Shown here: positions 1-42,136 of the stretch, one piece after another
How the letters are laid out: the number at the start of each line of letters is the position of its first letter
How positions within the stretch are numbered: the first letter of the stretch is position 1
Source of the DNA: Nitrospiraceae bacterium
GTDB taxonomy: Bacteria; Nitrospirota; Nitrospiria; Nitrospirales; Nitrospiraceae
Direction: 5' to 3'
DNA: 42,136 nt
NCBI GenBank assembly: GCA_035623075.1
Contig: DASPUC010000051.1
Span: forward strand, 1 to 42,136
Translations under genes and position numbers: made by a program
The notes under the pieces: generated by a model
What the model saw: only the letters and a program-made list of their open reading frames with translations
Databases searched by the model: none
What the model was told of the DNA's origin: nothing

Positions 1-393
1 CGCAATCTGCCTGACTCATGTTGAAACTCGTACAACTACAACGGGGCTAGGTCATACAAAGAAGCAACCATTAACCGTCCTCGTCATCTGACTCTGCTAC
101 CACGCTGCTACCAGGACAGGACAAACCAGCGCCATCTGCCGCCACGTGGGCGATACCCTGACTTGTGGTTTCTTGTGGGCCTAGGTTGTCTGAGGTTGGA
201 CTTTCGGAAGTTCGTAAACCGCAGGCCGCTGGTTCGATTCCAGTCGCCGGCTCCAGCCCTTTCCACAGAATCCCAGGGGCTTGCACAACCGATCCGAGTC
301 GGGATTTTGTTGCGCCTCAATCCCATTCAAGTTGCTTGATGACAGGAGGGAGGTCATTTCTTTCTCGGGAGGAATGATATCAGGAAACTTGTA
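1..393. other. Intergenic region with tRNA remnant
   Basis: I see no convincing protein gene here. The only recognisable element is the 3' half of a tRNA at 223-255. Short frames that cross it give peptides reading like the well-known false translations of tRNA genes. A stretch at 13-40 resembles 10736-10762, near the second tRNA remnant, which suggests the two junctions share more than the tRNA end. Confidence 0.6.
223..255 (+). repeat. tRNA 3'-end remnant, left direct repeat
   Basis: The sequence has a T-arm (GCTGG, loop TTCGATT, CCAGT), the 3' acceptor strand CGCCGGC, and ends TCCA. No matching 5' acceptor strand or D-arm is found upstream, so this is not a whole tRNA gene. A copy with 30 of 33 identical bases lies at 10786-10818 in the same orientation. 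Such 3'-end fragments are what tRNA-targeting integrases duplicate on insertion, so this may be one edge of an old island. Confidence 0.6.
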
Positions 394-1212
394 CTAACTC
401 GCAAGGCGGTCTGCTACATACTGTTCAGGGTCGATGACTTCTTGCTTGATAGAACCCACAGGAGGAATCGTCAGAAGGCGCAGTCTGCCCCCCACCGCTC
501 CGGCTTCAATGGCAAACTGCTCTCCATGATCGATCGTGAGGCGGACTGCAATCTTGTACAACGCCTTGGCCTCGTCGATCGAAAAGGATGAGTCGAGGCA
601 ATCATCATCCTTGTACAATTGATTGGCGAGACTGCCGGCCAGCACTTCCGGGCGGCGTTTCTCCTCTTTGAAATGAGCGCTTTTATCAAGAAGGACGTTC
701 GCGACGCCGTCTTCTCCGATGAACCGAGCCCCACAGCCATGGGCGCTTAACCGGCTCACGCGCTCCGTCGTCACATGCCAGTTGCCCCGGCCGTTTTTTC
801 TCCACCGGATTTCGCGCACTGTAACCAGTGGAGTTTCTCTCTCATAGCCGGCCACTGCTACATAGGCCACATGCTCATTCGAGGGAGGGGGAAGGTTCGC
901 CGCTTTCGGTGGCTGAATCCCAGTGTGTTCTCGATACGTCTGCTCGAGCTTTTTGGCTAACCTATCGGCTTGGGCCTCCAGGGACTGTAGTTTTGACGAT
1001 CGTGCGAGTTCCCGACATACCTCATGAAAGCGCTGGTACAGGTATAGATTCTCTCCATACCACCCTTGCAGTGTGCCAGCACTCCGTAAGCCGAGTTGGC
1101 ACGTCTTGTCGACTTGAGCAGGAGGCGGAACAGTGGAGCCCAACAGGACCGCATCGGCCCCGATGATAATGCCTGTCGAAGTAAGAAAGATCCCAATCAG
1201 TGATCCCAGCAT
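394..1212 (-). CDS. Proteasome-fold Ntn-hydrolase-like protein
   Basis: The 272-residue protein fits the 20S proteasome beta/HslV type of N-terminal nucleophile hydrolase. Relative to Ser4, preceded by Gly3 as in self-processing Gly/Thr sites, Asp20 and Lys36 fall exactly where Asp17 and Lys33 lie relative to Thr1 in proteasome beta subunits. Residues 14-20 read GIIIGAD, matching the conserved strand that ends in Asp17. A late segment (IDEAKALYKIAV, then GAVGGRLRLLTI) resembles the C-terminal helix and strand of the family. An in-frame TAA four codons upstream fixes the ATG start; no strong ribosome site is seen. Ser in place of Thr as nucleophile is unusual. The alternative is that the hydrophobic N-terminus is a signal peptide and the fit is chance. 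Substrate unknown; it stands alone, with no ATPase partner nearby. Confidence 0.6.
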   Translation of the reverse strand: MLGSLIGIFLTSTGIIIGADAVLLGSTVPPPAQVDKTCQLGLRSAGTLQGWYGENLYLYQRFHEVCRELARSSKLQSLEAQADRLAKKLEQTYREHTGIQPPKAANLPPPSNEHVAYVAVAGYERETPLVTVREIRWRKNGRGNWHVTTERVSRLSAHGCGARFIGEDGVANVLLDKSAHFKEEKRRPEVLAGSLANQLYKDDDCLDSSFSIDEAKALYKIAVRLTIDHGEQFAIEAGAVGGRLRLLTIPPVGSIKQEVIDPEQYVADRLAS

Positions 1213-1396
1213 GATGCAACACTTTTATTCTGGAAGTAGAAGCAGAGTATGAGATTATTTTGTAACATTTCAGATCAGGGCTTGTCACTTTAACCTACAC
1301 CAGAGGAGGCAGGTCAGGAATCCCATTCATCTATGTCGGTAAATAAAGGACGGTAATTTATGGCATCGAGTTCCGCCGTAGAGAAGCCGACTCCGA

Positions 1397-2188
1397 CTAG
1401 TCAAGGAAACCGCGCTTGATGGCGTAGCCTATGAGCTCGGCGTTGTTCGTGAGGTTCATTTTTTTGAGGATGCGCACTCGGTAGGTACTCACGGTCGTCA
1501 CGCTCAGTTCCAATTCTGTCGCAATAGCTGACAGGCCCTTACCTGTGATGAGCAAACGGAAGACTTGATCCTCGCGTTTGGACAGGGTCTCATGAGGCAG
1601 ACTGGGAATCCTGGCATTGACGCCTATGGCCAGGTTCCGTCCTACCTTCTCGCTGGCGAGCTCCTGATGTTTCCCCACGGTTTCCCCTGCGCGAGTGACC
1701 TCGGACAACTCGGCTTTCTTGCCGACATTGCCGTTCGTCCCTGCCCTGAACTGTGACACTGCACTCGTAAGCCGGCTGGCAAGCTGTTGGGACGTCTGTT
1801 GCCGCCAGATCAGCAGGACGATGACGAATGAGGTCCCGACAAAGAAAATCCATCGAAGCAGATCATCCCAATCGTGAATCGCCATTGAGTTGAGCGGATG
1901 TAGCAGAAGATAGGCGGCTCCGGCGCCTGCAAGGACGGTGGCAAGCAACCCGGATCCCAGACCTCCATAGCAGGTGCTCACAATGACGGCCAACAGGGGA
2001 ATGAACAGGTTTGCTCGATCACTAAAGGCCATCAGGTGGGTCGAGATAAAAATCCCGATGCCAACTGTTGCGACAGAGAGACAATATCTCCAGAGGGCGG
2101 CCAGGATCGGAGTCCAGGCAACAGCATCGAGGTCAAGAAGTTGGCCTGGAGCGCGAGTCAAAGGTCCCGGCGAGTGTCCGTATGACAT
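1397..2188 (-). CDS. Membrane-anchored LuxR-type regulator
   Basis: This 263-residue protein has a hydrophobic N-terminal half with about four membrane segments (residues ~30-130). The pattern resembles the DUF4118 membrane domain of KdpD-type sensors. A linker of about 65 residues follows, then a C-terminal GerE/LuxR helix-turn-helix (~200-263). The HTH carries the usual 'LSKREDQVFRLL' opening and 'SVTTVSTYRVRILKKMNL' recognition region. There is no receiver domain, so it is not an ordinary response regulator. It probably senses something at the membrane and binds DNA directly. It lies divergent from the RND operon, across about 590 bases holding a duplicated operator-like motif, and could control that operon; this link is inference. 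Confidence 0.75.
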   Translation of the reverse strand: MSYGHSPGPLTRAPGQLLDLDAVAWTPILAALWRYCLSVATVGIGIFISTHLMAFSDRANLFIPLLAVIVSTCYGGLGSGLLATVLAGAGAAYLLLHPLNSMAIHDWDDLLRWIFFVGTSFVIVLLIWRQQTSQQLASRLTSAVSQFRAGTNGNVGKKAELSEVTRAGETVGKHQELASEKVGRNLAIGVNARIPSLPHETLSKREDQVFRLLITGKGLSAIATELELSVTTVSTYRVRILKKMNLTNNAELIGYAIKRGFLD

Positions 2189-2777
2189 AACAAATCATTT
2201 TGTCGACGATGTAACTGGACGGAAGGAGCAGCAAGATCAATACCATTTGTGGTGTTTCTACGTTACCCCGATGCAATCTAGTACAACCACGCTATCTTCA
2301 ACAATGTCACTATGCATTCTTGTCAACCATCTAGCGACGCTTCTGTCTGAATTGTGAAATTTCGCACAACGCGCTCAGCACGTAAATGATACCCCACGCT
2401 TCTGTCGGAATTGTGAGATTCCGCACAGCTCGCTCAGCGCGTAAATGCACCATTCGTATTCTTCTGCGTTCTTCAGTTCGAAATGTTGAACAGAACTGGA
2501 CAGAGCTGGCGGCAATAGGTGCGAATAAATTGTCTAATAAATTATGCACATGCAGCCGTTGTCACCTGTCATTCAGGGCGAGTACCTGCAATGTCGAATG
2601 AATACGACAATCAGGTAAGCAGTTTGCCTGCGTAAGAACTTTACTACAAGACGTTGTAGAGAGAATTTGACGGCTGAGTAAACCCTTGCTACATCTGTTT
2701 TATTGCGGATTGATGTGGCTCGAAGCCATTTTTAGGCAAGCGACGTCCACAAAAATGCCTATCGGCAGGATTCGCAC
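2189..2777. other. Intergenic region between regulator and RND operon
   Basis: No protein gene is supported in these roughly 590 bases. The notable content is a tandem duplication at 2337-2447 carrying two operator-like palindromes. The region must hold the divergent promoters for the LuxR-type regulator and the RND operon, though I cannot place -35/-10 elements with confidence. Confidence 0.5.
2337..2447 (+). promoter_or_regulatory. Tandem repeat with two CRP/FNR-like sites
   Basis: Two copies of a roughly 52-base unit start at 2337 and 2396, a period of 59. Each contains TGTGA-N6-GCACA (2353-2368 and 2412-2427), with the half-site spacing of the CRP/FNR family (TGTGA-N6-TCACA). The half-sites are identical in both copies, whereas the spacer (AATTTC versus GATTCC) has drifted. 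That suggests selection on the half-sites. They lie about 350-410 bases upstream of the RND gene, nearer to the start of the LuxR-type gene. Confidence 0.5.
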
Positions 2778-5700
2778 ATGAACCAGATTGTCCTCATTGC
2801 CTTGCGCAGGCCTTACACCTTCGTGGTCTTTGCCCTCCTCATCGTGGTCTTCGGGACCTTGTCGGTGCTCCATATGCCGACCGATGTCTTCCCGAATATC
2901 ACGATTCCTATCACCTCCGTGGTCTGGGATTACGCCGGCCTGCTGCCGCAGGCTGTGGAAGGGCGCATTACGTATTTGTTCGAGCGCGCCCTGACCGCGA
3001 CAGTGGAAGGCATCAAGTACATCCATAGTCACTCGTACTTCGGCTTCGCTATCACCAATATTTATCTGCAGGACGGGGTGGACGTGGGTAGGGCCGAAGC
3101 CGATATTACAGCCATCGCGCAGAGGGTTGTCAGGTGGCTGCCGCCGGATATTTCCCCACCCATGATCATGCGTCTCGCGCCATCCGCTATCCCGGTGGCC
3201 ATGCTCGAAATCAGCTCCGACAGCCTGACACCCGCGGAGCTCTATAACCTCGCCTTCATGCGGATCAGGCCCCTCCTTGTGACGGTCAACGGGGCGATCC
3301 TGCCGCACCCCTATGGCGGTCAGGACATGCAGGTCATGATCAACCTCGATCAGCAGAAATTACTGGCCCGCCATCTCACGCCGGCCGATATCCACGATGT
3401 GCTCCTGCAGCAATACCGCGTGCTCCCGACCGGCGACATCAAGATCAAGCCGACCGACTGGATCGTCCAGACGAATGCCTCGCCGCTGCAGATCGAGGAG
3501 TTTGCCAATATTCCCGTCAAGCGGGAAGGCAACGCGTTCGTCTATATGCGCGACGTTGCTACTGTGCGCCTCATGGGCCGGGTGCAACAGAATTCGGTGC
3601 TGGTGAAGGGCAAGCAGACCGTCATCATCGTCGTGATGAAGAGCACCGAGGCCTCGACCCTGGATGTGGTCGAAGGGATCAAGAAGATGATGCCCCGCGT
3701 CCAGGAAGTCATCCCGGATGGCGTGAAGATCAGGCTCCTCGACGATGCCTCGACCTTCGTCAAGGATTCGATCTCAGACGTCGTCCATGAAATGGTGACT
3801 GCCGGTGCGCTGGTCGGCCTCATCGTGCTGGTGCTGCTCGGCTCCTGGCGACCGACGATCATCGTCGCCACCACGATTCCGCTCTCGATCCTGACCGCAC
3901 TTATCGGCCTACATTGGCTCAACGAAACAATCAATATCATGACCCTGGGCGGGTTAGCGCTGGCCGTCGGCATTCTAGTCGACAACGCGACTGTGATGAT
4001 CGAGAACATCGATACCCACCTCGCCATGGGGAAACCACTGGAGCAGGCGATTATTGACGCCTCACAGCAGCTTGTTCTCCCGACGTTTGTCACCACCCTG
4101 TGCATCGCGGTCGTTTGGTTCCCGCTCTTCGAACTCGGGGGCGTCGGGGGCTACCTCTTCAAGCCCATGGCAGAGGCAGTCATGATTGCGATGCTCGCGT
4201 CCTTTGTCCTGTCGTTCACGCTCCTGCCAACCATGGCAAAGTACATACTCCGGGTTCACCACGCGTTGCAGGGGGACGAGCATGACACACGGCCGGCGAA
4301 GGAGCCGTCTGGCATCTTCAGGCGCTTCCAACGCGGGTTCGACCGGTTCCGTGATCGCTACAATGCGCTGCTCGAACGAGTGATCGCCCATCGCAGCGCC
4401 TTCGTCATGATCTCGCTGGCGATCGCGGTGGGTTCCCTGTCCCTCTTTTTCTTCCTCGGCCGTGATTATTTCCCCGAGATCCGGTCGGGCGTGATTCAGA
4501 TGCATATGCGGGCGCCGCTCGGAACTCGTATCGAGGCATCCGGACGTATCGCCACGCTGGCCTCCGAGTCCATCGAGGAACTGCTGCCCGGTCAGGTCGA
4601 AAATATCGTCAGTAATTGCGGCCTGCCTGTCGGTCCGCACAACCTCGCCTTCATTCCGACGCCGACGGTCGGTTCCCAGGATTGCGATCTGACGATCCTC
4701 TTAAAGAATGAAAAGTCGCCGGTGTGGGAGTTTCGGCGCATTCTCCGCAAAGGCTTGACGGAGCGCTACCCGGGCACCGAATTCACGTTCCAGCCCTCCG
4801 ACCTTACGGCCAAAATTCTCAACTTCGGCGCCCCGGCGCCGATCGACGTGCAGGTCAACGGTCCGAACATGTATCCCAACTACGAGTTCGCCCGCAAATT
4901 GGCGGCCAAGTTTAGCGAGATCCCCGGCACCGCGGATGTGGTGATCCAGCAAACGATGAGCACCCCGACCCTTACGGTCAAAGGCAATCGCACGTTCGGA
5001 CTCGGTGTGGACAGGACCCTGAAGGACATGGCCGAGAATCTGCTTATGACGACCGCCGGCAGCCAACAGGTCGACCAGATGTTTTGGCTCGATCCCAGTA
5101 CCGGCATGTCGTACCTGATCAATGTCTATACGCCACAGGCGCAGGTCAATAGCATTAATAGTCTGAAGACCATCCCAGTCAACTCTTCGAGTAATTCTTC
5201 GAACGATCACGATGTGCAGCTGCTCGGTAATTTGGCTCACCTGTCCGTGGAAGGTACGCCGGGCATGATCACGCATGGGAACATCATGCCGCTGTTCGAC
5301 ATCTATGTCTCCGCCGAAGGGCGTGACCTGGGCGGGGTGCTGGCGGATGTCGAGAAGGTGGCCAACAGCATGAAGCAGGAGATGCCGAAGAGCGCGGCGC
5401 TCGAAATCCATGGCCAGGCCGCGCTGATGTATGAGGCCTATACCGAGCTGATCTTCGGTCTGCTCGCCGCGATCCTGCTGGTCTATCTGCTGATCGTCAT
5501 CAACTTCCAATCCTGGCTCGACCCCTTCATCATCATTACGGCCTTGCCCGGCGCCCTGGCGGGCATTGCGTGGAGTCTGTTCGCGACCCAGACAAATCTT
5601 TCCACGCCGGCGCTGACGGGTGCCATCATGACCATGGGCACGGGGACTGCCAATTCGATCCTCGTCGTCTCCTACGCTCGCGAACGGCTCGAAGAGCACG

Positions 5701-5945
5701 GCAATGCATTACGGGCCGCGATCGAGGCCGGGAAAGCCCGGTTCCGTCCGGTGCTCATGACGGCCTCGGCCATGATCATCGGAATGGTTCCCATGGCGAC
5801 GGGCTATTCCCAGAATGCGCCGCTGGGTCGCGCGGTCATCGGCGGCTTGTTCGTGGCCACAGTCTTCACGCTGTTTTTCGTGCCCTGTGTGTATGCGATT
5901 ATCTACAGCAGACGAGTGGCTCCGCAAAAAGGAGGCGCCTCATGA
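2778..5945 (+). CDS. RND-family efflux transporter, inner-membrane subunit
   Basis: At 1055 residues this has normal AcrB/HAE1 length. One membrane helix at ~9-30 is followed by a large periplasmic loop and helices at ~335-490. The second half repeats this plan, with helices near 540 and ~880-1045. The TM4 proton-relay motif reads LVDNATV with Asp402 followed by Asn403. The 'VDN' form is common in this superfamily, so it should be a working proton-driven pump. It probably exports drugs, solvents or other small amphiphiles; the CusA-type metal motif is not evident. An AGGA lies seven bases before the ATG. Its stop overlaps the start of the adaptor gene (ATGA), so the two are translationally coupled. 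Pump-before-adaptor order is the reverse of the common arrangement, and no outer-membrane channel gene is adjacent. Confidence 0.92.
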   Translation: MNQIVLIALRRPYTFVVFALLIVVFGTLSVLHMPTDVFPNITIPITSVVWDYAGLLPQAVEGRITYLFERALTATVEGIKYIHSHSYFGFAITNIYLQDGVDVGRAEADITAIAQRVVRWLPPDISPPMIMRLAPSAIPVAMLEISSDSLTPAELYNLAFMRIRPLLVTVNGAILPHPYGGQDMQVMINLDQQKLLARHLTPADIHDVLLQQYRVLPTGDIKIKPTDWIVQTNASPLQIEEFANIPVKREGNAFVYMRDVATVRLMGRVQQNSVLVKGKQTVIIVVMKSTEASTLDVVEGIKKMMPRVQEVIPDGVKIRLLDDASTFVKDSISDVVHEMVTAGALVGLIVLVLLGSWRPTIIVATTIPLSILTALIGLHWLNETINIMTLGGLALAVGILVDNATVMIENIDTHLAMGKPLEQAIIDASQQLVLPTFVTTLCIAVVWFPLFELGGVGGYLFKPMAEAVMIAMLASFVLSFTLLPTMAKYILRVHHALQGDEHDTRPAKEPSGIFRRFQRGFDRFRDRYNALLERVIAHRSAFVMISLAIAVGSLSLFFFLGRDYFPEIRSGVIQMHMRAPLGTRIEASGRIATLASESIEELLPGQVENIVSNCGLPVGPHNLAFIPTPTVGSQDCDLTILLKNEKSPVWEFRRILRKGLTERYPGTEFTFQPSDLTAKILNFGAPAPIDVQVNGPNMYPNYEFARKLAAKFSEIPGTADVVIQQTMSTPTLTVKGNRTFGLGVDRTLKDMAENLLMTTAGSQQVDQMFWLDPSTGMSYLINVYTPQAQVNSINSLKTIPVNSSSNSSNDHDVQLLGNLAHLSVEGTPGMITHGNIMPLFDIYVSAEGRDLGGVLADVEKVANSMKQEMPKSAALEIHGQAALMYEAYTELIFGLLAAILLVYLLIVINFQSWLDPFIIITALPGALAGIAWSLFATQTNLSTPALTGAIMTMGTGTANSILVVSYARERLEEHGNALRAAIEAGKARFRPVLMTASAMIIGMVPMATGYSQNAPLGRAVIGGLFVATVFTLFFVPCVYAIIYSRRVAPQKGGAS

Positions 5946-7135
5946 TGACGACACTCCGTGGAACACGCACGCTCCTTTTTGCGGTCCTGCTTTTTTGTGG
6001 GTTCTATTTCGGCTATCGGGCCTATGAAAGCAGAACGGAGGCCTCAGCGGTACACGACGAGCCGCTCGATGCGGCCATCCCGACCGTGGCCGTTGTCTCT
6101 CCGAAGCCGCTTTCGGCGACCGAGACCATTACGCTTCCCGGCACTATTGTGGGGTGGTACGAGGCGCCGATCTATGCACGTGTCACGGGTTATGTGAAGA
6201 TGTGGTACAAAGACTACGGCGACCAGGTCAAGAAGGGTGACGTCCTCGCCGAAATTAGCACGCCGGATCTCGACGCCGAATATCGGCAGGCCCATGCGGA
6301 TCTGGAATCGGAGCGCGCGAAGTATCGGCTCGCTGAGGTGACTGCGGAGCGGTGGATCGCACTCCGCCGTCTTCATGCGGTCTCCGAGCAGTCGATTACG
6401 GTACAGGAACAAAACATGTACGCCCAGGCCGCCCTGGTCAAGGCCGCGGAGCAAAAGGTCAAGAACATCGAGGCGTTCATTGGGTTCAAAAAGATCGTCG
6501 CTCCCTTTGACGGCGTGGTCATCCAGCGCAACATCAACGTCGGGAATTTGGTCACGAAGGAAGGCAATATCAGCACCCCCAATGCGATCTCCAACCTCTT
6601 TACGGTAGCTGTCGTCGATAAGTTACGCCTCTTTGTCAACGTGCCAGCAGCCTTCGGGCCCTTTCTCCAACCAGGTCTGACCGCCGACGTCACCGTCCCG
6701 CAATTGCCTGATCGCAATTTCACCTTCAAGTTACTGACCATCGCCCGCGGATTCGATGTAAGCACGCGCACCGCAGTCACCGTCTTCACGATCAGCAACG
6801 AGGACCGAGCGCTCTGGCCCGGTTCTTACGCCCAGGTCCGCCTTACGGCGCCGATCGAGAGACAAGTCTACACGATTCCGTCCACCGCGCTGGTGTTCCA
6901 AGAGCACGGCACACAAGTGGCCGTCGTGACAGAGGAACAGCGCGTGCACTTGAAGCCCATCACGGTGACCAAACCCCTGGATAACGCCGTCGAAGTGGCA
7001 GAGCGGTTTTCTCCGACCGACCGTATCATCAACAATCCCAGTGCTGCGTTGCTCGAAGGCAGGAAGGTGCGCGTCGTGACGCCTGCGCCCGGGTATGACC
7101 TCGTCACGACGGAAACGCCCGCCTCGAAGGAATAA
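5942..7135 (+). CDS. RND periplasmic adaptor (membrane fusion protein)
   Basis: The 397-residue protein has an N-terminal membrane anchor or signal (~8-26). A barrel-sandwich (lipoyl-like) half follows: 'GWYEAPIYARVTGYVKMWY' and 'GDQVKKGDVLAEI'. Next come a helical hairpin (~105-175), the second lipoyl half ('IVAPFDGVVIQRNINVGNLV') and beta-barrel domains ending near 390. It should link the RND pump to an outer-membrane channel encoded elsewhere. The start is chosen at the ATG overlapping the pump's stop codon (ATGATG); the longer open frame upstream lies inside the pump gene. Confidence 0.9.
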   Translation: MMTTLRGTRTLLFAVLLFCGFYFGYRAYESRTEASAVHDEPLDAAIPTVAVVSPKPLSATETITLPGTIVGWYEAPIYARVTGYVKMWYKDYGDQVKKGDVLAEISTPDLDAEYRQAHADLESERAKYRLAEVTAERWIALRRLHAVSEQSITVQEQNMYAQAALVKAAEQKVKNIEAFIGFKKIVAPFDGVVIQRNINVGNLVTKEGNISTPNAISNLFTVAVVDKLRLFVNVPAAFGPFLQPGLTADVTVPQLPDRNFTFKLLTIARGFDVSTRTAVTVFTISNEDRALWPGSYAQVRLTAPIERQVYTIPSTALVFQEHGTQVAVVTEEQRVHLKPITVTKPLDNAVEVAERFSPTDRIINNPSAALLEGRKVRVVTPAPGYDLVTTETPASKE

Positions 7136-7338
7136 TCTGTAGGGAAACCGAGTTTTGTTCTCCGATCGTTTGCTGATTGCTGGACCTTTCGAAAAGTTTC
7201 CTCAGAACACGATCGACTCACCTGGGTCACAATCCTCACTTGGAATGCGAAGGAATGCCCGTCGATCTTTCAACGAAAGCTATCTGTCTTAGGGCTGGTT
7301 CAAAAGCAAATGAATAAAGAAGGAGGCATGGTATACAT

Positions 7339-7644
7339 ATGAAAACGTTAATCATTGTGGCTCGGGACTCTATGTTAGGTGAGTTGGAAAAGCTCTTGAA
7401 CGATACCGGCGTCAATGCGTACACCATACTGAGCAACGTCATGGGCAAGGGTGTCACTGGTCGAGTGTTTGGGACCTTCCTCAAGCCTGACATCAACTCC
7501 ATTATTTTTTCGGTTCTCCCATCCGAACTCGCAGACAGGGCAGTCAGCGCGCTCAAGGCGCTTCACGCGGCACGAGGAAAGGCTACACACGGGCAGCCTG
7601 TCGCCCTCAAGGTCTTTACTTTCCCTTGTGAAGAACATGTGTAG
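7339..7644 (+). CDS. PII-like small signalling protein
   Basis: The 101-residue protein begins MKTLIIVARD and has the size and pattern of the PII-like/DUF3240 ferredoxin fold: strand, helix, a GKGVTG loop, strand ('INSIIFSVLP'), helix, then a final strand ('VALKVFTF'). Such proteins form trimers and bind nucleotides or metals. Several occur beside RND or other transporter genes, where they are thought to modulate transport. AAGGAGG lies about 12 bases before the chosen ATG. An upstream ATG at 7328 sits too close to that site. The gene is 203 bases after the adaptor on the same strand, so it may share its transcript. Ligand unknown. Confidence 0.75.
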   Translation: MKTLIIVARDSMLGELEKLLNDTGVNAYTILSNVMGKGVTGRVFGTFLKPDINSIIFSVLPSELADRAVSALKALHAARGKATHGQPVALKVFTFPCEEHV

Positions 7645-7748
7645 TGCTATGGAGTACAAACCGCCAGTTTGCTTTTAGAGAATGTTTTTTGACAGCAGTC
7701 CGATTCGAGATAAACTCAGTTCTATGGCTGTTCGCTTGCAGGAGCATC

Positions 7749-7913
7749 ATGGAACAACTGTTGGGATATATTATTTATTGCATAGCGTACGCGGTACTCC
7801 GCTTAGTTGGAGTTAAGGCCCCAAGTTGGCGAGCTCGCAATATCACATCCATGGTCGTTTTCTTCGTTTCCCTTGTTACAGCTGTTGCTTATCTCGCTAG
7901 ACCCATACCATGA
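7749..7913 (+). CDS. Small two-helix membrane protein
   Basis: The 54-residue frame has two hydrophobic stretches (~4-18 and ~30-47) separated by a basic loop (KAPSWRAR). This is the layout of a small hairpin membrane protein. AGGAG lies four bases before the ATG. A longer frame exists upstream, but it has no ribosome site and unlikely composition. I do not recognise a family. It follows the PII-like gene by about 100 bases on the same strand. Confidence 0.4.
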   Translation: MEQLLGYIIYCIAYAVLRLVGVKAPSWRARNITSMVVFFVSLVTAVAYLARPIP

Positions 7914-8529
7914 GTCGTTGCCTACTGCGGCCGATTGATGGAAGGCCCTTCGGCACCCGACCATTGCGACCGCGAGCAGCATGAAGGCCCCTGTCGGGAT
8001 AACCGGGTGCTCACGAGTCATCGCGGACCCTCCGAAAATCCAGCTCCGCCGAATTAAATAGTCAGCATCATTCTCTTCACTTGGCCTTTAAAATCTGCGC
8101 CGTATTCACCGATCAAATCACTTCCTGAAGTGAGAGTGCGAGAAAGTTATATTCCCCATGTTGATTGGACGAAAGGCGGCTGTTAGGAGCCGAAAGAGAC
8201 TCTCAATTCAATGAGGTTAAGCAATCCTCGAAGTAGCTTGAATTGCGGGGGACTAGCCAATCGTCATCGCGCGGTTTCGCTCAGCGCGCACCGTGTGAAA
8301 CGCGAATAAGCCTCTGCAGGTTGACCGTCACCAGTTACATGAATCGGCACTGTGTTGTCCCCCTCCTGTTGGATTTGACCCTCTTTCTGAGCCATTTCGG
8401 AACGCCCCTGGAGCCCCTCTACACGTGGGACCAAGACTTGCCTGTTTCTCCGACTCTTCCTTAGCAGATGTGGTGAATCTTCGCATAACCTGGAGTTTCA
8501 AAGCGCTGATCAGATCCAGGGAGGGGCGT
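7914..8529. other. Intergenic region, no gene seen
   Basis: About 615 bases without a supportable coding frame. Frames present are short and have arginine/serine-rich shadow composition. A small hairpin (CGGCT, loop of 6, AGCCG) lies at 8177-8192. I see no tRNA, repeat or recognised riboswitch. Confidence 0.45.
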
Positions 8530-8733
8530 ATGCTGCAACAAGCATTTCTTGGCGATCAGATTCTCGACGTGGTGAGAGCGAATTTTGGATGTACCATGGA
8601 TGAGTTGATCCTGAGCTTGCCAGGGGTGAGTTGGTCCGAGGTCTTTCTCGAAGTTGATCGCATGAGTCGGTCAGGCCAGTTGCAGCTCACCCAAAATAGT
8701 GCACGAATGGTTACGACGCTTCGTGTAGTCTGA
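8530..8733 (+). CDS. Small hypothetical protein, possible HTH fold
   Basis: The 67-residue protein starts at the ATG right after a GGGAGGGG ribosome site. 'FGCTMDELILSLPGVSWSEVFLEVDRMSRSGQLQLTQ' looks like a small winged helix-turn-helix: helix, turn, helix, then a basic beta wing. A DNA-binding role is therefore possible but not proven. The longer frame starting at 8425 lacks a ribosome site and adds residues of poor composition. It stands alone between low-information stretches. Confidence 0.55.
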   Translation: MLQQAFLGDQILDVVRANFGCTMDELILSLPGVSWSEVFLEVDRMSRSGQLQLTQNSARMVTTLRVV

Positions 8734-9004
8734 ACTTCGTGGAACCAGTGCAGCCCGTATTGTGGAGGCCGGTCCGTCATTGTCACATGACTCGCAGAAT
8801 GGAACCGGGTGGAGGCTCTGGCAGTGGGCCAGCTCCTTTCTGCTCAGACGTGCTTTCTTCTTCCCTGGGAGAGGTCTCCACCCCCATTCTTGAGGCATTG
8901 GTATGGTGGCTCTGTGAATGCCAAAACCACAACACTCCTTCCGGTGATCCTGCTTGCCCCAGCAGTATCAGCAAACGGACTGCTGCCGAAGGAAGAGTAG
9001 CCAC

Positions 9005-9523
9005 ATGGCTTGTCCCGCCAGCAAAATGTCTGATGAGGGGAGCGAGAGCCTTAACGCGAAGACACACGGGGTGCTGAATGAACGCGTCCCGCGAGAACGT
9101 CAATCCCGAGAAGACCGTGTCTTAACATGGTGGGTCAGCGTCATGATGGCCATGGTCTTCCTCATTCTCGTCTTGTTCTTGGTCCAAGTTATTTTTTCGG
9201 GGCCGAAAAACAGGCATCCAACGGAAAGCGCGTGGTACTGCAACCCTTTGCCGCTCTTCAAAATTCTCAGTCGGGATCGCCCGATCCCCGTCTCCCCACC
9301 ATCTCACTGGATCCTACAAGGGGAGCCAACGAAAACATATCAAGGTCGCGCGAAAGAAGGCGTTGCGAGGCGCTGGCGCCCAGAACATCTTCGCCATCGA
9401 CAAGAAATCCGGAACCCCGGTGGATATTCCTCCCCTATACACTCTCTCTCTTTTATCTGGATGGGCGGTGAAATTCATAGGATAACTCCTCAGTCAAATC
9501 CGTATTTGGTTAAGAGTTTTTGA
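9005..9523 (+). CDS. Possible small single-helix membrane protein
   Basis: The start ATG follows an AAGGAAGAG ribosome site. Residues 1-37 are polar. They are followed by a strong membrane helix, positions ~40-62, reading 'WWVSVMMAMVFLILVLFLVQ'. After this the frame becomes arginine- and proline-rich and implausible. Another frame across 9340-9477 reads more like protein ('GAQNIFAIDKKSGTPVDIPPLY'), so a frameshift around 9200-9340 is possible. As drawn, the 3' end overlaps the convergent ModA-like gene by 34 bases. No family recognised; treat the C-terminal half as unreliable. Confidence 0.3.
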   Translation: MACPASKMSDEGSESLNAKTHGVLNERVPRERQSREDRVLTWWVSVMMAMVFLILVLFLVQVIFSGPKNRHPTESAWYCNPLPLFKILSRDRPIPVSPPSHWILQGEPTKTYQGRAKEGVARRWRPEHLRHRQEIRNPGGYSSPIHSLSFIWMGGEIHRITPQSNPYLVKSF

Positions 9524-10476
9524 ACGTGAGTCGTCATCAGGAAATCGGAAAACTGGTCTGCGACAGAGCGTAATGAGGCTCGACAGGTCGAGGCAACTGC
9601 TTGTCCGAACTGAATCGGCACAGGGGTTTCCATTAGGGTTTCATCACTGATGCGCACATACACGCTGTCGACCGTGTTTACGCGATAGATCAAACCCACA
9701 TCGGCCTTGCCTGTGCGAATGAGATCCATAATGTCCTCGCTATGTGGCGCATAGAGAATGTTGAAACGGCTTTTATACGTGGGAGAGAGTTTTGTCAGCA
9801 CCCGCGCCGTGACCTCTCCCAAGTAGGACGTCTCAGGATCCCCGAGGGCGATGCGTGTAGTTCGATTCGCCAGCGCATCGCGAAGGGAAATCATTGTCTC
9901 TCGGGAGTCCGACGACATCACGAGGACGAGGGATGTCTGCGCAAAAATCCGAGGGCGGCCGTTCAGTGTCAGTCCCTTCTTGTGCAGGTACTCGACTTCT
10001 TCCACTCCCGCCGACAAAAAGACATCGATCGGCGCTCCTTTTTCTATTTGTCGAAGAAGCGTTTTCGACGGCGTGTACACGATGTGGACCACCGCACCGT
10101 ATTCGCGCTCGAACATCGGCAGGATTTCACTGAACGCCGGTCTTAAGCTGGGAGGTGCCCCAACGGTCAGGCCTAGTTCAACCTCAATTTGGGCCACCCT
10201 CGCGGCTGCTTGCTGATGCCCCTTCTGCGCCGCGAGCCTGTAAAACGTGAGGGCCTTCTTGAGATCCTTCAGTCCGCCCAGACGGCCCGATTCAAACGCT
10301 TCACCCACTCGGAATGCAGCTTCGGGATCTCCGCGGGCAGCTTTTTCTGTGTCGGAGGCATACTCCTGGGCGGCTTTAGGATTCAGTGGGTGTGGTGCCT
10401 GTGCCGTGACATCACCAGGGCTGCCGGCCATGGAAACGAAAAGCGCCACAAGCATGATGGTCCCAACGGCGGTCAT
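9490..10476 (-). CDS. Sel1-repeat / ModA-like binding protein fusion
   Basis: This 328-residue secreted protein has a signal peptide (~1-25). One or two Sel1-type repeats follow (~35-95: 'AARGDPEAAFRVGEAFESG', 'DLKKALTFYRLAAQKGH'). The rest (~97-328) is a ModA-like periplasmic oxyanion-binding domain, with 'LTVGAPPSLRPAFSEILPMF', 'GAPIDVFLSAG' and 'RIALGDPETSYLGE'. ModA normally delivers molybdate or tungstate to ModBC, but no modB or modC is next to it. The Sel1 addition suggests a protein-interaction or sensing role instead. The start is chosen at the ATG five bases after GGAGG; the longer frame adds 16 basic residues with no ribosome site. The fusion is unusual. Confidence 0.8.
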   Translation of the reverse strand: MTAVGTIMLVALFVSMAGSPGDVTAQAPHPLNPKAAQEYASDTEKAARGDPEAAFRVGEAFESGRLGGLKDLKKALTFYRLAAQKGHQQAAARVAQIEVELGLTVGAPPSLRPAFSEILPMFEREYGAVVHIVYTPSKTLLRQIEKGAPIDVFLSAGVEEVEYLHKKGLTLNGRPRIFAQTSLVLVMSSDSRETMISLRDALANRTTRIALGDPETSYLGEVTARVLTKLSPTYKSRFNILYAPHSEDIMDLIRTGKADVGLIYRVNTVDSVYVRISDETLMETPVPIQFGQAVASTCRASLRSVADQFSDFLMTTHVQKLLTKYGFD

Positions 10477-10708
10477 AGCAACCTCCACAGCTGCTCTTGG
10501 AAGTCTGGGCAGGCATCGTTGCATGTGTTCAAGCCCAGTGAAGACTGATGAACATAATCGGGTCGTCTATTGGCGGTCACGCGCTGGTTGAGAAGAGGCG
10601 AGTGTCGATTCGGGAGATAGCAAGTTACCCCATGTTGCCCTCCATGAGGTAGATGGGAGCAGGACATTGCCAGCCGCCAGCTGATTTGTCAAATTCGACC
10701 TGCCTCTA

Positions 10709-10760
10709 TAGTTGTACCAACTTCGATCTGCCTGTGACTCACATAGAACTGGCACAACTA
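10709..10760. repeat. Imperfect inverted repeat beside tRNA remnant
   Basis: TAGTTGTACCA (10709-10719) and TGGCACAACTA (10750-10760) are inverted copies with 10 of 11 matching, separated by 30 bases. The right part (GACTCACATAG...ACAACTACA) resembles 13-40 at the left end of the window. The function is not known. Position and spacing fit a recombination or regulatory site. Confidence 0.4.
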
Positions 10761-10785
10761 CATGAGGGCATCTCAGGAGAAGAAC

Positions 10786-10818
10786 AGGTCGCTGGTTCGA
10801 TCCCAGTCGCCAGCTCCA
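10786..10818 (+). repeat. tRNA 3'-end remnant, right direct repeat
   Basis: It is the same T-arm and 3' acceptor layout as at 223-255, differing at three of 33 bases, in the same orientation and ending CCA. No full tRNA cloverleaf can be built upstream. With the left copy it brackets about 10.56 kb. Confidence 0.6.
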
Positions 10819-10931
10819 TAGACCTTCGTTGATCGAACCACTGCCTTCACCCATTCGACCCTGCGGTTCGCGGATTAGTCTCCGCATGACCATGGGCATC
10901 GGAGCTCTGTTGATTCGTTTAAGAAAGCACT

Positions 10932-11576
10932 CTAGGGGGGCGGTGGCAGGAGGTCCGTATCCCGAAAGTTGATGGCAAGCATAACGGTGTACTGGTTATA
11001 AAATGCGTCTCCTTCATACAGCGGCGTCGAGCGGATCAGTCGTCCGGTCTTCTTATCGATGAAGTCGATCGAAAAACGCGCGAGACCTCGCTGTCTTTGG
11101 GCCTTATAGAAGGCAAGCTCCGGAACCGCAATAGGGAGTAACCCGCCGGAGATCTGTGGGATTCCAACAAACGTCAGATCTTGGAGCGTTCCAAAGGCGT
11201 CCAGCGTGACTCGGGCAGTCAAGGATTCTTTCCCATCTTTCGGCAAATTGAGCCCTTCTCGACTGAGCCACTTCTCGATCAGCGCCGTCACGAATGCCTG
11301 GTCTCCTGTGAGACCCACTGTCTCCACCGCGACCGATCGTCCTGGTGCAATCGGCAACACGGCATCGATGAGCCCCCGCTTCAGCGATTGGGCTAACAGG
11401 AGCTGTTCGGTTGGCGATCTCGCCGATTTCGTGGTCTCGTAGGTTGATGAGCAGCCCGACAGGAACAGGCTCCACATGATCCCTATGAGAAACCATGCGC
11501 AACCAATCCAAGGACGGATTGTATCTCTCTCAGAATATCGGAAGGTGTGGGGTCGAGCGACGTCCATGGGATTCAT
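10932..11576 (-). CDS. Lipoprotein, DUF6655-like
   Basis: The 214-residue protein has a long N-terminal region, then a hydrophobic segment ending in the lipobox LFLSGCSS (Cys near residue 42). The segment just after the lipobox, 'TTKSARSPTEQLLLAQSLKRGL', recalls the small DUF6655 lipoprotein family. The remainder looks like mixed alpha/beta. GAGAGG precedes the chosen ATG by eight bases. It ends in a proline run. It follows another lipoprotein gene by about 80 bases on the same strand, so the two are probably co-transcribed and act together in the envelope. Molecular function unknown. Confidence 0.65.
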   Translation of the reverse strand: MNPMDVARPHTFRYSERDTIRPWIGCAWFLIGIMWSLFLSGCSSTYETTKSARSPTEQLLLAQSLKRGLIDAVLPIAPGRSVAVETVGLTGDQAFVTALIEKWLSREGLNLPKDGKESLTARVTLDAFGTLQDLTFVGIPQISGGLLPIAVPELAFYKAQRQRGLARFSIDFIDKKTGRLIRSTPLYEGDAFYNQYTVMLAINFRDTDLLPPPP

Positions 11577-11657
11577 GGGTACAACCTCTCGCAATTCGGT
11601 CGAAGTGACGCGACTTCACATGAAGGTCTCGCGTCCTGTCCTCGGGTGTGCAAAATT

Positions 11658-12200
11658 CTATCGATTCTCCACCATGCACATCGCCTCTGAAGAGGTAAAC
11701 CATTTTGTTCCTGGTGGACGGAAATTCCACGCGGTCGCAAGTGCCTGACAGGTGAGGTTGGCCAGCGTATCTTTCGGTGGTCGAGTCTCAAACGTTGTAT
11801 ACCGCGCACTGCCACTCCAATGCACTCGGCCGGACTCCATCTGTACTCCTCGAACCGTAACCATCGGAGCTCGATAATCACCCCCTCTGTCCACGAATAC
11901 GACTTCTTGCACAGCATGTTTCTTCGCTGCTTGGAGAATCGCGGCTTCGTCCGCAAGTGTGTGGGCTACTTCGGTGCTCTCAGTGTCGATATCAATGGCT
12001 AACATACTCCGTTCGAGGACAGACAGCCCTCGCTTCTGCAACCAGGTGGTGGCGACCCCGACGGCACCGGGATCATTTCCCCAGACGACCGTCGGTGTGC
12101 CGGGTCGAGGAAGATCAGCGAGAAACCCATCCGTCACCGGGGGAGAGCTGCAAGCGGCAAGCAGCATCAATAATCCGAGGTTGCCTATTGCACCTCTCAT
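11658..12200 (-). CDS. Lipoprotein of unknown function
   Basis: The 180-residue protein has a short signal with lipobox LLAACSS (Cys at ~17). The mature part alternates strands and helices ('TTWLQKRGLSVLERSML', then 'AAKKHAVQEVVFVDRGGDYRAPMVTVRGVQM'). This is reminiscent of the nucleotide-free Rossmann-like fold of CsgG/LpoB-type outer-membrane lipoproteins, but I cannot assign it. GGAGG lies six bases before the ATG, so the start is firm. It is upstream of, and likely in an operon with, the DUF6655-like lipoprotein. Confidence 0.65.
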   Translation of the reverse strand: MRGAIGNLGLLMLLAACSSPPVTDGFLADLPRPGTPTVVWGNDPGAVGVATTWLQKRGLSVLERSMLAIDIDTESTEVAHTLADEAAILQAAKKHAVQEVVFVDRGGDYRAPMVTVRGVQMESGRVHWSGSARYTTFETRPPKDTLANLTCQALATAWNFRPPGTKWFTSSEAMCMVENR

Positions 12201-12530
12201 AGCCGGCCTCCAAAGAGAATCTTTTGATTTTTCCGTCCAGCCTGTAAAGGGGAACGCGATCGACTCCGAGTTCAGGCCGTCGACTTGCAGAACCCTGAGA
12301 CCATAGTGATCTCAGTCGGGCGCACCATAGCAGAACTACGAACGAGAAGGCTATAGAGTTTTTCGCGACGCCCGTCCATTTGAAAATTTTCTATTTATTC
12401 TTGGCCTGAAGGATCGGGCCAAGGAACGCCTACGCCACACGTCCGAAGGCAAGAATCGCATCCGTATCTATCCATCGACCAGGATCCTGGAAGAGATGAA
12501 TCTCTCCTCCAGGATCACACGCGGTGCCGG
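12201..12530. other. Intergenic region with hairpins
   Basis: About 330 bases without a gene, between the 3' end of the OmpA-like gene and the start of the lipoprotein gene, both on the minus strand. It contains the strong hairpin at 12483-12516 and a weaker one (CTTGGCC...GGCCAAG) at 12400-12423. It must also carry the promoter for the lipoprotein pair, which I cannot place. Confidence 0.5.
12483..12516 (-). terminator. Strong hairpin after OmpA-like gene
   Basis: GATCCTGGA-AGAGA pairs with TCTCT-(CC)-TCCAGGATC around a TGAA loop, giving 14 base pairs with a two-base bulge. It begins 15 bases past the OmpA-like stop codon on the minus strand. No T-run follows, so it may act as a transcript-end stabiliser or a factor-dependent terminator rather than a classic intrinsic one. 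Confidence 0.55.
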
Positions 12531-13331
12531 TCAGCTGCCGGAAGCCGGGTCTGTCGTCAGTGATGACGGATCGGTTGACGAGGGATCGGCAAGGGAGGGG
12601 AGGAGATTGTCTACAGGGGAACCCTGGTCTTCGGCGTTGTTGGTCCGGTCAGAAACGGCTTGAATTGAGTCGGTCGCTGGTGGTTCGGTGGCGACGGTGG
12701 GGAGGATCATATGTTCCTTTCCGACTTTCCGCAATTCAAGATGTACGCGCCGATTCATGTTGCGGCACACGTCGCTGGTGTCGAGGCAGAGGATGCCCTC
12801 CTCACCCAGGCTCACCACCTTGATCGCTTGGGCTGAGACGCCAAGACCGACCAGGTACTCTTTCACTTTCTCGCCACGCATGAGCCCCAGCTTTTTGTTG
12901 TAACTGGCTGAACCCTGTTGGTCGGTATAGCCCTGCACGAGGATGCCGAGATCTGGATTGCTCTTGGCCAAATCGGCTTGCGTCGCGAGGATGGCCTTCG
13001 CGTCGTCGGTGAGGCCCTTGTGACCTACTTCGAAATAGATATCTGTGTGGATGCTGTCGGGTTTGGTGACCTGAGTGGTGATGACGGGCTCGGTGATCGG
13101 GCTCGTAGTGGTTTTGAGGACGTTCGTAACCTGTGCGCCGGTCAGGCTCTCAGCAGGGGTCTTTGAGGCGTAGGACTGTTCCTGCCCCGAGTAGTACCAG
13201 AAGGCTCCGATCGTCCCGGCCAGCAAGAGGACCAAGCCGGAGAGAATATAGACCTCCTTTATATCCTTATTGGGACCGATGACAGTCGGCGCAATCGCAC
13301 CTGAGCTGGTTTGGCATGGATTTTTTTGCAT
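12531..13331 (-). CDS. OmpA/Pal-domain membrane protein
   Basis: The 266-residue protein has a single membrane helix (~28-47, 'YILSGLVLLLAGTIGAFWYY') and a linker of about 45 residues. An OmpA-like peptidoglycan-binding domain follows (~90-205), with 'IYFEVGHKGLTDDAK', 'VQGYTDQQGS', 'YNKKLGLMRGEKVKEYL' and 'NRRVHLEL'. Its last 55 residues are a low-complexity Ser/Pro/Asp tail. The layout is that of a membrane-anchored cell-wall tether. The start is the ATG seven bases after GGAGGG. The longer frame upstream overlaps this ribosome site and is rejected. Confidence 0.88.
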   Translation of the reverse strand: MQKNPCQTSSGAIAPTVIGPNKDIKEVYILSGLVLLLAGTIGAFWYYSGQEQSYASKTPAESLTGAQVTNVLKTTTSPITEPVITTQVTKPDSIHTDIYFEVGHKGLTDDAKAILATQADLAKSNPDLGILVQGYTDQQGSASYNKKLGLMRGEKVKEYLVGLGVSAQAIKVVSLGEEGILCLDTSDVCRNMNRRVHLELRKVGKEHMILPTVATEPPATDSIQAVSDRTNNAEDQGSPVDNLLPSLADPSSTDPSSLTTDPASGS

Positions 13332-13635
13332 GGGGTAACCCTCCATTTGACGATAAAAGGTTCAAAGTTGTGGCTATAATAATTACTGGTTCAGAAACAG
13401 TGAACGGCTTTAGACCTGTGTCACCCCCTTCCAGTGGTTCACTTGCGTGTCGATGGCCATGGGCCAGAGCAACCGGAGTGCCAGTGGGGAGGGTGATGGA
13501 ATCGAGAAAAGTGTAAGGAAAGTTCAGATGTTCAGAGTATGCGGTGAATCTCAGAGGGTTGCGGGGAAACTGCGCCCAGCACGTGATGCGGGGGTAGCCA
13601 CGCATGGGTTCTGACAAGAAAGAATATGTTGGGAT

Positions 13636-13661
13636 CCCGGACCATCGCAAGATGGTCCGGG
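13636..13661 (-). terminator. Perfect hairpin after DUF4382 lipoprotein gene
   Basis: CCCGGACCATC pairs perfectly with GATGGTCCGGG around GCAA (11 base pairs). It begins about 12 bases past the stop codon of the upstream minus-strand lipoprotein gene. The following bases are AT-rich but not a clean T-run. The rest of the 341-base gap (13332-13672) holds nothing else I recognise. Confidence 0.7.
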
Positions 13662-13672
13662 CGAGAAATTGC

Positions 13673-15553
13673 TCATTGAAGTACGGTATAGATTTGATCT
13701 GCGGTGATGGTCACCGAAGCATCGCTGTACGTCCCATGGGCTCCGACGGTGTTTGCCTTCTGGCCCTGCATGAGAGACTGTTCGAGCGCCACGCTGTAAT
13801 CGTGAAATTGTGTGAAGACCTGTACCTGTCCGTTTGATCCCACCGCGAAGAGCCCTTGGGTCGGATTAGTCGGTACGATTGTGGGAGACACTCCAAGGCT
13901 GACGAGATCAGTCGCGACTGGCCCTCGCCAAACATAATGGGCTGCCCCAACTCCTGCCAGGTCGACGACCAATCCCGCATCCGTGTTGCTGACGAACGGC
14001 ATTGCGGTCGCCGGACGCCAGTTCACCAGCAAGGTGGCGGGATGATCCATGAGGTTCACAATCGTCTGTGCGGTGAAATCGGGTGGTGCGGTTTTGAAAG
14101 GCGTCACGAACCCTAGTACTCTTACCGGCGTACCGGATGTCAGCCCCGTTAGGCTCAACGTTCCCGTGGCCACCTGATAATGCGCCGGATCGGCATCCGT
14201 GGCCGCCGAGGTTCCTGTTCCGGCAAAGGTGAGCAGTGTAATCCGACGCCCCTCGATACGCTGGATGTTCATTTCTAGCGAACTTGCACTCGTCGTGTTC
14301 ACGGTGCCTGCTACGGATGTCACGAGCAAGCGGACCAGACCTGTCGTGGCATCCAAGGTATTAGTGGAGACAATAAACGTTCCGAACGCGGTGATGCGCT
14401 GGCCGACCGAGATAGCGTCCTTCGTCAGGCCCTGCGTCATCAGGGCTTGTTGTCTGACCCTTGTAGCCGCTCCTACGTTCACCGTGACCGTATCGTGGAA
14501 CGTGAATGTGCCGTCGCTTCGAATCAGCGAGCCTCCTCGCACGGTCAGCTGATCGCTGGTTCGTGCGATGACCACACCGGTTACGACGTCTCTCGTTCCG
14601 CCAGGCACGCTGGAGCCGGCCAGGACCTCATTGGCTTTAAACTGTTTGGTATCGACCTTCCATTGTCCGATTGCTACAGTCGCAGTGCCAATCGTCTTGG
14701 CGGCCAATGCTGAAAGCCCCGCGGCTCCCTGATAATCCACTTCATCGATCTCAAAGACTGTACTGCTATCTGTATGAACAGTGACCGACCCGAGTTTACT
14801 CAGCGGGACAATACTCAACGGACCAAATATCGGTCGGAGAAACACTTGATAAGTTTGATTCTGTTGGTTGACCGATTCGAGTGGACCGCGAAGCCGCATG
14901 GTCTTCGGATTCTGCGGATCCACGTCTGCCACAAGGAATGGTTTGACAGTTACGACAGGCGGATTGACCGTGAGATCCGCGGTATTCGAGGCCTGAAGAT
15001 TGAAGTCCAGGGTCAGATGCGCGGGAATGCCCGGCGCAATCACCAGGGCACGGCGATTATCGAACGTGACCGCAACGTCGAGCGTCGTGATGGGGTTTCC
15101 TTGGCCATCGCGGATGTTCGCTATAGGCACGGAAACTGCGTTACCAGTTGCATCTTCGACTTCGAGATCGGCCGCCGAGAAATCCAACCGCATGCGGGCG
15201 GAAACATATGAGCCAGAGGGAATCGTCGCCGCGGTAAAGAATTCCGTCATTGCGACATAATCGGCAAAATTGACGCGCGTGGTTAACGGCAGCGTTTCGA
15301 CGACCGTTCCGTCCCGTCTGGTTAAGGTGAGGGACTGTACGTCCACCATATAGGAGAGGAAATCGCCCGCCGCATCAGTCATGCTGACCAGCGCCTGGCC
15401 ATTGGTTGCTGAGGCCGCACTACTCGCACCAGACCCGCTATCGCCTCCGCCGCTGCAGCCAGCCATGGTCAGTGCGACCGTCACCATGCAGAGCCACGTT
15501 TCCCATCCCGTCCAACATTGTCCTCGGTGAGTTTCTTGTTTGATGAGCTTCAC
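13673..15553 (-). CDS. DUF4382-type surface lipoprotein
   Basis: The 626-residue lipoprotein starts with a signal and the lipobox LTMAGCSGG (Cys near 33), then a Ser/Gly linker. Residues ~50-200 fit the DUF4382 domain ('ALVSMTDAAGDFLSYMVDVQ' and 'IPSGSYVSARMRLDFSAADL'). The rest is a series of beta-rich segments, several resembling DUF5666-like barrels ('VTGVVIARTSDQLTVRGG', 'ISVGQRITAFGTF'). The start is a GTG a few bases after AGGAGGAGG; the longer frame lacks a ribosome site. It is likely an exported or surface lipoprotein; no enzyme motif is seen. Transcribed alone. Confidence 0.75.
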   Translation of the reverse strand: MKLIKQETHRGQCWTGWETWLCMVTVALTMAGCSGGGDSGSGASSAASATNGQALVSMTDAAGDFLSYMVDVQSLTLTRRDGTVVETLPLTTRVNFADYVAMTEFFTAATIPSGSYVSARMRLDFSAADLEVEDATGNAVSVPIANIRDGQGNPITTLDVAVTFDNRRALVIAPGIPAHLTLDFNLQASNTADLTVNPPVVTVKPFLVADVDPQNPKTMRLRGPLESVNQQNQTYQVFLRPIFGPLSIVPLSKLGSVTVHTDSSTVFEIDEVDYQGAAGLSALAAKTIGTATVAIGQWKVDTKQFKANEVLAGSSVPGGTRDVVTGVVIARTSDQLTVRGGSLIRSDGTFTFHDTVTVNVGAATRVRQQALMTQGLTKDAISVGQRITAFGTFIVSTNTLDATTGLVRLLVTSVAGTVNTTSASSLEMNIQRIEGRRITLLTFAGTGTSAATDADPAHYQVATGTLSLTGLTSGTPVRVLGFVTPFKTAPPDFTAQTIVNLMDHPATLLVNWRPATAMPFVSNTDAGLVVDLAGVGAAHYVWRGPVATDLVSLGVSPTIVPTNPTQGLFAVGSNGQVQVFTQFHDYSVALEQSLMQGQKANTVGAHGTYSDASVTITADQIYTVLQ

Positions 15554-15785
15554 TGTGGTCCTCCTCCTTGGACTCAAACGAATCATCCCTGGCCCAACTG
15601 ATGGGACTAACGCAGTCTGAATGAAGAGGTTGACAGAGTGATGGGGTGAAGGCAAGAGACTGCGCCAGCTTTTTTATTTTGAGAGACCCTCGGCCAGGTC
15701 TTTCATGTAGGAGTGCCCCACGAACTCACACATTTGCCAAAATTCTTGGGACTTCTCGAACGAGATAGAGTATATTGTCGGTAGA

Positions 15786-15838
15786 CAGGGGATGGGGTCC
15801 CCCGTAAACCGCCTCGGCCAGGCTGATGACTCCTACGC
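15786..15838 (+). promoter_or_regulatory. Fluoride riboswitch (crcB motif)
   Basis: The conserved crcB aptamer features are present in order. GGGGATGGGGTCCCC (15788-15802) is the first stem-loop. It is followed by TAAAC (15805-15809), a GCCT/AGGC hairpin (15811-15823), and the signature GATGACTCCTAC (15825-15836). Fluoride with Mg2+ stabilises this fold. The RNA lies about 100 bases before the ATG of the antiporter gene. A short hairpin (GCTAC...GTAGC, 15837-15856) follows. ACTCC in the aptamer's 3' strand could pair with the GGAGG ribosome site at 15922-15926, so control of translation is possible. The aptamer call is strong; the mechanism is inference. Confidence 0.92.
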
Positions 15839-15934
15839 TACTCCCACTGCCGTAGCCGCGGAGCCGTCGCCGATAGTGGTGACAACCGGTCTGAAGCAGT
15901 CGCGAACCACCTGGCCGGAACGGAGGACTCCTGC

Positions 15935-17140
15935 ATGGAATCGATCTTTATCACTGTCTCCCTGTGGCTCGCTCTTGCCGTCGTTTCTGCTCTCATTGCT
16001 TCCTCGCTGCGGCTTTCCATCGCATTAGTTGAAATCTGCGTCGGCGTTGCCGTTGCTGCAGCAAGTGGTTTCTTTGGATTGGGAGATGTCTTCGCTGCCA
16101 ATTCAGAGTGGGTTCGGTTTCTCGCTGCCTCTGGAGCTGTCGTTCTGACTTTTCTTGCCGGCGCGGAGCTGGATCCAGACGTGATCCGTGTGAAATTGAC
16201 CGAAGTGAGCGTCGTCGGATTGATCGGATTCCTGGCGCCGTTTCTGGGCTGTGCTGCCGTGGCCTATTACATATTGGAATGGGATGCTAATGCGAGTTGG
16301 CTCTGCGGCGTGGCGCTCTCGACAACTTCTATGGCCGTTGTCTATGCAGTGATGCTGGAAACCGGATTCAATAAGACGGAGTTCGGGAAGGGGATTCTTG
16401 GATCTTGTTTTATCAATGACCTGGGGACCGTGATCGCGCTGGGTCTGCTGTTCGCTCCGTTTACCTATAAGACCTTGGTGTTCATCGCAGGAACTGTTGC
16501 TGGTCTTATGTTGTTACCGTCTTCGACAGCGTGGCTCACCAAACATTATGCGTTCCGCACTGCTGCGATCAGGACGAAGTGGGTCATGCTGATTCTGTTT
16601 GCACTGGGTGCCTTGGCTCTGTGGTCCGGAAGCGAAGCGGTCCTACCGGCGTATCTCGTCGGCATGGTGCTCGCCGGGAGCGCTGCGAGAGACGCGCATT
16701 GGATGAGGCGGCTACGGACACTGACAGTAGGATTTCTCACGCCCTTTTATTTTCTTCGAGCCGGGACGCTTGTGTCTCTGCCGGCATTGCTGGCTGCGCC
16801 GCTGATCTTTGTCGCGTTGCTTTTGGGCAAGGTGGCCTCGAAGATTTTCGGCCTCTATCCCTTCATCAGCGCCTTCCGTCAGGATCGGAACGAACGGTGG
16901 TACTACACACTCCTCATGTCGACCGGCTTAACGTTCGGGACAATCTCGTCTCTTTACGGACTGGCACATGGGTTAGTGACTCAGGAGCAGTATTCCTTTC
17001 TTGTGGCGGCAGTTATTGCGAGTGCAGTTGTTCCCACCCTGATCGCGGGCATTGCCTTTGTCCCTGTCCACCTGCTGACAAAAGCCGAGCAGCCAGGCAA
17101 AGCAGTACGACGTATCAACGGTCTGAGCGACGAGGGTTAG
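15935..17140 (+). CDS. CPA2-type cation/proton antiporter under fluoride control
   Basis: The 401-residue, very hydrophobic protein has about 12 membrane segments and the length of a CPA2 (KefB/NapA-like) transport domain without a C-terminal TrkA domain. The 'CFINDLGTV' segment carries the paired Asn161-Asp162 that binds the cation in electrogenic family members. GGAGG lies eight bases before the ATG. A fluoride riboswitch sits directly upstream, so the gene should be induced by fluoride. It may extrude H+/Na+ to offset acid stress from HF entry, or itself help remove fluoride. Antiporters of this type are known among crcB-motif genes, but the ion moved here is not shown. No crcB/Fluc gene is nearby. 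Confidence 0.88.
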   Translation: MESIFITVSLWLALAVVSALIASSLRLSIALVEICVGVAVAAASGFFGLGDVFAANSEWVRFLAASGAVVLTFLAGAELDPDVIRVKLTEVSVVGLIGFLAPFLGCAAVAYYILEWDANASWLCGVALSTTSMAVVYAVMLETGFNKTEFGKGILGSCFINDLGTVIALGLLFAPFTYKTLVFIAGTVAGLMLLPSSTAWLTKHYAFRTAAIRTKWVMLILFALGALALWSGSEAVLPAYLVGMVLAGSAARDAHWMRRLRTLTVGFLTPFYFLRAGTLVSLPALLAAPLIFVALLLGKVASKIFGLYPFISAFRQDRNERWYYTLLMSTGLTFGTISSLYGLAHGLVTQEQYSFLVAAVIASAVVPTLIAGIAFVPVHLLTKAEQPGKAVRRINGLSDEG

Positions 17141-17159
17141 GGAGAAGATACAGTTGATT

Positions 17160-17576
17160 TCAGCAGTAGTGTGGTCGGCTGCGATTGGCAAAGAGCAGGT
17201 CTAAGTTGCGCAATCGTTGCAGCTCCGCGGGAGTAATGCCTTCCGGAAATGGGTCAGTCCAATAATATGAATTAGCCTTACCGGTTAAGGCGATCCATTC
17301 CCGGAACAGCGTACAGATTTCTGCCTGCGCCTCTGCCGAACCTGAAGGCCAAGGGCCTGAGGTAAATGTATTGATTCCGGATAGGCGGCCGGCAAACTCC
17401 AAGGGTGGAGGCTGAATCTCGAGGAGGTGACAATTCGATCCGTCAGGGGTTTCTGTATAGACCTCTCCACCTGCTCCGGAACAGGCATAGACTGCCGCAG
17501 CAGAACCCACCGGCATGGCGGCAATCAGCATGAGCCCGAGTAGGGCGCATACAACGCATACAAATTGCTGTTTCAT
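17160..17576 (-). CDS. Small secreted protein, DUF4124-like start
   Basis: The 138-residue protein has a clear signal peptide (~1-27). The mature N-terminus, 'VYACSGAGGEVYTETPDGSNCHLLE', resembles the DUF4124 type (short strand pair, Cys residues, acting after export). The C-terminal half is helical and ends in Cys. The start is the ATG eight bases after AGGAC. It follows the CHASE2 regulator by 28 bases on the same strand and is probably the third gene of that operon. It is convergent with the antiporter. Function unknown. Confidence 0.6.
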   Translation of the reverse strand: MKQQFVCVVCALLGLMLIAAMPVGSAAAVYACSGAGGEVYTETPDGSNCHLLEIQPPPLEFAGRLSGINTFTSGPWPSGSAEAQAEICTLFREWIALTGKANSYYWTDPFPEGITPAELQRLRNLDLLFANRSRPHYC

Positions 17577-17604
17577 GGCAAAAATGTCCTGTTCCGCAGG
17601 ACCT

Positions 17605-20238
17605 TCACGCATGTCTGCTTTTCATTGGGCTAGACCTCTCAGAAAACTGCTGTCGCACCAAGGCCTCTATCGATTGAAAGTGTCGGTCCGGTAGGTTTTT
17701 GAATCGGCGTTTGCAATCGAGGAGGGCTTCATCGGCTGAAGCGAATGGTTCGATGACAGATAACAAGTGACCGTAATAATCCATAAGCTTGAGCTCGACG
17801 GTTCTCAGATAGCCGGGGTCTCCGGCAATTTCCAGTGCAGCTTTCGTCTGATCGCCGCCTGATTCGACCAGAGCTTGAAAGCAGAGGCCTTTCAGTCGTT
17901 GAGTGACCGTGCTGCGGTCCCAGCCTAACGTCTTCGCGGTCGCTTGCATGTCAAAGCCATGTTGCCTTAAGTGATTCAAGACGGCAGCATCGCTGGCCGG
18001 GTCCGGAAGAATCTGTGACGGTTTGGTCCTCCCGGTGGTAGACCCGCTGCCACCGCCGAGTCGCAACGATTCTTTAGTCAAGAGAGGGCTATCGCTGAGT
18101 GCAATGGCCTGCTCTAAACAATGCCGAAACTCTCGCACATTTCCTTTCCACCCGTGTTCGACTAACGCACGCAACGCCTCGTTCGAAAGCTTTGGGACCG
18201 GTTTCCCCAACTGAGTGGCAATTTCACTCAGAAAGGTGTCCGCGAGGATCGGCACGTCGGCCGGCCGTTCGCGCAACGGAGGCAGCCGGAACACCAAGCC
18301 AGTCAGACGGAAATACAGGTCCTCTCGGAACCAGCCTTCGGATACGCCGCGCTGAAGATCACGATTCGTCGCAGCGACGATGCGTACGTCGACGGTGGTG
18401 GGGATGGTTGCGCCGACACGATAAAATGACTTTTCCTGCAGCACGCGCAGCAGCTTGCTCTGATGGTCCAGCCGCAAATCCCCGATTTCATCCAAGAAGA
18501 TGGTTCCGTGGTTTGCCAGTTCGAAATACCCGCGCCGGTCCGCCGACGCACCGGTGAAACTGCCTTTCACATGGCCGAACAATTCGCTTTCAAAGAGTTC
18601 GGGCGAGATAGCGGCTATGTTCACTGCAATAAACGTCTTGCCGGTCCGTGGACTGAGCCGATGCACTGCACGGGCAAAGAGTTCTTTGCCGGTACCAGGC
18701 TCGCCGAGCAACAAGACGGTCAACGGTGATTTCGCGCCTCTTTTCAGGTCGCGGTAGAGGCATAGGAGCCCGGTATCCTGGGTCACGATGCCAAACTGCA
18801 GGCATTCCCCGCGAAGACGATCGAGTTCAACATCGGCCATGGCAACGGACTCATTCGTGGCTGCACGTAGACTATGCAGTTGCTGCTCAAGAGTTTCCAG
18901 CTGTGTACGCGCCTCTTCCTCCTGAGTTTGGGCGACTGCTAGTTCCCTCCGAAGCGCTTCCATGGTGCGTGACAGGTCTACGTGCTGACCGGCGGAGTGT
19001 GCAATCGCGGCCCGCGCCTGCTCCAGATCCTCTTCCAACGTTTCAGCACGGGTTTCCCGGAGGACCAGGGCCTCGCGCACAGCCGCGGCTTCTTGCTGCA
19101 GTCGCAACATGTCTCGTTCGAGGAGGCGCATCTGCTGACTTGCCGTGAGATGGCTCCAGACGGTCGTGCTGACGAGAACGATCAACGCCGCTATGAGCGG
19201 CAACGCAAATGGAAATACGAGGTCCGCGAAGGACAGCGCCAAGAGCAGGGCGCAGCCATACCCGAGGACAACAGCTCCGGCGAGGATGAGTCCGCGCGAT
19301 TCTCGAGAATACAGCAAGGTCCAAGAGACGAGACCGGCAAGAAGGAACGCTGCGATATAGCTGCCGACCGCACCAAGCTGGCAGACACGATTGCCAGTCA
19401 GGAGCATGTTCAACAGATGCAGATGGATTGTGATGCCGGTGACGGACTGGCCGCTTGGGAGAAGCCAGGTCGCGGGACTTGCCGGGTCAGAAAGCATCAC
19501 CACGACCTTGTCTTTGAACCATCCATTTAGTTGCTCTTCATGGTTTGCTTCGATCGCTTCCCACAGTGTGACGAATGAGAGGGTTGGGAGCGAGTTGATG
19601 GACCCGTCTCCAGCATAGTTCACAAGGATCGTCCCCTCGTTGTTCGTAGAACCGGGTTTCGTCTTGGCTTGTTCAAACAACACGCTCCCGAATGCAGGCA
19701 CCGTCCGTCCATCCAGTTCAAGAGAGAGGGGAATGGAGCGGGCCACATGATCCCGTTGTCGGGACGCCAGCAGATGCCCGAACATCGTCGTATCCGAGGC
19801 CACCGAGGGTTCTGAATCGAAGGGGTAGACAACCGGCCCGGCCGCTTTAGTAGCTTCCAACAACAGAGCATCGCTGGCTGCACCGCCAAGTTGAGCTGGG
19901 CTGGCGTGACTCAACCGATGATCGAGGCCAATCGCAATCGCCCCTGCGTCATGGATTTCGGTGAGGACGCGAGCCAGGATTGCTCGATCCCATTGGCCGG
20001 CTCCGAACTTGGCGTCGCTCGCTTGATCGCGGATCACAAGGAGCAGAGACGGGCTGACTTCAACAGGACCCCGGTGCCGGAGCCAGGCGTCGTAGGCAGC
20101 CCAATTCAATGCCGTGAAGGTCGTAGGGGCGAGGACCATCAGAATCGCCGCAAGAGACGTGGCCAGCACCCCTATGGCGCAAGCCTGAAGCCAGCGCGAT
20201 TCGAGAAAGGCACGCCAGATTCTTGCGTAATTCAGCAT
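17605..20238 (-). CDS. CHASE2 / sigma-54 AAA+ / HTH membrane activator
   Basis: The 877-residue protein combines sensor and transcription activator. An N-terminal helix (~17-40) precedes an extracytoplasmic CHASE2 domain (~45-310). Three closely spaced membrane helices (~315-400) and a long coiled coil (~405-480) follow. The AAA+ sigma-54 interaction domain has Walker A GEPGTGKE (~512), GSFTGA (~557) and Walker B IFLDEIGDL (~580). The C-terminus carries Fis-like HTH segments ('ATAKTLGWDRSTVTQRL'). CHASE2 is usually joined to cyclases or kinases, so direct fusion to a sigma-54 activator gives a one-protein signalling route. GAFTGA has Ser for Ala, a tolerated but uncommon change. The start (MLNYAR) lies 12 bases after the TPR gene stop; the longer frame runs through that gene. 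Confidence 0.88.
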   Translation of the reverse strand: MLNYARIWRAFLESRWLQACAIGVLATSLAAILMVLAPTTFTALNWAAYDAWLRHRGPVEVSPSLLLVIRDQASDAKFGAGQWDRAILARVLTEIHDAGAIAIGLDHRLSHASPAQLGGAASDALLLEATKAAGPVVYPFDSEPSVASDTTMFGHLLASRQRDHVARSIPLSLELDGRTVPAFGSVLFEQAKTKPGSTNNEGTILVNYAGDGSINSLPTLSFVTLWEAIEANHEEQLNGWFKDKVVVMLSDPASPATWLLPSGQSVTGITIHLHLLNMLLTGNRVCQLGAVGSYIAAFLLAGLVSWTLLYSRESRGLILAGAVVLGYGCALLLALSFADLVFPFALPLIAALIVLVSTTVWSHLTASQQMRLLERDMLRLQQEAAAVREALVLRETRAETLEEDLEQARAAIAHSAGQHVDLSRTMEALRRELAVAQTQEEEARTQLETLEQQLHSLRAATNESVAMADVELDRLRGECLQFGIVTQDTGLLCLYRDLKRGAKSPLTVLLLGEPGTGKELFARAVHRLSPRTGKTFIAVNIAAISPELFESELFGHVKGSFTGASADRRGYFELANHGTIFLDEIGDLRLDHQSKLLRVLQEKSFYRVGATIPTTVDVRIVAATNRDLQRGVSEGWFREDLYFRLTGLVFRLPPLRERPADVPILADTFLSEIATQLGKPVPKLSNEALRALVEHGWKGNVREFRHCLEQAIALSDSPLLTKESLRLGGGSGSTTGRTKPSQILPDPASDAAVLNHLRQHGFDMQATAKTLGWDRSTVTQRLKGLCFQALVESGGDQTKAALEIAGDPGYLRTVELKLMDYYGHLLSVIEPFASADEALLDCKRRFKNLPDRHFQSIEALVRQQFSERSSPMKSRHA

Positions 20239-20249
20239 GTTCGAACACT

Positions 20250-21521
20250 CTACGGCTGAGACGGAAGGTCGGAGAGAATTGATGTGATCTCTTGCTTCGG
20301 CAATCCCTTGAGTTGGGCTTTCGCCTTCGGGAGGTCCGGAATCGTGCCGATCCCCTTGGCGTAAATGGACGCCAGGATCTTCTTGGCTGGGACGAATCCG
20401 TCGTTGGCCGTGATTTCGAAGGAGGTCAGAATCCTCTTGTCGAAAGGAGCCAGATGCGGTTCCCATCCCATTTCGTACAATCGAGCGAGCTCAATCTGTG
20501 CTGCCTCGCTCAGAGCGTAGCTTTCTTGTAGCAGCACCGATACGGTCTGGTCGCTACGATTCTGTTTGAGGAGCGTTGTTCCCAATGTCTCGGCTTCGCC
20601 GTCGCGCGAGAGGTCGGGGAAATTGTCCCAGAGCTTGTCTCGATAATTTCGAAAGGCCTCCAAGGCCTCCTGGCGTTTCGCCTCCGGCTGTGTCGAAGAC
20701 AAGGCTTGGCGGCGAAGTTGCGAGAGCGATGTCGCGGCCGGTTGATGACCGAGCGCAAGGGCTTTTGTCCACCAGTAGACCGCAAGGGCGGTGTTCTTCT
20801 CCACTCCTTGGCCTGTACGATAGGCATTGCCGATAAAGTATTGGGCCTGTGCAACGCCGCCTCGTGCCGCCTCCTCCATAGATTGTGCCGACTCCTGATC
20901 TCGATGGCTCAGCTTCAGGACGAGAGCCAGACGATAGCGAGCGTCGGGGAAATGATTCTGAAGCTCCAACGCTCGTTGATAGGCTTGTATCGCGCCTTTG
21001 AGATTGCCTGTCGTGTAATAAACAGTGCCGAGATTGTAGTGTGCCTGTGTCAGATCAGGGTCGAGACGAATCGCTTCCTTGAGTTCCACCATCGCTGTGC
21101 GCCAATCTTGCTTGGTCATCAAGGCTACACCGAGCTGCATATGCGCCCTGGCAGATTCGGGCTTTAGTTTAAGGGCGATGCGGTATTCATCAATCGCCTG
21201 GTCCACGTCACCGACTCGGTAGAGTGTATCGGCCAATTCAAGATGATCTTGCAGCGAGTTCGGAAAGGTCTGAACCGCATCCCTCAGGTCGACAAGCGAG
21301 GTGGGCAGATCAGCGGCCTCCTCCTCCCGGTCGTTCCCACGATCTGAATTGGATTTGTCCGCCGGGGTATCACGGGGTTCGAGAGCGTTGTTCGAGAATG
21401 AGGAAGTTGAAGCCCCGTTCTCTAAAGGGAGTGTTTCCTCTCCGTGGGAAGGAATCGAAGAGACAAGCATCGTGCCTGCCACGAAGAGAGTGAAGATCAC
21501 AGGGGTGCGACCATATGTCAT
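20250..21521 (-). CDS. Secreted TPR/Sel1-repeat protein
   Basis: The 423-residue protein begins with a signal peptide (~1-27) and a charged, Ser/Asp-rich linker (~30-75). TPR units follow (~80-205: 'LADTLYRVGDVDQAIDEYRI', 'LGVALMTKQDWRTAMVELKE', 'LGTVYYTTGNLKGAIQAYQR'). Next come Sel1-type repeats (~215-260, 'AQYFIGNAYRTGQGVEKN') and a helical C-terminus that again has a Sel1-like unit. This is a scaffold for periplasmic protein contacts. It is first in a likely operon with the CHASE2 activator, so it may present a ligand or partner to that sensor domain. AGGAA precedes the ATG by about six bases. An upstream in-frame start lacks a site. Confidence 0.85.
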   Translation of the reverse strand: MTYGRTPVIFTLFVAGTMLVSSIPSHGEETLPLENGASTSSFSNNALEPRDTPADKSNSDRGNDREEEAADLPTSLVDLRDAVQTFPNSLQDHLELADTLYRVGDVDQAIDEYRIALKLKPESARAHMQLGVALMTKQDWRTAMVELKEAIRLDPDLTQAHYNLGTVYYTTGNLKGAIQAYQRALELQNHFPDARYRLALVLKLSHRDQESAQSMEEAARGGVAQAQYFIGNAYRTGQGVEKNTALAVYWWTKALALGHQPAATSLSQLRRQALSSTQPEAKRQEALEAFRNYRDKLWDNFPDLSRDGEAETLGTTLLKQNRSDQTVSVLLQESYALSEAAQIELARLYEMGWEPHLAPFDKRILTSFEITANDGFVPAKKILASIYAKGIGTIPDLPKAKAQLKGLPKQEITSILSDLPSQP

Positions 21522-21745
21522 ATCATTCCTGTGATACTCCAAGAGTCGGCAGGCTAGAACCTATTATATACCACGGGCGTGTTGCCGGTTTTATCGCGGG
21601 CGGGTGATATTGAAGGGGGAGGATTATCGGCGGCTGCCTGGCTGGGCCATGAAGGTAATTAGGCAGGATCGCTAGCGCGGATTACAAAACGGGCGTTACC
21701 CTTGGAAAAGAACCCTCATTTTTCCAACTTACGAAAAGATCCCAT

Positions 21746-21776
21746 CGATACGATTGTATCGGTAAGCTGCCGATAC
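21746..21776. promoter_or_regulatory. Three-segment alternative hairpins
   Basis: CGATAC (21746-21751), GTATCGG (21756-21762) and CCGATAC (21770-21776) form two mutually exclusive stems. The first pairs with the second (6 bp, loop GATT), or the second with the third (7 bp, loop TAAGCTG). It lies in the 279-base gap between the signal-peptide protein gene and the TPR gene, both on the minus strand. It could be a terminator, attenuator or repeated operator. The rest of the gap shows nothing I recognise. Confidence 0.4.
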
Positions 21777-21800
21777 ATGCTGATGGATAGACAGAGGTTA

Positions 21801-22451
21801 TTATGGTTGATTGGCCCTCTTCCATTCATCTTCAGTCAGCACGCCCTTCTTGATCAACAGCTGAATCAGTTTGTCAACTGAGTTTCGGCTGGGAGGGGCA
21901 GGGGGCGGCACGGGGGTTGGGGCTGGAGCAGTCGCTTCGATACGTCGGGGTTCCGGCGGCACGCGCTTCTGACCGAATACTCTGAATGAGGGCGTGAAGA
22001 CAATAAGATACTCTTTGTTCCTGATGCGAACTGAAGCAGGGATACTGATGGTCTGAGGAGCGAGGTCCGGACTCGATCCGACTGGAATGCGAAAGAACGG
22101 CTTGCCGTCGTCAGTTTCACCGTCTTGGCCCAAGACGTCGAACAATTTCAAAAAAGATTCACCCTTCAGATTGTCTTGCTCTTCTCCGGCCAGGTTGGTG
22201 ATCTTATCCAGGACGACGATGAGAGAATCAGCGATGAGCAAATCAGGGGACTGGTTTTTGACACTGACGTCATAGCGATACTCACTAGAGAAGTTGTCGC
22301 GCCCTTTGAGCGTGACGACCGCAGTTGCCCTTCCAGTCAGGTCAGTGAGCTGATCAAGCGATGCGGCGGCGCTCTCCAGAACCGACGATCCCAATACCCC
22401 AACGACGACGCCCGCCAGACTCAGCTGCCAGCGCCTGTTTCTCTCAGACAT
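21801..22451 (-). CDS. Secreted protein with C-terminal short helical motif
   Basis: The 216-residue protein has a signal peptide (~1-30) and a beta-rich domain (~45-165: 'ATAVVTLKGRDNFSSEYRYDVSVKNQS' region, 'LLIADSLIVVLDKI'), reminiscent of an immunoglobulin-like fold. A proline-rich linker (~175-190) leads to a short C-terminal helix pair, 'KLIQLLIKKGVLTEDEW'. That ending is shaped like the SHOCT-type oligomerisation motif. GGAGAGG lies five bases before the chosen ATG. The protein probably acts in the periplasm; family not recognised. Confidence 0.6.
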   Translation of the reverse strand: MSERNRRWQLSLAGVVVGVLGSSVLESAAASLDQLTDLTGRATAVVTLKGRDNFSSEYRYDVSVKNQSPDLLIADSLIVVLDKITNLAGEEQDNLKGESFLKLFDVLGQDGETDDGKPFFRIPVGSSPDLAPQTISIPASVRIRNKEYLIVFTPSFRVFGQKRVPPEPRRIEATAPAPTPVPPPAPPSRNSVDKLIQLLIKKGVLTEDEWKRANQP

Positions 22452-22628
22452 GGTTGCCTCTCCGGATCGAATACACTGCCGATCGCTCAACTGGTCTCAG
22501 CATAGCAAAGATCGTGGGGTTGGGCGAGCTTTTGTCGACTGACTTACCTTGACAGGCTCTTTCAGCGAACGATATTCTCAGCATCCAAAAGTCTGGAGAT
22601 ACGTCGCAACCTGCCCTGTATTACCTTG

Positions 22629-23495
22629 ATGCCATCTCGCGCACAATCTGCTCCGCTGCTGATTGCCCGATCGTTGGTCACTCAGTTGATGAAGCTTTAT
22701 GACTATCCGAATCCGCGTCGGCCCGGTCATGTGATTCGCGGTTACGACCGACCCCACGCCGTACGGACAGCGCGTATGTGCGCAGCAGTCGCGACAGCGC
22801 TGGGGCATAAGGCTGAGCGGGTGCGACTCTATCAGACCGCCTGTTTACTGCACGATCTCGGTCGGGCCGGTCTCGATCGTGTTCTCTTCGGCCGGATCTG
22901 GTCATGGGCAAAGGAACGGGGAATCCCAACCAGGCCGCGTGAATGGAGAGCTATACATCCAGAAACCAAGTACGGACGAGAGACCGAGGCCTTTCTGACT
23001 CGATATCGAAAGGCTCTGGAGGCGGACGGCATTCGGATGGATGCCTGGGCGAAGGAGCAGGTCGAAATGCGGTTGGGATATGCGCGTCGTTTGACGAGAC
23101 GACTCCAAGCAGTCCGACCACGCATGCGCCGAATGGGTGTTCGATGGGTTCCCTGGATGCACCAGATCATGTTGTACTACTACTACCCTGAGCGTTTGAC
23201 AGCCGCACAACCATGGGTCAAGCAGTTAGCGGAAATTCTTGTCGCCTGTGAGCAGTTCGAGGCCTACAGTAACCAGCGCCGCGGACGAGACTATTATGTA
23301 CGTCAAAAAGAAACACTTGCCGAAGCCTTTACCTACCTGGAGAAGCTGCAGCACGAGGGCATTTTGAGTAAGCCCGTGATGAAGATGCTACGCAGGCTCG
23401 CTGCGCGAGGTACGTTCGATGCCATTCTGGAAGAGGCTCGTGGGCAAGCGCTCACCAGCAGCGAACGGCAGTTTCTCAGAAGCATGGAGTTCTGA
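22629..23495 (+). CDS. HD-domain metal-dependent hydrolase
   Basis: The 288-residue protein carries an HD domain. 'GYDRPHAVRTARMCAAVATALG' supplies the first His, 'ACLLHDLGRAG' the His-Asp pair, and a later 'RAIHPETKYGRE' fits the His of an HD-GYP-like helix. Such proteins hydrolyse phosphoester bonds, often in nucleotides or cyclic dinucleotides. A full HD-GYP set (HHExxDGxGYP) is not seen. The start is set at ATG 22629; a TTG directly before it is also possible, and no strong ribosome site is visible. The next gene begins one base after the stop, so it leads a three-gene run with YjbQ and HtrA. Confidence 0.75.
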   Translation: MPSRAQSAPLLIARSLVTQLMKLYDYPNPRRPGHVIRGYDRPHAVRTARMCAAVATALGHKAERVRLYQTACLLHDLGRAGLDRVLFGRIWSWAKERGIPTRPREWRAIHPETKYGRETEAFLTRYRKALEADGIRMDAWAKEQVEMRLGYARRLTRRLQAVRPRMRRMGVRWVPWMHQIMLYYYYPERLTAAQPWVKQLAEILVACEQFEAYSNQRRGRDYYVRQKETLAEAFTYLEKLQHEGILSKPVMKMLRRLAARGTFDAILEEARGQALTSSERQFLRSMEF

Positions 23496-23496
23496 C

Positions 23497-23922
23497 ATGG
23501 CGGTGAAAACCATTTCGCTACGCATCAACATGCATGGCGACACCCAGATTGAAAATATCACCAAAACGGTCGGAGAGGCCGTGGCTGGCACGAAACTGTC
23601 CTCGGGGATTGTGACGGTCTTTGTCAGGCATACCACTGCATCGGTCATGATTATCGAGGATGAACCAGGCATCCGTGCCGATACCAAAACGTTTTGGGAT
23701 CGGGCCATACCCGCAGATCCTCATTGGCAACACAACACGAGGAATGCCGGTGAAGACAACGGCCACAGTCATTTGCGCGGGCAATTGCAAGGTCCGTCGA
23801 TCACGATTCCGTTTACCGGCGGGGCACCACTGCTTGGCACATGGCAACAGATCGTCATCATCGATTTCGATACACGTTCCCGAACACGAGATCTCGTTAT
23901 TCAGGTGATCGGCGAATTATGA
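23497..23922 (+). CDS. YjbQ/UPF0047 family protein
   Basis: The 141-residue protein matches the compact YjbQ family along its length: 'GIVTVFVRHTTASVMIIED' near residue 38, 'NGHSHLRGQLQGPSITIPF' near 90, and a C-terminal 'GTWQQIVIIDFD'. The conserved His residues lie in a metal-binding pocket. Family members show weak thiamine-phosphate synthase activity and their real role is uncertain. Its start follows the HD gene by one base and its stop overlaps the HtrA start (ATGA), so all three are coupled. Confidence 0.9.
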   Translation: MAVKTISLRINMHGDTQIENITKTVGEAVAGTKLSSGIVTVFVRHTTASVMIIEDEPGIRADTKTFWDRAIPADPHWQHNTRNAGEDNGHSHLRGQLQGPSITIPFTGGAPLLGTWQQIVIIDFDTRSRTRDLVIQVIGEL

Positions 23923-25043
23923 TCCCGATGTGTGCACGAGTAGGACTTTCCCTCTTGCTCTGGTCCAGCGTTCCCACAGGAAGTGTTGTTGTAACTGAGT
24001 TGGGTAAGCCGCTTGGTTCCGCATACGACGGACCTGAAGCACGCCCACGGCCGGTGACGCCAGCCCCGGCGGAGTTGAGCCCCGACGAACGATCGACAAT
24101 GGCGGTGTTCGAGCGGGCGACGAAGTCCGTAGTGTTCATCGCGAATACCGCCGTTCGGCGCGATCCGTGGTCATTCGATTTGTTCGAAGTCCCTCAAGGG
24201 TCCGGTTCAGGTTTTATCTGGACCAAGCAGGGTCATCTCGTCACCAATTTTCACGTGGTCTATGGGGCCACGTCGATTACCGTCACGCTGGCCGATCGAA
24301 CGGAGCAGAAGGCCAAAATCGTTGGTGTGGACCCAGATCATGATCTGGCCGTGCTCCAGATTCAAGCGGCGGAAGAGTCGTTGTCACCTGTGGCAATAGG
24401 AACGTCGCACGATCTTCGTGTCGGACAAAAGGTATTGGCCATTGGAAACCCGTTCGGGCTTGACCATACGCTGACGACCGGCGTGGTGAGTGCCTTGGGT
24501 CGAACGATCAAATCTCTCTCGAATCGAACGATTGAGGGGGTAATTCAGACGGACGCGGCGATTAATCCCGGCAATTCCGGCGGGCCCCTGCTTGATAGTG
24601 CTGGCCGGCTGATCGGGGTCAATACACAGATCGTCAGTCCAAGCGGGGCTTTTGCAGGAATCGGATTTGCTGTACCAGTCGATACCGTCAATCGGATCGT
24701 ACCGGAGCTGATCAAATATGGGAAGCTGATCCGTCCAGGGTTGGGAGTCTCCCTCGTCCCCGATGCGATCGCCAGACGATGGGGAATCAAAGGTGTCGTC
24801 ATCGGGAAGGTTGTGCGTGGGAGCGCTGCGGAGCGAGCCGGGCTCCGCGGGGCACGCGAAACGGTCACTGGCCGCGTCGAACTGGGTGATATCATCGTCG
24901 GGGTCGATGGCAAACCGATTGAGACCATCGAAGATATGCTTGATCTTTTGGAACAACGCAAAGTCGGCGATCAAGTTACGGTTGAGATCGTTCGTGCGAA
25001 TCGTCGGCAGCACATGTCGATCACACTGCAAGCTGTCAATTAA
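23919..25043 (+). CDS. HtrA/DegP-type periplasmic serine protease
   Basis: The 374-residue protein has an N-terminal signal peptide and a trypsin-like protease domain with the full triad: His112 (TNFHVV), Asp142 (DHDLAVL) and Ser220 (GNSGGP). A single PDZ domain follows (~265-370: 'RPGLGVSL', 'LGDIIVGVDGKPI'). It has the DegS/HhoA plan, one PDZ domain and modest length. The family degrades or senses misfolded envelope proteins. The start overlaps the YjbQ stop codon. An upstream frame would begin within YjbQ and is rejected. The 227 bases after the gene hold no clear feature. Confidence 0.92.
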   Translation: MIPMCARVGLSLLLWSSVPTGSVVVTELGKPLGSAYDGPEARPRPVTPAPAELSPDERSTMAVFERATKSVVFIANTAVRRDPWSFDLFEVPQGSGSGFIWTKQGHLVTNFHVVYGATSITVTLADRTEQKAKIVGVDPDHDLAVLQIQAAEESLSPVAIGTSHDLRVGQKVLAIGNPFGLDHTLTTGVVSALGRTIKSLSNRTIEGVIQTDAAINPGNSGGPLLDSAGRLIGVNTQIVSPSGAFAGIGFAVPVDTVNRIVPELIKYGKLIRPGLGVSLVPDAIARRWGIKGVVIGKVVRGSAAERAGLRGARETVTGRVELGDIIVGVDGKPIETIEDMLDLLEQRKVGDQVTVEIVRANRRQHMSITLQAVN

Positions 25044-25270
25044 GAGCGACTCCTTCCCCGGGGTTTTTGAAGAATATAGTCCCTTCTTGACGGGCCTTGT
25101 TCGTGTCGGCTCTATTCATCTATACATATGGGCGAGACTGCGCTTGTTCCATCGAGATTATCCACAAAGCAGCTTGTAACTATATGAATGTAAAGGATAA
25201 AAACATGAGTGCTACACTTCTCTGAAGGTTGAATTGAAGAGGTCACTCAGCTGATCTCGGGAGGTTACCC

Positions 25271-25729
25271 ATGAAAGCACGAACGTGGATGATGGAATAC
25301 GGCGTGGCGATAATCCTGACGGCCCTTTTCGCAGTGGTTCTGGGTCGGATCCCTCTCTTCCGCGAAACAGCCGTCGGCAATTTGCACGCGTCTGACTTGG
25401 TCCAGTTTATCGGCTATGGTGGTGCAATGGTCATCGCCTGGTTTGGAGCACGTCAATTGTCGGCCGAACCGCCTGTCGACTGGAAATGGCTCATGCCGTA
25501 CCGGGCTCTGATCCTGCCGATCGTTACGCTTGCGATGGTGGCGATCGCATACGGCGTGTTGCTTTATGTATGTGAGCCATTCATGAGCAAGTCGGGCAAG
25601 ACGGTCTATAACTGGGTTTTCATCGCCGGCATTGTCGCGGCCAGTGTGTGGCTGATCATGACGTGGGTCATGAAGTGTGCGCCGCAGGTGGCAGCCATGG
25701 AATCGCGGAAACTAAGGAGAGCTGCATAG
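25271..25729 (+). CDS. Four-helix integral membrane protein
   Basis: The 152-residue protein has about four hydrophobic helices (~10-27, ~42-60, ~77-100, ~115-133) and short charged ends. GGGAGG lies seven bases before the ATG. No catalytic motif or family pattern is recognised. It is transcribed alone and is followed by a strong hairpin shared with the convergent hydrolase gene. Confidence 0.7.
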   Translation: MKARTWMMEYGVAIILTALFAVVLGRIPLFRETAVGNLHASDLVQFIGYGGAMVIAWFGARQLSAEPPVDWKWLMPYRALILPIVTLAMVAIAYGVLLYVCEPFMSKSGKTVYNWVFIAGIVAASVWLIMTWVMKCAPQVAAMESRKLRRAA

Positions 25730-25744
25730 CAATCGGTCGATCTA

Positions 25745-25771
25745 CGGCTGCCTCGGGTAGCGAGGCAGCCG
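25745..25771. terminator. Perfect hairpin between convergent genes
   Basis: CGGCTGCCTCG pairs perfectly with CGAGGCAGCCG around GGTAG (11 base pairs). It sits between the stop codons of the plus-strand membrane protein and the minus-strand hydrolase, so it can end transcripts from both sides. Neither flank has a T-run. Confidence 0.75.
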
Positions 25772-25777
25772 CCTCTC

Positions 25778-26761
25778 TCAGATGCCTCTCGTGACAAACT
25801 CTACGACTCGATTCTCAGCCCAATAGGAATCTTCACCGTTTCGTTTCCACTGGAAAAACCCGCAGTGACCTCCGTAACGAGGCGCCACGAGCGTGATCGA
25901 CGAATTTTGTGCGATGGCTCGCAGAGCGAACATAGAATAGGGAATGAATGGATCATCCTGGGATGTGATGATCAACGTCGGTACGGCTATTGACCCAAGC
26001 ACGTGACGAGAGCCAGCTCGGTCATAATAATCGGCTCCGCTACGATAGCCACCGTCCGGCGCGGTATACCGATCATCGAACTCGCGAATCAACCGAAGAC
26101 GGGCAAGTCCCCGGAGATCCCACTTGCCTGGTATCAGCGTCGCTTTCCGACGGAGGCGAGCCTTCAGTCTGGTTAAAAAATGGTTGTGGTACATCCAATT
26201 GCTCGGATGCTCCAAGGCATCAACGGCCTGCGTCGGATCGATGTTGGGACAGACCGCAGCCACACCTTTGAGGCTGGGTTCTGATGAGCCGAGTTCTCCT
26301 GCTGCTTTAAGCACGAGATTCCCTCCCATTGAATAACCGATCAACCAGATGCGGTCGAGACCGGCGACGGTTGCGAGCTCGCGGACGATTGATCGGTAGT
26401 CTCCGCTGAGGCCACTGTTATACAACGTCGGTGTCAGGTGTTCCGTCCCGCCGCAGGTCCGCTGGTTCATGCGAATTACATTGAGTCCTGCTCGATATGC
26501 CTTGGCGGCGATGCCGTGCATGTAATGCGAATCGCTGCAACCCTCGAGGCCATGTACCAGGATTACAGTCGCAGCAGTTTGTCGATTTGGTTGCCAGTGG
26601 CAGACACCCAGGAGTTGGGTGCCTGGCTCGACAGTGAACAGTCGATCTTCCTGAGGAACACCCTTCAACAGCAGGCCCCTTGGCCAATAACGTGAGACGA
26701 GTGTCATGGCATGGGTATTGCGGAGAATCAGTGGTGGTTGGAATGAAACGCTGGCACCCAT
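25778..26761 (-). CDS. YheT-type alpha/beta hydrolase
   Basis: The 327-residue protein begins with the family's usual 'FQPPLILRNTHAMTL' and has the alpha/beta hydrolase core. It carries 'VILVHGLEGC', the nucleophile elbow GYSMGGN (Ser), Asp in 'ITSQDDPFIP' and His in 'YGGHCGF'. YheT/ABHD1-3 members are esterases or lipases of uncertain substrate. 'MNQRTCGGTE' is also typical of the family. The start is placed at the sixth codon of the open frame; an ATG 15 bases earlier is possible. A terminator for the upstream gene ends about 24 bases before this start. Confidence 0.88.
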   Translation of the reverse strand: MGASVSFQPPLILRNTHAMTLVSRYWPRGLLLKGVPQEDRLFTVEPGTQLLGVCHWQPNRQTAATVILVHGLEGCSDSHYMHGIAAKAYRAGLNVIRMNQRTCGGTEHLTPTLYNSGLSGDYRSIVRELATVAGLDRIWLIGYSMGGNLVLKAAGELGSSEPSLKGVAAVCPNIDPTQAVDALEHPSNWMYHNHFLTRLKARLRRKATLIPGKWDLRGLARLRLIREFDDRYTAPDGGYRSGADYYDRAGSRHVLGSIAVPTLIITSQDDPFIPYSMFALRAIAQNSSITLVAPRYGGHCGFFQWKRNGEDSYWAENRVVEFVTRGI

Positions 26762-26784
26762 GTACACAGTACACATCCTAAAAT

Positions 26785-26818
26785 AAAAAGGGCGTCGTTC
26801 CTACTGCGAACGACACCC
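26785..26818 (-). terminator. Intrinsic terminator of small lipoprotein gene
   Basis: Read on the minus strand, GGGTGTCGTTC, a 7-base loop and GAACGACGCCC form a near-perfect stem followed by a T-rich tail (TTTTTATTTT). This is a textbook intrinsic terminator about 120 bases past the stop of the 26940-27290 gene. It separates that gene from the hydrolase. Confidence 0.85.
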
Positions 26819-26939
26819 ATAGTTAATGTGGCTCCCCAACGAGAAAGATTCTGGGCACTGGAGGTGCTCAGTTCGTGTTCTACACCGACGGAACGGGGTC
26901 TGACTCCCTAGGAGAGGACAATGCCAGTGATGACAAGCG

Positions 26940-27290
26940 TTATTGCCAACCATGGATCTGGTAGCCGCGAGCGACGAGACAGCGCTCCATTTCCTGGCGA
27001 TACGCCTCCAGGGAGGGCCAAGCCGGATGCGGACTGTCGACTGTGCCCAGTATGATGCCATTCGTGTACCCGCCGAGCGGTGGAAGCCACCGTGGCTGAA
27101 TACTCACTGGGGCCGCGGCGCGCACCTCTTGCCGACAGGCTCGGAGATCCCGGGCTTCGTCGTATTGGACACTGGTTTGCCCTTGCGCCAGATGCTCTAG
27201 GATGGGCTGGGGAAGAGAGCCGCTGTGAGAGCAGGCCCCACCCACGGCTATCACCAGAATGGGAACCAGTCCCCGAGAGAGAAGTTGCAT
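26940..27290 (-). CDS. Small lipoprotein of unknown function
   Basis: The 116-residue protein has a signal with the lipobox-like VGGACSHSG (Cys near 20). The mature part contains two further Cys ('DLRACRQEV' and 'MERCLVARGY') that may form a disulfide. The C-terminal pattern 'AYRQEMERCLVARGYQIHGW' is common among small lipoproteins of the 'ERCMxxRGW' type. A full terminator follows downstream. The overlapping frame 26908-27297 has poor composition and is rejected. Confidence 0.65.
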   Translation of the reverse strand: MQLLSRGLVPILVIAVGGACSHSGSLPQPILEHLAQGQTSVQYDEARDLRACRQEVRAAAPVSIQPRWLPPLGGYTNGIILGTVDSPHPAWPSLEAYRQEMERCLVARGYQIHGWQ

Positions 27291-27474
27291 AATACACTCG
27301 CTTTCCTCAAATTCTATTAGCTTATTTTAATTCCCTTTCGGTTACTTTACCACCATGACTGGAGGCCCTGGTGTTCCGTCTATACGCCGTTAGAGACTTA
27401 CGACCCAGTTAATGCAACCCACTCGTGTGGGACGGGACGAACCGTCCTTGACTTTCAGTGTCGTACTCCACTAA

Positions 27475-27506
27475 CCTCCCCCTCTCGATTGGGCTAGGGG
27501 TAGAGG
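27475..27506 (+). promoter_or_regulatory. Hairpin covering ribosome site of His-rich gene
   Basis: CCTC-C-CCCT (27475-27483) can pair with AGGGG-TA-GAGG (27496-27506) around a loop of about 12 bases. This hides part of the AGAGGAG ribosome site just before the ATG at 27510. Two small hairpins (CCCAC...GTGGG and GACGG...CCGTC) lie at about 27417-27455. The 219-base leader may therefore regulate translation; this is inference from pairing only. Confidence 0.35.
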
Positions 27507-27509
27507 AGT

Positions 27510-27821
27510 ATGACTCACATCCGCACCAAACGAGCACTTGCTATTCTCCTAGTGCTCTGTCTGCTGGTCATCGGCGGTCTTGCCTCGAGCCAGTCGATCC
27601 CACACGAATCGCGCCACGCACATCACGGCAGCGCCACACACGGCACGGTTCTGTGTTCGTGGATGTGCGCGGCTGGGCAAGTGCTGAAGGGGATTGACGC
27701 CCCGCCTCTGATCGAACGCTCTCCGGTTGCGTTCTCTGACCCACCGATCCTCAGATTCATCCCTCAGGTCACGTCCGAGACCACGCCCTCTCGCGGTCCT
27801 CCACCCTTTTCGACAATCTAA
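27510..27821 (+). CDS. Small secreted His/CxxxC protein, copy 1
   Basis: The 103-residue protein has a signal peptide or membrane helix (~9-27), then a His-rich stretch (HESRHAHHGSATHG), then LCSWMC. The C-terminus ends with 'SRGPPPFSTI'. The same order (HxHH, a later His, LCxxxC, a hydrophobic stretch, S-R-G/A-P-P) recurs in the proteins at 36215 and 39333, so the three are paralogues. His clusters with CxxxC bind soft metals such as Cu(I) in Sco-type proteins, but this small family is not one I can name. It opens the plus-strand envelope cluster. AGAGGAG precedes the ATG. Confidence 0.7.
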   Translation: MTHIRTKRALAILLVLCLLVIGGLASSQSIPHESRHAHHGSATHGTVLCSWMCAAGQVLKGIDAPPLIERSPVAFSDPPILRFIPQVTSETTPSRGPPPFSTI

Positions 27822-27914
27822 CTCATTTTGACCAGGTGGTTGTGTCCGGTGCCGGATCGAGTCCGGTATCAGGCCTCTTCGCCGCTCCAGGAAGCGGGAA
27901 AGGAAGATCACAGC

Positions 27915-28370
27915 ATGAACGGTCACATTGTCACACGTCTCGTCGCCCTTACGCTCTCGATAGGCATTGCTGGCACCGGTCTGATGACAGCCGCGGCGGC
28001 GTACTCAGAAACCAAAGCGGAGAAGTCCTTCACGGCGGTCGTCACCGATGCTCAAGGCGTCGAAACGGAAATCAAAAACGTGGTGTTCTATTGGGAGGAG
28101 AAGCTCAGCGAGACGTCGTTTGTTCCGCATGAGCTGCGACATTTGCCGGTCAAACGTGGAAACTCGACGATCAACATCCGGTTCGACCAAATCAAGCAAG
28201 TCGAGAACAAATCTCCCGGCACTGCCGATGCGGTGACTCTGGTGATTGCGCTCCACAATGGTAAGACGGGAGAATTCGGACTTTCCACTCCCGGAAGTTT
28301 CCGTGGAGAGTCGGATTTTGGGCAAACCGATGTTCCGATAAAGGGAGTTGCCAAGGTGGTGTTCAAGTGA
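27915..28370 (+). CDS. Periplasmic protein of unknown function
   Basis: The 151-residue protein has a signal peptide (~1-30, ending in an Ala run). The beta-rich mature domain has 'FTAVVTDAQGVETEIKNVVFYWEEKLSE', repeated charged strands and 'GVAKVVFK' at the end. AAGGAAG precedes the ATG. Its stop overlaps the GTG start of tonB (GTGA), so the two are made together. It may work with TonB or deliver a substrate in the periplasm. No family recognised and no Cys in the mature part. Confidence 0.7.
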   Translation: MNGHIVTRLVALTLSIGIAGTGLMTAAAAYSETKAEKSFTAVVTDAQGVETEIKNVVFYWEEKLSETSFVPHELRHLPVKRGNSTINIRFDQIKQVENKSPGTADAVTLVIALHNGKTGEFGLSTPGSFRGESDFGQTDVPIKGVAKVVFK

Positions 28371-29431
28371 CGGCAAGTTCCGACAAAAAACTCCAGATTC
28401 AGGCCTGGGGCATCTCTGTCGCGACTCATTCAGTTGTAGTCGGCATGGCTGTGGTATTCATGGCTCAGATCCAGCCCATCCCCATGAAGGACGTGTTCCA
28501 GTGGGAAGTGTCACTGGTGGAACCTGTCCAGCAAGAGGCGACGGCGGAACCGGAAAAACCAGTCCCTTCTTCTCCGGCGTCGAAGCCTCAAGCGGAAGCA
28601 ACTGCGAAGGCTGCGCCAGTTTCTCAAGTCATGACGCGTCAGGTTGAGACGGTAGAGAAGCCGGCCGTCGTTCAGCGAGCGGTTCAACAAGTCGTCGAAA
28701 CGGCGAAACTCATCGAGCAGACAGTTAAACCCATTGAACAGACGATTGCCGCACAGAGGCCAGAACCGGTGACGTCCGAGCAATCGGTGATAAAGCAGAC
28801 GCAGCCTCAGGAACGAGCTGCCGAGGGAAGCCTGCCGGCAGTGACCACCCAAGCGCCGGTCGTTACAACGTCTGCTCAATCAGTCATTGCACAAGCTCCG
28901 GTTGTGGCGAGCATCCCCGCCAATGAAACTGCGACAGTTATGACGCCTGCCATCCGGACGCAATCTGAAGTGACGCCTTGGCAGACTATTGGGGATTCGT
29001 CTCCAACCGTTGCGGGTGCGGAGGCTCCTAAAGTGCAGGAGCAACAGATCGCGTCGGTAACCGCGCCATCAGCGAGTGCGGTGGTAGCACAAGCTCCAGT
29101 GCAAGTCGCTAAGGCCGTACCGCAGACCTCCGATGTGCGAACCGATTATCGTTGGATTGGGGAGTCGCTCTGGCGCCGGGTCGCGGAATTGAAACGCTAC
29201 CCGAATTCTGCTCGCTTACACGGCCTGGAGGGGCGGGTAGTCTTGAAGGTAGTCATTCGCGCGGATGGGCATCTGGCCGGGGTTAGTGTGATCACAAGTT
29301 CAGGGCACGCGGTCCTCGACGATGCGGCGGTGGAGGCGGTGAAACTGGCCTGCCCGCTGCATATGAAACATGAGTTAGGGAAACCACAGATCGTCGTGAG
29401 TCTTCCGATTGTGTTCAGCTTGGCGAACTAG
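28367..29431 (+). CDS. tonB: TonB energy-transducing protein
   Basis: The 354-residue protein has one N-terminal membrane helix (~14-33) with the SxxxH pattern (Ser17, His21) that TonB uses to couple to ExbB/ExbD. A long Pro/Ala/Gln/Glu-rich spacer follows (~45-265). The C-terminal TonB domain (~265-354) carries 'RYPNSARLHGLEGRVVLKV' and 'SGHAVLDDAAVEAVK'. It transmits the proton gradient to outer-membrane receptors, presumably the one at 36640. No exbB or exbD gene is in the window, so it must borrow them. The GTG start overlaps the preceding stop. It is followed at once by an IS3 remnant. Confidence 0.92.
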   Translation: MTASSDKKLQIQAWGISVATHSVVVGMAVVFMAQIQPIPMKDVFQWEVSLVEPVQQEATAEPEKPVPSSPASKPQAEATAKAAPVSQVMTRQVETVEKPAVVQRAVQQVVETAKLIEQTVKPIEQTIAAQRPEPVTSEQSVIKQTQPQERAAEGSLPAVTTQAPVVTTSAQSVIAQAPVVASIPANETATVMTPAIRTQSEVTPWQTIGDSSPTVAGAEAPKVQEQQIASVTAPSASAVVAQAPVQVAKAVPQTSDVRTDYRWIGESLWRRVAELKRYPNSARLHGLEGRVVLKVVIRADGHLAGVSVITSSGHAVLDDAAVEAVKLACPLHMKHELGKPQIVVSLPIVFSLAN

Positions 29432-29441
29432 AGGACCGATA

Positions 29442-29831
29442 TGACCTTACTCATTTCAACCAGACCAGCAGAGGAGTGAGGCTCACAGGCTAGAGAAAAG
29501 GGAACCCTAGAGCGGAAGCGGTGCACTGCAGAAGAGATTATTGGCCATTTTCGAACGCTCGCGATTGAGCTGGGCAAAGGCCTCGGTATGCGCGACGTCC
29601 GTCGGAAACTCCGCACCATCCAGCAGTTGGGAGAGGAGTTGCCGAACAGGGGAACTCTTCGATATGCTACACGAGGCGCACGTCCTCGAGGATCGTTGGC
29701 GGCGTCATTACAACGCGCAGCGTCCGCATAGGGCCCTTGGGTATCGACCACCAACTCCTGACACTAGCTCACCCCAGCCGGTGTATAGACCAGTAGCTCA
29801 GAGGGTGGCCTAACAACTAGGGGGGAGGTCA
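29442..29831 (+). mobile_element. Degenerate IS3-family remnant
   Basis: One frame from about 29512 reads like an IS3 OrfA N-terminus (KRCTAEEIIGHFR...ELGKGLGMRDVRRKL). Another frame (about 29655-29813) is the C-terminal end of an OrfB transposase ('LEDRWRRHYNAQRPHRALGY'). The middle, including the DDE core, is missing and the frames are shifted. TGACCT at 29442 and AGGTCA at 29826 may be the outer ends of the terminal repeats. The element is dead. It lies between tonB and the thioredoxin gene and may have split a former operon. Confidence 0.8.
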
Positions 29832-29918
29832 ATCCTTATCTATGAGTTTGAATGAAGCCATGGAGCAAAGAGGCGGCAATCATCCACGAGCATGTGCGAC
29901 GGGTATGCCGGTTTCGCC

Positions 29919-30467
29919 ATGAGTCATCGTCTGCCCTGGCAACGCATCATCATCGCTTCGGGAGTGTGTCTCACAATGTATGCCGCAACGCTGGCGGCAG
30001 AGGACGATTTTACCCGCCTCAAAGTAAGCCGTGCGGGCGAAGGGACGCCCGTTCCGGCCTTTGAGCTCACGACGATAAACGGAAAGACCGTTGAGTTAAC
30101 GTCGTTGCGTGGAAAGGTCATAGTGCTGAATTTCTGGGCGACCTGGTGCGGGCCCTGCAAAGAGGAGATGCCAGCGTTGGATCGATTAAGTCGGCGATTC
30201 GACCCGGCCGATGTAGCCGTTTTGACGATCACTGCGGAACATGAAGACACCCGCATCAAACAATTTATGAACCAATTGAATTCATCGCTGCCGGTATTGT
30301 TGGATACGCAGCGGGACGTTGCCACCGCCCTCATGGTCCGGGGGTTACCAACCACCATTTTTGTTGCAAAAAACGGAACAGTCGTTGGCCGCGCCGTTGG
30401 CCCACGAGAATGGGACGGGGCCGACGCAGTCAGCTTCATTGAGCGTCTTCGTGATGGAGCTCGCTAA
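29919..30467 (+). CDS. TlpA-type secreted thioredoxin
   Basis: The 182-residue protein has a signal or anchor helix (~8-28). The thioredoxin-fold domain contains 'VPAFELTTINGKTVELTSLRGK', the active site WCGPC ('NFWATWCGPCKEEMP') and the cis-Pro segment 'RGLPTTIFV'. It is a periplasmic thiol reductase of the TlpA/ResA group, which in other bacteria reduces cysteines in copper-delivery proteins and cytochrome c partners. The CxxxC proteins of this cluster are natural candidate substrates; that is inference. An ATG nine codons earlier (29892) is an alternative start. Confidence 0.9.
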   Translation: MSHRLPWQRIIIASGVCLTMYAATLAAEDDFTRLKVSRAGEGTPVPAFELTTINGKTVELTSLRGKVIVLNFWATWCGPCKEEMPALDRLSRRFDPADVAVLTITAEHEDTRIKQFMNQLNSSLPVLLDTQRDVATALMVRGLPTTIFVAKNGTVVGRAVGPREWDGADAVSFIERLRDGAR

Positions 30468-30494
30468 ACACCTATGTGCCCGTACGATCCAGTC

Positions 30495-31763
30495 ATGACG
30501 CGTTTTAGGTTTCCTGGGACTGTCCTCACTAGTGTGCTCGCCATCCTCCTAGCCGCTGAATCGCTCATGGCCGAGCCGGCTCTGACTCTTCCCTCGCTCC
30601 CACTTGGACCGACAAAAACTGTGGTCGAAGGCACGTACCAGCTTTCTCCGCCTGCATTACAGTTCGATCAGACCGGTCATCTTCACCTGGCTTGGTTTGA
30701 TCAGCAAGGAGAGACACGGGCACTTCGCACCGTTCAACTCACGGCTGAGAAGTCCGTTTCGGCCACGCCTACGCAAGTCAATCCGCCCAGTAGCGAGCCA
30801 GATAGCTTGCATCAGGCGCCGGGACTGACGATCGGCCCCCATCAGGAGGTGTTCATCACGTGGGCTCGGGCCGACAAGCACCCGGCAGCGGAATTTGCAG
30901 CGGATGTGATGTTATCCGTGTCACACGACCGAGGGGCGACGTTCGAGCCACCGCGTCTCGTGAATGATGACGGAGCTCCGATCAATCACAGCTTTGAATC
31001 ACTTCACGCCGGTGCTGACGGTATTGTATCCATCACGTGGCTGGACAATCGTAATAAGGAGAAGAGTGGAGCCGGAATACATTTCGCACGTTCGCGCGAC
31101 GGCGGGCAGACCATTGAAAAGAACCGAACCATGGACGGCATGGCGTGCCCATGCTGCCGTCCCATGGTGACCGCCGCGCCTGATAGCAGTCTCTGGGTCG
31201 CCTGGCGTAAAACCTTCGCGGGTAATGTTCGGGATATCGTGGTGGCACACTCGACAGATGCTGGACAGACCTTTTCTGCGCCAACGCTCGTCCACAAAGA
31301 CGGGTGGGTCTTTCCGGCCTGTCCTCACCGAGGCCCATCAATCGGATTTGACCGAACCGGACGGGTGTACATCGCCTGGTATACCGAGGGCGCCGACGAG
31401 CAGCCGCGGCTCTTTGTGGCCACCTCGGATGATGGCGGCAAGACTTTTTCCACGCCTGTCTCGCTCCACACCTCCACGACGTCCGTCCCTGATCAGCTTC
31501 GGATGGCCGTGCATCCCGACGGAGTAGTGATCGCTGTCTGGGAGGAAATCACGGGTGTCCGTAAACGGACCGTGATGCGCATCTCCCTTGACCGCGGCCG
31601 AAGCTTTGGGCCGCTCCAAACCTTGAGCGACGGCGCGAAAGCAGAATATCCCACCGTCGCGATCCATGCCGACGGATCTGTAGCGATCAGTTGGACGGAG
31701 CATGCTTGGCCAAACAATCGGATCGTCCTTCGCTCCGGCAATCTTTCACCACTCCTGCCATGA
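30495..31763 (+). CDS. BNR/Asp-box repeat protein with CPCC motif
   Basis: The 422-residue secreted protein has a signal peptide (~1-27) and a six-blade-propeller pattern with Asp-box repeats ('SHDRGATFEPP', 'SRDGGQTIE', 'STDAGQTFSAP', 'SDDGGKTFSTP', 'SLDRGRSFGP'). Sialidases share this fold, but here the repeats enclose 'GMACPCCRPMV' (~residue 215) and 'VFPACPHRGPS' (~275), giving four Cys and a His that could bind metal or heme. Sialidase activity is therefore doubtful. It follows the TlpA gene closely; that protein could keep these Cys reduced. The start is the second ATG of the open frame, followed directly by a signal-like sequence. Confidence 0.8.
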   Translation: MTRFRFPGTVLTSVLAILLAAESLMAEPALTLPSLPLGPTKTVVEGTYQLSPPALQFDQTGHLHLAWFDQQGETRALRTVQLTAEKSVSATPTQVNPPSSEPDSLHQAPGLTIGPHQEVFITWARADKHPAAEFAADVMLSVSHDRGATFEPPRLVNDDGAPINHSFESLHAGADGIVSITWLDNRNKEKSGAGIHFARSRDGGQTIEKNRTMDGMACPCCRPMVTAAPDSSLWVAWRKTFAGNVRDIVVAHSTDAGQTFSAPTLVHKDGWVFPACPHRGPSIGFDRTGRVYIAWYTEGADEQPRLFVATSDDGGKTFSTPVSLHTSTTSVPDQLRMAVHPDGVVIAVWEEITGVRKRTVMRISLDRGRSFGPLQTLSDGAKAEYPTVAIHADGSVAISWTEHAWPNNRIVLRSGNLSPLLP

Positions 31764-31841
31764 TTGACTATAATGCCGCTAGAACCATGAACGTCGAAGT
31801 TACTGCGATATCGAGCAACGCGCGATGAAGACACCAATTCC

Positions 31842-33194
31842 GTGTTACAAGCAATAGACGTCCGACGATGGTATGGCTGTGAGCCGCAGGGATCTGGTTC
31901 CGTGCCTCTCTTAAAGCCGTGGCAGCCGCCAAAGGAACCTCAGCCTACGCCGACCGAAGGGCGTACGGTCGGGACTGCCGATTTGACCGCTCTACGAATT
32001 CCGCGCGAGACTGGGGACAGCTCCCGTAAAAATACAAAATCTTCTCGATTGAAATGGTTTACAGTGATCGGCCTTGTGGGTCTCGGGCTGGTTAGCTGGA
32101 TATTTTCGAACTACTTAGCTCGCCCCCTCACCGTCTCGACCGCGCGTGTGACCGTGCTATCGGCTGGGTCGGCGGTATCTGGGGTTTCCGCAACCGGGTA
32201 TGTAGTTGCCCAGCGGCAGGCCTCTGTTGCATCTAAGGCGACAGGACGTCTGGAATATCTGGGCGTGATCGTTGGCGATCGCGTGAAGGAAGGGCAAGTC
32301 ATCGCCCGTCTTCAACGAACTGATGTGGATGCTGCCCTACGGCAGGCTCATGCCAAACTGGAGCTTGCACACGCCAGCCTCAACAGCGCCAAACCGGAAC
32401 TCCGGGATGCGAAGTTACAGCATGAGCGACTCCAGCGCTTGCTCCCTCTGGGATTTGTCACACAAGCCGATGTGGACATTGCCACTGCCCGGGTGCATCG
32501 GGCCGAAGCAGCTGTATCGTCTGCCGAAGCGGCGATCAAATCGGCGATCGCTGAACAGCAAGCCGCCGAGATCAACGTAGAGAATACCAACATCAGGGCG
32601 CCATTTGATGGAACGGTCCTGAAGAAGTTTACTGAGGTGGGCGAGGTCGTCGCCCCCTTGTCAGCGTCGACGGTCTCGCGCGCCGCGATCGTCCTGCTCG
32701 CCGACATGCAGTCACTGATGGTGGAAGCCGAAGTGTCGGAATCGGTCATCGGCCGTATACACTCCGGTCAGGCTGCTGACATTGCATTGGATGCCGTCCC
32801 GAATCGACGATATCGTGGGGAAGTCTTCCAGGTGGTACCCACCGCGGACCGGTCAAAAGCCACGGTGCTGAGCAAAGTCCGATTCCTCGAGATCGATGAC
32901 CGGGTATTTCCTGAAGCGAGCGCCAAGGTTATCTTCTCAGATGACTCTTCGTCCGTGATATCGAACACCGATAGCTTAGCTGTGCCAATGCAGGCCATTG
33001 TGTCCCGCGACGGTCACCAGGTTGTCTGGAGGGTTACTGATGATGTCCTTTCCGTGGTCCCCGTCGAGACCGGGCCGACGGTTGACAATATGGTCCTGAT
33101 ACGTGGAAAACTGACGATGAACGAGACGGTCGTGCTCAATCCGCCCGCTGGGTTGACGTCGGGATCGCGGGTCAAGATCGCCAGCGCACCGTAA
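31842..33194 (+). CDS. MacA/HlyD-type periplasmic adaptor
   Basis: The 450-residue protein has an unusually long polar N-terminus (~1-70), a membrane helix (~72-90), then lipoyl halves ('ASVASKATGRLEYLGVIVGD', 'NTNIRAPFDGTVLKKFTEVG'). These flank a long helical hairpin (~165-260). A beta-barrel and membrane-proximal domain follow. It pairs with the ABC ATPase and FtsX-type permeases directly downstream, giving a MacAB-like export module. The start is a GTG and is uncertain; no strong ribosome site is seen, so the true start could be further in. Confidence 0.88.
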   Translation: MLQAIDVRRWYGCEPQGSGSVPLLKPWQPPKEPQPTPTEGRTVGTADLTALRIPRETGDSSRKNTKSSRLKWFTVIGLVGLGLVSWIFSNYLARPLTVSTARVTVLSAGSAVSGVSATGYVVAQRQASVASKATGRLEYLGVIVGDRVKEGQVIARLQRTDVDAALRQAHAKLELAHASLNSAKPELRDAKLQHERLQRLLPLGFVTQADVDIATARVHRAEAAVSSAEAAIKSAIAEQQAAEINVENTNIRAPFDGTVLKKFTEVGEVVAPLSASTVSRAAIVLLADMQSLMVEAEVSESVIGRIHSGQAADIALDAVPNRRYRGEVFQVVPTADRSKATVLSKVRFLEIDDRVFPEASAKVIFSDDSSSVISNTDSLAVPMQAIVSRDGHQVVWRVTDDVLSVVPVETGPTVDNMVLIRGKLTMNETVVLNPPAGLTSGSRVKIASAP

Positions 33195-33208
33195 GACCAG
33201 CCACGACT

Positions 33209-33883
33209 ATGTCTGACGCACTCATTGAACTGCAGCACGTCACGAAGTCGTATTATCGGGATCACCAGGAGCTCAGAGTGCTGCAAGATCTCTCCTTGGC
33301 AATTCCTTCAAATAGTTTCGTTGCCATAATGGGGCCCTCAGGCTCAGGAAAAAGCACGCTGCTCAATCTAATAGCCGGAATTGACCAGCCGACTGGCGGC
33401 ACGCTCACGGTCGCGGGGACAGTCCTCAACACCCTGCGCCAATCGGCTCTGGCGGCGTGGCGTGTACGCCATATCGGCTTCGTCTTTCAGTTCTATAATC
33501 TGATTCCCGTCTTGACCGCTGCCGAAAACGTCGAGCTTCCGCTGCTCCTCACCCCGCTGCCGAAAAAACGGCGGCGCGAGCACGTTCAGGCGGTGCTAGC
33601 CTTGGTCGGCTTAACGACACACATGCATCACTACCCACGGCAGCTCTCAGGCGGACAGGAACAACGAGTGGGCGTGGCGCGCGCCATCGTAACTGACCCA
33701 ACAATCATTCTAGCCGATGAGCCGACTGGTAATTTGGACCGAGAGTCGGCGGAAGACATTCTCCTGCTGCTAACGCGGCTCCATCGTGAAATGAACAAGA
33801 CGATCATCATGGTGACGCACGACCCCCATGCTGCAGAACGGGCTGAAGTTGTGCGACGACTGGACAAGGGCGTGTTGGAGTAA
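33209..33883 (+). CDS. ABC transporter ATPase, MacB/LolD type
   Basis: The 224-residue protein has all the core motifs: Walker [10 protein letters not shown] (42-50), Q-loop '[10 protein letters not shown]', signature LSGGQ and Walker B '[12 protein letters not shown]', then 'VTHD'. The 'GNLD' after Walker B and the short length place it in the LolD/MacB/FtsE group that powers FtsX-type permeases. It lies 14 bases after the adaptor gene and three before the first permease. Confidence 0.95.
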
Positions 33884-33886
33884 CCC

Positions 33887-35050
33887 ATGACGTTGGGCAT
33901 GTTGGTCGTACGTTATGCCTTCCGCCGAAAGATCCGCCTCGCCTTGACCCTCGGTGGTATTGCAAGCGTGGTCCTCTCCTTTGCGCTCTTAGAAAGCACA
34001 TTGGATGCGTGGCGCTCCGGAATCGGTGCAGCCATGGCGAACCGGCTCATCACAGTCCACGCCATTTCAGAACCGCTGCATATTCCTCGAGCCTACCGTG
34101 AAAAGATTGCGACGATTCCCGGTGTCGTCGAAATCTCGTACGCCAACTGGTTCGGAGGCCAGTACAAAGATGGACGGGATTATTTCACCATCTACGCAGT
34201 CGAGCCAGCCAGCTATCTCGCGGTCTACCCGGAATACTTGCTGACACCGACGGAACGTGACAGCTTCATTCGCGATCGGATGGGCTGCATTGTCGGACAA
34301 AAGCTCGCCGCCCGTTTCGGGTGGAAGGTGGGCGATGTCATCCCGTTGCAAGGCACGCTGTACCCCGGGGACTGGAACTTCGTGCTCCACGGAATTTATC
34401 GCGGCGCGGAGCCAAAGACGGATGAGACGTTGATGCTGATGCATTGGGAAGCCATGAACGAGCGGCGCAAGGTGATTGATCCGGAACGAGCCGGAAATGT
34501 CAGTTGGTACGTGACGAAAGTCGCGGATGCGTCCTTGGCTTCGAATGTCGCAGCCACCATTGACAGCCTCTTCGCCAATTCGCTTGCGGAAACGCGGACG
34601 GCGACGGAGGAGGCGTTCGAGATGGGCCTGGTCGATATGTCGGGCGGAATACTGACCGCGATGCAGATCATGGCGATTGTCGTCAACGGCATCACCCTGC
34701 TCGTTTTAGCCAATGTCCTCATCATGGGCATTCGCGAGCGCACACGCGATTACGCCGTCATGAAAACGCTCGGGCTTCGCACCGTTCAACTGGCGCCCAT
34801 GATTGTGGGGGAATCGCTGATCATCGCGGCGCTTGGCGCCGCGCTCGGTGTAGGACTGACCGTGGCGGGGTTACCGCTGTTCGGCGGCTGGCTCCAGAGC
34901 ATCATTTTTTTTCCCGTCTTTACCGTCCATCTCAAGACCCTTTCGCTGACGATCATCGTGACACTGCTCGTTGCCGCGGTTGCCGCGGCTGGACCCGCCG
35001 TCCGGCTCATCCGAATGGCGCCCACGGACGGACTGCGGCACCTAGGGTAA
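33887..35050 (+). CDS. FtsX/MacB-type ABC permease, first copy
   Basis: The 387-residue protein has one N-terminal helix (~18-36), a periplasmic domain (~45-250) of MacB_PCD type, and three C-terminal helices (~258-280, ~305-330, ~350-370). The FtsX core includes '[20 protein letters not shown]'. It ends 'LRHLG', and the next permease starts one base after the stop. It should form a heterodimer with that permease, driven by the upstream ATPase. Confidence 0.92.
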
Positions 35051-35051
35051 G

Positions 35052-36218
35052 ATGTTGTGGCTCTCGTACAGTCTTCGCAATCTCCTGGCCCGACGTATGA
35101 CGTCTGCCTTGACCCTGATTGGCCTCTCGCTGGTCATTTTTGTGTTGACCGCGGTCCTCATGTTGGCGCATGGTCTCGAACGGACACTCGCAAGCACGGG
35201 GCAGGCGGACAATGCCCTCATTCTGCGCAAGGGCACCACGCTTGAGATCTCCAGTTCCGTATATCGCGACCAGGCACGCATCATTCTGACACAGCCAGAA
35301 ATTGCTGTGGACGCGCGAGGCATGCCGTTAGGCACGGGCGAATTCGTCGTGCTCATCGCTATGCGCAAACTCGGTGGCTCCGTGGGCAATGTGATGTTGC
35401 GCGGAACGTCTCCGGAAGCGATTACCCTAAGGCCGCAGGTGCGTTTAACGCAGGGACGATGGTGGCAGCCAGGGACCGACGAGATCGTCATCGGAGCACA
35501 GATTGCCAAAGAATTTCCATCGGCGCGCATCGGCACGTCGCAGCGCATTGGGAAGCGCGATTGGCGGATCGTCGGCATCTTCGACGCGGGCCGCAGCGGC
35601 TTCGATTCGGAAGTCTGGGGGGATGCCGAACAATTTCTTCCGCTCTTCGGACGAACGGCCTTTACCTCGGTCATCGCGAAGGTGCGTGATGGCCCCGCGT
35701 TCGAATCCTTGCGACAGCGTCTCGAAACAGACCGGCGCCTCTTGTTGCAAGTCAAACGAGAGCGCGACTATTACAATGAGAAATCCGCACGGCTAGCGGC
35801 CTTCATTCGCTCGGTCGGCTTGGCGCTGACCACGATCTTCAGCGTCGGAGCCATACTGGGCGCAACCATGACGATGTCCGGGGCGGTCGCGAGCCGGGTC
35901 GGGGAAATCGGAACTCTGCGCGCGCTGGGCTTTCTCCGTTCTCATATCCTGTTCGCGTTCTTATCGGAGTCGGTTATCCTGGGATGTTGCGCCGGGGTCC
36001 TCGGCGTCCTCACCGCCTCACTACTCCAGCATATCACCATTTCCGTTCTGAACTGGTCAACGTTTTCGGAATTGGCCTTTGAATTCCGCTTGTCTCCTGC
36101 GATCGCCGGGTCTGGATTTCTCTTTGCCATCGTTATGAGTGTATGCGGAAGCGTGCTCCCGGCCGTCCGAGCAGCGCGGCTCGGTGTGATAGACGCCTTA
36201 GGTGCGCGAACCCTATGA
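35052..36218 (+). CDS. FtsX/MacB-type ABC permease, second copy
   Basis: The 388-residue protein has the same plan: an N-terminal helix, a periplasmic domain and three C-terminal helices, with 'ASRVGEIGTLRALGFLRSHI' as the FtsX signature. Sequence differs clearly from the first permease, so the exporter is a heterodimer rather than a MacB homodimer. These systems move lipoproteins, peptides or other envelope substrates rather than free ions. Its stop overlaps the start of the second His/CxxxC gene (ATGA), tying that protein to the exporter. Confidence 0.92.
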   Translation: MLWLSYSLRNLLARRMTSALTLIGLSLVIFVLTAVLMLAHGLERTLASTGQADNALILRKGTTLEISSSVYRDQARIILTQPEIAVDARGMPLGTGEFVVLIAMRKLGGSVGNVMLRGTSPEAITLRPQVRLTQGRWWQPGTDEIVIGAQIAKEFPSARIGTSQRIGKRDWRIVGIFDAGRSGFDSEVWGDAEQFLPLFGRTAFTSVIAKVRDGPAFESLRQRLETDRRLLLQVKRERDYYNEKSARLAAFIRSVGLALTTIFSVGAILGATMTMSGAVASRVGEIGTLRALGFLRSHILFAFLSESVILGCCAGVLGVLTASLLQHITISVLNWSTFSELAFEFRLSPAIAGSGFLFAIVMSVCGSVLPAVRAARLGVIDALGARTL

Positions 36219-36532
36219 TGCCGATACGCCGATCCCTCTCTGTCACTCGCCTGCCGATCGCCATTACGACTCTGTACCTCCTGATGGCAGTATGGGCGAC
36301 CTTTTGTCTAGATGGTGCGCCGGCTAGCCATCAGCATGAACACCATCAGCACTCGAGTCATTCTGCACTGTGCGACTCGGCTTGCCACGCAGTCTCGCCG
36401 GCCGTGGCCGCGACCGATTACACGCGAACACTCTCACTCCCCTTCGTTGGTTATAACATCAGTCTAACAGACTTCCTGGCGCCCCTCGTCGTCGTAGGAT
36501 ACGAGTCTCGCGGTCCTCCTATCTCGATCTGA
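36215..36532 (+). CDS. Small secreted His/CxxxC protein, copy 2
   Basis: The 105-residue protein has a signal or membrane segment (~12-32), then SHQHEHHQHSSHSALCDSACHA, and a C-terminus ending 'SRGPPISI'. It has the most His-rich version of the motif shared with the proteins at 27510 and 39333, with an extra His directly after the second Cys. The start overlaps the stop of the second permease (ATGATG, two possible starts), so its synthesis is coupled to the exporter. It is probably a periplasmic metal-binding protein; family name not known to me. Confidence 0.72.
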   Translation: MMPIRRSLSVTRLPIAITTLYLLMAVWATFCLDGAPASHQHEHHQHSSHSALCDSACHAVSPAVAATDYTRTLSLPFVGYNISLTDFLAPLVVVGYESRGPPISI

Positions 36533-36575
36533 GATTCCTACACTCATTGACGCTTTACGATTCGTCGCGGCAGCC

Positions 36576-36602
36576 TGCTCAGCTTCAGGCACGACCTGAG
36601 CA
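36576..36602 (+). promoter_or_regulatory. Leader hairpin before TonB-dependent receptor
   Basis: TGCTCAG (36576-36582) pairs with CTGAGCA (36596-36602). An alternative pairing, GCTTCAGG with CCTGAGC, uses the same right arm. It lies about 40 bases upstream of the receptor start and may be a weak terminator after the His-rich gene or a regulatory structure. Confidence 0.3.
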
Positions 36603-36639
36603 TAAAGTGCTGCTGCGCATGGTCAACAGGAGGATCATC

Positions 36640-38781
36640 ATGCGCTACGGTTATTATGCTGCGCTCATATCTCTCATTAGTTTATCGAGCATATTGTTCC
36701 ATCTCGACCCTGGTGTCGCTCAAGAGCCACCAAAGCCAGAACAGCAGGAGCCTGTCACGAATGAACAGCCGGAGGGTGCTGAAGTGCTTGCCCAGCCAGT
36801 AGTGGTGACGGCGACCCGCACCGAACGGATTGCGACCGATCTTCCCGTCAGTGCAACGATCGTGACCCGAAAAGACGTCAGCGATGCTCCTATCGTGGGG
36901 ACGGACGATCTGATGCAACAAATCCCAAGTGTGCAGCTGCCGTACCTGGATAGTTTTAGTCAGCATCCGACAGCGAACTTTATGGGCATGCGCGGTCTGG
37001 GGCAGCCTCGGGCTCTGGTGCTGATAGATGGCGTCCCGCTCAACGATCCCTTCTTCGGGTATGTGCAGTGGAACATGGTTCCAAAAGAGACGATTGAACG
37101 GATTGAAGTGGTCCGCGGAGGAGCCTCCAGCTTGTGGGGCAACTACGCGATGGGTGGCGTCATCAATGTGATCACCAAGAACGCCCAACCCACCCAAGCC
37201 GGTCAATCGCTCATGGGGGGATCTTACGGCACGATTCGGTCGAATAGTTATGGTAGCTACCGCACGATCGATGGTTACTTTGGGATCAGCGCCAACGTGA
37301 ACTATCAACAAACGGGCGGATACACCCCGCAGCAACCGACTCAGCGTGGCCTGACCGATATTCCGGCCAGCAACGCGAACACAAACCTTCAATTCAAATC
37401 GGATTACACATCACCGGACTTCAAGTGGTATGCCCGCGGCAACCTGTACAACAGTACTGAGAATACTGGGCAGTCGCTGTCCGATAATCTTCAGAACACG
37501 CTTATCTTCAACACGGGCGCGACGTGGAAGCTGACCCAGCAGGAAGACCTCCAGGCCAGCTTCTTCTATTGGCAGCAGAATTTCACCACCAACAACCCCA
37601 GCAACGTCAATTGCTGCAATGGCGATATTGACCGCAACTCAGACTTTCTCTCCAATCTCCATCAAACGCCGGTCACAAGCGTAGGCGGCTTTACCCAGTA
37701 TGAGCGACGCTTCAACGAGACGGTCCGCTCTGTTCAAGTGGGGCTGGACATGCGTTGGGTCCAAGGTACCGATAACTCCCAGCTCTATAGTGCTCCCGGC
37801 GCGGCCCCAACCACCCTCAATGGATCTGGAAAGCAATTGTTTGCGGGCCTCTTTGGACAAACCAGCATCGTTCCGATGCCCAAGCTCGAACTTATGCCCA
37901 GTGTGCGGATGGATTACTACGAAAACTATGCGGGCAATGTGCAAACGTCCCCCGGTCCAACCAACCCTCAAACAACCAACTTTTCGCCCACGAGCAATAT
38001 CCAGGTCAATCCCAAGTTGGCCACGCGCTACCAGATCACCGAACCTCTGGCCATACGGGCCGCGGTCTATAGGGCATTTCGAGCTCCGACGCTGGACAAC
38101 TTGTATCGCAACTTTCAGTCCCCTGGATTTAATCTAGTCAGTAACCCCTTCACGGCTCCTGAGAGCATGGTAGGTGGCGATGCCGGACTCGAACTCAACG
38201 TCTCTCGGTTTCAGGGACAGCTCAACCTTTTCTGGAGTGATGTGAAGCACGCGATCACCGCCCTCCCAGTCCCGAATACTCAGTTTTTCCAAATAGCGAA
38301 TGCCGGGACAATCCAGTCTCGAGGCGTAGAGCTCATGGGGGAGGTTCAATTGTGGCAATACTGGTCGGCCCTGTTTGGTTATGTCTATACCGATTCAAAG
38401 CTCATTAGTACTTCGGCCAGCACGTTTCAGCAGATCAATGGCTCCTTCCTCGAGGGATCAAGGACCCCCGGTGTTCCAATGCACTTTGAGACGGTTAGTC
38501 TCCGGTACCGGAAACCTGAGGGGCTGGATTTTGTTATCCGGATGCGAGCGAACGAATATATCTTCGCCATCCAGGACGGTTTTAGCCGCCTCTCCAATCA
38601 GTTAATCCTTGATGTTAACGCCAGCTACCCGATCCATAAGAGAGTTAATGTCTTTGTCATCGGGACCAACATCACAAATGACAAATATCTGGCATCTTTC
38701 AGCGGGCCAACGATTTTCGGATCCAATAATGCCAACGGTGCTCCCGTGATGGTCTTCGGGGGGGTCAATTTTACCCTGTAA
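36640..38781 (+). CDS. TonB-dependent outer-membrane receptor
   Basis: The 713-residue protein has a signal peptide (~1-27), a Pro/Glu-rich spacer, a TonB box (QPVVVTATRTER, ~52) and a plug domain (~60-165: 'RGLGQPRALVLIDGVPLNDP', 'IERIEVVRGGASSLWGNYAM', 'GGVINVITK'). A 22-strand barrel ends in 'APVMVFGGVNFTL'. The type resembles BtuB/copper-receptor members more than large siderophore receptors. A loop contains a Cys-Cys pair ('VNCCNGDI'). It should import a scarce metal complex using the TonB of this cluster. The start is the ATG seven bases after AGGAGG; earlier starts lack a site. The reading frame continues after the TAA into a second receptor-like tail. Confidence 0.93.
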   Translation: MRYGYYAALISLISLSSILFHLDPGVAQEPPKPEQQEPVTNEQPEGAEVLAQPVVVTATRTERIATDLPVSATIVTRKDVSDAPIVGTDDLMQQIPSVQLPYLDSFSQHPTANFMGMRGLGQPRALVLIDGVPLNDPFFGYVQWNMVPKETIERIEVVRGGASSLWGNYAMGGVINVITKNAQPTQAGQSLMGGSYGTIRSNSYGSYRTIDGYFGISANVNYQQTGGYTPQQPTQRGLTDIPASNANTNLQFKSDYTSPDFKWYARGNLYNSTENTGQSLSDNLQNTLIFNTGATWKLTQQEDLQASFFYWQQNFTTNNPSNVNCCNGDIDRNSDFLSNLHQTPVTSVGGFTQYERRFNETVRSVQVGLDMRWVQGTDNSQLYSAPGAAPTTLNGSGKQLFAGLFGQTSIVPMPKLELMPSVRMDYYENYAGNVQTSPGPTNPQTTNFSPTSNIQVNPKLATRYQITEPLAIRAAVYRAFRAPTLDNLYRNFQSPGFNLVSNPFTAPESMVGGDAGLELNVSRFQGQLNLFWSDVKHAITALPVPNTQFFQIANAGTIQSRGVELMGEVQLWQYWSALFGYVYTDSKLISTSASTFQQINGSFLEGSRTPGVPMHFETVSLRYRKPEGLDFVIRMRANEYIFAIQDGFSRLSNQLILDVNASYPIHKRVNVFVIGTNITNDKYLASFSGPTIFGSNNANGAPVMVFGGVNFTL

Positions 38782-38940
38782 CAATATGACCCTCGTGCGG
38801 AGTTGGACAATGTGGCGAAAAAGCACTACGCCGCATCCGGTGCAGTGATTTCTGACGGTACTCCGGATGCACAAAATCAACTGTTCTATGCAGGTTATGG
38901 ACGGGCCATCTATGGAGGCGTGACGTTGGGGTTGTTCTGA
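38782..38940 (+). pseudogene. Orphan C-terminal tail of a TonB receptor
   Basis: Directly after the receptor's TAA, the same frame stays open for 52 codons and ends 'YGRAIYGGVTLGLF'. This is the form of a last barrel strand with terminal Phe. The receptor already has its own final strand, so this looks like the leftover 3' end of another receptor gene joined here by deletion or recombination. Readthrough of the stop is possible but not supported. Confidence 0.55.
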
Positions 38941-39010
38941 ACAGGTCGAACCGTAACAGGGGCAGACTTAGTTACTGCTCCGTCACAAAGCGTTCGCAAT
39001 GGAGGTCCTC

Positions 39011-39226
39011 ATGGAAAAAGCACTCGTTCGGGTTGACGAAGCTGCAGCGTTCTTGAGTGTCAGTCGGTGGACAATTTACCGGTGGGTGGATGAAGGGCGG
39101 CTGCGCGCCACGAAAATCGGCAAGGGCAGTCTCCGAATCTTTCATGAATCCATTGTGGGATTGGTTTATGAGAGTCAAGTCGATAGAAACAGTGCGATGT
39201 CGGGAGCGAAGCGCTGTGCACACTGA
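39011..39226 (+). CDS. Small excisionase/MerR-type HTH protein, copy 1
   Basis: The 71-residue protein is an HTH_17 (excisionase-type, MerR-like) DNA-binding domain: 'RVDEAAAFLSVSRWTIYRWV' followed by 'LRATKIGKGSLRIF' as the wing. GGAGG lies five bases before the chosen ATG. About 32 of its first 44 residues are identical to the protein at 41297. No phage integrase is nearby, so a regulatory role in the cluster is more likely than excision. Confidence 0.85.
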   Translation: MEKALVRVDEAAAFLSVSRWTIYRWVDEGRLRATKIGKGSLRIFHESIVGLVYESQVDRNSAMSGAKRCAH

Positions 39227-39332
39227 TCCTCAGCACATTAGCGATGCAATTTGTAGCATCCATCAGTAAGCGTTGGTAGACAGCTCTGTGACAGAAGAGT
39301 ACTAGAACCAGGCTACGGGGAAGCACAAGTAA

Positions 39333-39710
39333 ATGAAACGTTCGGCCCTATCACAAAAGAGGATCGCAGTCGTAGGGGTGGTAGTGCTGGTCTACTCCGC
39401 GCTTGCCATCATGTCTGCGTTCTGCGTCTTCGACCACGCCGTTGGTTCCGGTAGACACGAGCACCATGGCTCGCAGGGGTCACCCGCGCACAATCCTCTC
39501 TGTGCCTGGGCCTGTCAAGTCACGTCCAATGCTGCCGTGGCGACAGAGTCTCCGGCATCTTCGATAGGGCCAGTGGTCCAGCTCGTTGTTCAGGTTCCTA
39601 CTCAATTTGCTTCCGCTGGGTTCTTTTCTCTACTGCACTCGCGCGCGCCGCCGTCTCTTCCCTTCATTCTTCTCGGACAAGGGATCCAGGGCGGACATCC
39701 TTCTTCGTGA
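39333..39710 (+). CDS. Small secreted His/CxxxC protein, copy 3
   Basis: The 125-residue protein has a membrane or signal helix (~10-32), then 'FDHAVGSGRHEHHGSQG', a later His and LCAWACQ. Its C-terminus contains 'HSRAPPSLPFI', matching the S-R-G/A-P-P ending of the two other copies. It is the longest of the three. The spacing of His cluster, LCxxxC and tail is kept across copies although the rest has diverged, which argues that these residues are the functional ones. Probably a periplasmic or membrane-tethered metal-binding protein. Confidence 0.7.
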   Translation: MKRSALSQKRIAVVGVVVLVYSALAIMSAFCVFDHAVGSGRHEHHGSQGSPAHNPLCAWACQVTSNAAVATESPASSIGPVVQLVVQVPTQFASAGFFSLLHSRAPPSLPFILLGQGIQGGHPSS

Positions 39711-39898
39711 TTCCTCTCGCGTCCCCTGTCCGGCAATTCTGATATCGGTACGCAGTGAGAATTGATTGTGCTTGTCGCGATGCCCGAGTCGGGAGACTGC
39801 TTTGCTCGGCCCGTCCGGCGCGTAGGTGGGGCCTCCTCTGGCCTCCGCCCCGGGGCCCTATCGATCATGTGGTATCGACATGGAAAGGAGTGTTGGCT

Positions 39899-40285
39899 GT
39901 GAACGAGGTTCATGAAATGTCCTCTTCGGGATTAGCGGGCAGACTGGTGGCGATCGGAGTTATCGTTCTAACAATTGGGAGCCCGAACCTGGGCGCTGCG
40001 TCCTCGAAAACGATAGACACGACGATCATTCAGATTTATGGGCGCATGTGTGAATACCATCGGGAAGATGTTGAGGGAGCCCTTCGTTCATTCAGTGTCG
40101 TTCAACAGGTGGAATTCTTAAATGATCATGGAACTGTGCTTGTCCATTACCAGTCAGGTAGCAAGACGCCCGAACAGTTTGCCGACGCGGTCGAACAGAC
40201 GCTTGCAGCAGGCTGGGGCTGCTCGGCGCGTGTTGATCGAGGTCAGTCTCACGTCCGGACGATTCATGAGGAGGAGAGGCCATGA
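39899..40285 (+). CDS. Secreted HMA-fold-like protein, first of pair
   Basis: The 128-residue protein has a signal peptide (~1-36) and a domain with the beta-alpha-beta-beta-alpha-beta order of heavy-metal-associated (Atx1/CopZ) folds ('TTIIQIYGRMCEYHREDVEGAL', 'VQQVEFLNDHGTVLVHYQSG', 'TPEQFADAVEQ'). The usual GMTCxxC is replaced by GRMCEYH, keeping one Cys, and a second Cys appears late in 'GWGC'. The start is a GTG about eight bases after AAAGGAG. Its stop overlaps the next gene's start (ATGA). Confidence 0.7.
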   Translation: MNEVHEMSSSGLAGRLVAIGVIVLTIGSPNLGAASSKTIDTTIIQIYGRMCEYHREDVEGALRSFSVVQQVEFLNDHGTVLVHYQSGSKTPEQFADAVEQTLAAGWGCSARVDRGQSHVRTIHEEERP

Positions 40286-40599
40286 ATGCCGTAGTCAGAA
40301 TCATTTGTCTGGTCTGGATTGTGTGTGCGACAGCGACACCGGCCCGGGCGGCCGACGAAAAAGTGACACTCATGCTCGGCGGAAAGTTCTGTGATGCCTA
40401 TCTCAGCGATGTTCGCGATGCGCTGACCAAGGTCGCCGGTGTAAAGGCTGTTGATTTCAAGAGTATGAAGGGTCATGCAGTGGTCACCGTCGAGTCCGGC
40501 AAGGCAAAACCCGAGCACCTCGCCGCGGCGGTAAACGGTGTCAAGGGCGATGGATGGCATTGTACCGGCGAGGTTATTAGTAAACCCAGTCATCATTAA
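40282..40599 (+). CDS. Secreted HMA-fold-like protein, second of pair
   Basis: The 105-residue protein has a signal peptide (~1-24) and the same HMA-like fold: 'VTLMLGGKFCDAYLSDVRDAL', 'VKAVDFKSMKGHAVVTVESG', 'KPEHLAAAVNGV', then 'GWHC'. Like its neighbour it has one Cys at the metal loop and one in a C-terminal GWxC. It ends 'KPSHH', adding a pair of His. The two genes overlap and are likely a duplicated, paired metallochaperone. Export of an HMA-type domain is unusual, since most work in the cytoplasm. Confidence 0.72.
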   Translation: MNAVVRIICLVWIVCATATPARAADEKVTLMLGGKFCDAYLSDVRDALTKVAGVKAVDFKSMKGHAVVTVESGKAKPEHLAAAVNGVKGDGWHCTGEVISKPSHH

Positions 40600-40611
40600 A
40601 ACGGAGAGGTG

Positions 40612-41163
40612 ATGCTCAGAATCGTGTTGGTCAGGCCGATTGTAATGACATTCGTCCTGTCGGGATTCGTTGCCTTGCAGGCAACGGCAGAGATGCCAAA
40701 GGTCCCACATGATGGGGAGATCGCTCTGCCAGGCAATTACAAATCGTGGCCAAAGTTCCTTTCCGAAGTCCAGCGACCGGACGTCAAACAGATACGCGAG
40801 CTCTACGTCAATCCGATCGGGGATCGAGTGGCCGAAGGACAGCCTTTTTCGAATGGGACGATCTTCGTCATGGAGCTCTACAGAGCGAAAGCCGACGGCG
40901 ACAATCTGATGAAGGGTGTAGACGGCAAGCTGGTGAAGGACGATCTGACGAAGGTGTTTGTTATGGAGAAAGGGGAGGGCTGGGGTCAGGACGTTCCGGA
41001 CAATCTCAAGAATGGCAACTGGGTCTTCTCTGCGTACGGTCCGGATGGCAAAACGCTGACTGAAGACTTTACCAAGTGCCGTGCCTGTCATGCGCCGTTG
41101 ATGCAGAAAGACTTCACGCACCGGTACGATGAATTTTTCCAGATGCGAGCAAAGAAACACTAG
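40612..41163 (+). CDS. Cytochrome P460-family protein
   Basis: The 183-residue protein has a signal peptide (~1-26) and the beta-rich P460/cytochrome c'-beta domain ('NYKSWPKFLSEVQRPDVKQI', 'GQPFSNGTIFVMELYRA', 'NGNWVFSAYGPDGKT'). The c-type heme site CRACH lies at ~156-160. True P460 enzymes oxidise hydroxylamine using a heme cross-linked to Lys, whereas c'-beta relatives bind NO and lack the cross-link. I cannot tell which from sequence alone; several Lys lie in the right region. GGAG precedes the ATG. It follows the HMA pair by 12 bases, so it is probably in their operon. Confidence 0.85.
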   Translation: MLRIVLVRPIVMTFVLSGFVALQATAEMPKVPHDGEIALPGNYKSWPKFLSEVQRPDVKQIRELYVNPIGDRVAEGQPFSNGTIFVMELYRAKADGDNLMKGVDGKLVKDDLTKVFVMEKGEGWGQDVPDNLKNGNWVFSAYGPDGKTLTEDFTKCRACHAPLMQKDFTHRYDEFFQMRAKKH

Positions 41164-41238
41164 GTTTGGTCCTTTGCCACGACCGATGGTGGACCGGCGC
41201 TTGGAGTGGGTCGACCTACCTCCTGTCAAGCCCGGTTG

Positions 41239-41262
41239 GGGAGCGGCCGTCAGGCTGCTCCC
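41239..41262 (+). terminator. Hairpin after cytochrome P460 gene
   Basis: GGGAGCGGCC pairs with GGCTGCTCCC (one G-T pair) around GTCA, about 75 bases past the stop codon. TTCC follows rather than a long T-run. It likely ends the HMA/P460 transcript. Confidence 0.65.
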
Positions 41263-41296
41263 TTCCACCTCCAGAAGGTAAGCATGAGGTGACACA

Positions 41297-41542
41297 ATGG
41301 AATCGTCACTCCTGCGCGTCAAAGAAGCGGCGCAGGTTCTCAAAGTGAGTACGTGGACGATCTATCGATGGATCGATGAGGGTCAGCTGCAGGCGACGAA
41401 GATCGGTCGAGGAAGTCTCCGGATCTTTCGCGACTCGGTAGATCGGCTAGTCGAGGCCAATCGGACCGGGCGGTGGGAGGCTTTCGACCGACGACCGCGC
41501 CGTGTCGTGCCGCTGGATTCAGTCAGGCTGGGCAAGCGATAA
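41297..41542 (+). CDS. Small excisionase/MerR-type HTH protein, copy 2
   Basis: The 81-residue protein has the HTH_17 domain 'RVKEAAQVLKVSTWTIYRWI' with the wing 'LQATKIGRGSLRIF', nearly the same as the protein at 39011. It adds a basic C-terminal tail ('RRPRRVVPLDSVRLGKR'). It sits between the P460 terminator and another hairpin, so it is a separate transcript. It is a likely DNA-binding regulator recognising a site similar to that of copy 1. Confidence 0.85.
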   Translation: MESSLLRVKEAAQVLKVSTWTIYRWIDEGQLQATKIGRGSLRIFRDSVDRLVEANRTGRWEAFDRRPRRVVPLDSVRLGKR

Positions 41543-41610
41543 CTCACGCGGCGGATCGAGACATCATCATTCAGGCCTGGAGGTTGTACACCCTTCATTC
41601 GGGCCTGCTA

Positions 41611-41646
41611 CCAGGGTGGGATGGTTGACTGCCTCCCCCACCCTGG
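41611..41646 (+). terminator. Long-loop inverted repeat after HTH gene
   Basis: CCAGGGTGGG (41611-41620) pairs perfectly with CCCACCCTGG (41637-41646) across a 16-base loop. It lies 69 bases past the HTH stop codon and 29 bases before the next gene. It could be a terminator or an operator for the adjacent HTH protein. Confidence 0.5.
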
Positions 41647-41674
41647 CCCTATGGGTGACCACTTGGGAGGAGCG

Positions 41675-42136
41675 ATGCATACCATTCTGAGAGGGCGCGG
41701 ATGGAGGGTAGCATGGCCAAGTCTTCTCTGCATTCTGTGTCTCTCGGTTGTGGCGGCTGGAGCCATCAACGCGCAGGCGCATAGCCTCTTTCCGGAGGGA
41801 GGCATGGATTGCTCGGATAACGCGTTGGAATTACCCCCTGAATGGACCCAAGCCATAGAAGGTCCGACACGCAGGCTAGTTGCACTGGCAGACCGGGCCA
41901 AGACGGATCCCGTGACCCCGTCCATATCCGCCCTTGCAGTGACCTTGTCTCCGGCTGATGCCGTGCAAGCGCTGGTCGAATCGGGGTCAGGAGGAAATTC
42001 CTCTGGCTCCTACGTCGGACTCATCGGCCTTTCGGTGCCGCAGGATGGCGTGTATCGAATCAGCTCAGTCTCTCCTCTCGGGATCAAAGTCGTCACAAGC
42101 AAGGGGCGGGTAGAGTCGCACGCGTTCGAGTTTCGA
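41675..42136 (+). CDS. Secreted protein, incomplete at window end
   Basis: The frame is open from ATG 41675 to the last base, giving 154 residues so far. GGGAGGAG precedes the start. A signal peptide (~10-36, ending NAQAHS) is followed by 'GGMDCSDNALELPPEW'. A beta-rich part carries 'GSYVGLIGLSVPQDGVYRISS', which looks like a carbohydrate-binding or pre-peptidase-like sandwich. It probably belongs to the same envelope cluster. The 3' end is outside the window, so length and function are unknown. Confidence 0.7.
   Translation, partial: MHTILRGRGWRVAWPSLLCILCLSVVAAGAINAQAHSLFPEGGMDCSDNALELPPEWTQAIEGPTRRLVALADRAKTDPVTPSISALAVTLSPADAVQALVESGSGGNSSGSYVGLIGLSVPQDGVYRISSVSPLGIKVVTSKGRVESHAFEFR

Follow-up and report, generated by a model that had tools for sequence, protein, structure and literature searches.

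We analysed a 42,136-nucleotide stretch of Nitrospiraceae DNA (the window), which is contig C51 of a 3.39 Mb genome in 58 contigs. Near its beginning lies the gene for a proteasome-like protein, whose features are given in Table 1. The first-pass annotation had placed an open reading frame here, and we found this frame on the minus strand. A plus-strand reading of the same interval was rejected because the frame is not open there. An in-frame stop lies five codons upstream of the ATG, with no ATG, GTG or TTG in between. With any other common start excluded by this stop, the protein, if the gene is read, truly begins with Met1-Leu2-Gly3-Ser4; its N-terminal sequence is MLGSLIGIFLTSTGIIIGAD.

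Table 1. Features of the proteasome-like gene by window position; conservation refers to the eight intact copies of the family
Feature	Position	Strand	Basis
Proteasome-like protein CDS, 272 aa	394..1212 (coding 1212->397, stop codon 394-396)	minus	ORF, homologues, purifying selection among relatives
Met1-Leu2-Gly3, putative three-residue pro-segment ending in Gly(-1)	1204..1212	minus	Gly3 invariant 8/8; removal predicted
Ser4 codon (TCA), putative N-terminal nucleophile, corresponding to Thr1	1201..1203	minus	Thr 6/8, Ser 2/8
Asp20, corresponding to proteasome Asp17	1153..1155	minus	invariant 8/8; gapless alignment to Asp17
Lys36, corresponding to Lys33	1105..1107	minus	invariant 8/8
Gly50, corresponding to Gly47 (oxyanion hole), within invariant GWYGE motif	1063..1065	minus	invariant 8/8; register from profile alignment
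Glu167, proposed at the place of proteasome Ser129 / Anbu Glu	712..714	minus	Glu 4, Asp 4 of 8; tentative, alignment by eye
Asp228, candidate for Asp166	529..531	minus	invariant 8/8; putative assignment

Distribution and surroundings of the gene

Homologues were found in 10 of the 175 Nitrospiraceae genomes searched, with that of the window counted, as eight intact copies, one damaged copy and one remnant. An earlier search with a single sequence had given matches in 9 of 147 genomes of the same family. When 395 genomes were sampled across the phylum, the same 10 matched and none outside Nitrospiraceae. The damaged copy (L003) contains two N and one TAG, and the remnant (G041) consists of 44 residues, GTLTGIVMTSADVVISADS, followed by a stop soon after. 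The existence of these two degraded copies suggests that the gene is dispensable. Purifying selection acts among the relatives: dN/dS was 0.11-0.18 in the ten pairs among the five closest relatives and 0.11-0.31 across all 21 pairs giving an estimate, while the seven pairs involving the window copy gave none, their silent sites being saturated.

A wider contig collection gave no match with the window protein as sole query, and an alignment-based search of the same collection returned six loci, all in MAGs named as Nitrospira. We found no relative in viral contigs, in plasmids searched with the window protein or in phages searched with the Thr-type L025. Viral contigs were also scanned with HslV and Anbu alignments with the aim of a deeper fold alignment, and nothing was found. 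No report on this subfamily was found in the open literature, a coverage outside which most subscription journals lie.

In the window, a LuxR-type gene with a DUF4118 domain precedes the gene, and the contig end follows it. Positions 211-257 are a 47-base element that matches (97.9%) a tRNA-Thr gene of contig C3 in the same genome at its 3' end, and further copies lie near C3:153.8 kb and C11:0.8 kb. This element looks like an integration-site remnant beside the gene at the contig end. In five of the six relatives from the wider contig search, the gene sits between PhoB-like and CBS genes and, on the opposite side, an MGS-domain gene; the sixth, L021, has none of these neighbours. The five (L020, L022-L025) have a phosphate-related neighbourhood with PhoB-like and PstS-like genes, and a polyphosphate kinase occurs in three of the six. 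A PhoU-like ORF, named by eye, adjoins the G041 remnant. The window gene is located elsewhere than in these relatives, since on contig C40 of this genome some 240 bases separate the CBS and MGS genes, and the gene is not there. A link to phosphate genes was therefore kept as a lead only, as we saw no evident operon and the gene of the window sits at another place.

Among ten neighbouring ORFs scanned in the relatives there was no proteolytic AAA+ ATPase, and the sole AAA+ match among 20 window ORFs scanned was a sigma-54 activator. No conserved partner occurs among the neighbouring genes scanned. It had been claimed that the protein has no alpha-type or ATPase partner. This is true of the locus, but the genome encodes PrcB and PrcA with a proteasomal-ATPase domain on contig C23 and Anbu on contig C15; Anbu and a Dop-like gene were named by eye. 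Elsewhere in the window, positions 17605-20466 encode a fusion of CHASE2 and sigma-54 activator AAA+ domains.

Active-site layout and relation to the proteasome family

The first-pass annotation had proposed that Ser4-Asp20-Lys36 reproduces the Thr1-Asp17-Lys33 spacing of proteasome beta subunits, with a Gly directly before the nucleophile. All four residues are in place in the window protein, and the pattern holds in the homologues: position 4 holds Ser or Thr in every case, and in all eight intact copies the triad and the oxyanion Gly47 equivalent occur at the conserved spacing of the proteasome-like family as understood by Fuchs 2021. The triad spacing alone, in the single window protein, is weak evidence; among 50,000 shuffles of this protein it appeared anywhere in 6.0% and within the first 10 residues in 0.28%. 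The active-site pattern across the family is strong evidence. When the columns of the 8-sequence alignment were shuffled 200,000 times, the full pattern G-[ST]-x15-D-x15-K-x13-G came up 3 times and its three-residue version 498 times. Four cysteines (residues 38, 66, 160 and 205) are also invariant in the intact copies and may serve disulfides, metal binding or neither; such a set is not known from proteasome subunits and speaks against the proteasome-like reading. Likewise invariant is Ile6, two residues past the nucleophile, where active proteasomes have Thr or Ile according to the available text of PMC4792962.

The Pfam Proteasome profile (PF00227) matched six of the eight members, always with residue 11 on profile position 12. 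The E-values lay between 0.0014 (for L009, which has Ser) and 0.18, and with 18.8 bits even the best match stays under the Pfam gathering cut-off (22.4 bits). For the window protein and L002 there was no Pfam match, NCBIfam and PHROGs gave nothing credible, and neither phmmer nor hmmsearch with the family alignment found a family member among PDB sequences.

We then compared the family by hhalign with a mixed profile of PrcB, second PrcB, HslV, PrcA and Anbu sequences. The score was 32.7, in an alignment that is gapless from before D17 past G47. It was 33.9 after adding further Anbu and Anbu-like sequences, with the printed PrcB row shifted by one residue near position 47. The null scores reached 24.5 at most in 150 shuffles, 24.8 in 400 column shuffles, 16.0 with reversed rows and 21.0 with 20 clusters of neighbouring frames that are unrelated and in part antisense. 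Known members aligned to the rest of such a profile scored 31.0 (Anbu), 28.0 (PrcA) and 51.0 (HslV), and an Anbu-like group 17.6, a miss; the family's score is thus much like those of Anbu and PrcA. The family's score depended on the make-up of the profile: without Anbu relatives it was 23.1 and with PrcB types alone 19.0, both in the noise. Single-family profiles (PrcB, second PrcB, HslV, PrcA, Anbu) were too shallow; the best of them, PrcB at 22.2, gave the right register at a score inside the shuffle range obtained against the larger profile. There was no match specific to HslV, and the direct comparison of the family with an Anbu profile failed. Homology was detected over residues 12-126 only, and only with the diverse profile. 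Homology to proteasomes is therefore likely, but it depends on a diverse profile and on the N-terminal half.

The C-terminal part had also been said to resemble proteasome subunits, a claim that is weakly supported. The Pfam and profile matches end at about residues 102-126; past this point, the only resemblance lies in how low-confidence models order the helices and strands and in FIGED..LLD, a short segment like that of Anbu. Two AlphaFold runs with six sequences gave models of very low confidence (pLDDT 47.2 for model 1 and 43.7 for model 2). They place strands, two helices at 55-97, three strands at 114-156, a helix at 167-176, an extra helix near 188-201, a helix from 212 and then further strands. 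This order, which would be that of the proteasome family plus a segment inserted after helix 3 and before helix 4, is suggestive only. In VIA-align searches with model 1 (pLDDT 47), proteasome subunits took 47 of the 50 rows shown (Z 6.2-7.0), with alignments mostly of 79-91 residues and an N-terminal register that differs from the sequence-based one. The other three rows shown were urate oxidase at similar scores. All these scores are middling, and proteasome chains are numerous in the PDB. Model 2 (pLDDT 44) gave no proteasome row among those listed, and Foldseek on model 1 gave nothing significant.

As a whole, the residues in register, the sub-threshold PF00227 matches, the profile comparison and the Thr/Ser exchange make the predicted identity as a proteasome-like Ntn hydrolase well supported at the level of sequence, and the protein is a probable distant member of this group with a putative alpha-beta-beta-alpha Ntn fold. 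Two corrections apply to the first proposal: serine is no hallmark of the family, and the genome does contain a full proteasome system, at an unlinked place.

The N-terminus and the putative Ser/Thr nucleophile

Ser4 is present in the window protein, but serine does not mark the family. Only the window copy and L009 have Ser at residue 4, and the other six intact copies have Thr. Both degraded copies also point to Thr, as a codon read by eye in L003 and at the nucleophile position of the G041 remnant. Among ten columns with only Ser or Thr, the two interchange at residues 4 and 44 only. The tree prefers two Ser/Thr changes, and no more than 4% of bootstrap trees have a single one; its well-supported branches force just one. 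The best reading is that Ser replaces Thr naturally in some members of a family that mostly has Thr. Such a nucleophile is chemically workable, because the yeast beta5 T1S mutant is processed and retains activity, at a level 40-45% lower (PMC4792962, available text).

Residue 2 is Phe in six intact copies and Leu in two. Methionine aminopeptidase would not act before Phe or Leu at this position and would so leave Thr/Ser unexposed. Exposure of the nucleophile would therefore call for self-cleavage after Gly3. In all eight intact copies Leu2 goes with Ser4 (L001, L009) and Phe2 with Thr4 (L002, L004-L008). This pairing is a hint only, because the remnant (L019, G041) reads Leu-Gly-Thr.

These observations are consistent with the following scheme. 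The precursor would be made with three extra residues, Met-Phe/Leu-Gly. By analogy with the proteasome mechanism in the available text of PMC4792962, Lys36, oriented by Asp20, would deprotonate the hydroxyl of Thr4/Ser4, which would attack the carbonyl of Gly3 and generate a new N-terminal Thr or Ser. The freed residue would then serve as nucleophile of the putative mature enzyme, which would hydrolyse amide or peptide bonds and have Gly50 in its oxyanion hole.

Place among proteasome homologues

With the 20S beta subunit (PrcB; PF00227) the family has in common the T/S1-D17-K33-G47 spacing, Gly(-1) and Ile at position 3, and the similarity extends up to helix 2. In contrast to PrcB, whose gene goes with those for an alpha subunit and a proteasomal ATPase, the window gene has no linked PrcA or ATPase gene, that system lying on another contig. 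Its pro-segment would be three residues against a long one in PrcB. The Ser of the window copy, the four cysteines, scores below the Pfam cut-off and, in the low-confidence models, the extra segment between helices 3 and 4 also set it apart. Like Anbu, it is a solitary beta-like protein without a known ATPase, and in both an acidic residue follows Gly at the place of proteasome Ser129 when aligned by eye (IGES in Anbu, FIGED here). However, Anbu sequences read ..IGES..YGKP..LDR and have a Met-Thr start, whereas the start here is Met-Phe/Leu-Gly-Thr/Ser; Anbu's alpha-E-type neighbour (named by eye) is absent beside the window gene. Anbu lacks a propeptide, and Met removal exposes Thr1 (PMC5666114, available text). 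HslV has the same nucleophile-Asp-Lys spacing, and no hslU-like neighbour was seen here. PMI/WPH, the other homologues described in 2021 and connectase are likewise rare, uncharacterised and without an ATPase partner.

We considered whether the protein could instead be exported or membrane-anchored, its N-terminus being a signal peptide or anchor and the proteasome spacing a coincidence. The first 30 residues are hydrophobic (best 19-residue Kyte-Doolittle mean 1.67-2.04), and the four invariant cysteines could form disulfides. Unlike in a usual signal peptide, Lys and Arg are absent before residue 33-36 in all eight copies, and conservation is highest over residues 1-20, of which 13 are invariant and which include Asp20 and the Gly. 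The lack of positive charge and this conservation argue against a signal peptide, and the PF00227 register and the pattern odds oppose coincidence, making such an exported protein very improbable. Only slightly less improbable is a regulatory or scaffolding subunit with the proteasome-like fold and without catalysis, perhaps joining the genome's proteasome or Anbu. Proteasome alpha subunits, which retain the fold though they lack the triad, are a precedent; Anbu and PrcBA coexist in the window genome, and Ser129 seems replaced by an acidic residue in the alignment by eye. Against lost catalysis, the triad and the oxyanion Gly do not vary, in contrast to the residues that flank them, and the exchange at the nucleophile is limited to Ser and Thr.

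A stronger competitor, which we regard as possible though doubtful, is that the family belongs to one of the 22 subfamilies of proteasome homologues described in 2021, such as the PMI type, here sampled from Nitrospira. Several of these list 'other bacteria', and PMI-2 to PMI-6 carry an insertion between helices 3 and 4 (PMC8665760, available text), where our low-confidence models would place the extra helix at about 188-201 between two helices. The same text states pro-segments for proteasome beta and HslV and for no other homologue, whereas Met-Phe/Leu-Gly is invariant here, a difference from PMI/WPH and the others that was drawn from descriptions only. In addition, Nitrospira goes unnamed in the available main text, and the clusters kept there had at least 10 representatives (PMC8665760), compared with eight intact copies here. 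An undescribed Nitrospira subfamily is the most likely assignment.

Our preferred reading, which we consider probable, is that the product of the gene is distantly related to proteasome beta subunits, stands alone and occurs, in our searches, in only some Nitrospira. It is most likely made as a precursor with three extra residues, which it would remove itself, and is predicted to hydrolyse amide or peptide bonds. The data show directly the conserved residues and their register, the Ser/Thr exchange, purifying selection among relatives and the lack of a conserved partner among the neighbours scanned, from which we go on to propose the Ntn fold, self-cleavage, catalytic activity and independence from an ATPase as inferences. 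A more specific version can be put forward tentatively, namely a new subfamily in which a minimal Met-Phe/Leu-Gly would be self-cleaved by a single polypeptide without ring or ATPase, and in which Thr and Ser would have switched together with residue 2. If true, nature would have run an experiment on why threonine is retained in proteasomes. Proteasomes use Thr1 strictly, although the T1S mutant functions, if less well (PMC4792962, available text), and a natural family with Ser1 and Thr1 in comparable proteins and a very short pro-segment would allow a direct test of this preference.

The protein would also be a third kind of proteasome-like protein in a genome already holding a PrcBA proteasome and Anbu. 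Neither a second PrcB-like subunit nor HslV is among the three PF00227 matches of this genome. Many Nitrospiraceae encode, away from prcBA, a second beta subunit that is PrcB-like and about 255 aa long, and many have an HslV with a short Met-Arg/Ile-Ile-Arg-Ser start (both among L061, L062, L064 and L066-L068).
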